Assembly (NCBI RefSeq): GCF_012027305.1
Contig: NZ_SNUF01000001.1
Span: 310,001-374,000 of the forward strand
Origin: Thermococcus sp. MAR1
GTDB taxonomy: Archaea; Methanobacteriota_B; Thermococci; Thermococcales; Thermococcaceae
DNA length: 64,000 bases
Direction: 5' to 3'
Below the pieces are notes generated by a model. That model did no database searches and was not told the DNA's origin. It worked only from the letters and a program-made list of their open reading frames with translations. Below are positions 1-64,000 of this stretch, piece by piece; position 1 is the stretch's first letter, and the number at the start of each line of letters is the position of its first letter. A program made the translations under genes and the position numbers.

Positions 1-2
1 CC

Positions 3-347
3 TTCAAGGCCCACATAGCGAACATGATCAGGGGAGTCACCGAAGGCTTCACCTACAAGCTCAAGGTTGTCTACAGCCACTTCCCCATGACCGTCAAGGT
101 TCAGGGTGACGAGGTCGTCATCGAGAACTTCCTCGGTGAGAAGAACCCGAGGAGGGCCAAGATACTTCCTGGAGTCACCGTCAAGGTCATGGGTTCAGAG
201 GTCATCGTGGAGGGCATCGACAAGGAAGCCGTCGGTCAGACTGCCGCGAACATCGAGCAGGCAACCAGGATAACCAAGTGGGACAGGCGCGTCTTCCAGG
301 ATGGAATTTACATCGTGGAGAAGGCTGGTAAGCCGATAAAGTTCTGA
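3..347 (+). CDS. rpl6: 50S ribosomal protein L6 (uL6), 5' truncated by window edge
   Basis: C-terminal 114 codons of ribosomal protein L6; the reading frame is open to the window edge, so the true start lies upstream. The visible part has the uL6 second-domain pattern ([20 protein letters not shown], then a Lys/Gly-rich core and a C-terminal [15 protein letters not shown]). It binds 23S rRNA near the sarcin-ricin loop. L32e starts 10 bases downstream, as expected in the archaeal spc-type operon. Identification is from sequence pattern and gene order. Confidence 0.95.
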
Positions 348-357
348 GGTGTGAGAA

Positions 358-741
358 ATGAACGAGAAGGCGAGACTCCTTAGGATAAGGGCCAGGATCA
401 AGAGGAAGAAGCCCCGCTTCCTTAGGCAGGAGTGGTGGCGCTATCCGAAGTTCAAGAACGACCCGAAGTGGCGCAGGCCGAAGGGAATCGACAGCAAAAT
501 GAGGCTCAAGAAGAAGGGTAAGGCTAGGTCACCGAGCATAGGCTGGAGCTCACCGAGGCTCGTCCGTGGGCTTCACCCGAGCGGCTACGAGGAAGTCCTC
601 GTCCACAACGTCAAGGAGCTCGAAGCGATAGACCCGACCAGGCAGGCCGCCAGGATAGCCAGGACCGTCGGTGCCAGGAAGAGGGAGCTTATACTTGCCA
701 GGGCGAAGGAGCTCGGTGTGAAGGTTCTTAACGCGAGGTGA
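358..741 (+). CDS. rpl32e: 50S ribosomal protein L32e
   Basis: 127 aa, very basic, with the archaeal/eukaryotic L32e signature around residues 18-60 ([15 protein letters not shown], then [12 protein letters not shown]) and the [14 protein letters not shown] segment. It is a large-subunit protein found in archaea and eukaryotes but not bacteria. The ATG follows GAGGTGTGA. The stop codon (739-741) lies inside the Shine-Dalgarno region of the next gene, L19e, so translational coupling is likely. Confidence 0.96.
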
Positions 742-746
742 GACTC

Positions 747-1193
747 ATGCTCAAGATGCAGAGAAGGATTGCCGCTGATTTGTTGAAGTGCGGTGAGAAC
801 AGGGTCTGGATTGACCCGGAGAGGATTGATGACGTCGCGGCTGCCATCACCAGGGAGGACATCAAAAGGCTCATCAACGACGGCGTCATCAAGAAGAAGC
901 CCGTTAAGGGCCAGAGCAGGGCCCGCGCCAGGGCCTACCAGGAGGCCAGGAAGAAGGGACGCCACAGGGGTCCCGGAAGCAGGAAGGGCAAGAAGACCGC
1001 CAGGATGGGTAAGAAGGAGCGCTGGATGATGACCATAAGGGCCCTCAGGAAGGAGCTCAGGAAGCTCAAGGCCGAGGGCAAGCTCGACGAGCACACCTAC
1101 AGGCGGCTCTACATCAGGGCCAAGGGCGGTCAGTTCAAGAACAAGAGGCAGCTCTACATGTTCATGCAGGAGCACGGTATCTTGAAGGAGTGA
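747..1193 (+). CDS. rpl19e: 50S ribosomal protein L19e
   Basis: 148 aa beginning [20 protein letters not shown], the standard archaeal L19e N-terminus, followed by the long basic helix ([21 protein letters not shown]) and the C-terminal [11 protein letters not shown] helix. The frame is open from a GTG at 738, but that GTG is part of the GAGGTGA ribosome-binding site, five bases before the ATG at 747, so 747 is chosen. Archaea/eukaryote-specific 50S protein, cotranscribed with L32e and L18. Confidence 0.95.
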
Positions 1194-1203
1194 GGTGAGA
1201 GAG

Positions 1204-1809
1204 ATGGCACACGGACCAAGGTATAGGGTTCCGTTCAGGAGAAGGAGAGAGGGTAAGACTAACTATCACAAGAGGCTCGCCCTCCTCAAGTCTGGAAAGC
1301 CCAGGCTTGTCGTGAGGAAGACCCTCAACCACCACATAGCTCAGATCGTCGTCTACGACCCCAAGGGAGATAAAACCGTGGTTTCAGCTCACACCAGGGA
1401 GCTCATGAGGGACTTTGGCTGGAAGGGACACGGCGGCAACACCCCGAGCGCCTACCTGCTCGGTCTCCTCATAGGCTACAAGGCCAAGAAGGCCGGCGTT
1501 GAAGAGGCCATCCTTGACATAGGCCTCCACCCGCCGACCCGGGGTTCGAGCATCTTCGCTGTCCTCAAGGGCGCAGTGGATGCCGGCCTCAACGTCCCGC
1601 ACAGCGAGGAGATCTACCCGGAGGACTACAGGATAAACGGCGAACACATAGCCAACTATGCCAAGGCTCTCAAGGGGGAGGACGAGGAGCGCTATAGGAA
1701 GCAGTTCTCGGGATACCTCGTCAAGGGTCTCGAGCCCGAGAAGCTCCCCGAGCACTTTGAGGAGGTCAAGGCGAGGATAATCGAGAAGTTTGAGGAGGCG
1801 AGAGAATGA
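1204..1809 (+). CDS. rpl18: 50S ribosomal protein L18 (uL18)
   Basis: 201 aa from ATG 1204 ([19 protein letters not shown]), the long archaeal uL18 that resembles eukaryotic L5 and binds 5S rRNA. Motifs seen are [24 protein letters not shown]-type rRNA binding and [13 protein letters not shown]. An upstream in-frame GTG at 1195 belongs to the GAGGTGA ribosome-binding site. The last codons overlap the S5 start (1806) in an ATGA arrangement. Confidence 0.95.
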
Positions 1810-2513
1810 GCGACCCGAGGGAGATTGCCCAGAGGGTTTTGGAGGAGTGGGAGCCGAGAACTAAGCTCGGCCAGCTCGTCAAAGAGGGCCAGATAACTGA
1901 CATTCACGAGATATTCCGCAAGGGATACCAGATCAAGGAGCCCGAGATAGTTGACGTCCTCCTTCCGGAGGTCAACATGAGGGAGAACCAGGAGGTTCTC
2001 GACATAGCCCTCACCGTCAGGATGACCGACAGCGGCAGGCGCATAAGGTTCCGCGTTTTAGCTGCCGTCGGCAACAGGGACGGCTACGTCGGCCTCGGCA
2101 TCGGCCACGGTAAGGAGGTTGGAATAGCCATCAGGAAGGCCATCAACTACGCCAAGATGAACATCATCGAGATCAAGCGCGGCTGTGGAAGCTGGGAGTG
2201 CCGCTGTAGAAGACCGCACTCAATCCCTTTCGCCGTCGAGGGCAAGGAAGGAAGCGTCCGCGTCAAGCTCATGCCGGGACCGCGTGGCCTTGGTCTCGTT
2301 ATAGGTGACGTCGGCAAGAAGATACTCAGCCTTGCTGGTGTCCAGGACGTCTGGTCCCAGAGCCTGGGTGAGACCAGGACGACAGTCAACTTCGCCAAGG
2401 CAGTCTTCAACGCGCTCTACAACACCAACCGTGTCGCAATCCAGCCGGGCATGGAAGAGAAGTACGGTATCATCGTCGGAAGAGAAATGCCGGCGAACTT
2501 TGAGCTGGAGTGA
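1806..2513 (+). CDS. rps5: 30S ribosomal protein S5 (uS5)
   Basis: 235 aa, usual length for archaeal uS5. It carries the S5 N-terminal double-stranded-RNA-binding fold (residues about 65-130, with [18 protein letters not shown]) and the C-terminal domain ([23 protein letters not shown]). Acts in decoding accuracy on the small subunit. The start overlaps the stop of L18 by four bases, which implies coupled translation. L30 follows 11 bases after the stop. Confidence 0.96.
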
Positions 2514-2524
2514 GGTGAGAGAGG

Positions 2525-2992
2525 ATGGCAAAGCTTGCACTCATCAGGCTTAGGAGCGGGATAAGGGCGAGGGGAGACGTGAGGGACACCCTCGCCATGC
2601 TCCGCCTCCACAGGATCAACCACCTCGTCCTCGTTGACGACAACCCGAGCTACAAGGGAATGGTTCAGAAGGTCAAGGACTACATCACCTGGGGAGAGAT
2701 AAACGCCGAGACCCTCGCAGAGCTCCTCAGGAAGAGGGGCAGGCTCCTCGGCAACAGGCCGATAACCGACGACTACGTCAAGGAGAAGCTCGGGATGACC
2801 ATCGAAGAGTTCGCCCAGAAGGTCGTTGCCGGCGAGATGAAGCTCACCGACCTGCCGAATATCAAGCCGGTCTTCAGGCTCCACCCGCCGAGGGGAGGAC
2901 TGAAGGGCAGCAAGAAGCGCAGCTTTAAGGAAGGCGGAGCCCTCGGCTACCGCGGCGAGAGGATAAATGACCTCATTGAGAGAATGCTCTGA
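2525..2992 (+). CDS. rpl30: 50S ribosomal protein L30 (uL30)
   Basis: 155 aa, the long archaeal form of uL30 (bacterial L30 is about 60 aa). Starts [23 protein letters not shown], followed by the RINHLVLVD segment, and ends with [31 protein letters not shown] ribosome-binding site sits just before the ATG. Part of the L18-S5-L30-L15 series, with only short gaps between genes. Confidence 0.95.
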
Positions 2993-3003
2993 GGTGGCGA
3001 GAG

Positions 3004-3450
3004 ATGATAAGGAGAAAGAAGAAGGTTAGGAAGCTCCGCGGAAGTCACACTCACGGATGGGGCTGCAAGAAGAAGCACCGCGGCGGCGGTAGCAAGGGCG
3101 GTAAGGGAATGGCTGGAACCGGAAAGAGGAAGAACACTAAGTGGACCTGGACAATCAAGTACGCCCCGGACCACCTTGGAAAGCGCGGCTTCCACAGGCC
3201 CAAGGCCGTCCAGTACATTCCAAAAACCATAAACCTCAGCGACATAGACGAGAACCTCACCCTCTTCCTCGACATGGGCGTTGCCTACGAGGAGGAGGGG
3301 AAGGTGGTCGTTGACGTCACTCAGCTCGGCGTCGACAAGGTTCTCGGAACAGGAAAGCTCACCAGGCCCCTTACCATCAAGGCCTACTACGTCACCCCCA
3401 AGGCCGAGGAGAAGATAAAGGCCGCCGGCGGCGAGGTTCTCCTCGCCTGA
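3004..3450 (+). CDS. rpl15: 50S ribosomal protein L15 (uL15)
   Basis: 148 aa with the glycine-rich basic N-terminus of uL15 ([35 protein letters not shown]) that threads into 23S rRNA, and a compact C-terminal domain ([21 protein letters not shown]). ATG follows a GGTGG site. The SecY gene begins 36 bases after its stop, which is the universal L15-secY order. Confidence 0.96.
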
Positions 3451-3486
3451 CTCCTCCTTTAATTTAACTTTTGGCGGGTGTTAATC

Positions 3487-4932
3487 ATGGGGTTCAGGAA
3501 CGTAGTGTTCGCAATTGAGAGGTACTTCCCCGAGGTGGAGCGGCCCAAGAGGCACGTGCCGCTCAAGGAGAAGTTCATGTGGACGGGAATCGTTCTGCTG
3601 CTGTACTTCGTCCTCGCGGAGATTCCCCTCTATGGAATCCCGGCACAGATTCAGGACTACTTCGCCACGCTCAGGTTCGTCCTCGCCGGAAGGAGCGGTT
3701 CTCTTCTGACGCTCGGTATCGGGCCGATAGTCACCGCGAGCATCATCATGCAGCTTCTCGTCGGTTCCGAGATAGTTCACCTCGATCTATCCAATCATGA
3801 GGATAGGAGGTTTTACCAGGCGGCTCAAAAACTGTTCGCGGTATTCATGAGTTTCTTTGAGGCAGCTATCTATGTCTTCGCCGGCGCCTTCGGTAGGGTT
3901 GACACCAGCATCGGCGCCTTCCAGACAGTTACGACACCCGCCGGTGAGGCGTACATAGGACTCGGCCTGGCGATACTCATTATACTCCAGCTTGGATTCG
4001 CCTCGGTCATGCTCATCCTCCTGGATGAGCTGGTCAGCAAGTGGGGAATCGGAAGCGGTATCAGTCTCTTCATCGCCGCTGGCGTTTCCCAGACCGTCAT
4101 CACGAAGGCTCTCAACCCGGCAACGACGCCCGACTACATCGATCCGGTCACAGGAGGACCCGCGATAATAGGTGCCATTCCAGCGTTCATACAGCACCTG
4201 TTCTACGGCGACTTAACCGGAGCCCTCTACAGGGGAACGCTGCCGGATATGATGGACTTAATGGCGACGATAGTCGTCTTTCTGGTGGTCGTCTACCTTG
4301 AGAGCATGCGCGTTGAGATACCGCTGAGCTACGGCCGCGTTACCGTTCGCGGAAGGTACCCGATAAGGTTCATGTACGTCAGTAACATACCGATCATCCT
4401 GACGTTTGCCCTCTACTCCAACATCCAGCTCTGGGCCAGGCTCCTCAACAACTTCGGCTATACTTTCCTCGGAACCTTCGACGAGAACGGCTATCCGCTG
4501 ACCGGATTTGTCACCTATCTCTACCCACCCAGGGACATCTACCACGTCATAGCCGACCCCGGAAGGGCCCTTGTATATGCGCTGATGACGATATTCTGGG
4601 CCATACTCTTCGGATTCCTGTGGGTTGAGCTTACCGGCCTCGACGCCAGAAGCATCGCCAGACAGCTTCAGGGTGCCGGCCTGCAGATTCCGGGATTCAG
4701 GCGCGACCCGAGGATACTGGAGAGGGTGCTCAACAGGTACATCCCCTACGTTACCTTCTGGGGCTCTTTCACCCTGGCTCTAGTTGCTGTGCTGGCGGAC
4801 TTCCTCGGAGCCCTGGGTACTGGAACCGGAATCCTCCTTACGGTCGGTATCCTCTACAGGTTCTACGAGGAAATAGCGAGGGAACAGGCCACCGAGATGT
4901 TCCCGGCTTTGAGAAAGTTCTTCACCAAGTGA
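3487..4932 (+). CDS. secY: Preprotein translocase subunit SecY
   Basis: 481 aa integral membrane protein, the channel of the Sec translocon that moves unfolded preproteins through or into the cytoplasmic membrane. About ten hydrophobic segments are visible, beginning [16 protein letters not shown] (residues about 31-46). The plug-region context ([21 protein letters not shown]) and the cytosolic loop rich in basic residues before [10 protein letters not shown] are typical. ATG 3487 ([16 protein letters not shown]) is preferred over the GTG at 3478, which lies in the GGCGGGTG ribosome-binding site. Confidence 0.97.
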
Positions 4933-4954
4933 GCCTTTCTTTTCTTTCACAAAA

Positions 4955-4966
4955 CCTTTTAAACCC
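4955..4966 (+). promoter_or_regulatory. Box A promoter element upstream of adenylate kinase
   Basis: CCTTTTAAACCC, a Thermococcales box A, lies 42 bases before the adenylate kinase ATG and after the T-rich end of the secY transcript (CTTTCTTTTCTTTC). The predicted transcription start, about 25 bases downstream, leaves a short leader containing GGGTGA. So adk, the DUF106 gene and possibly L34e can be expressed apart from secY. Confidence 0.55.
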
Positions 4967-5007
4967 GGTTCGATTACTTCTTCCAGAAACCTCCTTGGGT
5001 GAGCGTG

Positions 5008-5598
5008 ATGCCGTTTGTGGTCATGATAACAGGGATTCCAGGGGTGGGAAAGAGCACCATAACCCGATTGGCCCTCAGGAAGACGAAGGTTAGATTCAGG
5101 CTCGTCAACTTCGGCGACCTGATGTTCGAGGAGGCAGTTACAGCTGGACTTGTGAGTCACAGGGATGAGATGAGGAAATTAAACCCCGAGATACAGAAGG
5201 AGCTTCAGATGAAAGCTGCCAGGAGAATAGTCGAGATGTCCAAGAGGGAGCCGATACTCATAGACACTCACGCCACAATAAGGACGCCAGTGGGATACCT
5301 CCTAGGCTTTCCCAGGGAGGTTATTGAGGTCATAAACCCCAATTTCATAGTCATAATCGAGGCCACCCCAAGCGAGATACTCGGAAGGCGCCTCCGCGAT
5401 CTGAAGCGTGATAGGGACGTTGAGACGGAGGAGCAGATACAGAGGCATCAGGATTTGAACCGTGCCGCTGCCGTGAGCTACGCCATGCACTCGAACGCAC
5501 TCATCAAGATAATCGAGAACCATGAGGATAAGGGCCTCGAAGAGGCCGTTCATGAGCTTGTTGAAGTACTTAACCTGGCGGTGGGAGAGTATGATTGA
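5008..5598 (+). CDS. adkA: Archaeal-type adenylate kinase
   Basis: 196 aa. Interconverts ATP, ADP and AMP (ATP + AMP = 2 ADP) in the cytosol. P-loop GIPGVGKST at residues 9-17. The family pattern ([10 protein letters not shown], then [18 protein letters not shown] and [20 protein letters not shown]) is the trimeric archaeal AdkA rather than the bacterial Adk. Start ATG 5008 is chosen because GGGTGA lies six bases upstream; GTG 4999 is inside that site. Position directly after secY is conserved in archaea. The last codons overlap the next gene's start. Confidence 0.93.
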
Positions 5599-6118
5599 GG
5601 GAATATACGCTTTCCTTGACAATCTGTTTGGACCCCTGATACAGGCCCACCACCCGATAGTGGTGGTTACGGTCGCAGGCATAATCCTGGGTGGGCTTTT
5701 CACCCTGCTGAACTATCTCTTGGTCGACCAGGAAAAGATGAAAAGACTCCAGAAGAAGAGCAAGGAGTTCCAGAAGAAGTACAAGGAGGCACAGGCTGCA
5801 AAGGACGAAAAGAAGCTCAAGAAGCTCCAGCAGGAGCAGATGGAGCTCATGAAGCTCCAGAGTGAGGTCATGAAGGACCAGATGTTCAAGGTTACCCTCC
5901 TGACGCTGCCGATATTCTGGATATTCTTTGGCTGGCTCAGAAGGTGGTACGTTGAGGTCGGCATAGTGAAGTCCCCATTCAACTTCTTCGTCTTCGACTG
6001 GTTCCACAGGCTCTATCACTCCGGACTGCCCGCGAACGAGCTCGGTTACGTCGGTTGGTACATCATGACGTCGATGATAACCGGTTACATCCTTAGAAAG
6101 CTGCTCGACATGGGTTAA
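5591..6118 (+). CDS. DUF106 / EMC3-like membrane insertase (YidC/Oxa1 superfamily)
   Basis: 175 aa, membrane protein. One hydrophobic segment near residues 20-42 is followed by a highly charged cytoplasmic coiled coil (residues about 47-95, rich in K, E and Q) and two further hydrophobic segments ([18 protein letters not shown] and [14 protein letters not shown]). This is the layout of archaeal DUF106 proteins, which are structurally related to YidC/Oxa1 and eukaryotic EMC3 and are thought to insert membrane proteins. Location next to secY supports that role. ATG 5591 overlaps the adk stop. Confidence 0.85.
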
Positions 6119-6128
6119 ATTTAAAAAC
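6117..6128 (+). promoter_or_regulatory. Box A promoter element upstream of L34e
   Basis: AAATTTAAAAAC overlaps the stop codon of the DUF106 gene and lies 33 bases before the L34e ATG. A start about 25 bases downstream would give a leader holding only the GGTGA site at 6151-6155. This suggests that L34e, cmk and L14e have their own promoter. Confidence 0.5.
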
Positions 6129-6160
6129 ACTCTGAAAATAGGGGTTGCGAGGTGAGAAAA

Positions 6161-6433
6161 ATGAAGCCGATGTACAGGTCAAGGTCATGGAGAAGGAAGT
6201 ACGTCAGGACTCCGGGCGGAAGGACCGTTATACACTTCGAAAGAAAGAAGCCCAAGGTTGCCCACTGTGCCATGTGTGGCAGACCGCTCAACGGCGTTCC
6301 ACGCGGCAGGCCGAGCGAGCTCAGGAAGCTCCCGAAGACGGCAAAGAGGCCTGAGAGGCCCTACCCGAACCTCTGCCCGAGCTGCATGAGGAAGGTCATG
6401 AAAGCCCAGGTAAGAGCCGGCATAGCCCTCTGA
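6161..6433 (+). CDS. rpl34e: 50S ribosomal protein L34e
   Basis: 90 aa, starts [20 protein letters not shown] as in other archaeal L34e proteins. Two CxxC pairs (CAMCGRPL near residue 36 and CPSCMRK near residue 74) form a zinc ribbon. ATG 6161 is five bases after GGTGA (6151-6155). The longer open frame from 6152 would start inside this site. The gene is 10 bases from cytidylate kinase. Confidence 0.95.
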
Positions 6434-6443
6434 AGGTGTAATC

Positions 6444-7025
6444 ATGCCGAAGGGCTGCCTCGTCATAACGGTCAGTGGTTTGGCCGGTTCCGGAACAACA
6501 ACACTCTGCCGGAACCTTGCCAGACACTACGGGTTCAAGCACATATACGCGGGACTAATATTCCGGCAGATGGCCCGGGAGATGGGCATGTCGCTCGAGG
6601 AGTTTCAGGAGTACGCAGAGCTTCATCCTGAAATCGATCGTGAGGTTGACAGGAGGCAAGTGGAGGCAGCCAAGGAGTGCAACGTTGTTATTGAGGGCCG
6701 CCTCGCCGGCTGGATGGTCAAGGATGCGGACCTTAAGATATGGCTCGACGCTCCGATAATGGAGCGCGCCAGGCGCGTCGCGAGGAGGGAAGGTATCTCC
6801 GTCGAGGAGGCCTTCGTCCAGATTGCCGAACGTGAGAAGGGCAACAGGAAAAGGTATTTAAACCTGTACGGTATTGACATCGACGACAAGTCGATTTATG
6901 ACTTGATAATTAACACCGCTAAATGGGGTCCCGATGGGGTCTTCGAGATCGTGAAGGCCGCCATCGACCACCTATACCCCGACGGTGACGCGGGGTCGGG
7001 TGCAAACCCGGGCAACAAAAAATGA
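6444..7025 (+). CDS. cmk: Cytidylate kinase (archaeal type)
   Basis: 193 aa. Phosphorylates CMP/dCMP with ATP. The P-loop is GLAGSGTTT (residues 12-20), in which Thr replaces the usual Lys-Ser, as is typical of archaeal CMP kinases. Other motifs are IYAGLIFRQMA, IEGRLAGWMV and EKGNRKRYLNLYGIDIDD, which matches the family. Lies between L34e and L14e, a conserved archaeal order. The C-terminal tail (DAGSGANPGNKK) is loosely structured. Confidence 0.93.
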   Translation: MPKGCLVITVSGLAGSGTTTLCRNLARHYGFKHIYAGLIFRQMAREMGMSLEEFQEYAELHPEIDREVDRRQVEAAKECNVVIEGRLAGWMVKDADLKIWLDAPIMERARRVARREGISVEEAFVQIAEREKGNRKRYLNLYGIDIDDKSIYDLIINTAKWGPDGVFEIVKAAIDHLYPDGDAGSGANPGNKK

Positions 7026-7038
7026 GGAGGTGGGATGA

Positions 7039-7290
7039 ATGCCAGCTATGGAAGTCGGAAGGCTTGCCGTTATAATTGCCGGAAGGAGGGCCGGAGAGAA
7101 GGTCGTCGTCGTTGACGTCATCGACAGGAACTTCGTCCTCGTTACCGGCGCTGGCCTCAACAAGGTCAAGCGCAGGAGGATGAACGTCAAGCACCTCGAA
7201 CCCCTTCCGGAGAAGGTCAGCATCGAGCGCGGCGCCGACGACGAGGCCGTCAGGGCCGCCCTCGAGCAGGCTGGAATCAGCCTTGAGTGA
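7039..7290 (+). CDS. rpl14e: 50S ribosomal protein L14e
   Basis: 83 aa KOW-like protein beginning [29 protein letters not shown], with the L14e core [24 protein letters not shown]. Large-subunit protein of archaea and eukaryotes. The ATG follows GGAGGTGGGATGA. Immediately downstream is a perfect GC-rich hairpin that probably ends this transcript. Confidence 0.95.
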
Positions 7291-7294
7291 GACC

Positions 7295-7310
7295 GAGGCC
7301 TTTTGGCCTC
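7295..7310 (+). terminator. Hairpin after L14e
   Basis: GAGGCC-TTTT-GGCCTC forms a perfect six-base-pair hairpin starting five bases after the L14e stop. The sequence after it is pyrimidine-rich (CCTTCACTTCTC) but has no long T run, so it may be a terminator or a 3' end stabiliser. Confidence 0.45.
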
Positions 7311-7324
7311 CCTTCACTTCTCAA

Positions 7325-7335
7325 CGCTTTTAAGG
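7325..7335 (+). promoter_or_regulatory. Box A promoter element upstream of SDR gene
   Basis: CGCTTTTAAGG, 31 bases before the SDR ATG. It implies separate transcription of this inserted gene after the L14e hairpin. Confidence 0.4.
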
Positions 7336-7365
7336 TCCTTCTCTGGAGACTCTTTTGGTGATGGC

Positions 7366-8073
7366 ATGAAAACTGCACTTATAACGGGTGCGACCGGCGG
7401 CATTGGAAGGCTCCTGGTGGAGGCTCTCGTTGGGAGGGACTACCGGGTTATAGGCGTCGCGAGAAACGAGGAGAGATTGAAGGAACTCCAATCGTTGGGC
7501 AACTTTGACTATATCGTGGCCGATCTGCGGGAGAGAAACGTCCCCAAAGTTATCAGAAGTGAGTTGGGGAATCTCGGTGTTGAGAGGCTCGACGTTCTCA
7601 TAAACAACGCGGGCTTTGGTATACTGAAGCCCTTGGTAGAGCAGAGCGAAGATGAGCTGGAAGAGATTTTCAGGGTGAACACGATAGTCCCGGTGACTCT
7701 CACCCGTGAGCTCTTGGACTTAATCCCTCGGGGCGGTAAGGTGGTGATGGTTTTGAGCGGTGTGGTTTTCGTGAACGTGAGGGACTTTCCGTCCTACGGT
7801 GCCTCAAAGGCGGCCCTTCACTATCTCTCCGTTAATCTGGAGCACGAGCTTGAGAAGAATGGAATAACGCTCATCCGGGTTTATCCCAAGCAGGTCTCCA
7901 CGCCCTTCTGGAACGACAAGGTTCCAAAGGGGGCACTACACCCTAAGGAGGTCGTCAGTGCAATCTTCACCGCCATCGAAAAGAACAAGCGCGAGGTATT
8001 CGTTCCGAGTTATCTTAAGCTCGTGAAGTACCTCCCCCGCTGGCCTGTCTTCAACTACCGCTTCAAGTTCTGA
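7366..8073 (+). CDS. Short-chain dehydrogenase/reductase (SDR) family protein
   Basis: 235 aa Rossmann-fold NAD(P)-dependent oxidoreductase of unknown substrate. The N-terminal MKTALITGATGGIGRLL carries the GxxxGxG cofactor motif (residues 8-14), NNAG follows at about residue 80, and the catalytic Ser with YGASK completes the classical SDR triad. ATG 7366 follows GGTGAT with correct spacing. The gene sits between L14e and cbf5, two genes usually adjacent in archaeal ribosomal clusters, and has its own promoter, so it looks like an insertion of an unrelated enzyme. Confidence 0.85.
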   Translation: MKTALITGATGGIGRLLVEALVGRDYRVIGVARNEERLKELQSLGNFDYIVADLRERNVPKVIRSELGNLGVERLDVLINNAGFGILKPLVEQSEDELEEIFRVNTIVPVTLTRELLDLIPRGGKVVMVLSGVVFVNVRDFPSYGASKAALHYLSVNLEHELEKNGITLIRVYPKQVSTPFWNDKVPKGALHPKEVVSAIFTAIEKNKREVFVPSYLKLVKYLPRWPVFNYRFKF

Positions 8074-8077
8074 GGGC

Positions 8078-8090
8078 AGGTTTATAAAGC
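8078..8090 (+). promoter_or_regulatory. Box A promoter of cbf5
   Basis: AGGTTTATAAAGC is a near-consensus Thermococcales box A. It overlaps the region just after the SDR stop, and the predicted start near 8112 gives a leader of about 20 bases containing GGGTGAT before ATG 8134. Confidence 0.6.
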
Positions 8091-8133
8091 GCGAACTCGA
8101 GGTTACCACGATAACGCTCATCGGGTGATGCTC

Positions 8134-9138
8134 ATGGCGAGGGACGAAGTGAGGAGAATCCTTCCCGCTGACATAAAGCGAGAGGTTCTGATAAAGGACG
8201 AGAAGGCCGAGACGAACCCAAAGTGGGGCTTTCCACCGGAGAAGAGGCCGATGGAGATGCACATGCAGTTCGGGATAATAAACCTCGACAAGCCCCCCGG
8301 ACCGACGAGCCACGAAGTGGTTGCCTGGATTAAGAGACTGTTCAACCTGAACAAAGCCGGCCACGGCGGAACCCTCGACCCCAAGGTCAGCGGTGTTCTG
8401 CCGGTTGCCCTTGAGAGGGCAACGAGGGTCGTCCAGGCTCTCCTGCCTGCGGGTAAGGAGTACGTGGCTCTGATGCACCTCCATGGGGACGTTCCAGAGG
8501 ATAGGATTAGAGCGGTTATGAGGGAGTTCGAGGGCGAGATAATCCAGAGGCCGCCCCTGAGGAGCGCGGTCAAGAGAAGGCTGAGGACGAGAAAGGTCTA
8601 CTACATCGAGATACTGGAAATAGAGGGCAAGGACGTTCTCTTCCGCGTTGGAGTTGAGGCCGGAACCTACATAAGGTCGCTTATCCACCACATTGGTCTG
8701 GCCCTCGGAGTCGGTGCCCACATGGCCGAGCTGAGGAGAACGAGGAGCGGCCCCTTCAAAGAGGATGAAACTTTGGTGACGCTCCACGACCTCATCGACT
8801 ACTACCACTTCTGGAAGGACGACGGGATAGAGGAATACTTCAGGAAGGCTATCCAGCCCATGGAGAAGGCCGTTGAACACCTTCCCAAGGTGTGGATTAG
8901 AGATTCGGCCGTTGCGGCGGTAACCTACGGCGCCGACCTTGCCGTTCCGGGGATAGTGAAGCTCAACAAGGGCATCAAGAGGGGCGACCTCGTTGCGGTC
9001 ATGACTCTCAAGGACGAGCTGGTTGCACTCGGAAAGGCCACCATGACGAGCGGTGAGATGCTCCAGAAGAGCAAAGGCATAGCGGTAGATGTGGACAAGG
9101 TCTTCATGCCGAGGGACTGGTATCCGAAGATGTGGTGA
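8134..9138 (+). CDS. cbf5: H/ACA RNP pseudouridine synthase Cbf5 (TruB family)
   Basis: 334 aa. Catalytic subunit of archaeal H/ACA ribonucleoproteins that isomerises uridine to pseudouridine in rRNA, and can modify U55 of tRNA. The catalytic Asp lies in GGTLDPKVSGVLPVAL (near residue 85). The C-terminal PUA domain (about residues 250-330: DSAVAAVTYGADLAVPGIVKL) binds the ACA box. ATG 8134 is preferred to GTG 8125 and ATG 8128, which are inside the GGGTGAT site. Full-length, last gene before the AT-rich island. Confidence 0.96.
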   Translation: MARDEVRRILPADIKREVLIKDEKAETNPKWGFPPEKRPMEMHMQFGIINLDKPPGPTSHEVVAWIKRLFNLNKAGHGGTLDPKVSGVLPVALERATRVVQALLPAGKEYVALMHLHGDVPEDRIRAVMREFEGEIIQRPPLRSAVKRRLRTRKVYYIEILEIEGKDVLFRVGVEAGTYIRSLIHHIGLALGVGAHMAELRRTRSGPFKEDETLVTLHDLIDYYHFWKDDGIEEYFRKAIQPMEKAVEHLPKVWIRDSAVAAVTYGADLAVPGIVKLNKGIKRGDLVAVMTLKDELVALGKATMTSGEMLQKSKGIAVDVDKVFMPRDWYPKMW

Positions 9139-9466
9139 ATTTAACGTTCTCTTTTAATTTTCAAAATCAAAGTTGTAATAACTTTTTAATGGGCCTGCTG
9201 GAAACTCGGGAGTGTTCTCTATTTGGATGAGTAATGGTTACAAGAATAGGAATACTGGGGTGTGCTCACTAACTTTCAGCATCTTCATGGAAGAGCAAAA
9301 AAAGGAATATTGAAAACCCTTTTTTGAGATTGCACTTGACTTTGTTTTGACTGGACATCATAGTGTCCTTTATTGGCACAGGGGTTATATTCAACGCTTC
9401 TAGTTTGGAAACTTTTAAAAGGAGATTTTACAAAATAAAGAACAATCCGCCCAATGGGGGGGGAAG
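9139..9466. other. AT-rich intergenic region without a convincing gene
   Basis: 328 bases of AT-rich DNA between cbf5 and the unknown gene at 9467, in contrast with the GC-rich ribosomal genes on either side. A 27-codon ORF from ATG 9227 has no ribosome-binding site. A likely box A (AAACTTTTAAAAGG, about 9409-9422) precedes the next gene. No tRNA, inverted terminal repeats or recognisable transposase remnant was seen. Confidence 0.6.
9409..9422 (+). promoter_or_regulatory. Box A promoter element upstream of island gene
   Basis: AAACTTTTAAAAGG, 44 bases before ATG 9467. The spacing suits a leader of about 25 bases that ends with the G-rich site GGGGGGGGAAG. Confidence 0.4.
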
Positions 9467-10084
9467 ATGGTAAGTATTTTGGAAAGACAGGCAGTTAAAG
9501 AGGTTGTGAGTGAGTACTTAGAGTCCATGGTTGAACTTATGAAAGAGGACGAAGACAAACCTTTCAATCTTCTTGCACTTGGTTCTTGGCCTGAGCCTAA
9601 AGTGTTTCCAGTGGGATTTGGAATGACGTTTGGGACATTTAGAGATTTTGTGTATCCTCCTATCGAATTACAGAAAGCTGGATATCAGACGTTGGATGCT
9701 TGGTTAATGATTGGGGAAAAAAGAACGTATATCGTTGGAGTATACAGCCTACGGAAATTGTTGAAAAAGAAGATGACCTTTGTGTTGGCGGCTCTTCCCC
9801 ACTATTACATAACTTCAATAAAGTTTAAAGAGGGAGGATTTCTTAGTGATCAGAAATTCGAAGTGAAATGGAGGCAATTTCCATTGAAGGATAGCGAATA
9901 TGATAAAGCAAAAAGTGCTGTCTTTTGGATATATTTCAAGAAAGGCGCAAAAATAGACTATGTAACAGGAAAAGAACCCCCTGCAAAGATTTTTGCTGGA
10001 TGGTATGAACTGTTACATAATATGGCGGTAAATAAGAAGTGGAATGTGGAAGGGGTCTTTGTGAAGGAGGAGTTTGATATCTAA
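9467..10084 (+). CDS. Unrecognised protein encoded on an AT-rich island
   Basis: 205 aa, soluble, mixed alpha/beta in appearance, no signal peptide or clear transmembrane helix. I do not recognise the family. The N-terminus is a charged helix (residues 1-32). A hydrophobic/aromatic core follows (LLALGSWPEP, FGMTFGTFRDFVYPP, LKKKMTFVLAALPHYY). There is one strong ribosome-binding site (GGGGGGGGAAG). Codon use is AT-rich (AAA, GAA, ATA, TTT, GGA), unlike the flanking genes, which suggests recent acquisition. Real gene likely; function unknown. Confidence 0.7.
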   Translation: MVSILERQAVKEVVSEYLESMVELMKEDEDKPFNLLALGSWPEPKVFPVGFGMTFGTFRDFVYPPIELQKAGYQTLDAWLMIGEKRTYIVGVYSLRKLLKKKMTFVLAALPHYYITSIKFKEGGFLSDQKFEVKWRQFPLKDSEYDKAKSAVFWIYFKKGAKIDYVTGKEPPAKIFAGWYELLHNMAVNKKWNVEGVFVKEEFDI

Positions 10085-10130
10085 GACCTCCAATAATTTT
10101 TTGGTCAAAAAGACATGTCCTCTAGTGGAA

Positions 10131-10141
10131 GATTTATAAGT
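10131..10141 (+). promoter_or_regulatory. Box A promoter of methyltransferase, probably leaderless
   Basis: GATTTATAAGT is a good box A. Its expected start, about 25 bases downstream, falls at or just before ATG 10164, and no Shine-Dalgarno sequence precedes that ATG (TAATAAACTGCAC). The transcript is therefore probably leaderless or nearly so. Confidence 0.55.
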
Positions 10142-10163
10142 ATTCTTAGCTAATAAACTGCAC

Positions 10164-10751
10164 ATGAGCCACTACTACTCCGAGGAGCCGAACGTCCCAC
10201 TGAAGACCAAGACGATAGAGGTCTGCATTAGAGGTCAGTGCTTCAAGTTCATCACCGCCAGCGGGGTCTTTTCATTCGGCAAACTCGACCGAGGAACTGA
10301 GCTACTCATAGAGAGCATGATACTTGATAAAGGCTGGCACGTCCTGGATTTGGGATGCGGCTACGGTGCTATAGGAATAGTCGCCTCCCAATTCGTGGAC
10401 TACGTCGTCATGACCGACGTGAACAGGAGAGCGGTTAGCATAGCGAGGAAAAATTTAAAAATCAACGGCGTTAGAAACGCCGAGGTGAGATGGGGAAGCC
10501 TCTATGAGCCCGTTAAGGGCGAAAAGTTTGATACAATCATCACTAACCCCCCGGTGCACGCGGGAAAGGAAGTGCTGAGGGAAATAGTTATAAACGCTCC
10601 CCGGCATCTCAACGATGGAGGCCTCCTGCAGTTAGTGATTAAGACGAAGCAGGGGGCAAAGTATATTAAGGCTCTAATGGATGAGCACTTCACCGAAGTG
10701 AGAGAGCTGGCGAAGGGGAGCGGCTACCGCGTGTATGCCGGGATCGCCTAG
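10164..10751 (+). CDS. Class I SAM-dependent methyltransferase (RsmC/MJ0882-like)
   Basis: 195 aa. S-adenosylmethionine motif I is VLDLGCGYGAIGI (residues about 59-71), and the NPPVHAG motif (about residue 129) is the N/DPPF/Y-type signature of enzymes methylating exocyclic amino groups of bases in RNA or DNA. The nearest families I recognise are RsmC-like 16S rRNA G methyltransferases and the structurally studied MJ0882; the substrate here is not known. Its last five codons, including the TAG stop, lie inside the tRNA-Ser gene that starts at 10737. Confidence 0.85.
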   Translation: MSHYYSEEPNVPLKTKTIEVCIRGQCFKFITASGVFSFGKLDRGTELLIESMILDKGWHVLDLGCGYGAIGIVASQFVDYVVMTDVNRRAVSIARKNLKINGVRNAEVRWGSLYEPVKGEKFDTIITNPPVHAGKEVLREIVINAPRHLNDGGLLQLVIKTKQGAKYIKALMDEHFTEVRELAKGSGYRVYAGIA

Positions 10752-10823
10752 CCTGGGATGGCGCGGGCCTTGAGAGCCCGTGTCCGCTTGGACACCGGGG
10801 TTCAAATCCCCGTCCCGGCGCCA
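10737..10823 (+). tRNA. tRNA-Ser (anticodon TGA)
   Basis: Complete cloverleaf with long variable arm. Acceptor GCCGGGA pairs with TCCCGGC, anticodon stem CGGGC/GCCCG with loop CTTGAGA (anticodon TGA), variable stem GTCC/GGAC, T arm CGGGG-TTCAAAT-CCCCG, encoded CCA. The first 15 bases overlap the 3' end of the methyltransferase gene, and its stop codon falls in the D arm. Confidence 0.96.
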
Positions 10824-10862
10824 AAATCCTCTCTGAAGGATTGAGATGGAGGTGTATTCGTA

Positions 10863-11312
10863 ATGACGGACAACTTCAGACACATCGTCCGTGTAGCGGG
10901 AGTTGATTTGGACGGAAATAAGCAGTTGAGATGGGCCCTTACAGGCATCAGGGGTATAGGCATAAACTTTGCCACCATGGTGCTCAGGGTTGCAGGAATC
11001 GACCCGTACATGAAGACCGGTTACCTCACCCACGAGCAGGTCAAGAAGATTGAGAAGATACTGGAAGACCCGATAGCCCATGGTATACCAGCCTGGGCGG
11101 TCAACAGGCCGAAGGACTACGAGACTGGCAAGGACATGCACCTCATCACCGCCAAGCTTGTCATGGCCTGGCGTGAGGACGTCAACAGACTCAGGAGAAT
11201 ACGCGCTTACCGCGGCATAAGGCACGAGCTCGGCCTTCCGCTCCGCGGACAGAGGACCAGGTCGAACTTCAGACACGGCTCGACCATTGGCGTGAGAAGG
11301 AAGAAGAAGTGA
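10863..11312 (+). CDS. rps13: 30S ribosomal protein S13 (uS13)
   Basis: 149 aa. Starts [20 protein letters not shown], with the helix-two-turn-helix region ([22 protein letters not shown]) and the basic C-terminal tail [22 protein letters not shown] that reaches the decoding site. It begins the S13-S4-S11-RpoD block 39 bases after tRNA-Ser, with which it is probably cotranscribed. Confidence 0.96.
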
Positions 11313-11322
11313 GGTGGTTTAG

Positions 11323-11865
11323 ATGGGAGACCCTAAGAGACAGAGGAAGAGGTACGAGACTCCCTCTCACCCCTGGATTAAGGAGAGGCTCGACCGTGAG
11401 AGAGTCCTCATGAGGAAGTACGCCCTCAAGAACAAGAAGGAGCTCTGGCGCCACGAGACCCAGCTCAAAGAGTTCAGGCGTAGGGCCAGGCGCCTACTAG
11501 CTGCCCGCGGCAAGCAGGCGGAGGTTGAGAGGGCCCAGCTCCTCCAGAGGCTCAACAGGCTTGGCCTCCTTCCGGCCGATGCAGTGCTTGATGACGTTCT
11601 CTCGCTAACCATCGAGGACGTCCTTGACAGGCGCCTTCAGACCCTGGTATACAAGAAGGGCCTTGCCAGGACCATCAGGCAGGCCAGGCAGCTCATAGTC
11701 CACGGCCACATCGAGGTCAACGGACAGATCATCCGCTCCCCGGGATACCTCGTCCTCAGGGAGGAGGAAGACGCTATAACCTACTCGAAGACCTCTCCTT
11801 TCGCCAAGGAGAGCCACCCCGAGAGGATGGTTATTGAACAGGCCAAGCAGGGTGGTGAGGCATGA
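11323..11865 (+). CDS. rps4: 30S ribosomal protein S4 (uS4)
   Basis: 180 aa, primary 16S rRNA-binding protein. The S4 RNA-binding domain lies around residues 103-165 ([20 protein letters not shown], then [20 protein letters not shown]). Lacks the long bacterial N-terminal zinc-binding region, as usual in archaea. The TGA overlaps the S11 ATG by four bases. Confidence 0.96.
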
Positions 11866-12281
11866 GCGAGGAGACTCAGCAGGTTAACCTTAAGAAGAAG
11901 GAGAAGTGGGGAGTTGCCCACATATACTCCTCTTACAACAACACCATCATCCACATCACCGACCTCACCGGGGCCGAGACGGTCAGCAGGTGGAGCGGTG
12001 GTATGGTCGTCAAGGCAGACAGGGACGAGCCATCCCCATACGCGGCCATGATCGCCGCTAGAAGGGCCGCAGAGGAGGCCATGGAGAAGGGCTTCGTCGG
12101 TGTTCACATCAAGGTTCGCGCTCCGGGAGGAAGCAAGAGCAAGAGCCCCGGACCGGGTGCCCAGGCGGCTATACGTGCCCTCGCTAGGGCAGGCCTCAGG
12201 ATAGGGAGGGTTGAGGACGTCACCCCGATTCCGCACGACGGCACCAGGCCGAAGGGCGGAAGAAGGGGCAGGCGTGTCTGA
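11862..12281 (+). CDS. rps11: 30S ribosomal protein S11 (uS11)
   Basis: 139 aa with the uS11 signature [22 protein letters not shown], the central [21 protein letters not shown], and the conserved C-terminus [20 protein letters not shown]. Forms the platform of the 30S subunit. ATG overlaps the S4 stop. RpoD follows after 30 bases. Confidence 0.96.
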
Positions 12282-12311
12282 CTCCCAACAACTTCTTTTT
12301 TGGTGATGCCG

Positions 12312-13097
12312 ATGGAGCCAAAGTTTCAGATTCTTGAGAGAAGGGAGGACTCGATTAAGTTCATCATCGAGGGAGTTGACGTTCCCTTCGCCAACGCCCT
12401 GAGGAGAACCATCCTTGCAGAGGTTCCCACCTTCGCCGTTGACGAGGTCGAGTTCTTTGAGAACGATTCAGCACTTTTTGACGAGATAATTGCCCACAGG
12501 CTGGCGATGATTCCGCTCACCACCCCGGTTGAGAGGTTCTCGCTTGACTCACTTGAGCTGGATGACTACACCGTCACACTCTCCCTTGAGGCTGAGGGGC
12601 CGGGAATGGTCTACTCCGGCGATCTGAAGAGCGACGACGAAGGGGTAAAGCCCGCCAACCCCGACATACCTATAGTCAAACTGGCGGAAGGACAGAGGCT
12701 AACCCTCAACGCCTACGCAAAACTCGGTCGCGGAAAGGATCACGCCAAGTGGCAACCGGGCTTCGTCTACTACAAGTACCTGACGAAGATCCACGTGAGC
12801 AAAGAAGTCCCGGAGTGGGAAGAGCTCAAAAAGCTTGCCGAGAGGCGTGGTCTTCCGGTTGATGAGACCGAGGAGGAGCTCATCATCACTACCACGAAGG
12901 CCTTCTACCTCCCGAGGAAGTTCGAGGCCTACCAGGGCGATAAGATAAGGGAGGAGGTAGTTCCGAGAACGTTCGTGTTTACCGTCGAGACCAACGGAGA
13001 GCTCCCCGTTGAGGAAATCGTGGCCATAGCCCTCAAAATCCTCATGCGGAAGAGCGATAGATTTATAAGCGAACTCCATAAATTAGCGTCCGACTGA
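12312..13097 (+). CDS. rpoD: DNA-directed RNA polymerase subunit D (alpha-like)
   Basis: 261 aa. Partner of RpoL in the archaeal RNA polymerase assembly platform, homologous to bacterial alpha and eukaryotic Rpb3. The N-terminal dimerisation motif ([30 protein letters not shown]) and C-terminal dimerisation helix ([17 protein letters not shown]) are present. There is no cysteine in the whole protein, so the Fe-S cluster found in some archaeal RpoD proteins is absent. ATG 12312 fits the GGTGAT site. The stop lies one base before tRNA-Leu. Confidence 0.95.
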
Positions 13098-13098
13098 C

Positions 13099-13186
13099 GC
13101 GGGGGTTGCCGAGCCTGGTCAAAGGCGCGGGATTCAGGGTCCCGTCCCGTAGGGGTTCCGGGGTTCAAATCCCCGCCCCCGCACCA
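13099..13186 (+). tRNA. tRNA-Leu (anticodon CAG)
   Basis: Acceptor GCGGGGG/CCCCCGC, anticodon stem CGGGA/TCCCG with loop TTCAGGG (CAG), long variable arm (TCCCGTAGGGG), T arm CGGGG-TTCAAAT-CCCCG, encoded CCA. The 5' end is one base after the rpoD stop codon, so tRNA 5' maturation would cut the rpoD mRNA directly at its stop. Confidence 0.96.
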
Positions 13187-13190
13187 GTAT

Positions 13191-13239
13191 TTACGCTCAC
13201 CCCGTTGGACCTGTCGGTTTCCCACCTGCGAGAGAGCGT
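13191..13239 (+). promoter_or_regulatory. Possible stem in the L18e leader
   Basis: ACGCTC (13193-13198) can pair with GAGCGT (13234-13239), closing a loop of about 35 bases between tRNA-Leu and the L18e ribosome-binding site AAGGAGGT (13241-13248). After tRNA release this would form the 5' end of the L18e message. Possible regulatory or protective role, inferred only from pairing. Confidence 0.3.
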
Positions 13240-13254
13240 TAAGGAGGTATGTTC

Positions 13255-13620
13255 ATGGTCAAGAGAACCGGACCCACTGACATCAATCTGAGGAGGCTCA
13301 TCCGCTACCTCAGAAAGAAGTCTAACGAGGAAGGGGTTAAGATATGGAAAGACATAGCCTGGCGCCTTGAGAGGCCCAGGAGGCAGAGGGCTGAGGTCAA
13401 CGTTAGCAGGATCAACCGCTACACTAAGGATGGTGACACCGTCATCGTCCCCGGAAGCGTCCTCGGTGCAGGAAAGCTTGAGCACAAGGTCACCGTTGCC
13501 GCCTGGAAGTTCAGCGAGACGGCCAAGAGGAAGATAGTCGAGGCCGGTGGAGAGGTCCTCACGATTGAGGAGCTCATCGAGAGGAACCCTAAGGGTAGTG
13601 GAGTAATCATAATGGAGTGA
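13255..13620 (+). CDS. rpl18e: 50S ribosomal protein L18e
   Basis: 121 aa, archaeal/eukaryotic eL18, related to bacterial L15. Starts [23 protein letters not shown] with core [26 protein letters not shown] and [22 protein letters not shown] 13255 is six bases after the very strong AGGAGGT; the ATG at 13249 would directly abut that site. Heads the L18e-L13-S9-RpoN block downstream of tRNA-Leu. Confidence 0.95.
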
Positions 13621-13626
13621 TGGGCC

Positions 13627-14055
13627 ATGAGGATAATTAACGCTGAAGGACTCATACTCGGAAGGCTCGCCTCGAAGGTCGCCAAGATGCTCCTTGAGGG
13701 CGAGGAAGTCATCATAGTCAACGCCGACAAGGCCATCATCACCGGAAACCGCGAGGACATCTTCGCTAAGTACAAGCAGAGGACCGAGCTGAGAACCAGG
13801 ACCAACCCGAGGAGGGGTCCGTTCTATCCAAAGAGGAGCGATGAGATCGTCAGGAGAACCATCAGGGGAATGCTTCCATGGAAGACCGACCGCGGGAGGA
13901 AGGCCTTCAAGAGGCTCAAGGTCTATGTCGGCGTTCCGAAGGAGTTCGAGGGCAGGGAGCTTGAGACCATAATCGAGGCCCACATGTCAAGGCTCGCAAC
14001 TCCGAAGTACGTTACCGTTGGCGAGGTTGCCAAGTTCCTCGGTGGAAAGTTCTGA
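13627..14055 (+). CDS. rpl13: 50S ribosomal protein L13 (uL13)
   Basis: 142 aa with the archaeal uL13 pattern: [37 protein letters not shown], and [39 protein letters not shown]. Six bases separate it from L18e and eleven from S9, so it belongs to one operon. Confidence 0.96.
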
Positions 14056-14066
14056 GGTGAGAGAAA

Positions 14067-14474
14067 ATGAAGGTCATCCAGACTGCTGGTAAGAGGAAGA
14101 CGGCCATTGCGAGGGCCACAATACGGGAAGGAAAGGGCAGAGTCAGGATCAACCACAAGCCAGTTGAGATAATCGAGCCGGAAATCGCGCGCTTCACCAT
14201 CATGGAGCCGCTCGTCCTTGCCGGTGAGGAGATAGTGAGCAAGGTTGATATCGACGTTAAGGTCGAGGGCGGAGGCTTCATGGGACAGGCCGAGGCTGCA
14301 CGTGTCGCCATAGCTCGCGCTTTAGTCGAGTGGACCAACGACGTGAGCCTCAAGGAAAAGTTTATGAAGTACGACAGAACCATGCTCGTCGGGGACAGCA
14401 GGCGTACCGAGCCGCACAAGCCCAACCGCTCAACCAAGGGTCCGCGCGCCAAGAGGCAGAAGTCCTACCGCTGA
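14067..14474 (+). CDS. rps9: 30S ribosomal protein S9 (uS9)
   Basis: 135 aa. Starts [29 protein letters not shown], and ends with the conserved basic tail [15 protein letters not shown], whose terminal Arg contacts P-site tRNA. ATG follows GAGGTGAGAG. Followed by rpoN, the archaeal L13-S9-RpoN order. Confidence 0.96.
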
Positions 14475-14512
14475 TAGCTTTCCTTTAATATTCATTCGAG
14501 AAGGTGATACGG

Positions 14513-14710
14513 GTGATAGTTCCCGTCAGGTGCTTCACGTGTGGAAAGGTCATAGGGGACAAATACTACGAATTCAAGGCCCGAGTTGAGAAGGGCGAGG
14601 ATCCCGAAAAGGTCCTCGACGACCTCGGGATCGAGAGGTACTGCTGCAGGAGAACCCTGCTGAGCCACGTCGAGCTCATCGATCAGGTAATGGTATACAG
14701 GGTATACTGA
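14513..14710 (+). CDS. rpoN: DNA-directed RNA polymerase subunit N
   Basis: 65 aa, counterpart of eukaryotic Rpb10. The zinc-binding motif is CFTC (Cys 7 and 10) plus the adjacent pair in RYCCRR (Cys 44 and 45), as in all RpoN/Rpb10 proteins. The GTG at 14513 is chosen as start because it gives the conserved [13 protein letters not shown]-terminus and is six bases after GGTGAT (14503-14508). The upstream GTG at 14504 lies inside that site. tRNA-Pro starts 16 bases after the stop. Confidence 0.93.
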
Positions 14711-14726
14711 AAAACCACATTTCTGG

Positions 14727-14804
14727 GGGGCCGTGGGGTAGCTTGGTCTATCCTCCCGGCTTGGGGTGCCGGAGACCCGGGTTCAAATCCCGGCGGCCCC
14801 ACCA
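14727..14804 (+). tRNA. tRNA-Pro (anticodon TGG)
   Basis: Acceptor GGGGCCG/CGGCCCC, anticodon stem CCGGC/GCCGG with loop TTGGGGT (TGG), T arm CCGGG-TTCAAAT-CCCGG, encoded CCA. Lies between rpoN and rpoK, 16 bases after one and 21 before the other, so its excision would separate the two messages. Confidence 0.96.
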
Positions 14805-14825
14805 AAATTTGCACGGGTGGTTGGA

Positions 14826-14999
14826 ATGTTCAGGTACACGAGGTTTGAAAAGGCCCGTATAATTGGAGCAAGGGCCCTCCAGATAGCAATGGGTGCGCCC
14901 ATACTCATCGACGTCCCGGAAGGAATCACGCCGCTCGACGCCGCGCTACTTGAGTTTGAGAAGGGAATAATCCCCCTCACCGTAATCAGGCCGAGCTGA
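14826..14999 (+). CDS. rpoK: DNA-directed RNA polymerase subunit K
   Basis: 57 aa, counterpart of bacterial omega and eukaryotic Rpb6. The conserved core is [22 protein letters not shown], followed by [21 protein letters not shown]. The ATG at 14826 follows GGGTGGTTGG. A longer frame from 14766 would translate the 3' half of tRNA-Pro and is rejected. Confidence 0.95.
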
Positions 15000-15005
15000 T
15001 GAAAG

Positions 15006-16031
15006 ATGACCGTGATAGAGAACGTAATCGGCAGGGTCGCGGTGCTCAAGGGGGGCAAGTATTCCGTCGAGGTAGACGTCATAACGAGCTCGGGCTTTGG
15101 AAGATTTGCATCCCCAATAGACGAGAACCCGAGCCTTTACATAGCCGAGGCTCACCGCGCCGTGAGCGAAGTTGACGAGATAATCGGGCCCGAGCTGATA
15201 GGCTTCGATGCCAGCGAGCAGGAACTCATAGACAGCTACCTCTGGGAGATAGACGGCACCGAGGACTTCAGCCACATCGGGGCCAACACGGCTTTGGCCG
15301 TCTCGATAGCGGTCGCCAAAGCCGCGGCGAGCGTCAAGAGGATGCCCCTATACAGCTACATCGGCGGCACATTCACCACCGAGTTGCCTGTCCCCATACT
15401 GGAAATAGCGAGTGGTGAGGCCTTCGATTACTATGTGATGGTCAGGGACCTCATGGAGATAACCGACGTGGTTGATGCGGTTAACAGGGTGCTTGAGCAT
15501 GCAGGGGCCGGTACTGTGGAGGCCTTCTCGAAGGCCACTGAGAAGGCAACCGACGAACTCGGCCTCGAGGTTGCTCTCGGCCTTGTGCAGAAGGTTCCAA
15601 TGGACATGGAGGAAGTGCTCTCCGTAGTCGAGGACAACAACGTGGCCTACATAAGGCCCCTCGGCGACGAGGAGCTGTTCCTTGAGCTAATCGCTGGCAC
15701 CCACGAGGTGTTCGTTGACGGCGAGCACCTCTTCCGCGAGAAGGACATACTGGACAGGCGCTACTACAACGCCCTGTCGATAAAGCCTATAAACCTAGGC
15801 ACGCTCACCGACTTATACAATCTCGTGAACGACGCAAAGTCGGAGAGGATAACCCCCATCCTCGCGGAGGCTCGCTACGAGTCCTCCGATGAGGCATTGG
15901 CCCACCTTGCGGTGGGTCTGCGCTGCCCGGCGATGGTGCTCCGCTCGAACTCCATCGCCAAGCTGAATGAGCTGATAAGAATAGCCGAAGATTTGGGTGA
16001 AAGGGGTAGGATAATAACCTTTGAAGGATGA
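15006..16031 (+). CDS. Enolase-like protein, catalytic residues missing
   Basis: 341 aa, about 90 shorter than true enolases. The fold is recognisable: VEVDV (residues 21-25), SHIGANTALAVSIAVAKAAA (89-108), PLYSYIGG and ELPVPILEI, SIKPINLGTLTD (258-269), and RSNSIAKLNELIRIAEDLG (313-331). The Lys of SIKP (260) matches a catalytic lysine, but the GDEGGFAP segment with the acid/base Glu is absent, SHRSGET is replaced by AEARYES (287-293), and the second catalytic Lys is lost. It probably has no 2-phosphoglycerate dehydratase activity. Located between rpoK and S2; the genuine enolase should be elsewhere. Confidence 0.85.
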   Translation: MTVIENVIGRVAVLKGGKYSVEVDVITSSGFGRFASPIDENPSLYIAEAHRAVSEVDEIIGPELIGFDASEQELIDSYLWEIDGTEDFSHIGANTALAVSIAVAKAAASVKRMPLYSYIGGTFTTELPVPILEIASGEAFDYYVMVRDLMEITDVVDAVNRVLEHAGAGTVEAFSKATEKATDELGLEVALGLVQKVPMDMEEVLSVVEDNNVAYIRPLGDEELFLELIAGTHEVFVDGEHLFREKDILDRRYYNALSIKPINLGTLTDLYNLVNDAKSERITPILAEARYESSDEALAHLAVGLRCPAMVLRSNSIAKLNELIRIAEDLGERGRIITFEG

Positions 16032-16044
16032 GGAGGTGTGAAGA

Positions 16045-16650
16045 ATGGAGGAATACCTTGTTCCACTCGACCAGTACCTTGCCGCCGGTGTCCACATCGG
16101 AACCCAGCAGAAGACCCAGGACATGAAGAAGTTCATCTACCGCGTTAGGCAGGACGGTCTCTATGTTCTTGATGTCAGGAAGACCGACGAGAGGCTTAGG
16201 GTTGCCGGCAAGTTCCTGGCCAAGTTCGACCCGGCGAACATCCTGGCCGTTAGCGTCAGGCTCTACGGTCAGAAGCCTGTCAAGAAATTCGGCGATGTCA
16301 CCGGTGCCAGAGCCATTCCGGGCCGTTTCCTGCCGGGAACCATGACCAATCCGAAGGTCAAGAACTTCATGGAGCCGGACGTCCTCATAGTCACCGACCC
16401 GAGGGCCGATCACCAGGCCATGAAGGAGGCCATCGAGATAGGAATCCCAATAGTTGCCCTCGTCGATACCGAGAACTTCCTCAGCTACGTCGATGTTGCA
16501 ATTCCGACCAACAACAAGGGTAGGAAAGCTTTGGCTCTCATCTACTGGATCCTCGCGAGGGAGATACTCTACAACAGGAAGGAGATAGAGAGCAGGGAGG
16601 ACTTCAAGGTTCCTGTTGAAGACTTTGAGATGAGGATCATCAGAACCTGA
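16045..16650 (+). CDS. rps2: 30S ribosomal protein S2 (uS2)
   Basis: 201 aa, the short archaeal uS2. Starts [24 protein letters not shown], with [20 protein letters not shown], the [11 protein letters not shown] segment, and [19 protein letters not shown]. Binds the 30S head-body junction. The ribosome-binding site GAGGTGTG precedes the ATG. Ends the superoperon before tRNA-Leu and L40e. Confidence 0.96.
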
Positions 16651-16690
16651 GGGGAAAGCTTTTAATTTCCCTCGCTTTACTCTCCCTCGC

Positions 16691-16778
16691 GCGGGGGTGC
16701 CCGAGCCTGGCCAAAGGGGGCGGACTTAAGATCCGCTGCCGCAGGGCTGCGCGGGTTCGAATCCCGTCCCCCGCACCA
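16691..16778 (+). tRNA. tRNA-Leu (anticodon TAA)
   Basis: Acceptor GCGGGGG/CCCCCGC, anticodon stem GCGGA/TCCGC with loop CTTAAGA (TAA), long variable arm (TGCCGCAGGGCTGCG), T arm GCGGG-TTCGAAT-CCCGT, encoded CCA. Sits between S2 and L40e. A box A-like AGCTTTTAAAAG directly follows the CCA and may drive L40e. Confidence 0.96.
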
Positions 16779-16835
16779 AAGCTTTAAAAGTCTATGGGGA
16801 TAGGTGTGTTGGATTAAGATCATGAGGTGATCACG

Positions 16836-16994
16836 ATGGCGAGATTCCCAGAGGCTGAGGCCAGAATCTTTAGGAAGTACATCTGCATGCGCTGTGGCGC
16901 TACCAACCCGTGGAAGGCCAAGAAGTGCAGAAAGTGCGGCTACAAGGGTCTCCGCCCGAAGGCAAGAGAGCCGCGCGGTGGAATGGGACGCTGA
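16836..16994 (+). CDS. rpl40e: 50S ribosomal protein L40e
   Basis: 52 aa, basic, four cysteines in two CxxC pairs (CMRC at residues 17-20 and CRKC at 31-34), forming a zinc ribbon. The sequence [18 protein letters not shown] and the tail [15 protein letters not shown] are typical of archaeal L40e, which in eukaryotes is fused to ubiquitin. The ATG follows GAGGTGATCACG. Its stop codon is part of the terminator hairpin that follows. Confidence 0.93.
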
Positions 16995-17008
16995 GGGCTT
17001 TAGCCCTC
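16993..17008 (+). terminator. Terminator hairpin after L40e
   Basis: GAGGGC-TTTA-GCCCTC, a perfect six-base-pair stem that begins within the L40e stop codon and is followed by a T-rich tract (GGGTTTCTCTTTT). It closes the ribosomal region. Confidence 0.65.
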
Positions 17009-17066
17009 AAGGGTTTCTCTTTTGCACTTTTCTACGCATTATTAAACAGAGAAAGTTTGGAGAAAT

Positions 17067-17393
17067 TCACTCCTTGAGCTTCGAGAGCATGTCCTCAAGA
17101 AAGGCTATCCCTTCCTCGAAGAGCTTCTCACCCTCCGGGGTGAGCCTGTAGTACTTCCTCGACGGCTTCCCCGTTTCGCTCTCCTGCCACTCCGCGGTAA
17201 CGTAGCCATCCTTCTCCAGCTTGTAGAGGACGACGTACGAGCTAACCGTCGCAGGCTCGAAGTTGAAGGCTTCCCTTATCCTCTCCTTGAGCTCATACGC
17301 ATACATGGGTCTCTCTTTCAGGAGCCTCAGGATGTAGAGCCACAGAACCTCTTTCGTTATCTTGTTCTTGAGCCTCTCCATTGGGGTCGTCAT
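17067..17393 (-). CDS. PadR family transcriptional regulator
   Basis: 108 aa winged-helix protein. The PadR pattern is clear: LWLYILRLLKERPMYAYELKERI (recognition region), TVSSYVVLYKLEKDGYVTAEW, and the wing/dimer part GKPSRKYYRLTPEGEKLFEE. The C-terminal helix is short, as in subfamily 1. Divergent from the FUN14 gene, with a perfect inverted repeat in the 111-base gap, so autoregulation and control of the FUN14/flippase pair are likely. Inducer unknown. Confidence 0.88.
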   Translation of the reverse strand: MTTPMERLKNKITKEVLWLYILRLLKERPMYAYELKERIREAFNFEPATVSSYVVLYKLEKDGYVTAEWQESETGKPSRKYYRLTPEGEKLFEEGIAFLEDMLSKLKE

Positions 17394-17444
17394 GGTCTCA
17401 CACCTACTTTTATGCTTTGGAAATATTTTGAAGTCGTGTAATTT

Positions 17445-17466
17445 AAACGTTTTGGCAAAAACGTTT
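17445..17466. promoter_or_regulatory. Perfect inverted repeat, probable PadR operator
   Basis: AAACGTTTT-GGCA-AAAACGTTT, two nine-base half-sites with a four-base spacer, midway between the divergent padR-like and FUN14 genes. It overlaps TTTAAACG (box A for the minus strand) and AACGTTTTATCC (box A for the plus strand), so a dimeric regulator bound here would block both promoters. Confidence 0.65.
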
Positions 17467-17504
17467 TATCCTAGGGAGGTTAGTATTATGCAGGTGAGCG
17501 TACT

Positions 17505-17804
17505 ATGGAGTTAAACCTAAGCGCAATGGTTGGTGACGTAGGGGTTGGAGGGATAGCGGGTTTCCTAACGGGGTTTGCCTTAAAGAAAGTGATGAAACTG
17601 GCGATGGCTTTAATAGGTGCCTATTTGCTCAGTCTCTTCTGGCTTCAGCAGAAGGGAGTGATAACAATAAACACAGATAAACTGTTCAACCTTGCTGGCG
17701 ATTTAACGACTCAGATTGCAACCCTTGGTCAAAAAGTACTCGGCATTCTACCTGGTACGGGGGCATTCATAGCCGGGTTCTATATCGGCTTCCAAAAAGG
17801 TTAA
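17505..17804 (+). CDS. FUN14 family membrane protein
   Basis: 99 aa. Two to three hydrophobic segments: GDVGVGGIAGFLTGFALKKVMKLAMALIGAYLLSLFWLQ (residues about 10-48) and LGILPGTGAFIAGFYIGFQKG at the C-terminus. The GxxxGxxxG-like pattern and the G-F-Y-x-G-F ending are those of the FUN14 domain, known in the mitochondrial mitophagy receptor FUNDC1 and in archaeal proteins of unknown role. The gene ends 24 bases before the flippase. Confidence 0.8.
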   Translation: MELNLSAMVGDVGVGGIAGFLTGFALKKVMKLAMALIGAYLLSLFWLQQKGVITINTDKLFNLAGDLTTQIATLGQKVLGILPGTGAFIAGFYIGFQKG

Positions 17805-17828
17805 ATTTTTCCTCTTCTTTCTCCACCC

Positions 17829-19151
17829 ATGAGCTACGAGCGCCGGGTCATCCTACGCCATTCACTGGCATCGGTGATTGCCCTAGCCCTCACCGGGCTA
17901 ACCAGGTTTCTGTACAGTGTGGTGATCGCGAGGCGTTTTGGCCTTGAGGCGCTGGGGATGGCGAATTCTCTTATCTCAAAGGCCTTCTTTGTTGCTATAC
18001 CCCTGAGCTTTTTCGCAGTAGCTCTCGGCAAATACGCCTCTGAGTTCTTGGGTAGTGAGAGGGAGGATGCAATACGCTCCATAACACTCCCTTCGTTTCT
18101 TCTCCCACTGGCCGGCCTGCTCCTCATTCCAGTAAATCTTTACCTGGGAGCCCTCGCAACGCTCCGGGGAATCCAGCTGACCCTTAGAAACTTCCTCTAC
18201 GGCATCCATAGGGGAGAACATTACGCGTACATAATAACCTTGGCTTTCGTGGGCTTTCTGGTGGGGTTTTTGCTTCCCGACATCTTTGCCCCGTACCTGC
18301 TCTTCCTGGGACTGATAGCGGTTTTCTCCGTTGCCTATCTGGCGAGGTTTGATTTCGTCGGAAAACCCCGAAAAAGCGAAATGAACCTACTCCTCTCGTA
18401 TTCCTCCTTCGCATTCCTAGGAACCCTATCAGGCGTTTTCCTGATACAGGCTCCCTATTTCATGAGTGAGTACCTGTCCAGCCCCGAAGTTGCGGGAGTG
18501 GTATCGGCAATACTCTCCGCGGCTTTTCTCCTAACGTACCTACCCCAGGTTCTCCAGTCTTCCATAATGCCCATCTTCTCGTACAAATACGGCAGAAACG
18601 AGGGTGACTATGTTAGACTCCTTGCCGAGAAGACAACGGCCTTTTTGATACTTGCCACAGGCTCTGCAGTATTTGTCCTAATGATTCTGGGCAGGGAGGT
18701 TCTCTCGGCAATATTCGGCTTCGATGTAGGCCCTGCATTCTACCTTGCCCTCATGGCTGTGGAAATTTACATAACCTACAACCCCAGCATAGTCGCCCTG
18801 AACTCAACAGCCTATGTTAAGAGGGGGACGTTTGTGGCGCTCTTTGGAGCCTTGGTGGCTCTTCTCGCGTGGTTCTATCTTATACCAGCGTTTGGGGCCA
18901 TTGGGGTGATAACTGGCTTGGTAATTGGCTATACTATCATACTCCTGGGCGTGGCCCACTATGCAAGAGCCCTTCTGGATATATCCCCCAGAATATACTC
19001 CCCCCTGGCCTTGGTGTTGCTTCTTCAGTCCCTAGTGTTCCTGTCGAAGTATGTCCTTCTTGCTGGTTTCTTGCTTTTTCTTGTCTACGAGAGAGGGGAA
19101 ATAATGGAGGGGATAGACCTCCTCAAATCCTTCCGTGGTAGAGGATCCTGA
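17829..19151 (+). CDS. Oligosaccharide flippase family (MOP/Wzx-like) membrane protein
   Basis: 440 aa with about 12-14 hydrophobic segments along its whole length, beginning LRHSLASVIALALTGLTRFLYSVVIARRFGLEALG, which is the N-terminal signature of the polysaccharide transporter branch of the MOP superfamily. Expected to flip a lipid-linked glycan or similar lipid across the membrane. GGTTAAATTTTTCC (17799-17812) could be a box A placing the start at the ATG itself, and no Shine-Dalgarno is visible (TTCTCCACCC), so it may be leaderless. Its 3' end overlaps the convergent phosphoesterase-like gene by 29 bases. Confidence 0.8.
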   Translation: MSYERRVILRHSLASVIALALTGLTRFLYSVVIARRFGLEALGMANSLISKAFFVAIPLSFFAVALGKYASEFLGSEREDAIRSITLPSFLLPLAGLLLIPVNLYLGALATLRGIQLTLRNFLYGIHRGEHYAYIITLAFVGFLVGFLLPDIFAPYLLFLGLIAVFSVAYLARFDFVGKPRKSEMNLLLSYSSFAFLGTLSGVFLIQAPYFMSEYLSSPEVAGVVSAILSAAFLLTYLPQVLQSSIMPIFSYKYGRNEGDYVRLLAEKTTAFLILATGSAVFVLMILGREVLSAIFGFDVGPAFYLALMAVEIYITYNPSIVALNSTAYVKRGTFVALFGALVALLAWFYLIPAFGAIGVITGLVIGYTIILLGVAHYARALLDISPRIYSPLALVLLLQSLVFLSKYVLLAGFLLFLVYERGEIMEGIDLLKSFRGRGS

Positions 19152-19878
19152 CGAGCTCCCCGGGAAGGCCTTCCCCGCGTATCCTATCCTCTATGAGCTT
19201 CTTGTCGTAGTCAACCTCTATGAACTTTGTGTGGAGTGTATCGACATCAACCAGCGCAAACGTTGCCTTGTGCTCCCTTCCGGGTGGAAAACCTATGCTT
19301 CCGGGGCAGATAATCCTTCCGTAGCGGGTCATGGCGTTGACCGGATACCTCGGTGATGCCACGAAGAGTATCTCGTAGTCTTTCACTGAACGCATTATTG
19401 TCTCGTAGTAGCTCGTCGGCTGTTCCGGGAGAACGATGCCTCCGAAGGGATCGAGTGGGCTTCCGTAAACACCAAAAATGTCGTTCTTTCCAACCCTGTC
19501 GACTAGATAAACTGGAAGGTCACGTATAAACTCCCTGCCATCGTGATCGAGCTTTTCCCACGTGTACTTCAGGGCCCGCTTTATATATTCTGGGTAGTTC
19601 ACGCGATCGATGTAGTCCGGCCCCTCACTATGTGGATCGCTTTCTGCTATAACCTGGTCGAACTCACCGCGGATGACCTTAACACGGTTGTTCCTTATAA
19701 GGTCGTCCAGGGCATCCAGGACCTCTCTCGGATACGGGAACAGGCCAACCACGTTTCCAAGGATGTAGTACTTTTCAATTTCGTAGCCCTCCTCTTTGAG
19801 GGTCTCTATCTTTTCAAGAGCCTTTGCAAGGGCTGGGAGGTTGCCGTTTACGTTTGCCAGAACCGCAACGTACACCAT
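19123..19878 (-). CDS. Metallophosphoesterase-fold protein lacking metal ligands
   Basis: 251 aa with the order of motifs of YfcE/MJ0936-type phosphodiesterases, but with nearly every metal ligand changed. The first motif is ANVNGN instead of SDIHGN (Asp9 to Asn, His11 to Asn). LGNVVG replaces GDxVG (Asp42 to Asn), RGEFD replaces RGNHD (Asn72 to Glu, His73 to Phe), VYGSPLDPFGG replaces HGSPxDP (His138 to Tyr), and VASPRYP stands where AGHTH is expected. CPGSIG remains near residue 191. A pseudoenzyme, perhaps a ligand sensor, is the best reading. ATG follows GGAGGTGGGAGG. Confidence 0.85.
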   Translation of the reverse strand: MVYVAVLANVNGNLPALAKALEKIETLKEEGYEIEKYYILGNVVGLFPYPREVLDALDDLIRNNRVKVIRGEFDQVIAESDPHSEGPDYIDRVNYPEYIKRALKYTWEKLDHDGREFIRDLPVYLVDRVGKNDIFGVYGSPLDPFGGIVLPEQPTSYYETIMRSVKDYEILFVASPRYPVNAMTRYGRIICPGSIGFPPGREHKATFALVDVDTLHTKFIEVDYDKKLIEDRIRGEGLPGELVRILYHGRI

Positions 19879-19957
19879 CCTCCCACCTCCAGTTTTTTCT
19901 TACCAAAATATACTAAAAGAGGTAGGATATTTAAATGTTTTGGGTCGAGAGGTAACT

Positions 19958-20044
19958 TCAGAATTGAGCAAAGCCCTTCTTTTTCCTGTGCCTCACCTCT
20001 ACGTTCATGCTTACTAGGTAGAGAAGGATGGCGTCCTCCACCAT
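19958..20044 (-). CDS. Candidate 28-aa microprotein with strong ribosome-binding site
   Basis: Encodes MVEDAILLYLVSMNVEV followed by a basic tail RHRKKKGFAQF. A consensus GGAGGTGA (plus-strand 20050-20057) lies exactly five bases before the ATG, far better than expected by chance. A short hydrophobic/amphipathic helix plus a positively charged end suggests membrane or nucleic-acid association. No homologue is recalled. Alternative: the Shine-Dalgarno belongs to a decayed gene. Confidence 0.5.
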   Translation of the reverse strand: MVEDAILLYLVSMNVEVRHRKKKGFAQF

Positions 20045-20294
20045 TTATCTCACCTCCTGGAGTTTCTTTGGGTTTTTTGGTGCCTCCTTACAAAACTACA
20101 ATACGAGTTAGATTGTAAACTTGAGGCCCGAAGTTTGGGTGAGAATACTTTTCGAGCTTCAGTGTTGAGGGTTTGCCTGTTTTGATGTCAAACGGCATTT
20201 ATAATAACAATCCCATACCCCCAGGAAACCCTAAAACGAGCCGCAGCCTTTTGATGAATCCTTGCCAGACAACGTTCTTTGACAAAAGTTTCTA

Positions 20295-20372
20295 TGGCGG
20301 ACCGGCGGGGATTTGAACCCCGGACCTGCGGCTTAGGAGGCCGCCGCCCTATCCTAGCTAGGCTACCGGTCC
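20295..20372 (-). tRNA. tRNA-Arg (anticodon CCT)
   Basis: Read on the minus strand: acceptor GGACCGG/CCGGTCC, anticodon stem GCGGC/GCCGC with loop CTCCTAA (CCT), T arm with GGTTCAAAT, encoded CCA. Three bases after the CCA comes AAACTTTT, a trailer shared with two other single tRNA genes in this window. Its box A overlaps that of the divergent Lrp-family gene. Confidence 0.95.
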
Positions 20373-20397
20373 ACTGCCCGCTATTCCCTCCAAGGGA

Positions 20398-20415
20398 AGG
20401 GTATTTAAAGTTTAC
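20398..20415. promoter_or_regulatory. Shared bidirectional box A, tRNA-Arg / Lrp regulator
   Basis: GGGTATTTAAAGTTTACG contains a symmetric TTTAAA core. Read rightward it lies about 25-30 bases before the Lrp gene; read leftward (AACTTTAAATACCC) about 27 bases before tRNA-Arg. No other box A candidate is present for either gene in the gap. Confidence 0.5.
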
Positions 20416-20439
20416 GGTGTATTCTTCCCGGTGGTGAGA

Positions 20440-20892
20440 ATGGTGGACGAGCTGGACCTTAGGATACTCTCTCTGCTCCAGGAGAACGCTAGGCTCTCTT
20501 ATCGCGAGATAGCCCGCGAATTGAAGGTAGCGGTTGGAACAGTGTATAACCGTATCAAGAGGATGGAAGAGGAGGGGATAATAAAGGGTTTTGCGCCCAT
20601 TCTTGACTACGAGAAGCTTGGCTTCGGCCTCACTACAGTCATAGGGGTCAAAGCCCAGGGCAGGAGGATAGTTGAGATAGAGCGAGAAATAGCCCAGAGC
20701 AACCGGGTGATAATGGTCTACGACATAACGGGGGAGTTCGACATAGTCGTGGTTGCCAAGTTCAAGGACAGGGCTGATATGAACCGCTTTGTCAAGTGGC
20801 TCCTCTCGCTGGAAGGGGTGGAAAAAACGAACACGAGCGTGGCGATGCAGGTTGTGAAGGAAGATCTGAGGCTTAAACTAACGGAGGACTAG
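20440..20892 (+). CDS. Lrp/AsnC family transcriptional regulator
   Basis: 150 aa with an N-terminal winged helix-turn-helix (ELDLRILSLLQENARLSYREIARELKVAVGTVYNRIKRMEEEGIIKGF, residues about 5-50) and a C-terminal RAM ligand-binding/oligomerisation domain (VIGVKAQ, MVYDITGEFDIVVVAKFKD). Probably responds to an amino acid or related metabolite. The ATG at 20440 is preferred, although GTGs at 20431, 20434 and 20443 are possible. The 3' end overlaps the convergent gene at 20878 by 15 bases. Confidence 0.88.
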   Translation: MVDELDLRILSLLQENARLSYREIARELKVAVGTVYNRIKRMEEEGIIKGFAPILDYEKLGFGLTTVIGVKAQGRRIVEIEREIAQSNRVIMVYDITGEFDIVVVAKFKDRADMNRFVKWLLSLEGVEKTNTSVAMQVVKEDLRLKLTED

Positions 20893-21204
20893 AACCTCGT
20901 CCAAGAAGCGCTTGGCAAAGTCATCAAAGCTCTCAACCGGAAGCTTTACCTCTTTCCCGTTGACTCTTCCCTCGAATACGAGCATCCTGGCGGTTATCTC
21001 GCGTATCTTTTTGAAGTCCGAGTTCTTGGCTATTGTGCTCTCAAGGACCTCTGTAAACTCCTCCTCGTTTGCCAGTCTGACCACGCCCTCTATCACGACC
21101 TTCCTGCCGCACTCCTCCTCACTACAGACGAATTTGAAGGGGAGGCCGAGCTCGACCTCCACCGGTATCGTGAGGCCATCGGCGTTGTAGATGAACACCT
21201 TCAT
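20878..21204 (-). CDS. Uncharacterised 108-aa protein, last gene of the SRP54 operon
   Basis: I do not recognise the family. N-terminal beta-rich segment MKVFIYNADGLTIPVEVELGLPFKFVC, a Cys pair (CSEEEC) that might be half a metal site or disulfide, then EGVVRLANEEEFTEVL and a mostly helical C-terminus ending FAKRFLDEVLVLR. Start ATG 21204 has GGAGTGATG just upstream; ATG 21210 is an alternative that overlaps the preceding gene's stop. Tight coupling to the regulator gene suggests related use. Confidence 0.7.
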   Translation of the reverse strand: MKVFIYNADGLTIPVEVELGLPFKFVCSEEECGRKVVIEGVVRLANEEEFTEVLESTIAKNSDFKKIREITARMLVFEGRVNGKEVKLPVESFDDFAKRFLDEVLVLR

Positions 21205-21209
21205 CCGCA

Positions 21210-21926
21210 TCACTCCAGTCTGATAAGGCTCTCGACGGGAATGCTGTAGTCCTTCTTTAAGTGGTCTATGACATCGCCGACGCTTATGAGGAAGAACATG
21301 CCAACTGGTTTCGCTCCGGCCCTTCTGCACATCTCAAGTAGAGCTCTCTGGGTTTCACCGCTTCTGATTACGTCGTCAACGATAAGGACGTTTTCGCCCT
21401 TTTTGAGTGCCCACTGTGGCAGATAGAGAGTTGTCACGCTTCCAGAGGCGCTCGGCACGTAGCTGACCTCGTAGAACTTCTCGACTCCGACTTCCTTTTT
21501 CTTCTTGGCGTAAACGACATCAACGCTGAGCTCCCTGGCAACGTGGACACCAAGGGCGATTCCGTCAGTTGCCGCGGTGAGCACCTTGTCCACGTTCTTG
21601 TCCAGGTACCTGCTCGCAACGTCCTCTGCTATGAGGCTCATCAGAGCCGTGTCGCTGAGGACGGGCATGTTGTCGAAGAACCCGTACTCATCGAATTTTA
21701 TCCTCTTTCTAACCTCCTCCTCTATGTTGATGTAGGGAAGGAGTAGCTCAAGAAGTTCCTTGGTTCTATCCGCACTGGGCAGAACCTTCCCCCTCACGTA
21801 CCTGTTGAGCACCGTGATGGGGAGGCCGGTTATTTTGGACAGCTCCTCGTAGGTGTAGCTCTTCTTGAGTAGTCTGAGCACCCTGACGAGTCTGAGCTTT
21901 TCCTGGACCGACTTTAGCTGACTCAT
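21210..21926 (-). CDS. HTH-phosphoribosyltransferase regulator (GfcR/PyrE-like)
   Basis: 238 aa in two parts. An N-terminal helix-turn-helix (residues about 10-60: LRLLKKSYTYEELSKITGLPITVLNRYVRGKVLPS) is joined to a phosphoribosyltransferase domain with the PRPP loop VLIVDDVIRSGETQ (about residues 185-198) and the TDGIALGVHVARELSVDVVYAKKKKEVG flap region. This architecture is that of archaeal orotate-PRTase-like regulators such as GfcR of haloarchaea, which controls sugar catabolism and binds PRPP. So this is more likely a transcription factor than an enzyme. ATG 21926 follows GGAGGTGAGAG. Confidence 0.82.
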   Translation of the reverse strand: MSQLKSVQEKLRLVRVLRLLKKSYTYEELSKITGLPITVLNRYVRGKVLPSADRTKELLELLLPYINIEEEVRKRIKFDEYGFFDNMPVLSDTALMSLIAEDVASRYLDKNVDKVLTAATDGIALGVHVARELSVDVVYAKKKKEVGVEKFYEVSYVPSASGSVTTLYLPQWALKKGENVLIVDDVIRSGETQRALLEMCRRAGAKPVGMFFLISVGDVIDHLKKDYSIPVESLIRLE

Positions 21927-21980
21927 TCTCTCACCTCCGGTGGCCAAAAATTAACAAAAAAATGTTTAAATACGTTTCGG

Positions 21981-22481
21981 TCACTCCCGGCTCTTCACAA
22001 CTTTTCTGTGGTAGGACTCTATGAGATCCCCGTACTCGTGTAGCAAGAACTCCTTGGTTATAGGCTCCCCATCGGGATGGTTGATGCCAGGGCAGAAGGA
22101 ATCCATCTTGACGTAAACCTCCATGAGGTTTCCCTGCTTCACGAAGACGAAGGGATAGAGTCTGCAGGCGAGGGGCCTCTTCTCGTATATCCTGCATCTT
22201 TTGGTCTCGGGGTCGAGAAAAACACAGCCACCGTCGAAGGGGCGCTTTTTGAGGGCGTAGCTCAGAAACTTGTCTCCGCGGTAGAACATCTTCTCATAAT
22301 CAACGAATTCCCAGGCGTTGTAGCCCAGCTCCTCTATTCTGGCTATGTCCTCATCCCTAACCGGTATCTCAAGCTCATAGCAGCATTTCCCACAGTTTTC
22401 GATGCACTTAAATTTAAAAGAAGGGTCGTACTCGACTTCGAGGGTGTCGAGGTGAATCCTGGCGACCCACCTCTTCTCCAA
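21981..22481 (-). CDS. YkgJ family cysteine cluster protein
   Basis: 166 aa with the CxxxC cluster of the YkgJ/UPF0153 family: CIENCGKCC near residue 26, GGCVFLDPETKRCRIYEKRPLACRLYPF (residues about 85-112), and a further Cys in SFCPG. Such proteins probably bind zinc or an iron-sulfur cluster; their function is unknown. The start is an unusual TTG (22481) placed about five bases after GGGGGTGA. The next internal ATG is far into the domain. Follows the RAM-domain gene by four bases. Confidence 0.8.
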   Translation of the reverse strand: MEKRWVARIHLDTLEVEYDPSFKFKCIENCGKCCYELEIPVRDEDIARIEELGYNAWEFVDYEKMFYRGDKFLSYALKKRPFDGGCVFLDPETKRCRIYEKRPLACRLYPFVFVKQGNLMEVYVKMDSFCPGINHPDGEPITKEFLLHEYGDLIESYHRKVVKSRE

Positions 22482-22485
22482 ATAT

Positions 22486-22725
22486 TCACCCCCTGAAGGA
22501 GCTGGCTATTAGTGTTTCAGTGACCTCTATGTTGCTCACCCTCCTCAGCACTTCGTCGTGGAATTTGTCAAGCTCGTGGATATTCTCGACCTCCACGCGG
22601 AGTATGATGTCGTATTCCCCGTATACCCTGTATATTTCCTTTATCTTCCCCTCTTTTGCCAGGGCGTTGTAGACTTTCTCCTCACTTCCGGGCCTAACAA
22701 CGACCAGCACGAAGGCCTCTATCAT
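22486..22725 (-). CDS. Stand-alone Lrp/AsnC ligand-binding (RAM) domain protein
   Basis: 79 aa, only the regulatory half of an Lrp-type protein: [22 protein letters not shown], then [22 protein letters not shown] and [14 protein letters not shown]. There is no DNA-binding domain. Such proteins form oligomeric rings and may bind amino acids or modulate full-length Lrp proteins. Its ATG overlaps the SRP54 stop by four bases, so it is translationally coupled to SRP54. Confidence 0.85.
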
Positions 22726-24068
22726 ATGCCAAACCCTCCAAAGTTAAATTTCCTTGCCATCTTAGAAAGCTTTCTCTTGTCCATGCTCTTGAACATCTTC
22801 CTCATCTGGTTGTACTGGTGGAGCAGTTCCCTAACCTCAGCTGTGCTCGTTCCCGAACCTCTGGCAATCCTCTTTATCCTTGAGTAGTTGATTATCTCTG
22901 GGTGTTCCAGCTCCTCCTCCGTCATGGAGTCCATTATTATCCTGTATCTCTTCAGTTTCTCCTCGCCGACTTTAACCGCATCGTCCGGGAGGGAATAACC
23001 CAGCCCTGGAATCATCTGAAGGACCTGCTTGAGCGGCCCCATCTTCTGCATCGCCTCGAGCTGGGCGTACATGTCCTTGAGGTTGAACTTGCCCTTGAGG
23101 AACTTCTCGAGGTCTTCCTCCTTGAACTCCTGCGCCTTCTGGAGTTCCTCGAGTTTCTGGAGAAGGCCCTCTATGTCGCCCATACCGAGCAGTCTGGAAA
23201 CAAAGCGTTTCGGGTCGAAGGGCTCCAAGTCGTCTATCCTCTCACCGACACCGATGAACTTTATGGGCGCTCCGGTCGCGGCCACCGCCGAGAGGGCGCC
23301 TCCACCCTTGGCGGAGCCGTCGAGTTTGGTGACTATTATCGAGCCTATCGGGGTTGCCTCCTTGAAGGCCAGCGCCTGGTTGTGGGCCTGCTGTCCGATG
23401 GTTCCGTCAATGACGAGAATGACTTCATGGGGTTTTATGGCGTCGCTTATCTGCTTCATCTCCTCGATGAGGCCCTTCTCTTCCTTGTGCCTCCCCGCGG
23501 AGTCGACTATGATAACGTCAACACCCTTGGATTTGAAGTATTCAACGCCCTCCCGAGCGAGTTTCACGGCGTCCTTCTCCTCGGGGTCGCCGAAGACCTC
23601 TATCCCGAAGGGTTCAACAAGCTGCTTGAGCTGGTGGTAAGCACCGGGGCGCCAGGTGTCCGAGCAGACAAGGCCGACTTTATATCCGCGCTTCTGGAGG
23701 TGTCTCGCCAGCTTTGCAACGCTCGTGGTCTTACCGGAGCCCTGAATGCCAACGGTCAGAAGAATCGTCGGCCTCTCCTTTATTTCAAGAGGCTTAGCCT
23801 CGGTTCCGAGAAACTTGGTGAGCTCCTCGTAGACTATTTGGATTATATGCTCCTTCTTTGAGGCCCCCGCGGGGGGCTCCTCCTCAAGTGCCCTCTTTTC
23901 TATGGTTTTAGTCAACTGAAGAACCAGTCTGACGTTAACGTCCGCCTGGATGAGCGCCCTCTGGATGTCTCTCACGACCTCCTTGATGGTGGCCTCGTCA
24001 ACGGTGCTCGAACGGGCGAGCTTCCTTAGGGCCGTGTTTAGTGCCTTCCCAAGCTTCTCTAAAGCCAT
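22722..24068 (-). CDS. srp54: Signal recognition particle protein SRP54
   Basis: 448 aa GTPase that binds signal sequences and 7S RNA and delivers ribosomes to the membrane. N domain (1-90), then G domain with G1 GIQGSGKTT (107-115), [14 protein letters not shown] (137-150), [11 protein letters not shown] and [14 protein letters not shown]. The methionine-rich M domain starts near 325 ([55 protein letters not shown]). Heads a five-gene minus-strand operon. Confidence 0.97.
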
Positions 24069-24096
24069 TTTCTCTCACCGTAGTGATGGAGTCTCC

Positions 24097-24111
24097 AAAG
24101 TTTATAAACAG
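24097..24111 (-). promoter_or_regulatory. Box A promoter of the SRP54 operon
   Basis: On the minus strand CTGTTTATAAACTTT, centred about 36 bases before the SRP54 start, leaving a leader of roughly 12-15 bases with GGTGAGAG. Near-consensus TTTATAAA. Confidence 0.6.
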
Positions 24112-24277
24112 TTGGGTTGGAAAAGTCTCCTAAAATGTATTCATCTGGTTAAATTCGCCTGTTTATTGCTCCTTTTTCTGTTCACATCTGTGCATTAAAC
24201 ATCAAAATCGGTTTGTGTCGCTTTTCTGAGAGAACTCTGTCCTGAACAGTTCATTCGGGTAATTCAACGGCCTGACA

Positions 24278-24291
24278 AAGCTTTTAAACCC
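24278..24291 (+). promoter_or_regulatory. Box A promoter upstream of the 36-aa ORF
   Basis: AAGCTTTTAAACCC lies about 55 bases before ATG 24339. With a start near 24310 the leader would hold the GGGGGTGA site. Confidence 0.5.
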
Positions 24292-24338
24292 AAAAGGACC
24301 CATAATCAATCGAGAGAGCTCAGAAGGGGGTGAGAGAG

Positions 24339-24449
24339 ATGCTTTGGATGGCAGAACTTTACGGTTACATACTTCAGCGCGAGATGGAAAAGGCGAGAAG
24401 AAAGCCCATCCCGGAGGAGCTGGAGTACGTCGAGATGCTGAGGGCTTGA
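24339..24449 (+). CDS. Candidate 36-aa microprotein
   Basis: Encodes MLWMAELYGYILQREMEKAR followed by RKPIPEELEYVEMLRA, a probably helical, amphipathic peptide. A strong ribosome-binding site (GGGGGTGA, 24326-24333) and a box A at 24278-24291 precede it, and the third-position composition matches its neighbours, so it is probably a real gene. The function is unknown. The next gene, DUF89, follows 38 bases later and may be cotranscribed. Confidence 0.65.
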   Translation: MLWMAELYGYILQREMEKARRKPIPEELEYVEMLRA

Positions 24450-24487
24450 TTTATTAAGGCTCTTTTCTATTTCCCCTGGGTGGTCAT

Positions 24488-25342
24488 ATGAAAATTCACT
24501 ACGAGTGCATAGCGTGTGCGGTCAATCAGGCTCAAAAGATAACCGAGATGAGTACGGACGACGTAGCTCGGAGGAAAGGGGCGATGCTCTTCATCGCTCA
24601 GAGGCTGGGCGAATTTTTCAGGGAGGATTCAGTCCCCGCGACGGACGGCGGAAGACTGTTCCTGGAACTCTATGAGTTCCTGGGAAACGATGACCCTTTC
24701 AGGGAGTACAAGAGAATCTCCACCGAGCTTGCTAGGGATGTGACGGAGGGCATAGGACGCGTGGATGACCTGAAAACCGCCCTCAAACTCGCGATAGCGG
24801 GCAATCTGGTAGACTTTGCCATTGGTTACGACCCAAAGAAGATCAAAGAAGACGTTCTCAACCTCGCTTCCCAGGAGCTCTATATTGACCACAGCGATGA
24901 GCTTTTCTCCCAACTGAGAAACACGGAATCACTTCTCTATCTCATGGACAACTGCGGTGAGATATACTTCGACAGGATATTCATAGAGCGCATACGCGAG
25001 GAGTTCCCTGGTCTGGAGGTGTACGTCGCCGCCAAAGAGGGGCCAATAATCAACGACGCAACCGTTGAAGACCTACGCGAGGCAGGATTCGATGAAATTA
25101 CAAGGATAGTCTCCACTGGCTCCAGGCTGCCGGGAACGCCCTTGGAGTACGCATCGCCCGAGTTTTTACGGCTCTTTGAAAGGGTGGACGTGATAATCGC
25201 GAAGGGGCAGGCCAATTTCGAGACTCTGAGCGACTTAAAAGACCCTAGAATCTTTTTCCTGCTCAAAGCGAAGTGTAGCCCCATATCAAGGGAGCTGGGG
25301 GTTCCGAGGGGGTCCATGGTTTGCGCAAGGGGAAGATATTAG
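24488..25342 (+). CDS. DUF89/ARMT1-like metal-dependent phosphatase family
   Basis: 284 aa. Motifs of the DUF89 family: N-terminal YECIACAVNQA (CxxC as in archaeal members), central LLYLMDNCGEIYFDR (about residues 149-163) with metal-binding Asp and Asn, EGPIINDAT, and the C-terminal VIIAKGQANFETLSD. The family contains metal-dependent phosphatases proposed to remove damaged phosphometabolites. The archaeal subfamily is represented by PH1575. Physiological substrate unknown. Confidence 0.85.
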   Translation: MKIHYECIACAVNQAQKITEMSTDDVARRKGAMLFIAQRLGEFFREDSVPATDGGRLFLELYEFLGNDDPFREYKRISTELARDVTEGIGRVDDLKTALKLAIAGNLVDFAIGYDPKKIKEDVLNLASQELYIDHSDELFSQLRNTESLLYLMDNCGEIYFDRIFIERIREEFPGLEVYVAAKEGPIINDATVEDLREAGFDEITRIVSTGSRLPGTPLEYASPEFLRLFERVDVIIAKGQANFETLSDLKDPRIFFLLKAKCSPISRELGVPRGSMVCARGRY

Positions 25343-25412
25343 ACGATTGCCGATATTATCTTTGACGAATGTCTATGGGAAAGCTTTTTATATTTTAAAG
25401 TAGTACATACTG

Positions 25413-25634
25413 ATGGTGATATTGATGACAACCGTTATTAGACGTGATTCGGAAAGGTTTCTGAGGGAGCTTAGGGCCCATTACGGCGATGTCTGGAGGA
25501 TGCCTACCAGTAAGTATCTGTCCAAGCCGGATTTCGTTGTTGTTGACCCCAAGAGCGGCAGAAAAACTAAAGTAAGCTTCGTCTCTCTGGACGACGGAGA
25601 GGTCGTCGGCGTGGTTTACGACGAGCTCGGCTGA
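25413..25634 (+). CDS. Uncharacterised small basic protein (about 70 aa)
   Basis: Translation MTTVIRRDSERFLRELRAHYGDVWRMPT from ATG 25425, or 73 aa from 25413. A charged N-terminal helix is followed by beta segments (DFVVVDPKSGRKTKVSFVSLDDGEVVGVVYDEL). A good box A (AGCTTTTTATATTTTAAAG, about 25382-25400) precedes it, so the 25425 start with GGTGAT at 25415-25420 is plausible. I do not recognise a family. Confidence 0.65.
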   Translation: MVILMTTVIRRDSERFLRELRAHYGDVWRMPTSKYLSKPDFVVVDPKSGRKTKVSFVSLDDGEVVGVVYDELG

Positions 25635-25725
25635 ATTTTCGTTTTTTGACTAACCCTTTGTATTCTGTTTGGGGTGTTGGAAATAATTAAATACCCCGAT
25701 ATCGTAAATTTTCCCGGTGGAAATA

Positions 25726-27027
25726 ATGCCCATGGACGTTTATCGTGAAGCTCTTCGGCTGGCTTCTGATATACGGGACAAGTACCTCAGGGCCGTCACC
25801 TACGCTAAAATTGGCTATTATATGTACCGTGCCAAAAAACCAGAGTATAAAACCGCCTTCAAATACGCCTTTAATGCGGCCGCCTCAATTGAAAACCCCG
25901 TTCTTCTGGTCAAAACACTAATCGAGATAGGGACGTACCTCAGGCGCACCGACTCAAAAACCGCCCAAAAGGTCTTTCACCAGGCTTATGAATCCATACT
26001 AACTTTCCCGGAACCCCTGAGGGATGACCTACTTGAAGAGCTGGTCATACGACTTCTTGAACTGGATATGCCAGACGACGCACTCTTCTACGCCACGGAT
26101 GTTGAGGACTCCGTGAAGCGCAACGATCTGTTTCTGAAGATACTCCGGGTATACCTCAAGAATGGAAACATGCGCAGGGCGAGGCTCATCATAGAGCAGA
26201 TAGACGAGGAGCCATGGCACTCCATAGCAGCAATAGAGGCCATAAAGGAGCACCTCAAGAGGGAGGAGTTCGGAAGTGCCATCAGGGTTCTCTCCGAGCT
26301 TAAGAGCGAGTACTGGCTTGGGGAGGCCATGAAGGAGGTGGCCGTCTACCTGAAGAACTCGGACGTTCCGACGGCGACCTACGAAAAGTTCGTGGACATA
26401 GCACTGGGGATGTCCTCCGACACAGGCTTTGACGTTCTGAGGTCCCTTCTCATAGGCCTCGGCAACCAGGGAGAGCTGGACTTCGTCATGGACATCCTGG
26501 ACAGGGTTTATCCGGACGAGAGGCTCTCGATAATCGAGGGCATAGTCAAGACTTCCGTGGACAAGGAGGACGTCCTCTTTGACTTGATAAACCACCTTGA
26601 AGGGGAGGAGTTTGAGAGGATAGCGGGGTTCGTAATGGATCAGCTGCTCTCAAAGCCTGTCCACGAAAAGTATCGCCGCCTCGTTAAGACTATCGGCGAG
26701 CGCACGATGGAGGACTCCGTGAGAGTTAAGGTGGCGACCTATCTGGCCAAGCTTGGTGACTTTGAAGAGGCCATTAAGTTTGCCCAACTCGTTCGCGGCC
26801 ACTACCTCCGCTCACTGGCGTTCGGAAGCATAGCCGTGGCAAAACTTAAGGCAGGGGACATCGACGGAGCCATTGACGCCGCCCTTGAGGTCAAGGATCC
26901 CAAGTGGGGTTCGTGGCTCCTCAGCGAGATCCTGACCAAGATACTGGAACTTCACGCCGAGGGAGAGGTGAGCGAAGACATAGAGGAGAGGGCCAAACAT
27001 CAGCGGATTCTCTGGGAGAAGGGCTAA
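25726..27027 (+). CDS. TPR-like helical-repeat protein of unknown function
   Basis: 433 aa, almost entirely alpha-helical, with repeated units of about 33-36 residues (for example YREALRLASDIRDKYLRAVTYAKIG; DDALFYATDVEDSVKRNDLFLKIL; DGAIDAALEVKDPKWGSWLLSEI). These units alternate short helices with conserved Ala/Leu and resemble TPR or prenyltransferase-like solenoids. No enzyme motif or membrane segment. Probably a protein-protein interaction scaffold. ATG 25726 follows GGTGG; GTG 25717 is an alternative. Confidence 0.75.
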   Translation: MPMDVYREALRLASDIRDKYLRAVTYAKIGYYMYRAKKPEYKTAFKYAFNAAASIENPVLLVKTLIEIGTYLRRTDSKTAQKVFHQAYESILTFPEPLRDDLLEELVIRLLELDMPDDALFYATDVEDSVKRNDLFLKILRVYLKNGNMRRARLIIEQIDEEPWHSIAAIEAIKEHLKREEFGSAIRVLSELKSEYWLGEAMKEVAVYLKNSDVPTATYEKFVDIALGMSSDTGFDVLRSLLIGLGNQGELDFVMDILDRVYPDERLSIIEGIVKTSVDKEDVLFDLINHLEGEEFERIAGFVMDQLLSKPVHEKYRRLVKTIGERTMEDSVRVKVATYLAKLGDFEEAIKFAQLVRGHYLRSLAFGSIAVAKLKAGDIDGAIDAALEVKDPKWGSWLLSEILTKILELHAEGEVSEDIEERAKHQRILWEKG

Positions 27028-27068
27028 CGTTTTAAGCTTCCCTTCGTTTTTTCTCTCCAGGTGATACC

Positions 27069-27872
27069 ATGCTGAGGATAGCGATTATTGGAGGTTCCGG
27101 AGTCTACGATCCGAAGCTGCTCCAGAACGTCAGGGAGGAGTTCGTAAGCACGCCCTACGGAAAGGTCAGGGTCAAAATCGGGGAGTACAGCGGGGAGGAG
27201 ATAGCCTTTCTCGCGAGGCACGGCGAGGGTCACAGCGTTCCCCCCCACAAGATAAACTACCGTGCCAACATCTGGGCACTCTACGAGCTGGGTGTTGAGA
27301 GGATCCTCTCAACCTCCGCCGTGGGTTCCCTCAACGAGGCGATGAAACCCGGTGACTTCGTTATCCTGGACCAGCTCATGGACTTCACGAAAACGAGGCA
27401 CTACACCTTCTACGACGGCGAGGACAGTCCACACGGGAGAAAATTCGTCGCCCACGTGGACTTCACGGACCCATACTGCCCCGAGCTCAGGAAGGCCCTC
27501 ATAACCGCCGCCAGAGAGCTGGGCTTTGAGTACCACCCCACCGGAACTTACGCCTGCATGGAGGGGCCACGCTTTGAGACAAGGGCGGAGATAAGGGCCC
27601 TGAAGATACTCGGTGCCGACGTGGTTGGTATGACCCAGTGTCCGGAGGCAATCCTCGCGAGGGAGCTGGAGATGTGCTACGCCAGCGTTGCCATCGTCAC
27701 CAACTTCGCCGCCGGAATAAGCAGGGAGAAGCTCACCCACACCGAGGTCGTTGAGCTGATGGCCCAGAAGAGCGAGGAGATAAAGTACATCCTCATGAAG
27801 TCCATCAGGTACATACCGAAGGAGCGTCGCTGTGGCTGTAAGGATGCCCTCAGGGGCGCCACCGGAGACTGA
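27069..27872 (+). CDS. mtnP: S-methyl-5'-thioadenosine phosphorylase (MTAP/PNP family)
   Basis: 267 aa. Cleaves methylthioadenosine (and probably adenosine) with phosphate to give adenine and a ribose 1-phosphate. Motifs: RIAIIGGSGVYD (N-terminal phosphate site), ARHGEGHSVPPHKINYRANIWAL, STSAVGSLNEAMKPGDFVILDQ, and EGPRFETRAEIR. The C-terminal Cys-x-Cys (RCGCKDAL) corresponds to the disulfide motif of hyperthermophilic MTAPs. From memory, the T. kodakarensis counterpart acts as an adenosine phosphorylase in nucleoside degradation. Confidence 0.92.
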   Translation: MLRIAIIGGSGVYDPKLLQNVREEFVSTPYGKVRVKIGEYSGEEIAFLARHGEGHSVPPHKINYRANIWALYELGVERILSTSAVGSLNEAMKPGDFVILDQLMDFTKTRHYTFYDGEDSPHGRKFVAHVDFTDPYCPELRKALITAARELGFEYHPTGTYACMEGPRFETRAEIRALKILGADVVGMTQCPEAILARELEMCYASVAIVTNFAAGISREKLTHTEVVELMAQKSEEIKYILMKSIRYIPKERRCGCKDALRGATGD

Positions 27873-27978
27873 TGCCCTTTCCTGTTCTTTTATCCTCTTA
27901 AAAGTGCTTACGTTTTGAACTCGAAGTTAAAGAAAGCGTTTAATAGTAGGCCGCCCTAATTTTCCATGGTGATGGAAA

Positions 27979-29316
27979 GTGAAGTACGACGTTGTTATTA
28001 TCGGAGCAAGTGCCGGGGGCCTTACCACGGCTATAGCCGCGAAGAGGTTTTATCCCGACAAGAGCGTCCTTGTCATTAAGAGGGAAGATGTCGGAATGAT
28101 TCCCTGCGGCATCCCTTATGTCTTTGGAACCTTCGAGAGCGTTGACGACGACATTCTCCCGGCCGAGAAATTCTTGGAGCCGCTTGGAGTGGATGTACTG
28201 ACCGACGAGGTCACCGAGATCGACGCAAGGGCAAGGCTTGTGAGGACCGCCTCGGGGAAGGAGATTGCCTGGGAAAAGCTCGTCATTGCGACCGGTTCAA
28301 AACCCGTGAAGCCGGAGTTCCCTGGCTCGGAGCTGGAGGGAGTTTACACCGTTCCGAAAGACTACCGTTACCTGAAGGAGTTCCGCGAGAGGGTTAAAAC
28401 TGCGGAGAGAATAGTCATCGTTGGAGGCGGCTTCATAGCCCTGGAAGTCGGTGACGAGATACGGAAGCTCGGAAAGGACGTGACCCTCTTAGTCAGAAGC
28501 AGACTGCTGAGGAACTCATTCGACCCGGAGTTCAGCAAAATGGTTGAGGAACGGCTGAGGGAGAGGGGTATAAATGTGGTCTACGGGGACGTTGAGAGAC
28601 TTCTTGGCAATGAACACGTCGAGAAGGTCAGGCTCGTTGATGGGAGGGAGCTTCCTGCAGATCTCGTGATTTTCTCTATCGGCTACCGCCCGAACGTTGA
28701 GCTGGCCGTTAATGCTGGGCTCAGGGTTACGCGCTACGGCATCTGGACAGATGAGTACATGAGAACCTCTTACCCAGACATCTTTGCCGTTGGAGACTGC
28801 GTCGAACACAGGGACTTCTTCACGGGAAAACCCTACGGTCTCATGCTGGCTTCAACGGCAACCTTCGAGGCCAGAATAGCGGGTGCAAACCTCTTCAAGC
28901 TTCAGATCGTCAGGGAGAACAGAAGGACGATAGGCGTCTATTCCACTCACGTTGCAGGACTTACACTGGCCGCCGCTGGTCTGACGGAAGAAGCTGCTAA
29001 GAAAGAAGGCTTTGAGGTCATAGTTGGCTACGGTAAGGGCCCGGATAGGCATCCGGCAAAGTTCCCCGACACCTCTATGGTAACGGTAAAGCTCATCTTC
29101 TCCCGCGACAGGGGGGCAATACTCGGGGCGCAGATAGCTGGAGGAAAGAGCGTCGGGGAGATGATAAACGTCCTCGCCTTAGCGATACAGAAGCGCCTTA
29201 CCGCAAGCGAGCTTTACACACTCCAGATAGCCACTCACCCGCTCCTCACGGCCTCGCCTGTCGGCTACCAGATTCTCCAGGCTGCGGAGGATGCCCTGGC
29301 GAAGTTGAGAACATGA
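27979..29316 (+). CDS. CoA-disulfide reductase / NAD(P)H oxidase-like flavoprotein
   Basis: 445 aa FAD- and NAD(P)H-dependent disulfide reductase of the single-cysteine class. FAD motif VVIIGASAGGLTTAIAA (residues 5-21), active-site Cys43 in MIPCGIPYVFG, NAD(P)H motif IVIVGGGFIALEVGDE (about 144-159), second FAD motif DIFAVGDCVEH (about 270), and a C-terminal dimerisation domain. Thermococcal relatives reduce CoA disulfide, polysulfide/sulfur or oxygen. Begins with GTG 27979 after GGTGAT. GAAACCGGC-type substrate preference cannot be read from the sequence. Confidence 0.9.
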   Translation: MKYDVVIIGASAGGLTTAIAAKRFYPDKSVLVIKREDVGMIPCGIPYVFGTFESVDDDILPAEKFLEPLGVDVLTDEVTEIDARARLVRTASGKEIAWEKLVIATGSKPVKPEFPGSELEGVYTVPKDYRYLKEFRERVKTAERIVIVGGGFIALEVGDEIRKLGKDVTLLVRSRLLRNSFDPEFSKMVEERLRERGINVVYGDVERLLGNEHVEKVRLVDGRELPADLVIFSIGYRPNVELAVNAGLRVTRYGIWTDEYMRTSYPDIFAVGDCVEHRDFFTGKPYGLMLASTATFEARIAGANLFKLQIVRENRRTIGVYSTHVAGLTLAAAGLTEEAAKKEGFEVIVGYGKGPDRHPAKFPDTSMVTVKLIFSRDRGAILGAQIAGGKSVGEMINVLALAIQKRLTASELYTLQIATHPLLTASPVGYQILQAAEDALAKLRT

Positions 29317-29432
29317 GGGGCTTTGTGCGATTTCACAGCTTCTTTTTTGTTTTGGCCTTTTGGAAAAGTTGGTCGAAAATATTCTTCTCTCCGAAATGTA
29401 AGAAGTAAGTTGTGCAGTAAGAGACATTTGAT

Positions 29433-29457
29433 CAAACTTTTTCTCCAGAAAAGTTTG
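29433..29457 (-). terminator. Perfect inverted repeat just after tRNA-Gly
   Basis: CAAACTTTT-TCTCCAG-AAAAGTTTG, nine base pairs with a seven-base loop, begins two bases beyond the CCA end of the minus-strand tRNA-Gly. Likely a terminator or a processing signal for the tRNA precursor. Confidence 0.55.
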
Positions 29458-29459
29458 TG

Positions 29460-29537
29460 TGGTGCGGTGGCCGGGATTTGAACCCGGGCCAGCGGCGTGG
29501 CAGGCCGCTGTCCTAGACCAGGCTAGACTACCACCGC
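29460..29537 (-). tRNA. tRNA-Gly (anticodon GCC)
   Basis: Minus strand: acceptor GCGGTGG/CCACCGC, anticodon stem GCGGC/GCCGC with loop CTGCCAC (GCC), T loop GGTTCAAAT, encoded CCA. Divergent from tRNA-Arg(GCG), each with its own TTTATAAA box. Confidence 0.95.
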
Positions 29538-29568
29538 AGTTCAGGCCCGTAGAATACTCACCTTCGGG

Positions 29569-29582
29569 CGCTTTATAAATCT
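29569..29582 (-). promoter_or_regulatory. Box A promoter of tRNA-Gly
   Basis: AGATTTATAAAGCG on the minus strand, about 32-45 bases upstream of the tRNA-Gly 5' end. Confidence 0.6.
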
Positions 29583-29600
29583 TTCGGTGAGCTGAGACGG

Positions 29601-29615
29601 TTAAATTTATAAAGA
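29601..29615 (+). promoter_or_regulatory. Box A promoter of tRNA-Arg(GCG)
   Basis: TTAAATTTATAAAGA, 27-41 bases before the tRNA-Arg 5' end, with consensus spacing for archaeal transcription. Confidence 0.6.
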
Positions 29616-29641
29616 CTCCCTTAGAAGGGTTAGCGGGCAGT

Positions 29642-29719
29642 GCCCCGGTGGCCTAGTCTGGATAGGGCGCGAGGCTGCGGACCTCGAGGTCCGGGGTTCG
29701 AATCCCCGCCGGGGCGCCA
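29642..29719 (+). tRNA. tRNA-Arg (anticodon GCG)
   Basis: Acceptor GCCCCGG/CCGGGGC, anticodon stem CGAGG/CCTCG with loop CTGCGGA (GCG), T arm CGGGG-TTCGAAT-CCCCG, encoded CCA. AAACTT follows three bases after the CCA, as in the two other stand-alone tRNAs. Confidence 0.95.
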
Positions 29720-29917
29720 CAGAAACTTCGTCTTCACAAAGTTGCTCGGTAGGGGCCATTAAAGTCGGTAGCTCCTTCTGGAAAGCTGAATAGCTAAAAA
29801 TTTTAATTCACCCAACTACTCCGTTGGCGTAGGTTTAACTTTAAATCAACACCCGAATGGCGTTAATAAGAGATAAAGAAATCTTTGCAGGCGTTTTAAG
29901 AAAACAAAAACTTGGTG

Positions 29918-30754
29918 TCAAACCCTCCTCAGCCCCGGGAACCAGACCTTCTTCCCGGCCTTCTCCTTTTCCTCGTCCCACTCGGCAAGTATCTTGACTG
30001 CCTCGCTGGCAACTAATGCTGCCTCCTTCTCCCCCGCCTTGCCGAACTCGTTGGTTATCCGGTTGGCGAAGACCGCACAGACGCATCCTGCGCGCAGTCC
30101 GTATATGTTCGCGAGGGTGTAGAGCGTCGCCGCCTCCATCTCGAAGTTGGTGACGTTGGCCTGCCTCAGGTCGTCCATTATGTTCTTTGCGAAGCTCGGG
30201 AAGTAGCCGTTCAAGCCGGGCCTCCCCTGACCGAGGTAGAAGCTGTCGGTTGATGCGGTTATGCCGAGGTGGTAGCGGACGCCCAGCGTTTCGGCTGCCT
30301 CTATCAGTGCGAGGGTGACTTCAAGGTCTGCAACCGCGGGATACTCAACCCTCACGTACTGCTTCGAAGTTCCTTCGAGCCTAACCGCCGCTTTCGCTAT
30401 AATCAGGTCTCCTATCTCCATTCCCGGCTGGATTGCACCGGTAGAACCGACCCTTATGAATGTATCAGCTCCTATCGCGGCCAGCTCCTCTATGGCTATG
30501 GCAGTTGAAGGCCCACCTATTCCGGTGGAGGTAACGCTTATCGGGACGCCTTTGTATTCCCCCGTGTGCGTTCTGTATTCCCTGTGGAAGGCTATCTCCT
30601 TCGCCTCATCCCAGAGGGAACTTATCTTCGGCACCCTCTCCGGGTCGCCGGGGAGCAGGACGTACCTCGAAACGTCCCCCGGCTTGCAGGCGATGTGGTA
30701 CTGGTAGCCCTCCTTCGTCTGGGGTCTCTCGGCTGAAACGAACTTCTCAACCAT
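29918..30754 (-). CDS. Nucleoside phosphorylase, uridine phosphorylase family
   Basis: 278 aa of the NP-I (PNP/UDP) family. Seen are the phosphate-binding LLPGDPERVPKI, the GPSTAIAIEEL and RVGSTGAIQPGMEIGDLIIAKAAVR segments, and the substrate Glu-Met-Glu pattern NFEMEAATLYTLA. Phosphorolysis of a nucleoside to base and ribose 1-phosphate. Annotated usually as uridine phosphorylase; from memory, the T. kodakarensis protein at the equivalent locus prefers guanosine, so base specificity is uncertain. ATG 30754 follows GGTGGTTGCC. An upstream extension to 30895 is rejected. Confidence 0.88.
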   Translation of the reverse strand: MVEKFVSAERPQTKEGYQYHIACKPGDVSRYVLLPGDPERVPKISSLWDEAKEIAFHREYRTHTGEYKGVPISVTSTGIGGPSTAIAIEELAAIGADTFIRVGSTGAIQPGMEIGDLIIAKAAVRLEGTSKQYVRVEYPAVADLEVTLALIEAAETLGVRYHLGITASTDSFYLGQGRPGLNGYFPSFAKNIMDDLRQANVTNFEMEAATLYTLANIYGLRAGCVCAVFANRITNEFGKAGEKEAALVASEAVKILAEWDEEKEKAGKKVWFPGLRRV

Positions 30755-30822
30755 GGCAACCACCTTTTTATTCCCTGTGCCATAGATATCAACGCATGTC
30801 CTAAAAAGCCTTGGGTGGTACC

Positions 30823-31887
30823 ATGCTCGTCTGTTCACACTGTGGAAAAGTGCACCCTGAGACGTTTCGCTTGGCCTGTGACTGCGGCGGGGCACTGTTT
30901 GTGGAGAGGGACTACGTCGATTTCTTTGGTAGCCTCAGGCCCCATATCGATATGCGGCGCTACTTAAATTTCCTTCCGGTGGGAGAGGGTTACCTCCCTC
31001 CAGCAACGCCGGCGATAACCCCCGTGAGTCCCCTTCGCATCGGCCAGGTCACTGGATTCTTCAAGCTCGAATACCTCCAGCCAAGTGGTTCCTTCAAGGA
31101 CAGGGGCACCTACGTGACGGTGGCGAAGCTGAGGGAAGAAGGCATCACCGAGGTTGTCCTCGACAGCTCCGGAAACGCGGCTCTAAGCTTTGCCCTCTAC
31201 GGACTCTCCACGGGAATAAGGGTTCACACGTTCGTTTCCTACGATACAAGTCCCGGAAAGCTCTCACTCCTCCAGCGCCTTGGGGCGGTGATGCACTTCG
31301 TTGACGGCGACAGAATGGCCGTTCACAAAAAAGCTAAAGAGTTCGCGGAGCAGAGCGGGATTATCTACGTCTCCCACTGGCTCAACCCCTACTTCATCGA
31401 GGGAACAAAGACTATTGCCTTTGAGGTTTTTGAGCAACTCGGCGTTCCCGACTACGTCCTATCGCCGGTGGGCAGCGGGACGCTCTTCCTTGGCCTCTGG
31501 AAAGGATTTTCGGAACTTATGAAGATGGGCGTGGTTGATGAACTTCCGAGGCTCGTTGCCGTTCAAGCCTCCGGCTATGAAAGCCTCTGCGAGCGCTCAT
31601 CAATGAAGAACGACACTGCGGATGGTATAACGATTCCTGAACCTCCCCGGCTTCATGATATGAAGAGGGCGCTTAAGGAAACCCACGGCCTGTGCGTAAG
31701 CGTGGAGGAGCTTGAAACAATGGGAGCGCTCAACTGGCTCAAGAGGCATGGCTTCCTCGTCGAGCCGACCTCCGCGGTAGTTCTCGCGGCCCTCTGGAAG
31801 CTAATGGAATCGGGATGGATTGGGGGAGGGTCAAGGGTTCTCCTACCGCTTACAGGCTCCGGGCTAAAGATGGTTGAAGGTATTTAA
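30823..31887 (+). CDS. PLP-dependent threonine synthase-like enzyme
   Basis: 354 aa fold-type II PLP enzyme. N-terminal zinc ribbon with Cys 4, 7, 19 and 21 (CSHC and CDC), typical of archaeal threonine synthases; PLP lysine at 92 in SGSFKDRG; DSSGNAALSFALYG and PVGSGTLFLGLWKG (phosphate cradle), and TGSGLKM at the C-terminus. Likely converts O-phosphohomoserine to threonine, but related PLP enzymes share these motifs. ATG 30823 follows GGGTGGTACC. Ends immediately before the MEMO1 promoter. Confidence 0.82.
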   Translation: MLVCSHCGKVHPETFRLACDCGGALFVERDYVDFFGSLRPHIDMRRYLNFLPVGEGYLPPATPAITPVSPLRIGQVTGFFKLEYLQPSGSFKDRGTYVTVAKLREEGITEVVLDSSGNAALSFALYGLSTGIRVHTFVSYDTSPGKLSLLQRLGAVMHFVDGDRMAVHKKAKEFAEQSGIIYVSHWLNPYFIEGTKTIAFEVFEQLGVPDYVLSPVGSGTLFLGLWKGFSELMKMGVVDELPRLVAVQASGYESLCERSSMKNDTADGITIPEPPRLHDMKRALKETHGLCVSVEELETMGALNWLKRHGFLVEPTSAVVLAALWKLMESGWIGGGSRVLLPLTGSGLKMVEGI

Positions 31888-31912
31888 GGATTGAATCCCA
31901 AGAATCCTTGGG
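31879..31912 (+). promoter_or_regulatory. MEMO1 promoter with palindrome at the predicted start
   Basis: Box A GGTATTTAAGG (31879-31889) overlaps the stop codon of the upstream gene. A perfect palindrome CCCAAG-AATC-CTTGGG (31897-31912) lies where transcription should begin and directly before the GGTGGGAG ribosome-binding site. It may be a repressor site or an RNA hairpin. Confidence 0.45.
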
Positions 31913-31921
31913 GGTGGGAGA

Positions 31922-32803
31922 ATGGTTGAGGTAAGGTATCCCGCAGTTGCAGGCAGCTTCTATCCATCTGGGGATGCTCTCATCGAGATGCTTGAGGAGT
32001 TCTTGGGCGACCTCAGAGAGGAGGGGAGCGAGAGGGGGATAACCGCTGGAGTTGCACCCCACGCGGGCTACGTCTTCTCTGGCCACACCGCATCGAGGAC
32101 ATACAAGGCAATCTTTGAAGACGGTCTCCCTGAGACCTTCGTAATCCTCGGGCCGAACCATACCGGCCTCGGTTCACCGATAGCAATCTATCCTTCTGGA
32201 AAATGGCGCACACCGCTCGGTGACGTCGGGGTTGATTCCGAGATGGCAAAGGCAATAGCCAAGCTCTCGGGTATAGCGGATTTAGACGAGCTGGCCCACA
32301 AATACGAGCACTCGATAGAGGTTCAGCTTCCCTTCATCCAGTACCTGGCTGAAAAAGCTGGGAAGGAAGTCAAAATCGTGCCGATAGCCCTCGGCATTCA
32401 GGACGAGGAGGTCTCTGAAGACCTCGGAAAAGCTATCCTTGAAGCCTCTAAGGAGCTCGGCAGGGACGTCCTCGTTATTGCCAGCACGGACTTCATGCAC
32501 TACGGAGCCATGTACGGCTACGTGCCCTTCAGAGCCAGAGCCGATGAGCTCCCGCACAGGATAAAGGAGTGGGACTTCAGGGTGATAAGGAGAATCCTCG
32601 ACTTCGACGTTAGGGGTATGTTCAGGGAGCTCCGCGAGATGAACCACACCATGTGCGGTCCCGGTGCCGTCGGAACGGCGATAGTTTATTCCCGCCTTGC
32701 CGGAGCGCTTGAGGCGGAGCTGCTCCACTATACGACGAGCTTCGAGGTGAGCCGTTCAACCGATGCCATCGTGGGCTACGCGAGCATAGTCTTCAAACGC
32801 TGA
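31922..32803 (+). CDS. MEMO1 family protein
   Basis: 293 aa. Metal-site residues of the MEMO family are present: His47 in [11 protein letters not shown], His80 in GPNHTG, and Cys245 in [10 protein letters not shown]. The DFMHYG segment and the C-terminal [16 protein letters not shown] also match. MEMO proteins are related to extradiol dioxygenases and bind iron or copper; their role is unsettled. Archaeal MEMO1 genes commonly lie beside mevalonate kinase and isopentenyl phosphate kinase genes, as here, which hints at a link to isoprenoid metabolism. Confidence 0.9.
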
Positions 32804-32841
32804 ACGAAAAGGCCATAAGGGATTTCTCCCATTCTTTACCC

Positions 32842-33216
32842 ATGAAGATTGAGGACGCCGTCAAAAAAATCCTTGAGCTTGGAGGGGAGAGGGTAAAGTT
32901 CGTGATCCTCTTTGGTTCTTATGCGAGGGGTGAGGCTCGAAAGGACAGTGACGTAGACCTGTGCGTTTACTACGAGGGAAGCCCCGAAGATGCATTCAAA
33001 TTCCGGATGCTTGTCCTCGGAAGCCTTCCCGAGAATTATGACGTCCAGATTTTCCAGCTCCTTCCGGTTTACCTCAAAAAGGAGTGCCTCCGGGGTAAGG
33101 TTCTCTTCTGCAGGGACGAGACTTTCCTCTACGACCTTGCCTATGAAACCCTCAAGGAGTGGGAGGACTTTAGGCGATACTACTACGACTACCTCGGGCT
33201 GGAGGCGATAGAATGA
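32842..33216 (+). CDS. mntA: MntA-type nucleotidyltransferase (antitoxin)
   Basis: 124 aa minimal nucleotidyltransferase. The catalytic motif GSYARGEARKDSDVD is GSx10DxD (Gly25-Ser26, Asp37, Asp39), and VQIFQLLP gives the third acidic strand region. In characterised systems MntA adds AMP groups to the HepT toxin and so neutralises it. The stop overlaps the HepT ATG by four bases. No box A is visible in the 38-base gap to MEMO1, so it is probably transcribed with MEMO1. Confidence 0.88.
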   Translation: MKIEDAVKKILELGGERVKFVILFGSYARGEARKDSDVDLCVYYEGSPEDAFKFRMLVLGSLPENYDVQIFQLLPVYLKKECLRGKVLFCRDETFLYDLAYETLKEWEDFRRYYYDYLGLEAIE

Positions 33217-33635
33217 GGGTCGAGGTCATACGCTCCAAGATTGAAGAGATACTTGAGAGTCTCAGGCTGATAAAGGAGAACCTTCCCGACGATTTTGAAG
33301 ATTTTGAGTCACTCGGAATAGTCAAAGACGGGATCTACAAGCGCGTTGAGTTTGCAATCCAGAACGTCATCGACATATGTGCGATAATAAACTCCGACCT
33401 GAGACTCACGATGCCGGAAAGGGAGGAGGACGTTTTTGAAAGCCTTGCGCGCGCCGGGATAATTCCTAAGGAGATGGTCCACAAGCTTAGGCTGATGAAG
33501 GGCTTTCGCAACATTCTCGTCCACAGATATGGGAGGATTAATGATAGACTGGCCTTTGAAGTCCTCCACGAGCATCTTAAAGACATTTACGAATTCATTG
33601 AGGTAATAGAGAATTTCTTGGAGGGTCAAAGATGA
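33213..33635 (+). CDS. hepT: HepT-like (DUF86) RNase toxin
   Basis: 140 aa, all-helical HEPN protein. The RNase motif Rx4HxY is intact (Arg99, His104, Tyr106 in RNILVHRY), so the toxin is expected to be active and Tyr106 is the probable AMP acceptor. Forms an antitoxin-first pair with mntA. Its stop overlaps the ATG of mevalonate kinase by four bases, which is unusual for a toxin-antitoxin module and ties its translation to an essential gene. Confidence 0.88.
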
Positions 33636-34636
33636 GGGTTCTGGCTTCAGCCCCCGCTAAAATTATCCTCTTCGGCGAACACAGCGTCGTCTACGGCAAG
33701 CCGGCTATTGCCGCGGCAATAGACCTCAGAACCTACGTCTGGGCGGAGTTCAACGATAGGGGTGCGATAAAGATAGAGGCCAAAGACATACGCGTTCCTG
33801 GATTGACGGTTTCCTTCTCGGAGGATGAGATTTACTTCGAGAGCGACTACGGCAAAGCGGCTGAAGTCCTCAGCTACGTCCGGCAGGCGATAGAGCTGGT
33901 GAGGGAGGAGGCCGATGCGAACGGGAAGGGCATAACGGTCTCGATAACGTCCCAGATTCCTGTTGGTGCCGGCCTCGGCTCCTCTGCTGCCGTTGCAGTT
34001 GCGACCATCGGGGCGGTCTCAAAACTGCTCGGCCTTGAGCTGACCAACGAGGAGATAGGAAAGCTGGGCCACAAAGTCGAGCTTCTCGTTCAAGGTGCCT
34101 CCAGCGGTATAGACCCAACGGTTTCGGCCATAGGTGGCTTCATCCACTACGAGAAGGGGAACTTCGAGCACCTGCCCTTCATGGAGTTGCCCATAGTCGT
34201 CGGCTACACGGGTTCGAGCGGCTCAACCAAGGAGCTCGTGGCTATGGTGAGAAGAACCTACGAGGAGATGCCGGAGGTTATAGAACCGGTGCTCGTTGCG
34301 ATGGGCAAGATAGTCGAGAAAGCCCGGGAGGTAATAACCTCGGACCTCGATGACGAAATCCGCTTCGTCCAGCTGGGCAGGCTCATGAATATCAACCATG
34401 GCCTTCTGGATGCCCTCGGGGTCTCGACGAAAAAGCTCAGCGAGCTGGTCTATGCCGCGAGGGTTGCGGGGGCGATAGGGGCGAAGATAACCGGCGCCGG
34501 TGGCGGCGGCTGCATGTACGCCTTGGCCCCAGAGAACCAGAGCGAGGTGGCAACGGCCATAACCATAGCCGGCGGGGCGCCGATGATAACGAGGATAAGC
34601 CGCGAAGGGTTTCGCATAGAGGAGGTTCTGCCATGA
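33632..34636 (+). CDS. mvk: Mevalonate kinase
   Basis: 334 aa GHMP kinase converting mevalonate to 5-phosphomevalonate with ATP. Motif 1 [20 protein letters not shown] (residues 6-25), motif 2 [12 protein letters not shown] (110-121), and motif 3 [14 protein letters not shown] (about 284-297). First committed gene of the local isoprenoid cluster. Start overlaps the HepT stop, and its own stop overlaps the isopentenyl phosphate kinase ATG. Confidence 0.96.
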
Positions 34637-35424
34637 TAATCGTCAAGGTTGGGGGAAGCGTCTTCAGCGACAAGAAAGGTGAACCGGAGAACTTTGACCA
34701 TGAAACTGTGGGAAACATAGCGAGGGAGATAGCGGGCTTTTACCCCCGCGAGGGCTTCATCATCGTCCACGGCGGCGGGAGCTTTGGCCACCATTACGCC
34801 AAGAAATACGGAATCAGAGAAGGCCTTCCGGAGGACTGGGATACCGCCAACTTCAGGAGGATAGGCTTCACCGAGACCCATCAGGCCATGCTCCGGGCAA
34901 ACGCGAACTTTATCAAAGCCTTCATCCGCGAGGATCTGCCGGCATTTTCGGTCTCGACATCGTCCGTCTTCATAACCGAGAACGGTGAAGTTGTTTACGG
35001 TGACCTTGAGATAATCGAAAGGCTCCTTGAGCTCAGGTTCATTCCCGTTCTCTTCGGCGATGTCTCCATAGACCTCGCGAAGGGCATAGACATACTCTCC
35101 GGCGACCAGATCATCACCTACCTCGCCAAGATGCTCGGGCCGAAGAAGGTGGTTTTCCTCATGGACGTTGACGGCATCTACGACGGCAGGCCCGGCGAAG
35201 GGAGACTGATTCAGAACCTCTCGAAGGGAGATATAGACCCCCTCCTCGAAAGGCTCCACTGCACCTCAGCGGGAACCGACGTCACCGGGGGAATCTGCAA
35301 CAAGCTGAGGGAGGCGAAAAAGATAGCGGAGCACTCGGAGGTCTGGTTCGTCAACGGGAAGGTTCCGGGAAGGCTGAGCGGGGCGATAAGGGGCGACGGC
35401 TTTGGGACGAGAATTAAAGGGTAA
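34633..35424 (+). CDS. ipk: Isopentenyl phosphate kinase
   Basis: 263 aa, amino-acid-kinase fold. Makes isopentenyl diphosphate from isopentenyl phosphate, the last step of the archaeal modified mevalonate route. N-terminal [13 protein letters not shown], then [15 protein letters not shown] (residues 46-60) with the histidine pair that marks [22 protein letters not shown] and TDVTGGI-like nucleotide loops ([12 protein letters not shown]). The start overlaps the mvk stop. Confidence 0.95.
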
Positions 35425-35481
35425 CGCCCGCGAATCGTAAACTTTTTATTTTCATCCAGGTATTCGCCACGGGGATTCGTG

Positions 35482-36225
35482 ATGGGTAGAAAGGCTCTCG
35501 CCGTTGTGCTTATCCTTGTGGTCTTCGGATGGGCGTTCCTCGGCATTGAAACGGCCGCCCACTATGGTCTTCTGGCGGGCTACGATGCTGGACCCAATGA
35601 CCTCAAAATAACCACGAAAACTGTCACCGTGAACGGGACGAAGGTCTTCGTTCTGGAGTGGAGCCTGAGGAGAACTCCAGTCCAGCTTATCCGGAAGGGG
35701 AGAGATGCCGTCTTTCTTATGTACCCCATGCACATAACGGGGCCTATGGGAGGGCAGAGCTTTCTAAACGACCTGGACGAAAACGTGACCCTCACAGTAG
35801 GTTCTCAGCGGATTCCGCTCTCACTCTTGGCCTTTTACATGGATTACCTTCCGGTTTCAGGGTACCTGTCCTTTAAGCTCGTCCTCCGCTCCACGGAATA
35901 TCCACTTCCCAAGAAAGCCACCTCCGGCAGAATCGAGATTCCGCTCGTTCCATTCAACGGCTCCAGGTGTTCGGAAATTCCGATAGTCTTTGCCTACTTC
36001 CACGACACCGGCGGAAAAAAGCTGGCCCCCGAGGAGGTTCAAATAAGGCTGAAACTTCATCCCGGCCCAGATTATCCCGCATTCGCCAACAGGAGCGTTG
36101 AGAGCATCCTCATAGTAAACAGCTCCGAACTCGTCCACAGGGCATTCTGGGGAGACCGCGGTGGATGGCTTAGGGTCGAGGTCTTCAACGTGACGCTGCC
36201 GTGCGGCTTCCCAAAAACCTCTTAA
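35482..36225 (+). CDS. Secreted or membrane-anchored protein of unknown function
   Basis: 247 aa. An N-terminal signal or anchor (residues about 4-24, ALAVVLILVVFGWAFLGIE) precedes a beta-rich extracellular-type domain with at least six N-glycosylation sequons (VNGT, ENVT, FNGS, NRS, NSS, FNVT) and two or three cysteines near the C-terminus. I do not recognise the domain. It lies between ipk and the IPP isomerase gene, 57 and 32 bases from them, which could be chance or a hint of a membrane-lipid-related role. GTG 35479 is an alternative start. Confidence 0.7.
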   Translation: MGRKALAVVLILVVFGWAFLGIETAAHYGLLAGYDAGPNDLKITTKTVTVNGTKVFVLEWSLRRTPVQLIRKGRDAVFLMYPMHITGPMGGQSFLNDLDENVTLTVGSQRIPLSLLAFYMDYLPVSGYLSFKLVLRSTEYPLPKKATSGRIEIPLVPFNGSRCSEIPIVFAYFHDTGGKKLAPEEVQIRLKLHPGPDYPAFANRSVESILIVNSSELVHRAFWGDRGGWLRVEVFNVTLPCGFPKTS

Positions 36226-36257
36226 CCTCCTGCTCCATTCTCTTCTCGGTGGTGTGA

Positions 36258-37376
36258 ATGCAGGCGTTCGATAGGGAGGAACTCACGGTCATCAGGAAGT
36301 TTGAGCACATCGAGCACTGCCTGAAGAGAAACGTTCAGGCCCACGTTTCCAACGGTTTTGAGGATGTGCACTTCGTCCACATGAGCCTGCCGGAGGTAGA
36401 CAAGGAGGAAATAGACCTAGGCGTCGAGTTCCTTGGGAGGAAGTTCGATTACCCCATTTTCATAGCCGGAATGACCGGCGGAACGAAAGGCTCCCAGCTC
36501 GCCGGAAAGATAAACAAGACTTTAGCGAAGGCCGCCCAGGAGCTGAACATCCCCATGGGCGTCGGCAGCCAGAGGGCGATGATAAGGAAGCCCGAGACAT
36601 GGGAGAGCTACTACGTTCGCGACGTCGCTCCGGACGTCTTTCTCGTCGGCAACCTCGGGGCACCGCAGTTTGCCGAGACAATGCCTGACAGGTACGGCCT
36701 TGATGAGGCTTTAAAGGCCGTCGAGACGATCCAGGCGGACGCTCTGGCGATCCACATGAACCCCCTTCAGGAGAGCGTTCAGCCTGAGGGAGACACGCAG
36801 TACAGGGGTGTCCTGAAGGCCCTCGCCGAGCTGAAGGCCGAGTTCCCCTATCCGATTATAGCGAAGGAAACCGGTGCCGGCGTTTCGATGGAGGTTGCGA
36901 TAAGGCTTGAGAGCATCGGTATAGACGCCATCGACGTCGGCGGCCTCGGTGGAACGAGCTGGAGCGCGGTCGAGTACTACCGCGCCAAGGATGAGATGGG
37001 CAGGAACCTCGCCTTGAAGTTCTGGGACTGGGGGATTAAGACTGCCATAAGCGTCGCCGAGGTCAGGTATTCAACCGAGCTGCCGATTATAGCCACAGGC
37101 GGAATGCGCGACGGGATAACTATGGCGAAGGCTTTAGCCATGGGTGCGACCTTCGCAGGTGTTGCGTTGCCTCTCCTCAGGCCGGCGGTGAAAGGCGACG
37201 TCGAAGGAGTCATCAAAGTCCTACAGCGCTACATCGAGGAGATAAGGAACGCCATGTTCCTCGTTGGAGCTAGAAACGTTGAGGAGCTCAGAAGGGTTCC
37301 TCTCGTGGTCACAGGATTCACGAGGGAGTGGCTTGAGCAGAGGATTGACCTGCGGGCCTACCTTAGGAGGCGGTGA
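36258..37376 (+). CDS. fni: Type 2 isopentenyl-diphosphate delta-isomerase
   Basis: 372 aa FMN-dependent TIM-barrel enzyme interconverting IPP and DMAPP. Typical segments: [55 protein letters not shown] (substrate and Mg binding), and the FMN phosphate site [16 protein letters not shown] plus ATGGMRDGI. Full length. Part of the isoprenoid cluster. Confidence 0.95.
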
Positions 37377-37412
37377 TTTTTATTCCTTCCTCCCAATTCT
37401 CAAAAATGCACA

Positions 37413-37426
37413 CCTTTTTAAACCCC
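37413..37426 (+). promoter_or_regulatory. Box A promoter of RNase J
   Basis: CCTTTTTAAACCCC. A start about 25 bases downstream (near 37445) would put the leader hairpin at 37451-37476 within the first ten nucleotides of the message. Confidence 0.55.
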
Positions 37427-37450
37427 TGCCCACAACTAAGACCAACGCAG

Positions 37451-37476
37451 CCCCACGCCTCAGGAGAGGCCTGGGG
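37451..37476 (+). promoter_or_regulatory. Stable hairpin in the RNase J leader
   Basis: CCCCACGCCTC-AGGA-GAGGCCTGGGG folds into ten base pairs with one C-C mismatch and a four-base loop. It sits just upstream of the AAGGAGGA ribosome-binding site (37481-37488) of RNase J. A 5' structure on the mRNA of a 5'-end-dependent exonuclease is a candidate autoregulatory element. Confidence 0.55.
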
Positions 37477-37494
37477 GCGTAAGGAGGAATAGAC

Positions 37495-38817
37495 ATGATA
37501 AAAATCCACACAGTTAGCGGTTACGAGGAAGTCGGCAAGAACATGACCGCCGTCGAGTACAACGGGGAAGTCGTTATAATCGACATGGGGATAAGGCTCG
37601 ACCGGGTTCTCATCCATGAGGACGTCAATATCCAGCAGTTCCCCACGAAGGAACTCCAAAAGCTCGGCGCAATTCCTGACGATTCTTCAATCAGAAACAA
37701 GAAGGTTGTCGCCATAACCTTCACCCACGGTCACCTCGACCACATAGGGGCGGTCGCCAAGCTCGCCCCCCACTACCCGGACGTCCCGATATACGGCACG
37801 CCCTACACGATAAAGCTCGCGAAGGGGGAAGTTAAAAGCGAGCAGTACTTTGAGGTCAAAAACCCCATGTACGAGACCGAATATGGCGAGATAGTCCAGG
37901 TGAGCGAGAACCTGGCGGTGGAGTTTGTCAGGATAACCCACTCAATCCCGCAGTCCGCGATGGTGGTTGTCCACACGCCTGAGGGCGCGGTCGTCCACAC
38001 GGGCGACTTCAAGTTCGACAACAACAACCCCCTCGGGGAGAGGCCCGACTACAAACGCCTGAAGGAGCTCGGGAAGGAGGGCGTCAAGGTCCTCATAGCT
38101 GAATCAACCCGTGTCGCTGAACCAACCAAGACGCCGAGCGAGGCCGTTGCACAGATGCTCCTTGAGGACTTCTTCCTCTACGAGGGCATGGAGGCAGACG
38201 GGCTTATAGCTACGACCTTCGCCAGCCACATTTCTCGCCTTCAGGAGCTCATCTGGATAGCCAACAAGATGGGCAGGCAGGCCGTTCTGGTCGGCCGTTC
38301 GCTCGCCAAGTACACCGGGATAGCCAAGCAGCTCGGTCTCATTAAGATGAAGGGAGCGAAGGCCGTGAGGAGTCCAAACGCTGTCAGGAAGGTTCTCAAG
38401 GAGGTCTCTCAGGCAAGGGAGAACTATTTGCTGATAGTCACCGGGCACCAGGGAGAGCCCGGTGCAGTCCTTACGAGGATGGCCAATGGGGAACTCTACG
38501 ACATCGGCAAGCGCGATACGGTTGTATTCTCCGCCGGAACTATACCCAACCCCCTCAACAGAGCCCAGCGCTACGTCCTTGAGACGAAACTCAAGATGAA
38601 GGGAGTCAGAATGATAAAAGACCTCCACGTCAGCGGCCACGCCAGCAGGGAAGACCACCGCTACCTCATCAGAATGCTGAACCCGGAGAACATAGTTCCA
38701 GCGCACGGTGAGTTCAGAATGCTGACCCACTACGCGGAGCTGGCCGAGGAGGAGGGCTACCTGATAGGCAGGGACGTCTTCGTGTCGAGGAACGGCTACA
38801 AGGTGGAGATTCCCTGA
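37495..38817 (+). CDS. rnj: Ribonuclease J (archaeal aRNase J, beta-CASP family)
   Basis: 440 aa metallo-beta-lactamase/beta-CASP 5'-3' exoribonuclease. Metal motif HGHLDH at residues 78-83, further MBL motifs HTGDFKFD and GHASREDH, and the beta-CASP part TTFASHISRLQELI. Probably degrades RNA with 5' monophosphates. Strong AAGGAGGA site, preceded by a leader hairpin. Prenyl synthase follows 68 bases later, the same order as in other Thermococcus genomes from memory. Confidence 0.93.
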   Translation: MIKIHTVSGYEEVGKNMTAVEYNGEVVIIDMGIRLDRVLIHEDVNIQQFPTKELQKLGAIPDDSSIRNKKVVAITFTHGHLDHIGAVAKLAPHYPDVPIYGTPYTIKLAKGEVKSEQYFEVKNPMYETEYGEIVQVSENLAVEFVRITHSIPQSAMVVVHTPEGAVVHTGDFKFDNNNPLGERPDYKRLKELGKEGVKVLIAESTRVAEPTKTPSEAVAQMLLEDFFLYEGMEADGLIATTFASHISRLQELIWIANKMGRQAVLVGRSLAKYTGIAKQLGLIKMKGAKAVRSPNAVRKVLKEVSQARENYLLIVTGHQGEPGAVLTRMANGELYDIGKRDTVVFSAGTIPNPLNRAQRYVLETKLKMKGVRMIKDLHVSGHASREDHRYLIRMLNPENIVPAHGEFRMLTHYAELAEEEGYLIGRDVFVSRNGYKVEIP

Positions 38818-38885
38818 GGGCAAAACTGATAAAGAGTTGCCCTATTTTTCCTTTAGATTGCTTTCATTACTCACGGGGTGATATG

Positions 38886-39917
38886 ATGGGGAAGTACGAT
38901 GAGCTGTTCGCAAGGGTTAAAGCCAAAGCTAAGGACGTCGATAAAACAATATTTGACCTCATCCCGGAAAAGGAGCCGAGGGCCCTCTATGAGGCGTCAA
39001 GACACTATCCGCTCGCCGGTGGAAAGAGGGTTCGCCCTTTCGTGGTTCTCCGTGCCGCTGAAGCCGTCGGCGGCGACCCAAGAAAGGCCCTATATCCAGC
39101 AGCCGCCGTCGAGTTCATCCACAACTACTCCCTCGTTCACGACGACATAATGGACATGGACGAGCTGAGGCGCGGAAGGCCGACCGTCCACAAGCTCTGG
39201 GGCGTCAACATGGCCATCCTGGCTGGCGACTTGCTCTTCAGCAAGGCCTTTGAGGCGATAGCCAGGGCAGATGTGAGTCCGGAGAAGAAGGCTAAAATCC
39301 TTGACGTTCTGGTCAGGACATCCAACATGCTCTGCGAGGGCCAGGCCCTCGACATCGAGTTCGAGACCAGAAAGGAGGTTACCGTTGAGGAGTACCTCAA
39401 GATGATCAGCGGAAAGACCGGTGCCCTCTTCCAGGGTTCGGCCGAGATAGGCGCGATAGTTGGGACCGATAACGGAGAGTACATCAAAGCCCTCGCCAAG
39501 TGGGGAATGAACGTCGGAATAGCCTTCCAGATATGGGACGACGTACTGGATTTGATTGCCGATGAGGAGAAGCTTGGAAAACCCGTGGGAAGTGACATAC
39601 GTAAGGGTAAGAAGACGCTGATAGTGGGGCACTTCTTCAGCAAAGCCAGCGAGGAAGACAAGGCCGAGTTCCTTAAGGTCTTTGGCAAATACGCCGGCGA
39701 TGCCAAGGGCGATGCGCTGATACACGACGAGCAGGTTAAGGAGGAAGTTGCTAAAGCTATCGAGCTTCTCAAAAAGTACGGCAGCATCGATTACGCCGCA
39801 GAATACGCCAAGAACCTGGTTAAGGAGGCCAACGAAGCTTTGAAAGTCCTCCCAGAGAGCGAGGCGAGGAATGACCTTGAACTCCTCGCCGAGTTCCTCG
39901 TGGAGAGGGAGTTCTGA
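38886..39917 (+). CDS. idsA: Bifunctional short-chain prenyl diphosphate synthase (FPP/GGPP)
   Basis: 343 aa all-helical trans-prenyltransferase that builds farnesyl/geranylgeranyl diphosphate for archaeal ether lipids. First aspartate motif DDIMD at residues 86-90 and second DDVLD near 218. Tyr81 stands five residues before the first motif, the position that limits chain length in the T. kodakarensis enzyme, and numbering agrees with ATG 38886. ATG 38883 would leave only one base after GGTGA. Confidence 0.93.
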   Translation: MGKYDELFARVKAKAKDVDKTIFDLIPEKEPRALYEASRHYPLAGGKRVRPFVVLRAAEAVGGDPRKALYPAAAVEFIHNYSLVHDDIMDMDELRRGRPTVHKLWGVNMAILAGDLLFSKAFEAIARADVSPEKKAKILDVLVRTSNMLCEGQALDIEFETRKEVTVEEYLKMISGKTGALFQGSAEIGAIVGTDNGEYIKALAKWGMNVGIAFQIWDDVLDLIADEEKLGKPVGSDIRKGKKTLIVGHFFSKASEEDKAEFLKVFGKYAGDAKGDALIHDEQVKEEVAKAIELLKKYGSIDYAAEYAKNLVKEANEALKVLPESEARNDLELLAEFLVEREF

Positions 39918-40005
39918 TTTCTGGCTTTTCTTTGCTTCCCCTACTACTGGATCCCATGCAAAATCTTATAACATCGCTCCCCGAAATGGTTCTCTGGTGG
40001 ATTAA

Positions 40006-41523
40006 GTGGGACAGTCCAAGTGGGGAATCCTTGCCATAACGAGCGCTGCCCTCTTCATAATGTTTATCGACACAACGATGATGAACGTCTCCATAAGCGC
40101 CCTTGTGAAGGATTTGGACACCACCGTGACCGGTGTCCAGGGGGCGGTAACCCTGTACAACCTCGTGATGGCGGCGTTCATGCTTACTGGAGCAAAGCTC
40201 GCCGACATCTGGGGGACTAAAAGGGTCTTCTTCAGGGGGCTGGTTATATATACTATTGGAACGCTGATGGCCGCTTTCGCTCCCAACCTTCCGGTTCTCC
40301 TCCTGGGCTGGTCAATCCTCGAAGGCATCGGCGCATCGATGATGACCCCTGCAACCGTCACTTACATCACCAAGGGCTACACCGGAAAGGACAGGGCATT
40401 CGCCTTCGGCGTCTGGGGTGGCGTCGGCGGAGCGGCTGCAGCCTTTGGCCCCATAATGGGTGGTTTCTTTACGACGTACTTCACCTGGCGCCTCGGCTTC
40501 TTTATGGAGGCCTTTATAGCGGGGGGTATATTCGCCTACATGAAGATACTCCCGGATTACCGGCCCGATAGGAAGATAGAACTCGACCTCGCTGGGGCTT
40601 TTCTCGTCGGCATCGGCCTGTTCCTGCTCACCCTATCGGTTCTTATAATGGACCCCCTCTCCAACCCGCCGGTTCTGTTCCTCATGGTTCTCGGCCTCTT
40701 CGTTCTGGCTGTTTTCTGGCGCTACGAGGCAAAGCGTCGGGAGTTCGGGAGAGATGTTCTCATCAACGTGGATATATTCAGGTCAAGGGCCTTCACACTT
40801 GCAAACATCGTCAGCCTCTTCTTCCAGGTGAGTTTGGGTGGCATAATGTTCATTATACCGATCTTTGCTCAGGGGTACCTCGGCTACAATGCCCTCCAGA
40901 CGGGCTTCGTGGTTCTTCCCCTGTCAATTATGATGTTCATCTTCTCCCTCAGCGGTGGGAGGTTTTTGAGGTATCTGACGCCCAAGAGGATAATCCAGCT
41001 TGGAATAGCCCTCACCTTCCTCGGTCTGTACCTTGTCCTCAGGGTATTAAAGCCGGGAATAACTGGCTCTGACTTTGCCCTCGGTTTTGCACTCTACGGC
41101 ATGGGATTCGGACTGATATTCTCCCAGATAACCAACCTGGCCATGAATGGGGTCCAATCCGAGGAGCAGGCTGAGGCATCAGGCATCTTCAACGCCCAGA
41201 AACAGTTTGGCATCTCCCTGGGAACTGCCTTCATAGGTGCTGTCCTCATCCTTGGTGTTATCAGGAGCCTGACCCGGCAGATTTACGAGTCCGGCCTGTT
41301 CGAGGGGAGCAGAGAAGAGATAAGAGAGGCAGTGATTCAGTGGGTTATCCGAATGCGACAGGGGGAGCTTCTCATCCCTCCAGAGTACCACGATGAGGTC
41401 GTTAAGCTCTTAAACACTTCCTTTATAGACTCGATGAAACTCGCCGTGATGTTCATAATGGGAATTCTTTTTGTAAGCGTTCTGCTCTCGTTCCTGTTGC
41501 CTGAAGGTGAGAAGATAGACTAA
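40006..41523 (+). CDS. MFS drug-exporter-like transporter (DHA2, 14 segments)
   Basis: 505 aa with about 14 hydrophobic segments. Motif A-like LADIWGTKRVFFRG (loop 2-3) and the DHA2 N-terminus FIMFIDTTMMNVSISAL, where the Asp in segment 1 is typical of EmrB/QacA proton antiporters. Probably exports lipophilic or toxic compounds. Starts with GTG after GGTGG. A candidate box A (ATCTTATAAC) overlaps about 39963. Not obviously linked to neighbours. Confidence 0.85.
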   Translation: MGQSKWGILAITSAALFIMFIDTTMMNVSISALVKDLDTTVTGVQGAVTLYNLVMAAFMLTGAKLADIWGTKRVFFRGLVIYTIGTLMAAFAPNLPVLLLGWSILEGIGASMMTPATVTYITKGYTGKDRAFAFGVWGGVGGAAAAFGPIMGGFFTTYFTWRLGFFMEAFIAGGIFAYMKILPDYRPDRKIELDLAGAFLVGIGLFLLTLSVLIMDPLSNPPVLFLMVLGLFVLAVFWRYEAKRREFGRDVLINVDIFRSRAFTLANIVSLFFQVSLGGIMFIIPIFAQGYLGYNALQTGFVVLPLSIMMFIFSLSGGRFLRYLTPKRIIQLGIALTFLGLYLVLRVLKPGITGSDFALGFALYGMGFGLIFSQITNLAMNGVQSEEQAEASGIFNAQKQFGISLGTAFIGAVLILGVIRSLTRQIYESGLFEGSREEIREAVIQWVIRMRQGELLIPPEYHDEVVKLLNTSFIDSMKLAVMFIMGILFVSVLLSFLLPEGEKID

Positions 41524-41547
41524 CCTTCCGCGACCAGCCGGCCGACT

Positions 41548-41562
41548 GGCGGGTGCTCCGCC
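41548..41562 (+). terminator. Terminator hairpin downstream of the MFS gene
   Basis: GGCGG-GTGCT-CCGCC followed by CCTTTCTTCC, 25 bases after the MFS stop. An overlapping hairpin CCAG..CTGG (41534-41549) competes with it, so two alternative folds exist. Confidence 0.5.
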
Positions 41563-41707
41563 CCTTTCTTCCATTTCTCATAGGTCCTACCCACTGCTCA
41601 GAAGTTCAGCGCGCTTTCTCTCGTCTTTTATTCACTCCACGTATTCGTGGGGATGTAGGCTGGGTTGCTACTTCCAGGGATAAAGGGAAATAAGCGGAGG
41701 ATACTTC

Positions 41708-44608
41708 TCACTCCACAAACACCGCCGGCTTCAGCGGCATCGCGGCCTTCTTCTTTCCTCCTTTGTCTTTCTCCGGGTTGATGATTATCTCGATGCCAAG
41801 TTCTTTCTCTATGAACTCCTTCGCCTCTCTCAGGGCCTTCTCCTCGTTGATGCGCTTGACGTCGAAGGCTCTCTCCTTTATAAGGCGCTGTATCAGCTTG
41901 CTTATCTCCTTGCCGTGCTTCCTCATCTCTGGGTCTTTCATCAGCTCGGCCATAGCGCTCTTGAAGTCCCTCTTCTCCGCGACGACTTCCACAACGCGCC
42001 ACTTCCACTCCGGGGCGGTGTAGATGTATGCCCTCCTGGCGTCCTCTATCTTTGCCACGCGGATTATCTCCTTGATGTCCTCGATTAAGCTTTTTACGAA
42101 CTCCTCCTCGGCCTCGATTGTCTCGTTCCACCACTCTGGAACCGGCTCCGGCCACTTCGCCAGGCTGACGAAGCCCTCTCCGCCCAGCTTCTCCCAGAGC
42201 TCCTCGCTGATGTGCGGGGTGAACGGAGCCATGAGCCTGACCCATACATCCGCCAGCGTTCTCAGCACGTAGCGCTTTGCCTCGTCGTCCCTGCCCTCGG
42301 TTCTCCTCATGTACCAGCGCAGGTCGTTGAGGACGCTGTAAAACGCCCACTGCACGGCCGTTCTCGTCCTGAACTCCTCCAGGGCCTTGGTGGCTCCCTC
42401 GATGGCCTTGTTCAGGCGGTGCAGCATCCACCTGTCGATGTCCTTGAGCGTGGTCTCTTTAGCCTCATAGGTGGCGAACTCACTTATCAGCTCGTAGAAG
42501 CGCTCGACCTGCCTGCGGAGCTTTCCGACCTCCTTCCTGCGCCAGTCGAAGTCGCTGTCGTGCTCGGCCAAACCCATTATGTAGAGCCTCACCACATCGG
42601 CACCGTTCTCCTCGATGGCATCTATGAAGTTCAGCACGTTGCCCTTGCTCTTGCTCATCTTCGTTCCTTCGAGCGTTCCGAAGCCGTTGACGGCGATGCC
42701 CCTCGGCCAGTGCTCCTTTCTGAATATGGCCGTGTGGTTGAAGATGAAGAACGTTAGGTGGTTCGGTATGAGGTCTTTCGCCGAGCAGCGCCAGTCGAGC
42801 GGGTACCAGTACTCGAACTCCTCCTTCATCTCGTGGATAACCTCAGCAGGGATTCCGGTCTTCCCCTCAAGTTCTCTCTCCTTCTCTTCGCTGAACTCTT
42901 CCAGGAACAGGTAGTCGAAGAACTCCCTCGTGAGCTTCTCGGGGTCGAGTTTGCCCTCTTCGCGAAGCCTGTTCATGTGCCTGCTTATTGTGTAGTACGC
43001 CATGTAGATGGTCGAATCGCTCAGGCTCTCGATGACCCAGTCCGGGTCCCACGGGAGCGGGGTTCCCAATCCAACTTTCCTCGCGCAGGCCTTCTTGTCG
43101 AGCCAGTCTATCACCGCCTCGAACTGGGCCCTTCTGCTCTCGGGGTATATTGTCATCTCCGCCAGAGCTTCCCTGGCCTTTTCCTTCCACTCGGGGTTTC
43201 CGTAGTCGATGAACCACTGGTCGTGGATTATCTTGATGACCGCCTGGTTGCCGAAGCGCGAGATGACCGGTTTTTCCGCGAACTCGTACATTATCTCGGC
43301 GATGCCCTTCTCCTGGAGCTCCTTCGCTATCAGGTCCTTCGCCTCCTGGACGGACTTGCCGGCGTAGGGCTCTATCTTGAAGACTCCCTTGTGATACTCG
43401 GCCTTGTAGATGTTCTTGGTGGCCTCTTCGAGCTTCTCAACGTCCTTCTGGCTCTTCACGCCGAGCCTCTCTGCCTCTTCAACCGCCGGAAAGTCGCCGT
43501 AGCCCTCAAGCTTTATCAGAGAGATGTAGCTTATCTCCTCGACCACGCGCGGGTCGACCTCGTACTTCAGCAGGATTTCGGTCTCCTTCTTGAGGTCTTC
43601 AATTGCTACATGGTCGAAGGGGGCATGGGCGGGAACGCTCATGACAACGCCGGTAGCGTTGTCCGGATCAACGAACTCCGCCGGCAGGATTATGACCTCG
43701 TCGCCGGTGACAGGGTTCCTTACGTATTTGCCTATCAACCTCTCACCCTTGAACTCCTCGATGACCTCGATCTCCCTGTCCTGGAAGGAAAGCTTATATG
43801 CCGCTTCCTTGCTGATTATCCAGGTCTCCACCTTCTCGCCGCGCTTGACCTTTGCCTTGACGTAGGTCGCCTCGGGGTTCAGCCACATGTTGGTTACTCC
43901 GTAGACCGTCTCCGGCCTCAGCGTCGCGGCCGGCATGTAGACTTCCTCACCATTCTCCTCCAGGATGAACTTGATGATGACGTACTCGAGAATCTGAACG
44001 TCTTCCCCTTCCATTATGTCGTGGTCTCCCAGGGGAGTTCCGACGACCGGATCCCACCTCACGCGGTGAGCGCCCTTGACGACCAGTCCCTTATCCTTGA
44101 GCGTCCAGAACTGCCACTCTATGAACTTGCTGAACGGGGGAAAGAGGCTCGTCGTGTGGAACTCGCGCGTCCAGTCAACGGAGAAGCCAGCCCGGATAAA
44201 GGTCTCCTTCGCGGCCCTCATGAAGTAGTTGACGATTTCCTTCGGGTCCTCGAACTTCCAGAGTATCTCCTCCGGAACCTTGTAGACGTCGCGGTAGATG
44301 TGTATAGTCTTCGGGTCGCGGTTCTTTATGCGCTCTGCGATTCCAACAATCGGCGCCCCCGTTATGTGCCATGCCATCGGAAAGAGCACGTTGTAGCCCT
44401 GCATGCGCTTGAAACGCGCTATGACGTCGGGAATCGTGTATGTCCTCGCGTGGCCGACGTGAAGGTGCCCCGAGAGGTACGGGAAGGCGACCGTGATGTA
44501 GAACTTTTTCTCCTTGGGTTTTTCATTCGCTTTCGGCTCGAAGGCCTTCTCCTCCAGCCAGCGCTTCTGCCACTTCTCCTCAATGGCCTTGAAGTTAAGC
44601 TCAGCCAT
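41708..44608 (-). CDS. leuS: Leucyl-tRNA synthetase
   Basis: 966 aa class I aminoacyl-tRNA synthetase charging tRNA-Leu with leucine. HIGH-type motif HLHVGH at residues 48-53, the KMSKS motif in [10 protein letters not shown] near residue 650, and the CP1 editing domain between them ([32 protein letters not shown]). Length and C-terminal extension match the archaeal/eukaryotic form. Start ATG follows GGAGGTATAGCC. The leader upstream is about 130 bases, unusually long here. Confidence 0.97.
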
Positions 44609-44679
44609 GGCTATACCTCCTCAGAATTTTTTCAAAAAAGCGTGAGCGATACTCCAGAATAGGGGGGTTATCTGGGAAA

Positions 44680-44733
44680 TCAGGCACGGTTGCGATTCCA
44701 GCGATGGAGAAGACACTCCCCCCTCATTGGCAT
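44680..44733 (-). CDS. Candidate 17-aa upstream ORF in the leuS leader
   Basis: Minus-strand ORF MPMRGECLLHRWNRNRA. Its ATG is predicted to lie within a few bases of the leuS transcription start, so it could be translated as a leaderless ORF. Codons 8-9 are consecutive leucines (CTT CTC). A run of six G in it can pair with CCCCCC just after its stop. Function as a leucine sensor is speculative. Confidence 0.3.
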   Translation of the reverse strand: MPMRGECLLHRWNRNRA

Positions 44734-44753
44734 CGGAGCGAGTAGGATTCCTG

Positions 44754-44765
44754 ATATTTAAATCT
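44754..44765 (-). promoter_or_regulatory. Box A promoter of leuS
   Basis: GATTTAAATATC on the minus strand, with a start expected near 44735, about 127 bases before the leuS ATG. Confidence 0.5.
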
Positions 44766-44820
44766 TTTGCTGGGTTCGGGTGGTTCTCTCCGTTCAATTT
44801 TGGTGTCTTCCGAACCAAAG

Positions 44821-44833
44821 TTGTTATATATCT
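44821..44833 (+). promoter_or_regulatory. Box A promoter of the DUF257 gene
   Basis: TTGTTATATATCT, 36-48 bases before the GTG start; the short leader would contain GGGGTGAT. Confidence 0.5.
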
Positions 44834-44868
44834 TGGGTTCGTTTGGTTAAGTTGGTGGGGTGATCGCT

Positions 44869-45537
44869 GTGGGAAAGCTCGGTGAGGTGTTCCAGTTCCT
44901 GGATTCCATCGGATTTGGGGAAACCGTGCTCGTTGAGTACACTTCACCCAACTATACCCTGGACTTCATGGTGCTCCTTCTAAAACGCTACGCCGATGAC
45001 AGGGGTCATCCGTTCGTCGTCGATGATCATCTGGACACCCTCCACGTTATTAACGAGCACCTCAGGTTCTTTGGGGTGAGAGGGGTTTTCGATGATGCCG
45101 TCGTCCTGAAGACCGGGGGAATAATCAACGTTGGAAAGGTTGTGGACAGGGTGAAGATGGAGAGCGAGGCTTCCATCTACCTGCGTCAGTATGAGGAGGC
45201 TAGTGCCAGAGTGTTCTCCAATCTTAGCGACTCAATAAATGTGGTCATCGGGCTGGAAAAGCTCTTCGCTTTCGTTAAGGACTACCGCAACTTCTACGAG
45301 ATAATCTCCAGCATAGACCGGTTCCTCGGAAACCGGAAGAGAAAAGCGTTTTATCTGCTCGACAGGAACATCTGCGAGAGGATTCCCCTCAATCCCCTGC
45401 CCGAGCTGGAGAAGATCGCGAGCACCTTTCTGGACGTCAAGCTTGACGGTAACAGGCTGATAGGCAGGATATGCAAGTCCCCGGACATAAGGATGATGGG
45501 ATGGGAGATAGAGGTTTCGGTTGAGGACATACTCTGA
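44869..45537 (+). CDS. DUF257 family protein
   Basis: 222 aa of a family found in Thermococcales (DUF257). It resembles a RecA-like fold without an obvious Walker A motif: LVEYTSPNYTLDFMVLLLKRYADDRGHPFVVDDHLDTLHVINEHLRFFGV is the characteristic stretch (residues about 22-72), followed by VVIGLEKLF and a C-terminal beta domain. Possibly a degenerate KaiC-like ATPase. The GTG at 44869 is five bases after GGGGTGAT; GTG 44860 is inside that site. Confidence 0.8.
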   Translation: MGKLGEVFQFLDSIGFGETVLVEYTSPNYTLDFMVLLLKRYADDRGHPFVVDDHLDTLHVINEHLRFFGVRGVFDDAVVLKTGGIINVGKVVDRVKMESEASIYLRQYEEASARVFSNLSDSINVVIGLEKLFAFVKDYRNFYEIISSIDRFLGNRKRKAFYLLDRNICERIPLNPLPELEKIASTFLDVKLDGNRLIGRICKSPDIRMMGWEIEVSVEDIL

Positions 45538-45588
45538 TACTTCGAAACCCTTTTCTTTCGTTTTTGCCATCTCTAGTCGGTGATGTGC

Positions 45589-47160
45589 TTGAAACGTGCT
45601 TTTATAAACGGGAACGTCTACGTTTCATTCCGTCCCGTCAAGCGCGTCGAGGCGTTTTTAGTCGTGGGCGGGAGGGTAGCAATGCTCGGGAGCACGGAGG
45701 AAATCCTCAAAGCTGCCGAAGTTCTGAACGCTGAGATAATAGACCTCGACGGAGGAACGGTTCTACCGGCCTTCATAGACTCCCACATGCATCTCGACGA
45801 ACTCGGGGAGTACCTCAACATGCTCGATTTAAGGGGAGTGAGGAGCATCGAGGAGCTTAAGAGAAAACTTAGAGACTTCGCAAAGAAAAAGGACGGTTGG
45901 CTCCGTGGCCACGGATGGGATCAGGAGCTCTTCAAGGAGAACAGATGGCCGACGAGGCATGATCTGGATGAGGTTGTGAGTGACAGGCCAGTAATGCTCT
46001 CCAGGGTGTGCCTTCATGCGGCTGTCTTGAACACTAAGGCCCTTGAGGAGACTGGGCTGATTGATTGGGATTCCGAGGACGTTCTCAGGGACGAGAACGG
46101 GGAACCTACTGGGATCGTGAAGGAAGAGGCCTTCAGTTTTGCCGTCAGAAAGTTCGATGAGAGGGTTGGAGAGGACGAGTACAGGGGATACCTGCTCAGG
46201 GCTTCGGAATACGTGCTCTCCAAGGGGATAACCACTGTGGGCTTCGTGAGCGTTGGCGAGAGGGCTCTAAAAGTTCTTGGTTACCTTGATGCCGAAGGTC
46301 AGCTGAGGCTCAGGGTGAAAGTCTACCTTAAACCGGAGGAGAACCTGGATGTCCTCGAAGTTCTCAAAAAGCTTGGAATAAGGCGCGGTTTCGGTGGCAG
46401 GCGGCTAAAAATAGGTGGTATAAAGGTTCTAGCCGACGGTTCCCTCGGCGCGAGAACTGCATGGCTCTCAAGTCCGTACAACGATGCCGAAACGAGGGGC
46501 TATCCAAATGTAGGGAAGGAGTGGCTTGAGGGGGTGGCGTGGGAAACCCACGAAATGGGCCTCCAGCTTGCGGTCCATTCTATAGGTGATGCGACGATGG
46601 ACATGGTTCTCGACGTTTACGAAGCACTCGGGGACGTCGAAAGGGCGGGCCACCGGATAGAGCACGCATCGCTCATGAGGCCGGATCAAATAGAACGGGC
46701 CAAACGCCTCGGTGTCAGACTCGCCCTCCAGCCCCACTTCGTGATAACCGATTGGTGGGTTCTTGAGCGGGTTGGGAAGGAGCGTTCAAAGTGGGTCTAT
46801 CCCTTCAAGAGCATTTCCAAGGCTGGTATCCCATTCGGGTTAAGCACGGACTCTCCTGTGGAGCCACTGGACCCTTGGGAGACCGTGTATGCTGCAGTAA
46901 CCCGTGGAAAGTACGAGGGGATTCCACTGGCAGACCTCACCCCGGACGAAGCCCTAACGCTTGAAGAGGCACTCCACGCATACACAGCAGGTTCCGCCGG
47001 AGTTCTAATGGAAGAGGATCTGGGAAGCCTTGAGGAGGGCAAGCTCGCGGACTTCATAATAGTCAGCGATGATCCGTTCGAGGTGGATGAAAAGGAACTG
47101 AGGGGGATAAAGGTTCTTGAAACGTACATCGAGGGGGAGAGGGTCTTTAAAGCCGGATGA
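45589..47160 (+). CDS. Amidohydrolase family protein (YtcJ/AtzF-like TIM barrel)
   Basis: 523 aa metal-dependent hydrolase. Metal motif DSHMHLD near residue 67, GGIKVLADGSLGARTAWLSSPY (carrying a metal-bridging Lys region), LAVHSIGDATMD and HRIEHASLM with further His ligands, and STDSPVEPLDPWETVYAAVTR near the end. Similar proteins act as N-acyl or exo-enamide hydrolases; substrate unknown. With GGTGAT at 45579-45584 as ribosome-binding site, TTG 45589 is the best-spaced start, but ATG 45583 or GTG 45580 are possible. Confidence 0.85.
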   Translation: MKRAFINGNVYVSFRPVKRVEAFLVVGGRVAMLGSTEEILKAAEVLNAEIIDLDGGTVLPAFIDSHMHLDELGEYLNMLDLRGVRSIEELKRKLRDFAKKKDGWLRGHGWDQELFKENRWPTRHDLDEVVSDRPVMLSRVCLHAAVLNTKALEETGLIDWDSEDVLRDENGEPTGIVKEEAFSFAVRKFDERVGEDEYRGYLLRASEYVLSKGITTVGFVSVGERALKVLGYLDAEGQLRLRVKVYLKPEENLDVLEVLKKLGIRRGFGGRRLKIGGIKVLADGSLGARTAWLSSPYNDAETRGYPNVGKEWLEGVAWETHEMGLQLAVHSIGDATMDMVLDVYEALGDVERAGHRIEHASLMRPDQIERAKRLGVRLALQPHFVITDWWVLERVGKERSKWVYPFKSISKAGIPFGLSTDSPVEPLDPWETVYAAVTRGKYEGIPLADLTPDEALTLEEALHAYTAGSAGVLMEEDLGSLEEGKLADFIIVSDDPFEVDEKELRGIKVLETYIEGERVFKAG

Positions 47161-48217
47161 GCTCCCTCTCCGCTCTCGTCAGCCTTTTTCCTCTTCCCTC
47201 GTGGACAACGACGTCGTCCTCTATGCGAACCCCTCCGAGGCCGGGGATGTATATTCCCGGCTCCACCGTGAAGGTCATGCCGTTTTCAAGAACCACGTTT
47301 CCGTCCGGGCCTATGTAGGGCTCTTCGTGAACGTCCAAACCAAGGCCGTGTCCCGTCCGGTGGGTGAAGTAGTCGCCATAGCCGGCATTCTCTATGGCCT
47401 CTCTTGCCGCTCTGTCAACCTCTTTAGCCTCAACTCCCTCACGGACAGCCCTGTAAGCTCTCTCCTGTGCCTCCTTGACGACCTCGTAAATCTCCACGAG
47501 CTTCTCGTTAGGTCTGCCTAGGGCTATGGTTCGGGTTATGTCCGAGCAGTAGCCTTTCCACCTCGCCCCGTAGTCGAGTATCACCATGTCGCCCTTTCTG
47601 AGCCTCCTATCACCTGGCTCGTGATGTGGGTTGGCCCCGTTCTCTCCGCTCGCCACTATCGGCTGGAATGAGATCCCGTCGCTGAGCTCCCTGATGGCGA
47701 GCTCTATCTTCAGAACCAGCTCCCGCTCGCGCATTCCAAGCAAATCCCAGCTCAGAATCTCCTCGAAAACCCTGTCTGCTACCTTTGCCGCATGTCCCAT
47801 CATCTCTATCTCGTGCTTATCCTTCCTCATGCGGAGCTCCCTCACGAGCGAGCTGAGCGGGTAGAACTCGAAGGGACCGAGCTTTATGACGTTCATCAGC
47901 CAGTCGGCGCGCATCGTGTCTTCTATGAGGAGCTTGCCTTTGGAAAGGTGAAACTCCGCCAGGATCCAGGCGAGCTTGTCGTAGGGGTTCTCCCCATCGC
48001 GCCAGAAGGTAACCGGAAAGTTCCTGACCACGTTTTCGTAAAGGCTCGGCGCTAGGAGCCTGTAGTCGCCGTCGGCGCTTACGACCAAAACCGTGAGCCT
48101 CTCACCAGCTTCGTGTACGCTCAGCCCCGTGAGGTAGTAGAGGTTCGTTCCGGGGCTTATTAGAGCACCGTCGAAGTTGTTCTCCCTCATTAGAGATACG
48201 AGTCTTTGAAGGCGCAT
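47147..48217 (-). CDS. pepQ: Xaa-Pro dipeptidase (prolidase)
   Basis: 356 aa M24 metallopeptidase cleaving dipeptides with C-terminal proline. N-terminal creatinase-like domain (1-120), then the pita-bread catalytic domain with metal ligands in DYGARWKGYCSDITRT (two Asp), HRTGHGLGLDVHEEP (His), TVEPGIYI (Glu) and VRIEDDVVV (Glu). ATG 48217 is five bases after GGTGA; GTG 48226 lies in that site. The 3' end overlaps the convergent amidohydrolase by 14 bases. Confidence 0.94.
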   Translation of the reverse strand: MRLQRLVSLMRENNFDGALISPGTNLYYLTGLSVHEAGERLTVLVVSADGDYRLLAPSLYENVVRNFPVTFWRDGENPYDKLAWILAEFHLSKGKLLIEDTMRADWLMNVIKLGPFEFYPLSSLVRELRMRKDKHEIEMMGHAAKVADRVFEEILSWDLLGMRERELVLKIELAIRELSDGISFQPIVASGENGANPHHEPGDRRLRKGDMVILDYGARWKGYCSDITRTIALGRPNEKLVEIYEVVKEAQERAYRAVREGVEAKEVDRAAREAIENAGYGDYFTHRTGHGLGLDVHEEPYIGPDGNVVLENGMTFTVEPGIYIPGLGGVRIEDDVVVHEGRGKRLTRAERELIRL

Positions 48218-48245
48218 CGGTTTCACCGTATTAACTACTCCGCAA

Positions 48246-48257
48246 GGCTTAAAAACT
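48246..48257. promoter_or_regulatory. Shared box A between prolidase and L15e
   Basis: GGCTTAAAAACT rightward (about 85-95 bases before L15e) and AGTTTTTAAGCC leftward (about 30-40 bases before pepQ). No second box A is evident in the 124-base gap, so both directions may use this element. Confidence 0.4.
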
Positions 48258-48281
48258 CAACCTCGAACCTCGACCGACTAG

Positions 48282-48307
48282 GCGGGCCAAGCCCGCGGGA
48301 TGTTCCC
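48282..48307 (+). promoter_or_regulatory. Tandem hairpins in the L15e leader
   Basis: GCGGGC-CAA-GCCCGC (48282-48296) is directly followed by GGGA-TGT-TCCC (48297-48307) in the predicted leader of L15e. The first stem would begin within about five nucleotides of the transcript start. Possibly a ribosomal-protein-binding leader or a 5' protective structure. Confidence 0.45.
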
Positions 48308-48341
48308 GGGAGGGAGAACCACAAGCTAAGGAGGGAGCAAG

Positions 48342-48926
48342 ATGGGAATGTACAAGTACATTAGGGAAGCCTGGAAGAGCCCCAAGAAGAGCTACGTCGG
48401 GGAGCTTCTCAAGGTCAGAATGATAAAGTGGCGCCGTGAGCCGGTCGTCGTTAGGATTGAGAGGCCGACCAGGCTCGACCGCGCTAGGAGCCTCGGCTAT
48501 CAGGCCAAGCAGGGCTACGTGATGGTTAGAGTCAGAGTCAGGAAGGGCGGAAGGAAGAGGCCCAGGTGGAAGGGCGGAAGGAAGCCGAGCAAGATGGGTA
48601 TGGTTAAATACTCCCCGAAGAAGAGCCTCCAGTGGATAGCCGAGGAGAAGGCGGCCAGAAAGTTCCCCAACCTTGAGGTCCTCAACAGCTACTGGGTCGG
48701 CGAGGACGGAATGTACAGGTGGTTCGAGGTTATAATGGTCGACCCGCACCACCCGGTCATCAAGGCTGACCCCAAGATCAACTGGATATCCGGCAAGGCC
48801 CACAAGGGTAGGGTCTTCCGCGGACTCACTTCAGCAGGCAGGAAGAGCAGGGGACTTAGGAACAAGGGCAAAGGGGCTGAAAAGGTCAGGCCCAGCATAA
48901 GGGCCAACAAGGGCAAGGGCAAGTGA
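48342..48926 (+). CDS. rpl15e: 50S ribosomal protein L15e
   Basis: 194 aa, archaeal/eukaryotic eL15. Starts [24 protein letters not shown], with the core [43 protein letters not shown] and the basic tail [32 protein letters not shown]. Strong AAGGAGGGAG site. Monocistronic by appearance; the VapBC pair converges on its 3' end six bases away. Confidence 0.96.
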
Positions 48927-48932
48927 TGCCCT

Positions 48933-49304
48933 CTATTCTTCTTCCAGACTTTCGAGCTTTATCCTTTTGATTCCTACCTCCTCAAAGGCTTTGTCTGAGC
49001 TTATTATTGTCCCCTCACATTTTGCCGCGTGAACAGCATCGAAGGGATTGAGTCTGTGCTCCTTCATGTAGTATGCCGCCCGGAGGTAGTCCTCGTTTTC
49101 TTCCCCTATTACCGCCATGACCGCTGCCAAAAGTCTAACAGGGTCAAGGTTGAACTTCTTTGAGAGTATCAGTAGCTCAAGAAACGTTGCTTCTGAAGTT
49201 GTTATCTCGTCCATGTATCTTTCGTAGATTTTCCTGGCGTTTTCCTTAAGCCAGTCGGAGGGCTTTAAAAGGGCTAGAAAAAAGTCGGTGTCAGCGTAGA
49301 CCAT
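48933..49304 (-). CDS. vapC: PIN-domain toxin (VapC-like)
   Basis: 123 aa PIN nuclease. Acidic residues of the active site: Asp4 and Asp6 region in MVYADTDFFLALL, Glu in TTSEATFLELLIL, Asp in LNPFDAVHAA (the conserved PFDAxHAA-type motif), and Asp in IISSDKAFEEVG. VapC toxins usually cleave tRNA or rRNA. ATG 49304 follows GGTGAGTGAA, and the gene follows the antitoxin directly. Confidence 0.85.
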   Translation of the reverse strand: MVYADTDFFLALLKPSDWLKENARKIYERYMDEITTSEATFLELLILSKKFNLDPVRLLAAVMAVIGEENEDYLRAAYYMKEHRLNPFDAVHAAKCEGTIISSDKAFEEVGIKRIKLESLEEE

Positions 49305-49305
49305 T

Positions 49306-49536
49306 TCACTCACCTGCGAGCTTTTCGGCCTCTTTTAGGATTTCCACCCTGATTTCCTTAATCGGGATGTCCGGAAGGTTTTTTCCAAGCTCTTCAAGCT
49401 CCTTTAAGGGGTCTTCTGGCTTGGGAACTATGAGTATGCCATCATCCACCCTGACGAGGTAAACCTCTTTTGGGAGATTCTTCCTCAGCTCCTTGGGAAG
49501 GTACAGTCTTCCCTTTGGGTCCACTTTTGCCAGCAT
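49306..49536 (-). CDS. vapB: AbrB/MazE-type antitoxin (VapB-like)
   Basis: 76 aa. N-terminal swapped-hairpin AbrB DNA-binding motif MLAKVDPKGRLYLPKELRKNL and a charged C-terminal helix that would wrap the toxin (IKEIRVEILKEAEKLAGE). Neutralises the adjacent PIN protein and probably represses the operon. A box A (AAAACTTAAATAAAATCC on the minus strand, about 49560-49578) precedes it. Confidence 0.82.
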   Translation of the reverse strand: MLAKVDPKGRLYLPKELRKNLPKEVYLVRVDDGILIVPKPEDPLKELEELGKNLPDIPIKEIRVEILKEAEKLAGE

Positions 49537-49640
49537 ATTCCCACCATAGTTAGTTTAATGGGATTTTATTTAAGTTTTTCCCAAACGGTAGTTGCGGTTA
49601 CCTTTTAAAGCACCGGCCCCAATTTTCCCCGGTGAGGGCA

Positions 49641-50096
49641 ATGGGGAAGATAAGGGCGCACCATGTCAGGATTACCACTTTCATCCAGGCAACGGAAGAC
49701 GAGGACAAGGTTCTTGAAGCTATTGGGACTTTCATCCCCGAGGATATAGACGACGAGGACATAATCTTTGACATAGACGAGACCACGGGTTTCTTTGGCA
49801 ACCCCATCAAGGTCGTCAACGTGGAGATAAAGCGGAGCAGGGCGGTTAGAAAGTTCATCGACCACTTCAAGGAACTGCTGAGCGAGGAGGACAAACGCTA
49901 CATCATCGACAACCTTGACGAGAAGGTTGACGAGGAGGGAACGCTCTACGTGAGGTTCAACAAGCAGAAGGCCTACCTCGGTGATGTCGAGGTGGATGAA
50001 GGCGGCGATACTATTCAGGTCAGGATAAAGGTCAAGGCCTTTCCCATGAGGAAGGAAGCGGTAGTTAAAGCCGTAAGGGAGTGGCTGGAGGAATGA
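49641..50096 (+). CDS. COG1325-type RNA-binding protein, exosome-associated family
   Basis: 151 aa. GKIRAHHVRITTFIQATEDEDKVLEAIGTFIP (N-terminal beta-alpha-beta), FDIDETTGFFGNPIKVVNVEIKRSRAVRKFIDHF, and YVRFNKQKAYLGDVEV. This family is predicted to bind RNA and lies next to RNase P or exosome genes in archaea. Here its stop overlaps the RNase P component 3 start, so coupled expression with RNA processing is likely. ATG 49641 follows GGTGA. Confidence 0.8.
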   Translation: MGKIRAHHVRITTFIQATEDEDKVLEAIGTFIPEDIDDEDIIFDIDETTGFFGNPIKVVNVEIKRSRAVRKFIDHFKELLSEEDKRYIIDNLDEKVDEEGTLYVRFNKQKAYLGDVEVDEGGDTIQVRIKVKAFPMRKEAVVKAVREWLEE

Positions 50097-50788
50097 TGCC
50101 GGAGAGTGGAGGAAAACCCGAAGCCGAAATGGAGGGAGCTCCCTTCTCCCGCGACTACTTCGTAGAGATGGATGTGAGGAGTGAAGATGCCCACGCTCTG
50201 GCCAGTGAGTGGTTCGATGAGGTGGTCTTCACCAAAAAGCTCGTCCTAGAAAGTTCCCCCGACTGGGGAAAGCTCAAGGATGAGATTAAAGAGCTTCGCG
50301 AAAGATACGGAAGGGTGGCTCTCCTGATAGTCACAAAAAAGCCCAGCCTCATCCGCGAGGTGAAGAACCGCAATTTAAAGGTCCTCCTCTACGTTCAGGG
50401 CGGGGACATGAGGGTAAACCGCGCCGTCCTTGAGGCCGGCGTTGATGCACTCATAAGCCCGTGGCTGGGGAGGAAGGATCCGGGCTTTGACCACATCCTG
50501 GCGAGGATAGCGGCCAGGAGGAATGTCGCGATAGGATTCTCTCTGGCACCGCTGCTTGGGGCGAACCCCTACGAGAGGGTACAGATACTCCGCTTTATGG
50601 CCAAGACATGGCAGCTCGTTGACAAGTATTCGGTCCCGAGATTCATCACGAGTTCGGCCGAGACTAAATGGCACGTCCGCTCTCCAAGGGATTTGATGGG
50701 CCTCGGAATAAACATCGGTATGGAAATTCCAAAGGCCAGAGCCAGCCTGAACTTCTATCCGAGAAGGATCCTGTCAAGGTTAAAGTAA
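50096..50788 (+). CDS. rnp3: Ribonuclease P protein component 3 (Rpp30)
   Basis: 230 aa TIM-barrel-like protein that stabilises archaeal RNase P RNA for tRNA 5' processing. Seen: YFVEMDVRSEDAHALASEWFDEVVFTKKL, LLYVQGGDMRVNRAVLEAGVDALISPW, FDHILARIAARRNVAIGFSLAPLLGANPYERV and FITSSAETKWHVRSPRDL. ATG 50096 (four bases after GGAGG) is preferred over ATG 50093; the upstream frame to 50081 lies in the previous gene. Confidence 0.92.
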   Translation: MPESGGKPEAEMEGAPFSRDYFVEMDVRSEDAHALASEWFDEVVFTKKLVLESSPDWGKLKDEIKELRERYGRVALLIVTKKPSLIREVKNRNLKVLLYVQGGDMRVNRAVLEAGVDALISPWLGRKDPGFDHILARIAARRNVAIGFSLAPLLGANPYERVQILRFMAKTWQLVDKYSVPRFITSSAETKWHVRSPRDLMGLGINIGMEIPKARASLNFYPRRILSRLK

Positions 50789-50808
50789 AAGTTAAAGGTG
50801 GGGAAGGC

Positions 50809-52134
50809 TCATTCTTCCATGGCAGGGAACTGCTTGGGCTCGTAGTCCTCAAGCTTCCCATCGAGGTAGTCCTCGTAGCCCTTGAGGTCAAGCAGGCCGT
50901 GTCCGCTCAGGTTGAAGAGAATGACCTCTTCCCTGCCCTCTTCCTTTGCCTTCAGCGCCCTGTCAATGACGCCCTTGACGGCGTGGGCGCTCTCCGGTGC
51001 TGGAATTATGCCTTCGGTCTTCGCGAACAGCTCCGCTGCTTGGAAGACCTCGTTCTGGTGATAAGCCACCGGTTTTACAATGCCGTGGTTTATGAGTATG
51101 CTCAGCGTTGGGGCTAAACCGTGGTAGCGAAGTCCACCGGCGTGGATCGGCGGGACGTAGTAGGTGTGCCCTAAAGTGTGCATCTTCATCTTCGGCGTGT
51201 ATCCCCCTGAATCGCCGAAGTCGTATTTATAGACCCCTCTCGTCATGCTCGGTGCGGCCTTCGGTTCAACGGCTATGAACTCGTAGTCCGCTTTTCCGTC
51301 GAGGACGTCCTTCACGAAGGGGTAAGCCAAACCCGCGAAGTTGCTCCCGCCGCCGACGCAGCCGATTATAACGTCCGGCTCCTCGAACTCCTTCATCTGC
51401 TCCCTGGCTTCCAAACCGATGACCGTCTGATGCATGAGAACGTGGTTTAAGACACTTCCAAGGGCGTAGCGTGCCTTCTCATCGCGGAGAACGTCCTCGA
51501 TGGCCTCGCTTATCGCTATCCCCAGTCCGCCGGGGTGGTTGGGGTCTTCCGCCAGGAACTTCCTGCCTATTTCGGTTCTGTTGCTCGGGCTTGGATAAAT
51601 CTCGGCCCCGTAGAGGTGCATTATCGTCTTCCTGTAGGGCTTTTGCTGGTAGCTCGCCCTCGCCATGTAAACCCTTATCTTCAGCCCCATAAGCGCCCCG
51701 GCCAGGCTCAAAGCTGTCCCCCACTGTCCGGCTCCAGTTTCAGTTATAAGCTTCTCTATTCCCTGTTCCTTCGCGTAGTACGCCTGGGCCAGGGCGGTGT
51801 TTATCTTGTGGCTACCAGTTACTGTTGCACCCTCGTACTTGAAGTAAATCCTCGCCGGCGTTCCAAGGGCCTTTTCCAGGTTGGTCGCGCGGAAGAGCGG
51901 CGTAGGGCGGCCAATCTTGGCGTACAGCTCGCGGACTTTCCTGGGAATCTCAACGTACCTTTCGGTGCTCATCTCCTGCTTTACGAGTTCTTCTGCGAAA
52001 ATCCTCAACAGTTTCTCCGGCTCCATCGGCTCCTCTGTCTCTGGATCGAGGGGAGGCGCCAGCTCCTCCGGCAGGTCGGACAGTATGTTGTACCACCTCT
52101 TTGGTATTCTCGAATCCGGCAGAACGGCTTTCAT
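50809..52134 (-). CDS. trpB2: Tryptophan synthase beta chain 2 (TrpB2)
   Basis: 441 aa PLP enzyme. PLP Lys110 in [29 protein letters not shown], the phosphate loop [16 protein letters not shown], and ESAHAVKG near the C-terminus. The N-terminal [27 protein letters not shown] marks the TrpB2 class, found without a linked trpA, as here. It makes tryptophan from indole and serine and may act on O-phosphoserine. The ATG follows TAAAGGAGGTGTTAGA. Confidence 0.94.
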
Positions 52135-52255
52135 TCTAACACCTCCTTTAGTCCTTTCAAGAAACGTCCCAAAGATGAGGGAATAACGAGCGCAATGGCT
52201 AACCCAGAGCGGAACATCTCGGTCGTGAGGTGGGGGCTTAGTCCTCTAAAACCTC

Positions 52256-52359
52256 CAAAAACGAGCCCCCCTATAATTCAGACCAAAAACGATCCCGCCC
52301 TTGAGTCGTTGGACTAACCAGAAGATTCAGAGGGACCTCAGAGACGCCAAAAACAATCA
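52256..52359. repeat. Three direct 12-base repeats upstream of trpB2
   Basis: CCAAAAACGAGC (52256-52267), CCAAAAACGATC (52284-52295) and CCAAAAACAATC (52348-52359). Same orientation, spaced 28 and 64 bases. The surrounding 269-base gap between trpB2 and the next minus-strand gene holds no ORF. It has a stem GGGGGCT (52233-52239)/AGCCCCC (52265-52271). Possible regulator-binding sites. Confidence 0.4.
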
Positions 52360-52403
52360 CTCCTGGTAATCATGGCGCATCGACCTATGGAGGCCAAACC
52401 CCC

Positions 52404-53738
52404 TTAAGTTCTTTTTGGTTGTTTTATTGACGATAAAACAACGCTCACGCTTTTAGCATCTCCCTCAATCGCCACGGTGACAAAGTATCCTCCCCGCCCG
52501 ATGCAGATTGACGTCGTATTTCCCCCGGTGTCGAGCAGGTAGCGGGCGTAGTTGCACTGCCATTGAGTGCCGTAAACGAGAACCGTCACGCTCAGGTTTT
52601 CGCCCACTAACTTCTCCCCCGCAAGGGCCCAGGGGTTTTGTTCCTGGGCTGGTTTCAGGGCAAAGCTCCCGTTGAGCGCAGACACCACGAGGTTGAGCAG
52701 CTCTTTCGGCGTCTTCCCTTCAGCTTTCCGGCCGTTCTTCATCCCGCAGGGCGAAACCTTCTCCGCGGTTCTTTCAACGTCTTCCGTTTTCCCGCTCAGC
52801 ACGAGGATTTCTTTGCCTTTAATAGCTAGATAGTGTGATTTCTCCCCCCTCGTCCAGAGGGACCACCTGCAGTCCCCGGTTTTTCCCTCCATCCGCTTGA
52901 CGTATCCAGTTCCTTTGAGCTCGATGCAGATGGCATCGTAGGTGTTCCTTACCCACTCCTCGGGCCATTCCACCGGAGTGAACCTCCCGATTTTAACGCC
53001 TTCCTTTGAACTCCAGTTGAAGCGGTACCTCTCAAAGATGGGCGGTTCGCTAACGTTCCAGAGATAGTCGTCGTGCCAGCGAAGTGCGAACCCCTTAACG
53101 CCCCTGCACGGACCACGTGCTGAAATAACTGCGAGACCCCCACCGAGAACCCTGGTTTCCATCAGGTAGATACACTCGCTTCCTTTGACGAACAGGGCAT
53201 CTTTTATGGTGTGGGAGTACGTTCCGTAGTTCTCCACGAGCTTGATGTAGTCTCTGGATTCGAGGCGTTCTGTGGCCTCGCGGTAGGCTTTATCCGCCTT
53301 CTCCCGTGGTTCATATAGGGTTACAAAGCCGCCGAGGAGGGGCAGTTCAACACTGACTGATTTCCATGCGACACCGCTGACGCGAACCGTCGAGTACGCA
53401 ACTATCTCGTTGCAGGAATAGGAGAGCTCTCCCTCGCTTAGAGGCCATATATCCCCTTCCTTTTCCCAACAGCCCGTGGCGAAGTGGAGGCCGAAATAGA
53501 TGTTGGGGCCGGAGACCGGAGGGGGTTGGAAGAGGAACATCAGGATGAGCGATGCCGCCAGAAACGGTGCCAGCTGGAGGGGCCTTTTGCTGTAGTAGTC
53601 CCTGAAAACCGCCGGAGGTATGATGACCGCGGAGATAAAGAGGAGGACTCCGAGGAAGTGGTTGAGCTGGAGAAGTATCCACGCGAGGAAAGAGAGCAAC
53701 GCCGAGATGGCGGTGGAGACAGCCAGTTTGCCCGCCAT
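52404..53738 (-). CDS. Membrane-anchored protein of unknown function
   Basis: 444 aa. Three hydrophobic segments at the N-terminus (about residues 5-22, 27-43 and 56-72) are followed by a large, probably extracellular domain with many sequons and scattered cysteines (CWEKEG, SCNEI, SECIYL, GDCRW, CNYARYL). No known motif. Thermococcal envelope proteins often look like this. It is tightly apposed to nothing, with the nearest gene (DUF389) divergent. Confidence 0.7.
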   Translation of the reverse strand: MAGKLAVSTAISALLSFLAWILLQLNHFLGVLLFISAVIIPPAVFRDYYSKRPLQLAPFLAASLILMFLFQPPPVSGPNIYFGLHFATGCWEKEGDIWPLSEGELSYSCNEIVAYSTVRVSGVAWKSVSVELPLLGGFVTLYEPREKADKAYREATERLESRDYIKLVENYGTYSHTIKDALFVKGSECIYLMETRVLGGGLAVISARGPCRGVKGFALRWHDDYLWNVSEPPIFERYRFNWSSKEGVKIGRFTPVEWPEEWVRNTYDAICIELKGTGYVKRMEGKTGDCRWSLWTRGEKSHYLAIKGKEILVLSGKTEDVERTAEKVSPCGMKNGRKAEGKTPKELLNLVVSALNGSFALKPAQEQNPWALAGEKLVGENLSVTVLVYGTQWQCNYARYLLDTGGNTTSICIGRGGYFVTVAIEGDAKSVSVVLSSIKQPKRT

Positions 53739-53854
53739 GTTCCTCCATAACCTCTACGTCGTGGAGGGTTATAAGGTTTGCAATTGTTTCAAATTATATT
53801 GAAGCGTTTCCGGAAGGGTTATTAGAGTGGGTGCCGTAGGGTCTTTGATGTCCC

Positions 53855-54856
53855 ATGCTCCGGCTGGAAATCTACTGCGACGAGGGCGAGGGTGAAAAAG
53901 TTAATGGGGTTCTGACCAAGTGGAGCCTCCAGTTCTACGCCGAGGAAGTGCAGAGCAACGGGCACCGGGCGCTCAAATTCACCGTCCTCGTGCCGGATTT
54001 CGTGATTAACGACGTCGTCGATGAACTGATGAAGGCCGTTGACCTGCGGAAGGGGCACTCCTCGATAACTTGGGCGCCCGTCAGCGGGAAGTCCGTGAAG
54101 TACGCAAACTCGGTAAAGTCTCTTAAAAGGTTCAAGCGCCGCTGGAGTCTCGCTGCCATAGAGGGCCTCATCGAGAACGCCAACAACCAGGCACGGGTCG
54201 ACCCGATTCAGCTCACCCTTGGTGCCGTTGCCTCGATCATAGCGCTCTTCGGTTTGATAAACGACAGCATAGTGATGATAATCTCGGCCATGCTCCTCTC
54301 ACCGATCCTCGGCCCGCTCTACGGTTTCTCCCTTAACATCGTCATGGGCAAGGGGAGGGATGCCCTCGATGCCGTTTCCTCAATCTTAAAGCTTCTCGGC
54401 GTCATATTCCTCTCGGCTCTCCTTGCCTCCCTGGCCCTCAGGTTTGCAGGCTCAATGCCCCCAGAACCAACCCATGAGATATTCATCCGCGGCGACTCTG
54501 GACTGGTGTACATCCTCCTCGCGATAATCCTCGGCTACGCGGGAATAGTTGCCATAGTTAGCAGAATCCCGGAGATTCTGGCCGGCGTCTCGATCGCCGC
54601 TGCCCTCGTTCCGCCGACAACTGTCGTAGGGATATCCCTCGCGATGGGCTGGTGGGGAGTTTTTAGGGGCTCTCTTGTCCTCACCGTTGAGAACGTTCTC
54701 GGTCTTCTCAGCGGTTCCCTTCTCGGCCTCTACATCCTCAACGTCTCTCCACGGAGCTACTATGAAAAGAGGGCCGCGAAGCTATACACGAAGAGGACTG
54801 TGCTGGTACTGGCGGTCATGCTCGCCGCTCTCGTCTTTGTGGAGCTTCTCGGCTAG
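53855..54856 (+). CDS. DUF389 family membrane protein
   Basis: 333 aa. N-terminal soluble domain (1-95) followed by about six transmembrane segments. The DUF389 signature is present: AIEGLIENANNQARVDPIQLTLGAVASIIALFGLINDSIVMIISAMLLSPILGPLYG (residues about 101-158), EILAGVSIAAALVPPTTVVGISLAMG, and ENVLGLLSGSLLGLYI. Function of the family is not established. Its last four bases overlap the convergent gene's stop. Confidence 0.85.
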   Translation: MLRLEIYCDEGEGEKVNGVLTKWSLQFYAEEVQSNGHRALKFTVLVPDFVINDVVDELMKAVDLRKGHSSITWAPVSGKSVKYANSVKSLKRFKRRWSLAAIEGLIENANNQARVDPIQLTLGAVASIIALFGLINDSIVMIISAMLLSPILGPLYGFSLNIVMGKGRDALDAVSSILKLLGVIFLSALLASLALRFAGSMPPEPTHEIFIRGDSGLVYILLAIILGYAGIVAIVSRIPEILAGVSIAAALVPPTTVVGISLAMGWWGVFRGSLVLTVENVLGLLSGSLLGLYILNVSPRSYYEKRAAKLYTKRTVLVLAVMLAALVFVELLG

Positions 54857-55299
54857 GCGACCTCGGTCTGTTCGTAGATAGGCCTTCCCTTCCTGTGCTT
54901 GACCAGGAGACCGTAGAAGAACTCCTTCATGTCCGGACCCATCTCGTCGTCGAGGAGCAGGTCGGCCCGTCCTTTGTATTCCTTCTCTGCCTTCGTGATA
55001 AGGAGGGCTATCTGGGGCGTGAGGTGTTCCAAGAGAGCCCTGACGAGTTCAGGATATACCTCTTCCTCCAGTTCCTCGTCCGATTCGATGCCGAGGTAAA
55101 CAACAAAGCCCTTCATATGAACCGCAAGAACGAACTCGTCCTCGCTGAGCTCAAAGAAGGAGAAGTTGTAACTCTTGGAGTCGGTTCTGGCAAGAAGGAC
55201 ACCCCTTATTGAAAGGGTCACCGGCTCCTCGTCTATCTCGAACACGAGGTCTTTGGCGAGCTCCCTGGTCGCTATGGCGTACAGCTCCTCGATTGGCAT
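54853..55299 (-). CDS. Uncharacterised 148-aa soluble protein, probably leaderless
   Basis: I do not recognise the family. Helical N-terminus ([37 protein letters not shown]) and beta core ([32 protein letters not shown]), followed by a charged helix-rich C-terminus. ATG 55299 has no Shine-Dalgarno. CTTTTATTCC on the minus strand (about 55317-55326) is 20-28 bases upstream, so the mRNA likely starts at the ATG. Divergent from nikR across 81 bases. Confidence 0.65.
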
Positions 55300-55338
55300 G
55301 GGGCTATCTTTTCCCGGGGGAATAAAAGGCTTTCGCGT

Positions 55339-55354
55339 CACGTTTTTAACGATG
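55339..55354 (+). promoter_or_regulatory. Box A promoter of nikR
   Basis: CACGTTTTTAACGATG, 27-42 bases before the nikR ATG. GTTTTTAAC itself is nearly palindromic. Confidence 0.45.
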
Positions 55355-55380
55355 ACGTCCAAAGAGATTACGGTGGTGTC

Positions 55381-55797
55381 ATGAAGATCACTCGCTTCGG
55401 TGTATCGGTTCCGGATGAATTGCTCGAAAAGTTCGACCGTATAATCGAGGAGAAGGGCTACGTCAACAGGAGCGAGGCAATAAGGGACATGATGAGGGAC
55501 TTCATAGTCAGATACGAGTGGGAGGAGGGAGACAGGGACGTTGCCGGTACAATCACGATAGTTTACAACCACGACGAGGCCGACGTCGTGAAGGAGCTCC
55601 TCGACCTTCAGCATGACTACGTTGACGAGATAGTCTCGAGCCTCCACGTCCACATGGATGAGCACAACTGCCTCGAGGTCGTCGTGGTCAAAGGAAAAGC
55701 GAGCAGAATAAAGGAGATAGCAGAGAGGCTGATAAGCCTGAAGGGGGTAAAGCACGGAAAGCTCGTGATGACAACCACCGGGAGGGAGTTAGTTTGA
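55381..55797 (+). CDS. nikR: Nickel-responsive transcriptional regulator NikR
   Basis: 138 aa. N-terminal ribbon-helix-helix ([41 protein letters not shown], residues 1-41) and C-terminal ACT-like nickel-binding domain. High-affinity Ni ligands are all present: His78, His89, His91 and Cys97, equivalent to E. coli His76, His87, His89 and Cys95. It should repress nickel uptake and possibly hydrogenase genes; no such genes lie nearby. Confidence 0.93.
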
Positions 55798-55819
55798 TAA
55801 AATTTGAGAGGTGGCGGAG

Positions 55820-56230
55820 GTGAGGCTCTTTTCCTTCCTCTCATCCCTGCTGGTCGTGCTCTCCTTTGCCCTGCCGTGGTTCCGCTTTGACGGTGGAGAG
55901 ATAACATTCATTGGCATCCTACGTGAAGTCCTGAACATCCCGGGTGGGTTCAAGGGAGCATTCTGGTGGCTCAACCCCAACAGCACCGCAGGAATGTTCA
56001 CCTTCATAGCGTTCTTCGCCGGAGTATTCATGATCCTCGTTGCGGTGCTCTTTGGAGTCCTGGGCGGCAGGCTCGGGCCCGGAATCGGTACTGTCGGGAT
56101 GTTTGTCTTCACCGTGGTCTCATGGTACGTCTATGGCTCCGGCTACTTCGGAATCCTGGCGGAGGGTTACGTTGTAGCCCTGCTCAGCTTTGTGATAGGT
56201 TTCGTAGTCGCGGGCGGCGAAAAGCTCTAA
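55820..56230 (+). CDS. Small four-helix membrane protein, unknown function
   Basis: 136 aa, about four hydrophobic segments (LFSFLSSLLVVLSFALPWF, MFTFIAFFAGVFMILVAVLFGVLGG, VGMFVFTVVSWYVYGSGYF, VVALLSFVIGFVVAGG). No family motif. The GTG at 55820 is placed five bases after GAGGTGG; GTG 55811 is an alternative (MAEVRLF). Overlaps the 3' end of RqcH by four bases. Near nikR, but a transport role is not supported by any motif. Confidence 0.65.
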   Translation: MRLFSFLSSLLVVLSFALPWFRFDGGEITFIGILREVLNIPGGFKGAFWWLNPNSTAGMFTFIAFFAGVFMILVAVLFGVLGGRLGPGIGTVGMFVFTVVSWYVYGSGYFGILAEGYVVALLSFVIGFVVAGGEKL

Positions 56231-58179
56231 CCAACGACCTCGGCTATCTCTCCGTTCCCAGGCGGAAGGACTGCCATAATGTCCTCTTCCCTTACCTTGT
56301 AGCCCCACTTTTCGAGGATGCGCTTTATCCTCTTCACCAGCTCGCTCTTCTTGAGTGAGCCGGGACGGATTACGATGTGCCTCTCCGTGTGGGCCTTTAT
56401 GGCCTCGATGGGTGCACAGACGACGAAATCCTCGCCTTCGTAATTTATCACACCCACCGCCAGCTTGAGCGGAAGCCCGTGGAGCCAGTTCCTTTTTCCA
56501 TAGACCATGAAGGCCCCCTTGCCCAGGTACTCGCCGCTGGGAGTCTGCTTTGTGACCTGGTTCGGATAGGCCCAGTAGGCGTCCTCGCTGTAAACACCTC
56601 TGCTCCACGCCTTGCTCATCGAAACAGCAAACTGACAGGCCTCAAAGATGGTCTTTTCTCCCGCCTTCTGACCGTCCTTGATGACGACGTGCGGAGCACC
56701 ATAAACGTCGGCGTGGCAGTAGAGGTCGTTCTCGCTCATGTGCCTCTTTATGAGAATCTCGTTGGTGCCGGCGTCTTTACCGGCCAGAACAAGAAACCCC
56801 TCGCTTGAAACGAACCAGCGGAACTTCTCGAACCACTTCTTCTTTCTCCGCTCTATGCGCTTGACGTTCAGCTCCTTCTTGAGCTCCTCCTCGATGAGCC
56901 CCTCTATCTCGTCCAGCTTCCTCTTTGTGTCCTCGTAGGCCTTTAAGGCGCCCTCGTACTTGTGCCTGAACTTCTTGGCCTTCTCGTAGTAGAGCTCGGC
57001 GTTCTCGCCTATGCTCCTGTTGAGGTAGAGCTTTACCTTCTTTCCCTCAAGCTCTATTGTCACCGCTTTTTCCTTCGGGTCTATGGATTTAATCATGAGC
57101 GCTATTTTGTTGCCGACCTTCCTGCTCTCCTCGATGCGCTTCTTAAACTCCCCCCAGCCGAGCTTCTCGGTTGCCTTCCTGAATTCTTCCAAAAGCCTTT
57201 CGATGAGGGAATAGTTCGCGTAGATCAGGTCCCCGATCTCCTGGTTGGTCTTCGCCCCCTCCTCGAAGCCCTTCAGCATCTCCTCCTGCTTCCTGAGCGT
57301 GGCCAAAAGGGCCCTCTTCTTCGCTTCGAGCCTCTTCGTCTGCTCGACCCTCGCCTTCTCAAGGGTTATCTTCCCAAAGTACTCGTCGAGGGCCTCGCTG
57401 AAGGTGGTAAAATAGCGCTTCTCGAGCCCCTCGTAGATCCTCAGCTCGATTGGAACGACATCATGCAGATTCCCGTCCTTGTAAACGATGTTCGGCTTCG
57501 GTTCGTCGTTGAAGGTGCCTATCATCGCCTCGTATACTTTCAGCAGGTCGTCGTCGCTCAGCTCTTTAACCGGCGTCGTCTTGTCGAAGCCGGTCCGTAT
57601 GGAGATTTCCTCCGCGTACATGCCGCCCATGTTGAGCTTCCTCGCCAAAGCGCGCACGAGCTCGAGTTCTTCCTCCTCGCGCATCAGCTCGATGAACCTC
57701 TCTCTCGTTACCTCCAGCGGGTTCTCCCTCGCCGGCGGAAACCTGTATTCAGCCTTCGGCATTATTCTTCTGTCCTTGTACTCCTCGTAGCGTAACGCCG
57801 CAACGATTTTGTTCTCCCCGTCAACGAGTATGACGTTTCCCCTCCTGAATAGCTCACCGATGAGGGTGTAGTCCCCAACGCGGATCTTAACTATTCTGTC
57901 GAAGCCGTGCTGCTCTATTTCATCGATGAACCCACCGCTGAGGTGCTTCCTGAGGAGCATGGTGAAGCTCGACGGGCTTTTGGGAGCTTCCTTCACGTAC
58001 GTCGTCACGTGGAAGCGTTTCCCGGCCTGGAGGATTAAATCCCGCCTTCCCTCCTTTGTCCTGAGCTTTATTCTAATCTCGTCGCCGTCGTGGTAAATCT
58101 TGTCAACGCGAGAACCGACCAGCCACTGAAGCTCCCTCACTATGTAGCGGATATCAACGCTGCTCATCTCTTCCTTCAT
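56227..58179 (-). CDS. rqcH: RqcH/NFACT ribosome quality control protein
   Basis: 650 aa. N-terminal NFACT-N domain beginning SSVDIRYIVRELQWLVGSRVDKIYH, with the functionally important Asp-Arg pair in EQHGFDRIVKI (near residue 90), helix-hairpin-helix, a long coiled coil (residues about 275-430), and the C-terminal NFACT-R/DUF814 domain (KFRWFVSSEGFLVLAGKDAGTNEILIKRHMSENDLYCHADVYGAPHVVIK). Expected to bind stalled 50S-peptidyl-tRNA and add C-terminal alanine tails. ATG 58179 follows GGGTGAGAGG. Confidence 0.92.
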   Translation of the reverse strand: MKEEMSSVDIRYIVRELQWLVGSRVDKIYHDGDEIRIKLRTKEGRRDLILQAGKRFHVTTYVKEAPKSPSSFTMLLRKHLSGGFIDEIEQHGFDRIVKIRVGDYTLIGELFRRGNVILVDGENKIVAALRYEEYKDRRIMPKAEYRFPPARENPLEVTRERFIELMREEEELELVRALARKLNMGGMYAEEISIRTGFDKTTPVKELSDDDLLKVYEAMIGTFNDEPKPNIVYKDGNLHDVVPIELRIYEGLEKRYFTTFSEALDEYFGKITLEKARVEQTKRLEAKKRALLATLRKQEEMLKGFEEGAKTNQEIGDLIYANYSLIERLLEEFRKATEKLGWGEFKKRIEESRKVGNKIALMIKSIDPKEKAVTIELEGKKVKLYLNRSIGENAELYYEKAKKFRHKYEGALKAYEDTKRKLDEIEGLIEEELKKELNVKRIERRKKKWFEKFRWFVSSEGFLVLAGKDAGTNEILIKRHMSENDLYCHADVYGAPHVVIKDGQKAGEKTIFEACQFAVSMSKAWSRGVYSEDAYWAYPNQVTKQTPSGEYLGKGAFMVYGKRNWLHGLPLKLAVGVINYEGEDFVVCAPIEAIKAHTERHIVIRPGSLKKSELVKRIKRILEKWGYKVREEDIMAVLPPGNGEIAEVVG

Positions 58180-58263
58180 CCTCTCACCCGTTCCGGGTTG
58201 TCTCTTCCCCTTTAAACTCCTTCGCTGTCCTGAGATGTGCACGGGCTCAACCCTGTTCCGGAT

Positions 58264-58278
58264 AAGGTTAAATACTCC
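58264..58278 (+). promoter_or_regulatory. Box A promoter of the GH57 branching enzyme
   Basis: AAGGTTAAATACTCC, 30-44 bases before the ATG. For the divergent RqcH gene, AGTTTAAAGG (minus strand, about 58209-58218) is the likely box A. Confidence 0.5.
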
Positions 58279-58307
58279 AAGTACAATAACACTCCCGGTG
58301 ATACAGA

Positions 58308-60296
58308 ATGAAAGGCTACTTCACGTTCGTCCTCCACACCCACCTCCCCTACGTCCGGAAGCATGGGAAATGGCCCTTCGGCGAGGAGTGGCTCTACGAG
58401 GCGATGAGCGAGACCTACATTCCCCTCCTCATGGAGTTTGAACGCCTCCGTTCTTCGGGCATCAGGTTCCAGCTCGTGATCAACATAACCCCCGTTCTGA
58501 CCGAACAGCTGGCCGACGACTACATCAAGGCCGAGTTCGAGAGGTACCTCCTCCGGAAGATTGAGACCACAGAAGAAGACCTGAAATCGGACAGGTACGA
58601 TGAAAAGGCGGTTAAAGCCTCTCTCGGCCACTTCAGGAAGGTTTATGACTACTGGAGGGCCATAAACGGGGACATCATAGGTAAGTTCCGCGAGTTCCAG
58701 GATGCAGGATACATTGAAATAATAACCTCCGCGGCAACGCACGGCTATCTACCACTCCTCGGCAGGGACGAGGCCATAAGGGCCCAGCTCGCCAACGGGA
58801 TAGCGACCTACGAGAAGCACTTCGGCAGGAGGCCGAGGGGGATATGGCTCCCGGAGTGCGCCTACCGGCCGGCCGGGGAGTGGGAGCTTCCCGGTGGAAG
58901 GAAGGTTGAAAGACCCGGTATAGAGAAGTTTCTGGAGGAGTTCGGCATCGAGTACTTCTTCGTTGAGAGCAGCCTGATTGATGAGGGCCCCGTGACTGGG
59001 GGCTACGGTGAGATTCCACTTTACGGGGGTGATAAGAGCACCCTCAGGCCTTACTGGATCAAGGGCTCCCGCATAGCAGTCTTTGCCCGCAACAGGGAAA
59101 CCGGCCACCAGGTCTGGAGCGCGCACTACGGCTACCCCGGCGACTTCTGGTACAGGGAGTTCCACAGGAAGGCCCCGAAGAGCGGGGGGCAGTACTGGCG
59201 CGTGACGGGCAAAAACGTTGAGCTCGGCGACAAGGAGTTCTACGACCCCGATAAAGCGATGGAGCGCGTTGAGGAGCACGCGAGGCACTTCGTCTCGCTG
59301 GCAGAGAGACTGCTGGGTGAGTTCGAGGAGAGGTTCGGGGAGAAGGGAATAGTCGTTTCACCCTACGACACTGAGCTCTTCGGCCACTGGTGGTTTGAGG
59401 GCGTTAAGTGGCTCGGCAGGGTTCTTGAACTGATGGCTGAAAGGGGAATAACTACGACAACGCTCTCTGCCTTCCTTGACAACTACACCGGTGAGAGGTA
59501 CGAGATTGAACTTCCGGAAGGTTCGTGGGGAGCTAACGCCGACCACTCAACGTGGTGGAACGAGGAGACCGAGTGGACGTGGGAGGAAATCTATAAGGCC
59601 GAGGACAGAATGGTGGCCCTGGCGAGCAGGTACTACGGAGGGGACAGAACCGCCGATAGAATCCTTGAACAGCTTGCAAGGGAGCTACTGATACTCGAAG
59701 CCAGTGACTGGCAGTTTTTGATAACGACCGGTCAGGCAAAGAAGTACGCCTGGAGGAGGGTTCTGGTGCACAGCAGGGACTTTCAGGGGCTGGCAAACGA
59801 GCTGGTGAGGTACATCAAAACCGGAAACTTCAACGTTGAGCTCCTGAGGAAGCTTGAGGAGAGGGACAACGCATTCAGACCGGTGATTGTTGGCAGCTAC
59901 GTGAGCGAAAATCCCCCTGAGGTTCCGGAGTACGTAGAACCCCCTGAAGTTCCACCGGAGGAGAGCGAAAGGCCAGCTGAACGGCAGAGAGGAGTTGCCG
60001 AGAGGGCCTACGCCACGGAGGCCGTCAAGGAGATGGCAGTTAAGCCACCTGGAAAGGTGAAGAGGCCTGGTCCGGAAGAATCCAGAAAGCCCCGGACGCG
60101 GAAGAAGAGGAAACCCTGCAAGGCCGAGAGCGACCTCCTTTCCATAAAGGGCATCGGGCCGAAAACGCTGGCAAAGCTTCAGCGTGCTGGGGTCCATAGC
60201 ATCGAGGATCTGAAAGGTGCCGACCTTGAGGAGCTGGCCAGAAAAACGCGTATCTCACCTAAACGGCTGAGGAGGTTCCTGGCCCAGGTTTCTTAG
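58308..60296 (+). CDS. GH57 1,4-alpha-glucan branching enzyme with C-terminal HhH domain
   Basis: 662 aa. The catalytic nucleophile Glu183 (IWLPECAY) and general acid Asp354 (SPYDTELFGHWW) fall at the exact positions known for the T. kodakarensis branching enzyme. The barrel (1-400) is followed by the helical domain (EGSWGANADHSTWWN, then the EDRMVALASRYYGG region). A Pro/Glu/Lys/Arg-rich linker (about 540-600) leads to a helix-hairpin-helix (LLSIKGIGPKTLAKLQRAGVHSIEDLKGADLEELA). Makes alpha-1,6 branches in storage glucan. The DNA-binding-like tail is unexplained. Confidence 0.94.
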   Translation: MKGYFTFVLHTHLPYVRKHGKWPFGEEWLYEAMSETYIPLLMEFERLRSSGIRFQLVINITPVLTEQLADDYIKAEFERYLLRKIETTEEDLKSDRYDEKAVKASLGHFRKVYDYWRAINGDIIGKFREFQDAGYIEIITSAATHGYLPLLGRDEAIRAQLANGIATYEKHFGRRPRGIWLPECAYRPAGEWELPGGRKVERPGIEKFLEEFGIEYFFVESSLIDEGPVTGGYGEIPLYGGDKSTLRPYWIKGSRIAVFARNRETGHQVWSAHYGYPGDFWYREFHRKAPKSGGQYWRVTGKNVELGDKEFYDPDKAMERVEEHARHFVSLAERLLGEFEERFGEKGIVVSPYDTELFGHWWFEGVKWLGRVLELMAERGITTTTLSAFLDNYTGERYEIELPEGSWGANADHSTWWNEETEWTWEEIYKAEDRMVALASRYYGGDRTADRILEQLARELLILEASDWQFLITTGQAKKYAWRRVLVHSRDFQGLANELVRYIKTGNFNVELLRKLEERDNAFRPVIVGSYVSENPPEVPEYVEPPEVPPEESERPAERQRGVAERAYATEAVKEMAVKPPGKVKRPGPEESRKPRTRKKRKPCKAESDLLSIKGIGPKTLAKLQRAGVHSIEDLKGADLEELARKTRISPKRLRRFLAQVS

Positions 60297-60349
60297 TTCC
60301 GGTTTCTTATGATTTTTTCACACTTCGAAAGCCTTTTCTGGAGTTTTGA

Positions 60350-60688
<339 letters not shown>

Positions 60689-60699
60689 GGGCTTCTTTT

Positions 60700-61434
60700 T
60701 CACAGGAACGCGTGCCGGTGCTTGTAGAGTTCGACGAGGGAGCTGGCTATTAGGTATATCTCTACCGCCGAGAGGAGGACGAGGAATATCAGGTATCCCT
60801 GCGCAAAGGATACGCTCTTCCCCAGGTGCTCCGCTATGGTGCTCACCTGGTTGGGGTCGCGCAGGGCACTCAGGGAATAGACTATCGCGTTGAAGCCCAC
60901 GACCAGGGGAATTGGGGCCGAGGCGTAGGCCAGCAGGAGTCCGGTGTAGCCCCTCCTCTGAAGGGACAGCATCGACAGGATTATCGGGATGGCCAGGATA
61001 AGCGCCGTTATAGCGAAGAACTGATTGAGATATGCCCCCGTCAGGACGAAGAAAGACGTCATTCCGAAGATGTATTTCCGGTATGCCCTCTTCAGCTCGA
61101 CGAGCTTTTTGGGGCTGAAGTCGTACTCGGCCGACCTGGAATACAGGAGGACCTTGTTCACCGCTTTCAGGTAGTTCTTTTTGCCCTCCTTCTCTATGGC
61201 CTTGTCCGTGCTCATCAATTTGAGCTCCTTGGCTTTTTTGAAGAAGAACTCGGCCAGCTCCTCGTTGTCCTTCTCGACCCTGGATGCGACCTCCCGGAAG
61301 TTCCCCGCGGCCTCCTCCAGGGATTTCTTGACTTTTGTCTTCTCCTTTTCACTTAGGCTGCCGAGCCTCTCGATCTTTTCAAGGGTTGATTCGAGAACGT
61401 CGGCAGTTTCAAGAAGTATTTTTTCGCTTTTCAC
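60700..61434 (-). CDS. Uncharacterised protein with coiled coil and membrane segments
   Basis: 244 aa. N-terminal helical/coiled-coil half (residues 1-110, rich in E and K: LLETADVLESTLEKIERLGSLSEKEKTKVKKSLEEAAGNFREVASRVEKDNEELAEFF), then four to five hydrophobic segments from about residue 120 (FGMTSFFVLTGAYLNQFFAITALILAIPIILSML; GLLLAYASAPIPLVVGFNAIVYSLSAL; FAQGYLIFLVLLSAVEIYLIASSLVEL). No family recognised. GTG start, preceded by GGGGGGGTATAG. Downstream of the small SNF partner on the same strand. Confidence 0.7.
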   Translation of the reverse strand: MKSEKILLETADVLESTLEKIERLGSLSEKEKTKVKKSLEEAAGNFREVASRVEKDNEELAEFFFKKAKELKLMSTDKAIEKEGKKNYLKAVNKVLLYSRSAEYDFSPKKLVELKRAYRKYIFGMTSFFVLTGAYLNQFFAITALILAIPIILSMLSLQRRGYTGLLLAYASAPIPLVVGFNAIVYSLSALRDPNQVSTIAEHLGKSVSFAQGYLIFLVLLSAVEIYLIASSLVELYKHRHAFL

Positions 61435-61467
61435 CTATACCCCCCCAAAATGGGAAAGAAAAAGGGT

Positions 61468-61575
61468 TTAAGACACTTCCCCTCTTTCCGCCTTGAGCAG
61501 CTTGTTGATGCTCCAGCCCATCATGGCGAATATTGCCAGCCACGCTATCAGCATGTAGATTACCCAGCTTTCCAT
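61468..61575 (-). CDS. MetS-like small single-helix partner of the SNF transporter
   Basis: 35 aa: MESWVIYMLIAWLAIFAMMGW then SINKLLKAERGEVS. One transmembrane helix and a short basic cytoplasmic tail. Starts 10 bases after the SNF transporter stop, on the same strand, with GAGGTGA five bases before its ATG. This is the arrangement of bacterial two-part NSS transporters such as MetPS, in which a tiny membrane protein accompanies the transporter. Too short for routine gene calling. Confidence 0.8.
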   Translation of the reverse strand: MESWVIYMLIAWLAIFAMMGWSINKLLKAERGEVS

Positions 61576-61585
61576 TGCGATCACC

Positions 61586-63145
61586 TCAGACCCTTATGAT
61601 GACCTCGTTCTTCTCGAGCTCCTCGCCGTACTTGCGCTTGATGGAGTAGTAGCTTTCCACTGCACCGACGATCCACATGAAGATTATTGCCAGTCTGGCC
61701 GGCCACTCGAGGGTTGCTCCTACGAGGCTCTGGGCGGATCCTATCAGCGGTATCAGCAGGAGTATTGGGGCTATGTAGAGCAGTATCGGCTTGTACCATC
61801 CGGGGACTTTCATGTAGGCTCCCTGGTGCAGCTCCTTCCAGAAGTTGCCCGGCTTGAAGAGGTACACCGCCACTATGATGTCGAAGAGCGCCAGCAGCGT
61901 GAGCTGGAAGCTGACCCATGCGTCAACCTGGTCGAGGTAGCCGCTGATGTACACCACAGGAAGGCCCGCGATGAAGTAGAGCACGAGCACTACCCAGGTT
62001 CCGACCTTTCTCTTGATGTTGAGGTCCTCCTCGAGGAGGGCGGTGAGGTAGTTGTACATGGCTATGGCTGAGGTGAAGCCCGCGAACCAGAGGAGGAGGA
62101 ACCACATTGCTCCGAAGAGCTTTCCTATGTCACCCATGCTGACGAAGACGTTGGGCAAGCTGGTGTAAGAGAATCCGAGGCCGAACTTCTGGCCTATCCA
62201 CGCGAGGGCCTCACTCTTGCCCTGGGCAAGAACATCGGGCGGCACGATCTTGGGGGCGTAGGCGGTAGCCAGCGGGACGGCGAGTGAACCACCGAGAACT
62301 ACCTCGGCGAACTCGTTCAGGGAGACCGTTGCGAGACCGCTGAGGGCGACGTCGTCATCAGGGCCGAGGTAGCTGGCGTAGTTCTGGATGATACCCATAC
62401 CGAGCGAGAGGGTGAAGAATATCTGCCCGGTTGCGGCGAGCATGACCGTCGCGAAGTGGTCCTTGAGGTACGCCCAGTTGGGGCTCCAGATGAACCTGAA
62501 TCCATCAATGGTGCTCCAGTTGGGGTCTATTGGTGAGCCGAGGACGAACACGTAGCCGACCATTATGATGGCGAAGACGTAGAGGAGCGGCATCATGACC
62601 TTGACCCATCTTTCTATTCCCTTGCTGACGCCCTGTCCGACGGCTATGGCGAGGAGGATCACTGTTATGCCCCAGAAGAGCATGACCTGGGCGTGGTTGC
62701 CGAGGTAGTTGCCGAAGAACTCTCCGGTGTTCTGGCCGAAGTAGGCTCCAGTGGCGCTGAAGTAGGAGTAAGCCGCGGACCAGCCGATGAGGTGGAGGTA
62801 GTAGCTGTTCAGGAGAACGGTCAGTGAAAAGGCCAGCATTCCGCTGATAACTCCCCACCACAGTGCGCCTCTCGGCTTGACGCGCTCCCTGGCCATGAGG
62901 TAGTACGTGGGACCGAGGGTGCCGTGACCATACTTTCCACCGTAGCGACCGGCGACCCACTCAATCCACATCACCGGTATTCCCAGGAAGAACAGAGCTA
63001 TAAAGTACGGCACCATAAAGGCTCCGCCACCGTTCTGGGCAACCTGCGTTGGAAACCTCACGAAGTTGCCCAGACCGACGGCGTTTCCAGCCATTGCTAA
63101 AATCAAACCAATCTTAGTTGCCCATTGATCCCTCTGTTGTTCCAC
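61586..63145 (-). CDS. Sodium-dependent NSS/SNF family transporter
   Basis: 519 aa, about 12 transmembrane segments in the LeuT fold. The diagnostic TM1 motif AMAGNAVGLGNFVRFPTQVAQNGGGAF is at residues about 17-43, and ATGQIFFTLSLGMGIIQNYASYLG is the TM6-region signature. Imports amino acids or related solutes with sodium. The second GTG (63145, MEQQRDQWATKIG) is chosen because it is five bases after GGGGGTGA; the first GTG is within that site. A small MetS-like partner follows. Confidence 0.9.
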   Translation of the reverse strand: MEQQRDQWATKIGLILAMAGNAVGLGNFVRFPTQVAQNGGGAFMVPYFIALFFLGIPVMWIEWVAGRYGGKYGHGTLGPTYYLMARERVKPRGALWWGVISGMLAFSLTVLLNSYYLHLIGWSAAYSYFSATGAYFGQNTGEFFGNYLGNHAQVMLFWGITVILLAIAVGQGVSKGIERWVKVMMPLLYVFAIIMVGYVFVLGSPIDPNWSTIDGFRFIWSPNWAYLKDHFATVMLAATGQIFFTLSLGMGIIQNYASYLGPDDDVALSGLATVSLNEFAEVVLGGSLAVPLATAYAPKIVPPDVLAQGKSEALAWIGQKFGLGFSYTSLPNVFVSMGDIGKLFGAMWFLLLWFAGFTSAIAMYNYLTALLEEDLNIKRKVGTWVVLVLYFIAGLPVVYISGYLDQVDAWVSFQLTLLALFDIIVAVYLFKPGNFWKELHQGAYMKVPGWYKPILLYIAPILLLIPLIGSAQSLVGATLEWPARLAIIFMWIVGAVESYYSIKRKYGEELEKNEVIIRV

Positions 63146-63410
63146 AATATTCACCCCCGTTCTTAAATGTCCGGATCATGAAACCCCTGTGTATGGCTTT
63201 GGGGCATTATGTATAAGGTGAGGCATTCTATAAAAAGCTTTCTGATAGTTTTTTTCGACAAAAGACGATTTACTCAAGCGTTAAACCATGGTACTCATGC
63301 TCTCGCCATTTTTTTAATACGCTAACCGGACGTAAACACCTTTTTGACGTTATGACAATTTCAAGGCCAAAATTATTCAAAATGACAAATCTTTGGCCGA
63401 TTCCCTCCGC

Positions 63411-63425
63411 CAAAATATTTAACTG
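63411..63425 (+). promoter_or_regulatory. Box A promoter upstream of candidate sRNA
   Basis: CAAAATATTTAACTG. A transcript start about 25 bases on (63440-63445) coincides with the inverted repeat ATTACA-GT-TGTAAT (63432-63445) and directly precedes the C box. Confidence 0.4.
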
Positions 63426-63445
63426 AATGCGATTACAGTTGTAAT

Positions 63446-63506
63446 GGTGCCCGATGATTGGAACGCGAGTGATCTGATGGGTGATGACCGACTTCTCGCT
63501 GAGGGC
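63446..63506 (+). ncRNA. Candidate C/D box sRNA (2'-O-methylation guide)
   Basis: C-like box CCGATGA (63451-63457), D' box CTGA (63474-63477), C' box GTGATGA (63481-63487) and D box CTGA (63499-63502), with a 16-base and an 11-base guide between them, 52 bases in all. This is the standard archaeal C/D layout. The three-base D'-C' spacer is typical. GCC/GGC flanking bases could form a terminal stem. The C box has the GATGA core but lacks the usual RT. Target RNA not identified. Confidence 0.45.
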
Positions 63507-63690
63507 CTCGTTCTAACATTGTTTCATGCATTTATATCCAGTGGTGCTTTTTTATGTGCGTCAATGTATAAAAAATCTTGGATGTACAGTCCCGTTTTTG
63601 TCCTAAAATTTCGGGAGGATTTTTCTTTTCGTCGAAAATTTGCGTATATAACTTTTTGTTTAAAATTAACCGTTCTCCGGCCTTCTTTAT

Positions 63691-63707
63691 CGAAAGGTTT
63701 ATATATG
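63691..63707 (+). promoter_or_regulatory. Strong promoter of gdhA
   Basis: Purine-rich BRE CGAAA plus box A GGTTTATATATG, a near-perfect Thermococcales promoter, about 50 bases before the gdhA ATG. The gdh promoter of Pyrococcus is a standard strong promoter for archaeal transcription, which fits. Confidence 0.75.
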
Positions 63708-63756
63708 CAAATGCCTAAGAGCCTATCGCAAATTACCGAAACCTGAGGTGGTAAAG

Positions 63757-64000
63757 ATGGTTGAGATTGACCCGTTTGAGATGGCCGTTAAGCAGCTCGA
63801 GAGGGCTGCCCAGTTCATGGACATAAGCGAAGAGGCCCTTGAGTGGCTCAAGAAGCCCATGAGGATTGTTGAGGTCTCAGTTCCGCTTGAGATGGACGAC
63901 GGTTCTGTTAAGGTTTTCACCGGTTTCCGTGTTCAGCACAACTGGGCCCGCGGTCCGACCAAGGGTGGTATAAGGTGGCACCCGGCCGAGACCCTCAGCA
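63757..64000 (+). CDS. gdhA: Glutamate dehydrogenase, 3' truncated by window edge
   Basis: First 81 codons: [21 protein letters not shown], then [39 protein letters not shown]. The last part is the glutamate-binding motif of hexameric GDH (GPxKGGxRxHP). Catalyses oxidative deamination of glutamate to 2-oxoglutarate and ammonia with NAD(P); abundant in Thermococcales peptide metabolism. GAGGTGG ribosome-binding site (63745-63751). The gene runs out of the window. Confidence 0.96.

Follow-up and report, generated by a model that had tools for sequence, protein, structure and literature searches.

Loss of the metal ligands in a calcineurin-fold protein family of Thermococcales and Archaeoglobaceae, and a predicted Phr heat-shock operator in its promoter

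Structural relatives of the protein and its metal site

The protein described here and its fold are not new, because the structures of two full-length orthologues are already in the PDB: 1NNW from Pyrococcus furiosus, which we take to be the product of PF1291, and 2GJU from Pyrococcus horikoshii (PH1004). Neither entry was assigned a function on deposition, the proteins being named hypothetical, and the literature search found no papers on PF1291, PH1004, 2GJU or the function of 1NNW; the initial annotation of the locus did not mention these structures. The nearest structures of an active type are 3RQZ and SapH (Spr1479; 3QFM, 3QFN), an asymmetric Ap4A hydrolase and phosphodiesterase. MJ0936 (1S3L) and YfcE (TIGR00040) possess the same superfamily fold and retain the metal ligands; Vps29 and the DNA polymerase B subunits use this fold without catalysis. 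On the side of regulation, the closest described system is the Phr heat-shock regulon of Pyrococcus and Thermococcus, which includes hsp20, the VAT ATPase, PbaA, MIPS and others. Phr requires TTTA at −10, TGGTAA at the start site and AAAA at +10 (PMC6316755).

In the window, a stretch of 64,000 nucleotides from Thermococcus sp. MAR1, the gene is, as the initial annotation had stated, an intact reading frame with a good ribosome-binding site; it starts with ATG (Table 1). An AF2 model of the protein, calculated from 58 sequences, reached a pLDDT of 94.8; an earlier model from 20 close orthologues (pLDDT 51) was set aside. The model agreed with 2GJU and 1NNW with a TM of 0.96, and these orthologues were also found by sequence with 70-71% identity over 249-250 residues and an E value of about 1e-125. 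Together with the match to PF00149 (calcineurin-like phosphoesterase) of 22.4 bits, at a gathering cut-off of 21.5, the model points to a retained double beta-sandwich calcineurin-like fold, as had been claimed. No match was obtained with the NCBIfam phosphoesterase models.

Table 1. Coordinates of the features at the locus and of further matches in the window
Feature	Position	Strand	Remark
Membrane-protein ("flippase") gene	17829-19151	+	Convergent neighbour of the pseudo-phosphoesterase gene
Pseudo-phosphoesterase gene, 251 aa	19123-19878	−	Orthologous to PDB entries 1NNW and 2GJU
Motif V, codons 174-177, GHTH to A174-S175-P176-R177	19348-19359	−	Alignment with canonical paralogue
Motif IV, codons 138-141, HGSP to Y138-GSP	19456-19467	−	Alignment with canonical paralogue
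Motif III, codons 71-74, GNHD to G-E72-F73-D	19657-19668	−	Ligand Asn and catalytic His gone
Motif II, codons 41-42, G-D to G-N42	19753-19758	−	Alignment with canonical paralogue
Motif I, codons 9-11, D-x-H to N9-V-N11	19846-19854	−	Alignment with canonical paralogue
Shine-Dalgarno sequence GGAGGTG	19884-19890	−	
Predicted operator of Phr (heat-shock regulator), TTTTAGTATATTTTGGTAAGAAAA	19895-19918	−	Fits TTTA / TGGTAA / AAAA
TATA box of the gene's own promoter, ATTTAAATA	19928-19936	−	
tRNA-Arg (CCT)	20295-20372	−	Upstream of the gene, beyond a long intergenic stretch
Lrp/AsnC regulator	20431-20892	+	Upstream of the gene, beyond a long intergenic stretch
eL15 ribosomal leader of Euryarchaeota	48283-48325	+	Rfam match
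C/D-box RNA sR58	63450-63504	+	Rfam match

After the orthologues, the next structural matches were 3RQZ and SapH with TM values of 0.71-0.81. SapH has its fold and length in common with the MAR1 protein, with a TM of about 0.80 over 265-269 columns. MJ0936 followed as the 16th structural match (TM 0.48), no YfcE entry was among the 50 structural matches listed, and TIGR00040, the model for YfcE and MJ0936, did not match at E<=1. The Vps29 chains (TM 0.41-0.48) and the B subunit of Pol epsilon (TM 0.44) were similarly remote; the Vps29-type proteins form a different branch with 11-17% identity and have known multi-subunit partners. The proposed assignment to the YfcE/MJ0936 type was to the wrong branch, because SapH and 3RQZ are structurally nearest, and Vps29 and MJ0936 are more distant.

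The MAR1 genome also contains a canonical paralogue (G000:C1:1338286-1338981), which is 27% identical to the 251-aa protein, displays the motifs SDIH / GD / GNHD / HGSP / GHTH and counts SapH and 3RQZ among its sequence relatives. Alignment with this paralogue revealed the changes from DxH to NVN, GD to GN, GNHD to GEFD and HGSP to YGSP just as they had been described. It also settled the register of motif V, in which S175 and R177 occupy the positions of the metal histidines. The loss of GHTH was therefore seen correctly, but the proposed replacement SPRY was one residue out of register and the true replacement is ASPR. The seven metal-ligand positions are occupied by N9, N11, N42, E72, Y138, S175 and R177, and F73 is at the position of the catalytic His. 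Judged from these alignments, the seven ligands and the catalytic His of an active metallophosphoesterase are all absent, and the intact metal site that the SapH-type proteins and the canonical paralogue retain has no counterpart in the pseudo-phosphoesterases, which are only 19-22% identical to SapH and 3RQZ. This excludes the known two-metal mechanism, so that catalysis was probably removed, as the initial annotation had suggested.

The two orthologue structures carry the same substituted motifs (NIAGN, GN, GKYD, YGSP and ASP in the alignments) and do not differ in substance from the MAR1 protein. In a survey of ligands in structural genomics (PSI) entries, 1NNW is grouped with proteins that have no known function; Na and Pt are the sole metals under which it appears, and it is absent from the entries for Zn, Mg, Mn, Fe, Ni, Co and Ca (PMC2954221, Table 3). 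The absence of a catalytic metal from this one crystal entry is weak evidence for a metal-free site.

Fixation of the ligand-free state and a second family in Archaeoglobaceae

The gene was present in 73 of 94 Thermococcales genomes. Among 60 to 63 distinct Thermococcales orthologues, the canonical residue did not occur in a single case at any of the eight positions. Asp was replaced by Asn at positions 9 and 42 (60/60 each), His by Tyr at position 138 and by Ser at position 175 (63/63 each), so that N9, N42, Y138 and S175 are among the invariant replacements. His at position 11 was replaced by Asn (52 orthologues) or Ala (8 orthologues), His at position 177 by Lys (40) or Arg (23), Asn at position 72 by Glu, Lys, Gln or Arg, and the catalytic His at position 73 by Phe, Tyr or Leu. 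On the other hand, all 10 canonical paralogues sampled, one of them from the MAR1 genome, retained all eight residues. This pattern of substitutions is not due to chance.

With dN/dS values of 0.04-0.12 among close orthologues, the ligand-free state is fixed and under purifying selection. This means that the gene is not decaying, as had been argued from its intact frame, although it is dispensable. A recently broken copy, which canonical ligands in close relatives would have indicated, was ruled out, since none of these distinct orthologues retains any ligand. The gene is not essential because 15 of 75 near-complete Thermococcales genomes do not contain it and three more carry it with a single frameshift (G015, L069; G069, L070; G089, L071). 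The promoter box is intact in all three, and the frameshifts may be sequencing errors or a very recent loss. In G023 and G039, the gene was cleanly deleted between its neighbours.

Conservation was not evenly distributed over the protein: 22 of 40 positions in the motif windows were invariant, compared to 51 of 208 in the remainder (Fisher p=2e-4). Three residues of the old site are fixed in the pseudo-phosphoesterases and not in their canonical relatives, namely N9 and Y138 at former ligand positions and C191 at the Asn of the canonical motif NPGS. The initial annotation had counted CPGS(IG) as a retained canonical motif; the canonical form is NPGS, and N191 was replaced by Cys in 42 of 43 sequences. 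Further residues fixed specifically in this family are E25, Y49, W107, R115, N132, Y157, Y158, T184, F207 and E230. The old metal site thus appears to have been replaced by a conserved signature composed of N9, Y138, C191, R115, Y157-Y158 and T184, which is one of the new findings.

A profile of the orthologues identified a second branch in 25 of 57 Archaeoglobales genomes, with E values down to 6e-71; a 26th genome listed (G405) gave only a weak match of 7e-10. By its motifs, this newly recognized sister family in Archaeoglobaceae also lacks the metal ligands. Motif I reads SN-x-H-GN, with the Asp gone and the His still present in most sequences. In motif II the G remains and the position of the Asp is deleted; RGxxD and Y/FGxP follow, and there is no GHTH. 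In a phylogenetic tree, 23 Thermococcales and 20 Archaeoglobaceae sequences were located together on one side of a branch with 100/100 support, opposite to 15 canonical archaeal relatives, and this grouping was also obtained with all five motif blocks removed from the alignment. The single grouping indicates that the ligands were most simply lost once, before the genes of the two lineages separated, either followed by vertical descent or by one old transfer between Thermococcales and Archaeoglobaceae.

Outside of these lineages, the search extended to several hundred archaeal genomes, among them those of the sister families of the class and a selection from the phylum to which the Archaeoglobaceae belong. 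The sister families gave no close match to the orthologue profile. The best matches that were read outside the two families were all canonical or nearly so. Matches on plasmids were distant (22-24% identity) and, where annotated, only as metallophosphoesterases. One Archaeoglobaceae genome (G422, L178) contains a truncated 92-codon reading frame of the homologue, apparently a decayed copy.

Promoter and gene neighbourhood

The gene possesses its own promoter, and a predicted operator for Phr is located just downstream of the TATA box (Table 1). Its sequence TTTA...TGGTAA.AAAA fits the Phr requirement. Of 65 distinct upstream regions from Thermococcales, 64 contained this operator, which had not been mentioned in the initial annotation, at a distance of 37-48 nt to the start codon; Pyrococcus and the deepest-branching genomes were among them. 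It was conserved although the genes on the upstream side differ. A weight matrix built only from the sites of other heat-shock genes ranked the operator first among all sites of the 64-kb window (20.2 bits; 13.3 for the second-best site). In six Pyrococcus loci, it was the sole such box found in about 12.7 kb.

The extent of the regulon was evaluated by pattern searches of genomes. A loose Phr pattern gave 10 hits in the MAR1 genome, compared to 1 for a reversed control; since a palindromic site counts twice, these represent 8 places. Eleven relatives yielded 33 hits versus 5 in the control. The sites in the MAR1 genome precede, among others, hsp20 (L184), a PAC2/PbaA-like gene, UPF0147, a gene for a CBS-domain protein and one for a 78-aa protein. 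In the relatives, the box precedes the genes for the CDC48/VAT ATPase (L191, L202), hsp20 and, in Pyrococcus, the di-myo-inositol-phosphate (DIP) synthase. Phr-like boxes were also present upstream of the gene for the CBS-domain protein of about 400 aa at L181, L193, L195, L197, L212, L213 and L215, and upstream of that for the 78-81-aa protein at L187, L194, L196, L204 and L210; both are candidate members of the heat-shock regulon.

The pseudo-phosphoesterase gene shares with the Phr regulon the operator, its position after the TATA box and its distance to the ATG, and the distance for the CDC48/VAT ATPase gene in Pyrococcus is the same as that for the pseudo-phosphoesterase gene (41 versus 42 nt), as is the distance for hsp20 in the MAR1 genome (L184). 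The left half-site differs, being TTTAGTWW[AC] versus TTTAGTTAC in the regulon. As in the members of the regulon, the operator would overlap the predicted start site downstream of the TATA box, which suggests that Phr binds to it in vivo and that the gene may be induced by heat. The original Phr target study (Keese 2010) reportedly lists PF1291 together with PF1292, which is adjacent to it by number. A study of heat shock in P. furiosus counts PF1292, which seems to lie at this locus, among the known Phr targets and names it as the only one without induction in its data (PMC10746257). Upstream of the Archaeoglobaceae genes, no heat-shock palindrome was found. The element sought was HSR1-like, CTAAC-N5-GTTAG. 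This means that heat-shock control is supported, at the level of DNA sequence, for the Thermococcales only. A Phr operator in the promoter of a pseudo-phosphoesterase gene would be a new observation and is the best clue to function.

The genes on the upstream side change several times within the Thermococcales and are not common to the Archaeoglobaceae; no general neighbour was found in the Archaeoglobaceae loci and none was conserved across both orders, so that an inference from an operon or conserved neighbour was rejected. At 6 of the 21 loci from Archaeoglobaceae, the homologue adjoins a gene that we take, by recognition of its sequence, to be that for TiaS; both orientations of this gene occur. 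At two loci of the Archaeoglobaceae genus g223 (L136, L140), the homologue is convergent to an L18e-L13-S9-RpoN-RpoK operon, as it is in many Thermococcus genomes (13627-19878 in the window), which could be a shared ancestral order or a coincidence.

The convergent overlap with the "flippase" gene, reported before, is real and comprises 29 nt including the stop codons. The "flippase" protein had no Pfam or NCBIfam match and no relative in the PDB by sequence. Its gene is patchy in Thermococcales and was cleanly lost from a FUN14-PadR locus in many Thermococcus genomes; either of the two convergent genes may be missing from the locus by deletion while its neighbour is still there. A count over 75 near-complete genomes of Thermococcales gave 37 with both genes, 23 only the pseudo-phosphoesterase gene, 10 only the flippase gene and 5 neither (Fisher p=0.77). 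Being convergent, the two genes are not co-transcribed.

Possible function of the protein

These data can be combined into a model in which the protein probably is a pseudo-phosphodiesterase without metals, belongs to the Phr heat-shock regulon and binds a ligand or partner without hydrolysis. The ancestor would have been a SapH-like calcineurin-fold enzyme, an Ap4A hydrolase or phosphodiesterase. Its two-metal site may have given way to a new conserved set of residues, aromatic or capable of hydrogen bonding, before the genes of the Thermococcaceae and the Archaeoglobaceae diverged from their common ancestor. At normal temperature in Thermococcales, Phr would cover the start site of the gene's own promoter. 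Heat shock would relieve this repression for the gene as well as for hsp20, the CDC48/VAT ATPase and, in Pyrococcus, the DIP synthase, and the protein may then bind a phosphodiester, a nucleotide or a protein in or around the old cleft without hydrolysing it. A binding or sensing role is the best guess. With an ancestry among Ap4A-hydrolase-like enzymes, the ligand could be a nucleotide or another phosphodiester.

One speculative candidate for this ligand is DIP, because its synthase occurs in both lineages with the pseudo-phosphoesterase, shares the operator in Pyrococcus and co-occurs with the gene. A Phr-like box is located 65 nt before the start of the gene for the bifunctional inositol-phosphate cytidylyltransferase/DIP synthase in two Pyrococcus genomes (L209, L214); none was seen upstream of the DIP synthase gene in the MAR1 genome. 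In Thermococcales, the synthase was present in 56 of 60 holders of the gene versus 10 of 15 non-holders (p=0.013); for Archaeoglobales the counts were 19 of 19 versus 15 of 23 (p=0.005), the latter mostly due to one genus lacking both, with p values uncorrected for phylogeny or for the two partners tested and a synthase that is nearly universal there. The co-occurrence in Thermococcales is suggestive. One Thermococcus genome that retains the pseudo-phosphoesterase contains the DIP synthase gene in pieces with internal stops (G029:C1:302947-303906).

Alternatively, the protein may be a scaffold or regulatory subunit like Vps29 of the retromer or the B subunits of DNA polymerases, perhaps paired with the canonical paralogue. 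Pseudo-phosphoesterase scaffolds have precedent, and in the structural ranking the Vps29 chains come next behind SapH. The canonical paralogue is nearly universal in Thermococcales, which would provide a partner but also means that co-occurrence cannot test the pairing. This explanation is unlikely, given that no gene neighbour is conserved across both orders and that conservation is concentrated in the old active-site motifs, which a surface scaffold does not need.

Could the protein still be an enzyme, with a metal-independent chemistry or a different substrate at a rebuilt site of Y138, S175, K/R177, C191 and R115? The stronger conservation of the motif windows and the fixed residues C191, Y138 and S175, which are capable of acting as nucleophiles and appear to match positions of the old site, would agree with this. 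We know of no calcineurin-fold enzyme that works without metals, and no orthologue has kept any of the seven ligands or the catalytic His, which makes this reading quite improbable. That 1NNW carries only Na and Pt also speaks against it (PMC2954221).

A dispensable relic on its way out would explain the 15 near-complete genomes without the gene, the clean deletions, the single frameshifts and the truncated remnant in an Archaeoglobaceae genome, but is very hard to reconcile with the low dN/dS values, ligand substitutions common to two archaeal families and an operator that is retained in all but one of the upstream regions, the three frameshifted loci among them. A functional partnership with the flippase, suggested by the convergent adjacency in most Thermococcus and Pyrococcus genomes having both genes, was rejected as barely credible because each gene was lost without the other, their occurrence is independent and they lie apart in the g2 genomes.

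Of the interpretation that had been given initially, the kept fold, the exclusion of two-metal catalysis and the purifying selection stay in place in the preferred reading of a binding protein without hydrolysis, and the YfcE/MJ0936 type and CPGS as a kept motif had to be given up. The protein and its structure were already known. The new contribution is the description of a pseudo-phosphodiesterase in two families under a heat-shock operator, for which the literature searched held no precedent.

Much is known of pseudo-enzymes in eukaryotes, but those of archaea have received little study. A whole family across two archaeal orders, together with two deposited structures that had not been interpreted, can now be described as a metal-free phosphoesterase. 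The context of the Phr heat-shock regulon would turn an orphan of structural genomics into a testable question on the heat response of hyperthermophiles. A role in thermotolerance could be tested directly in Thermococcus kodakarensis or Pyrococcus furiosus, both of which are open to genetic work.
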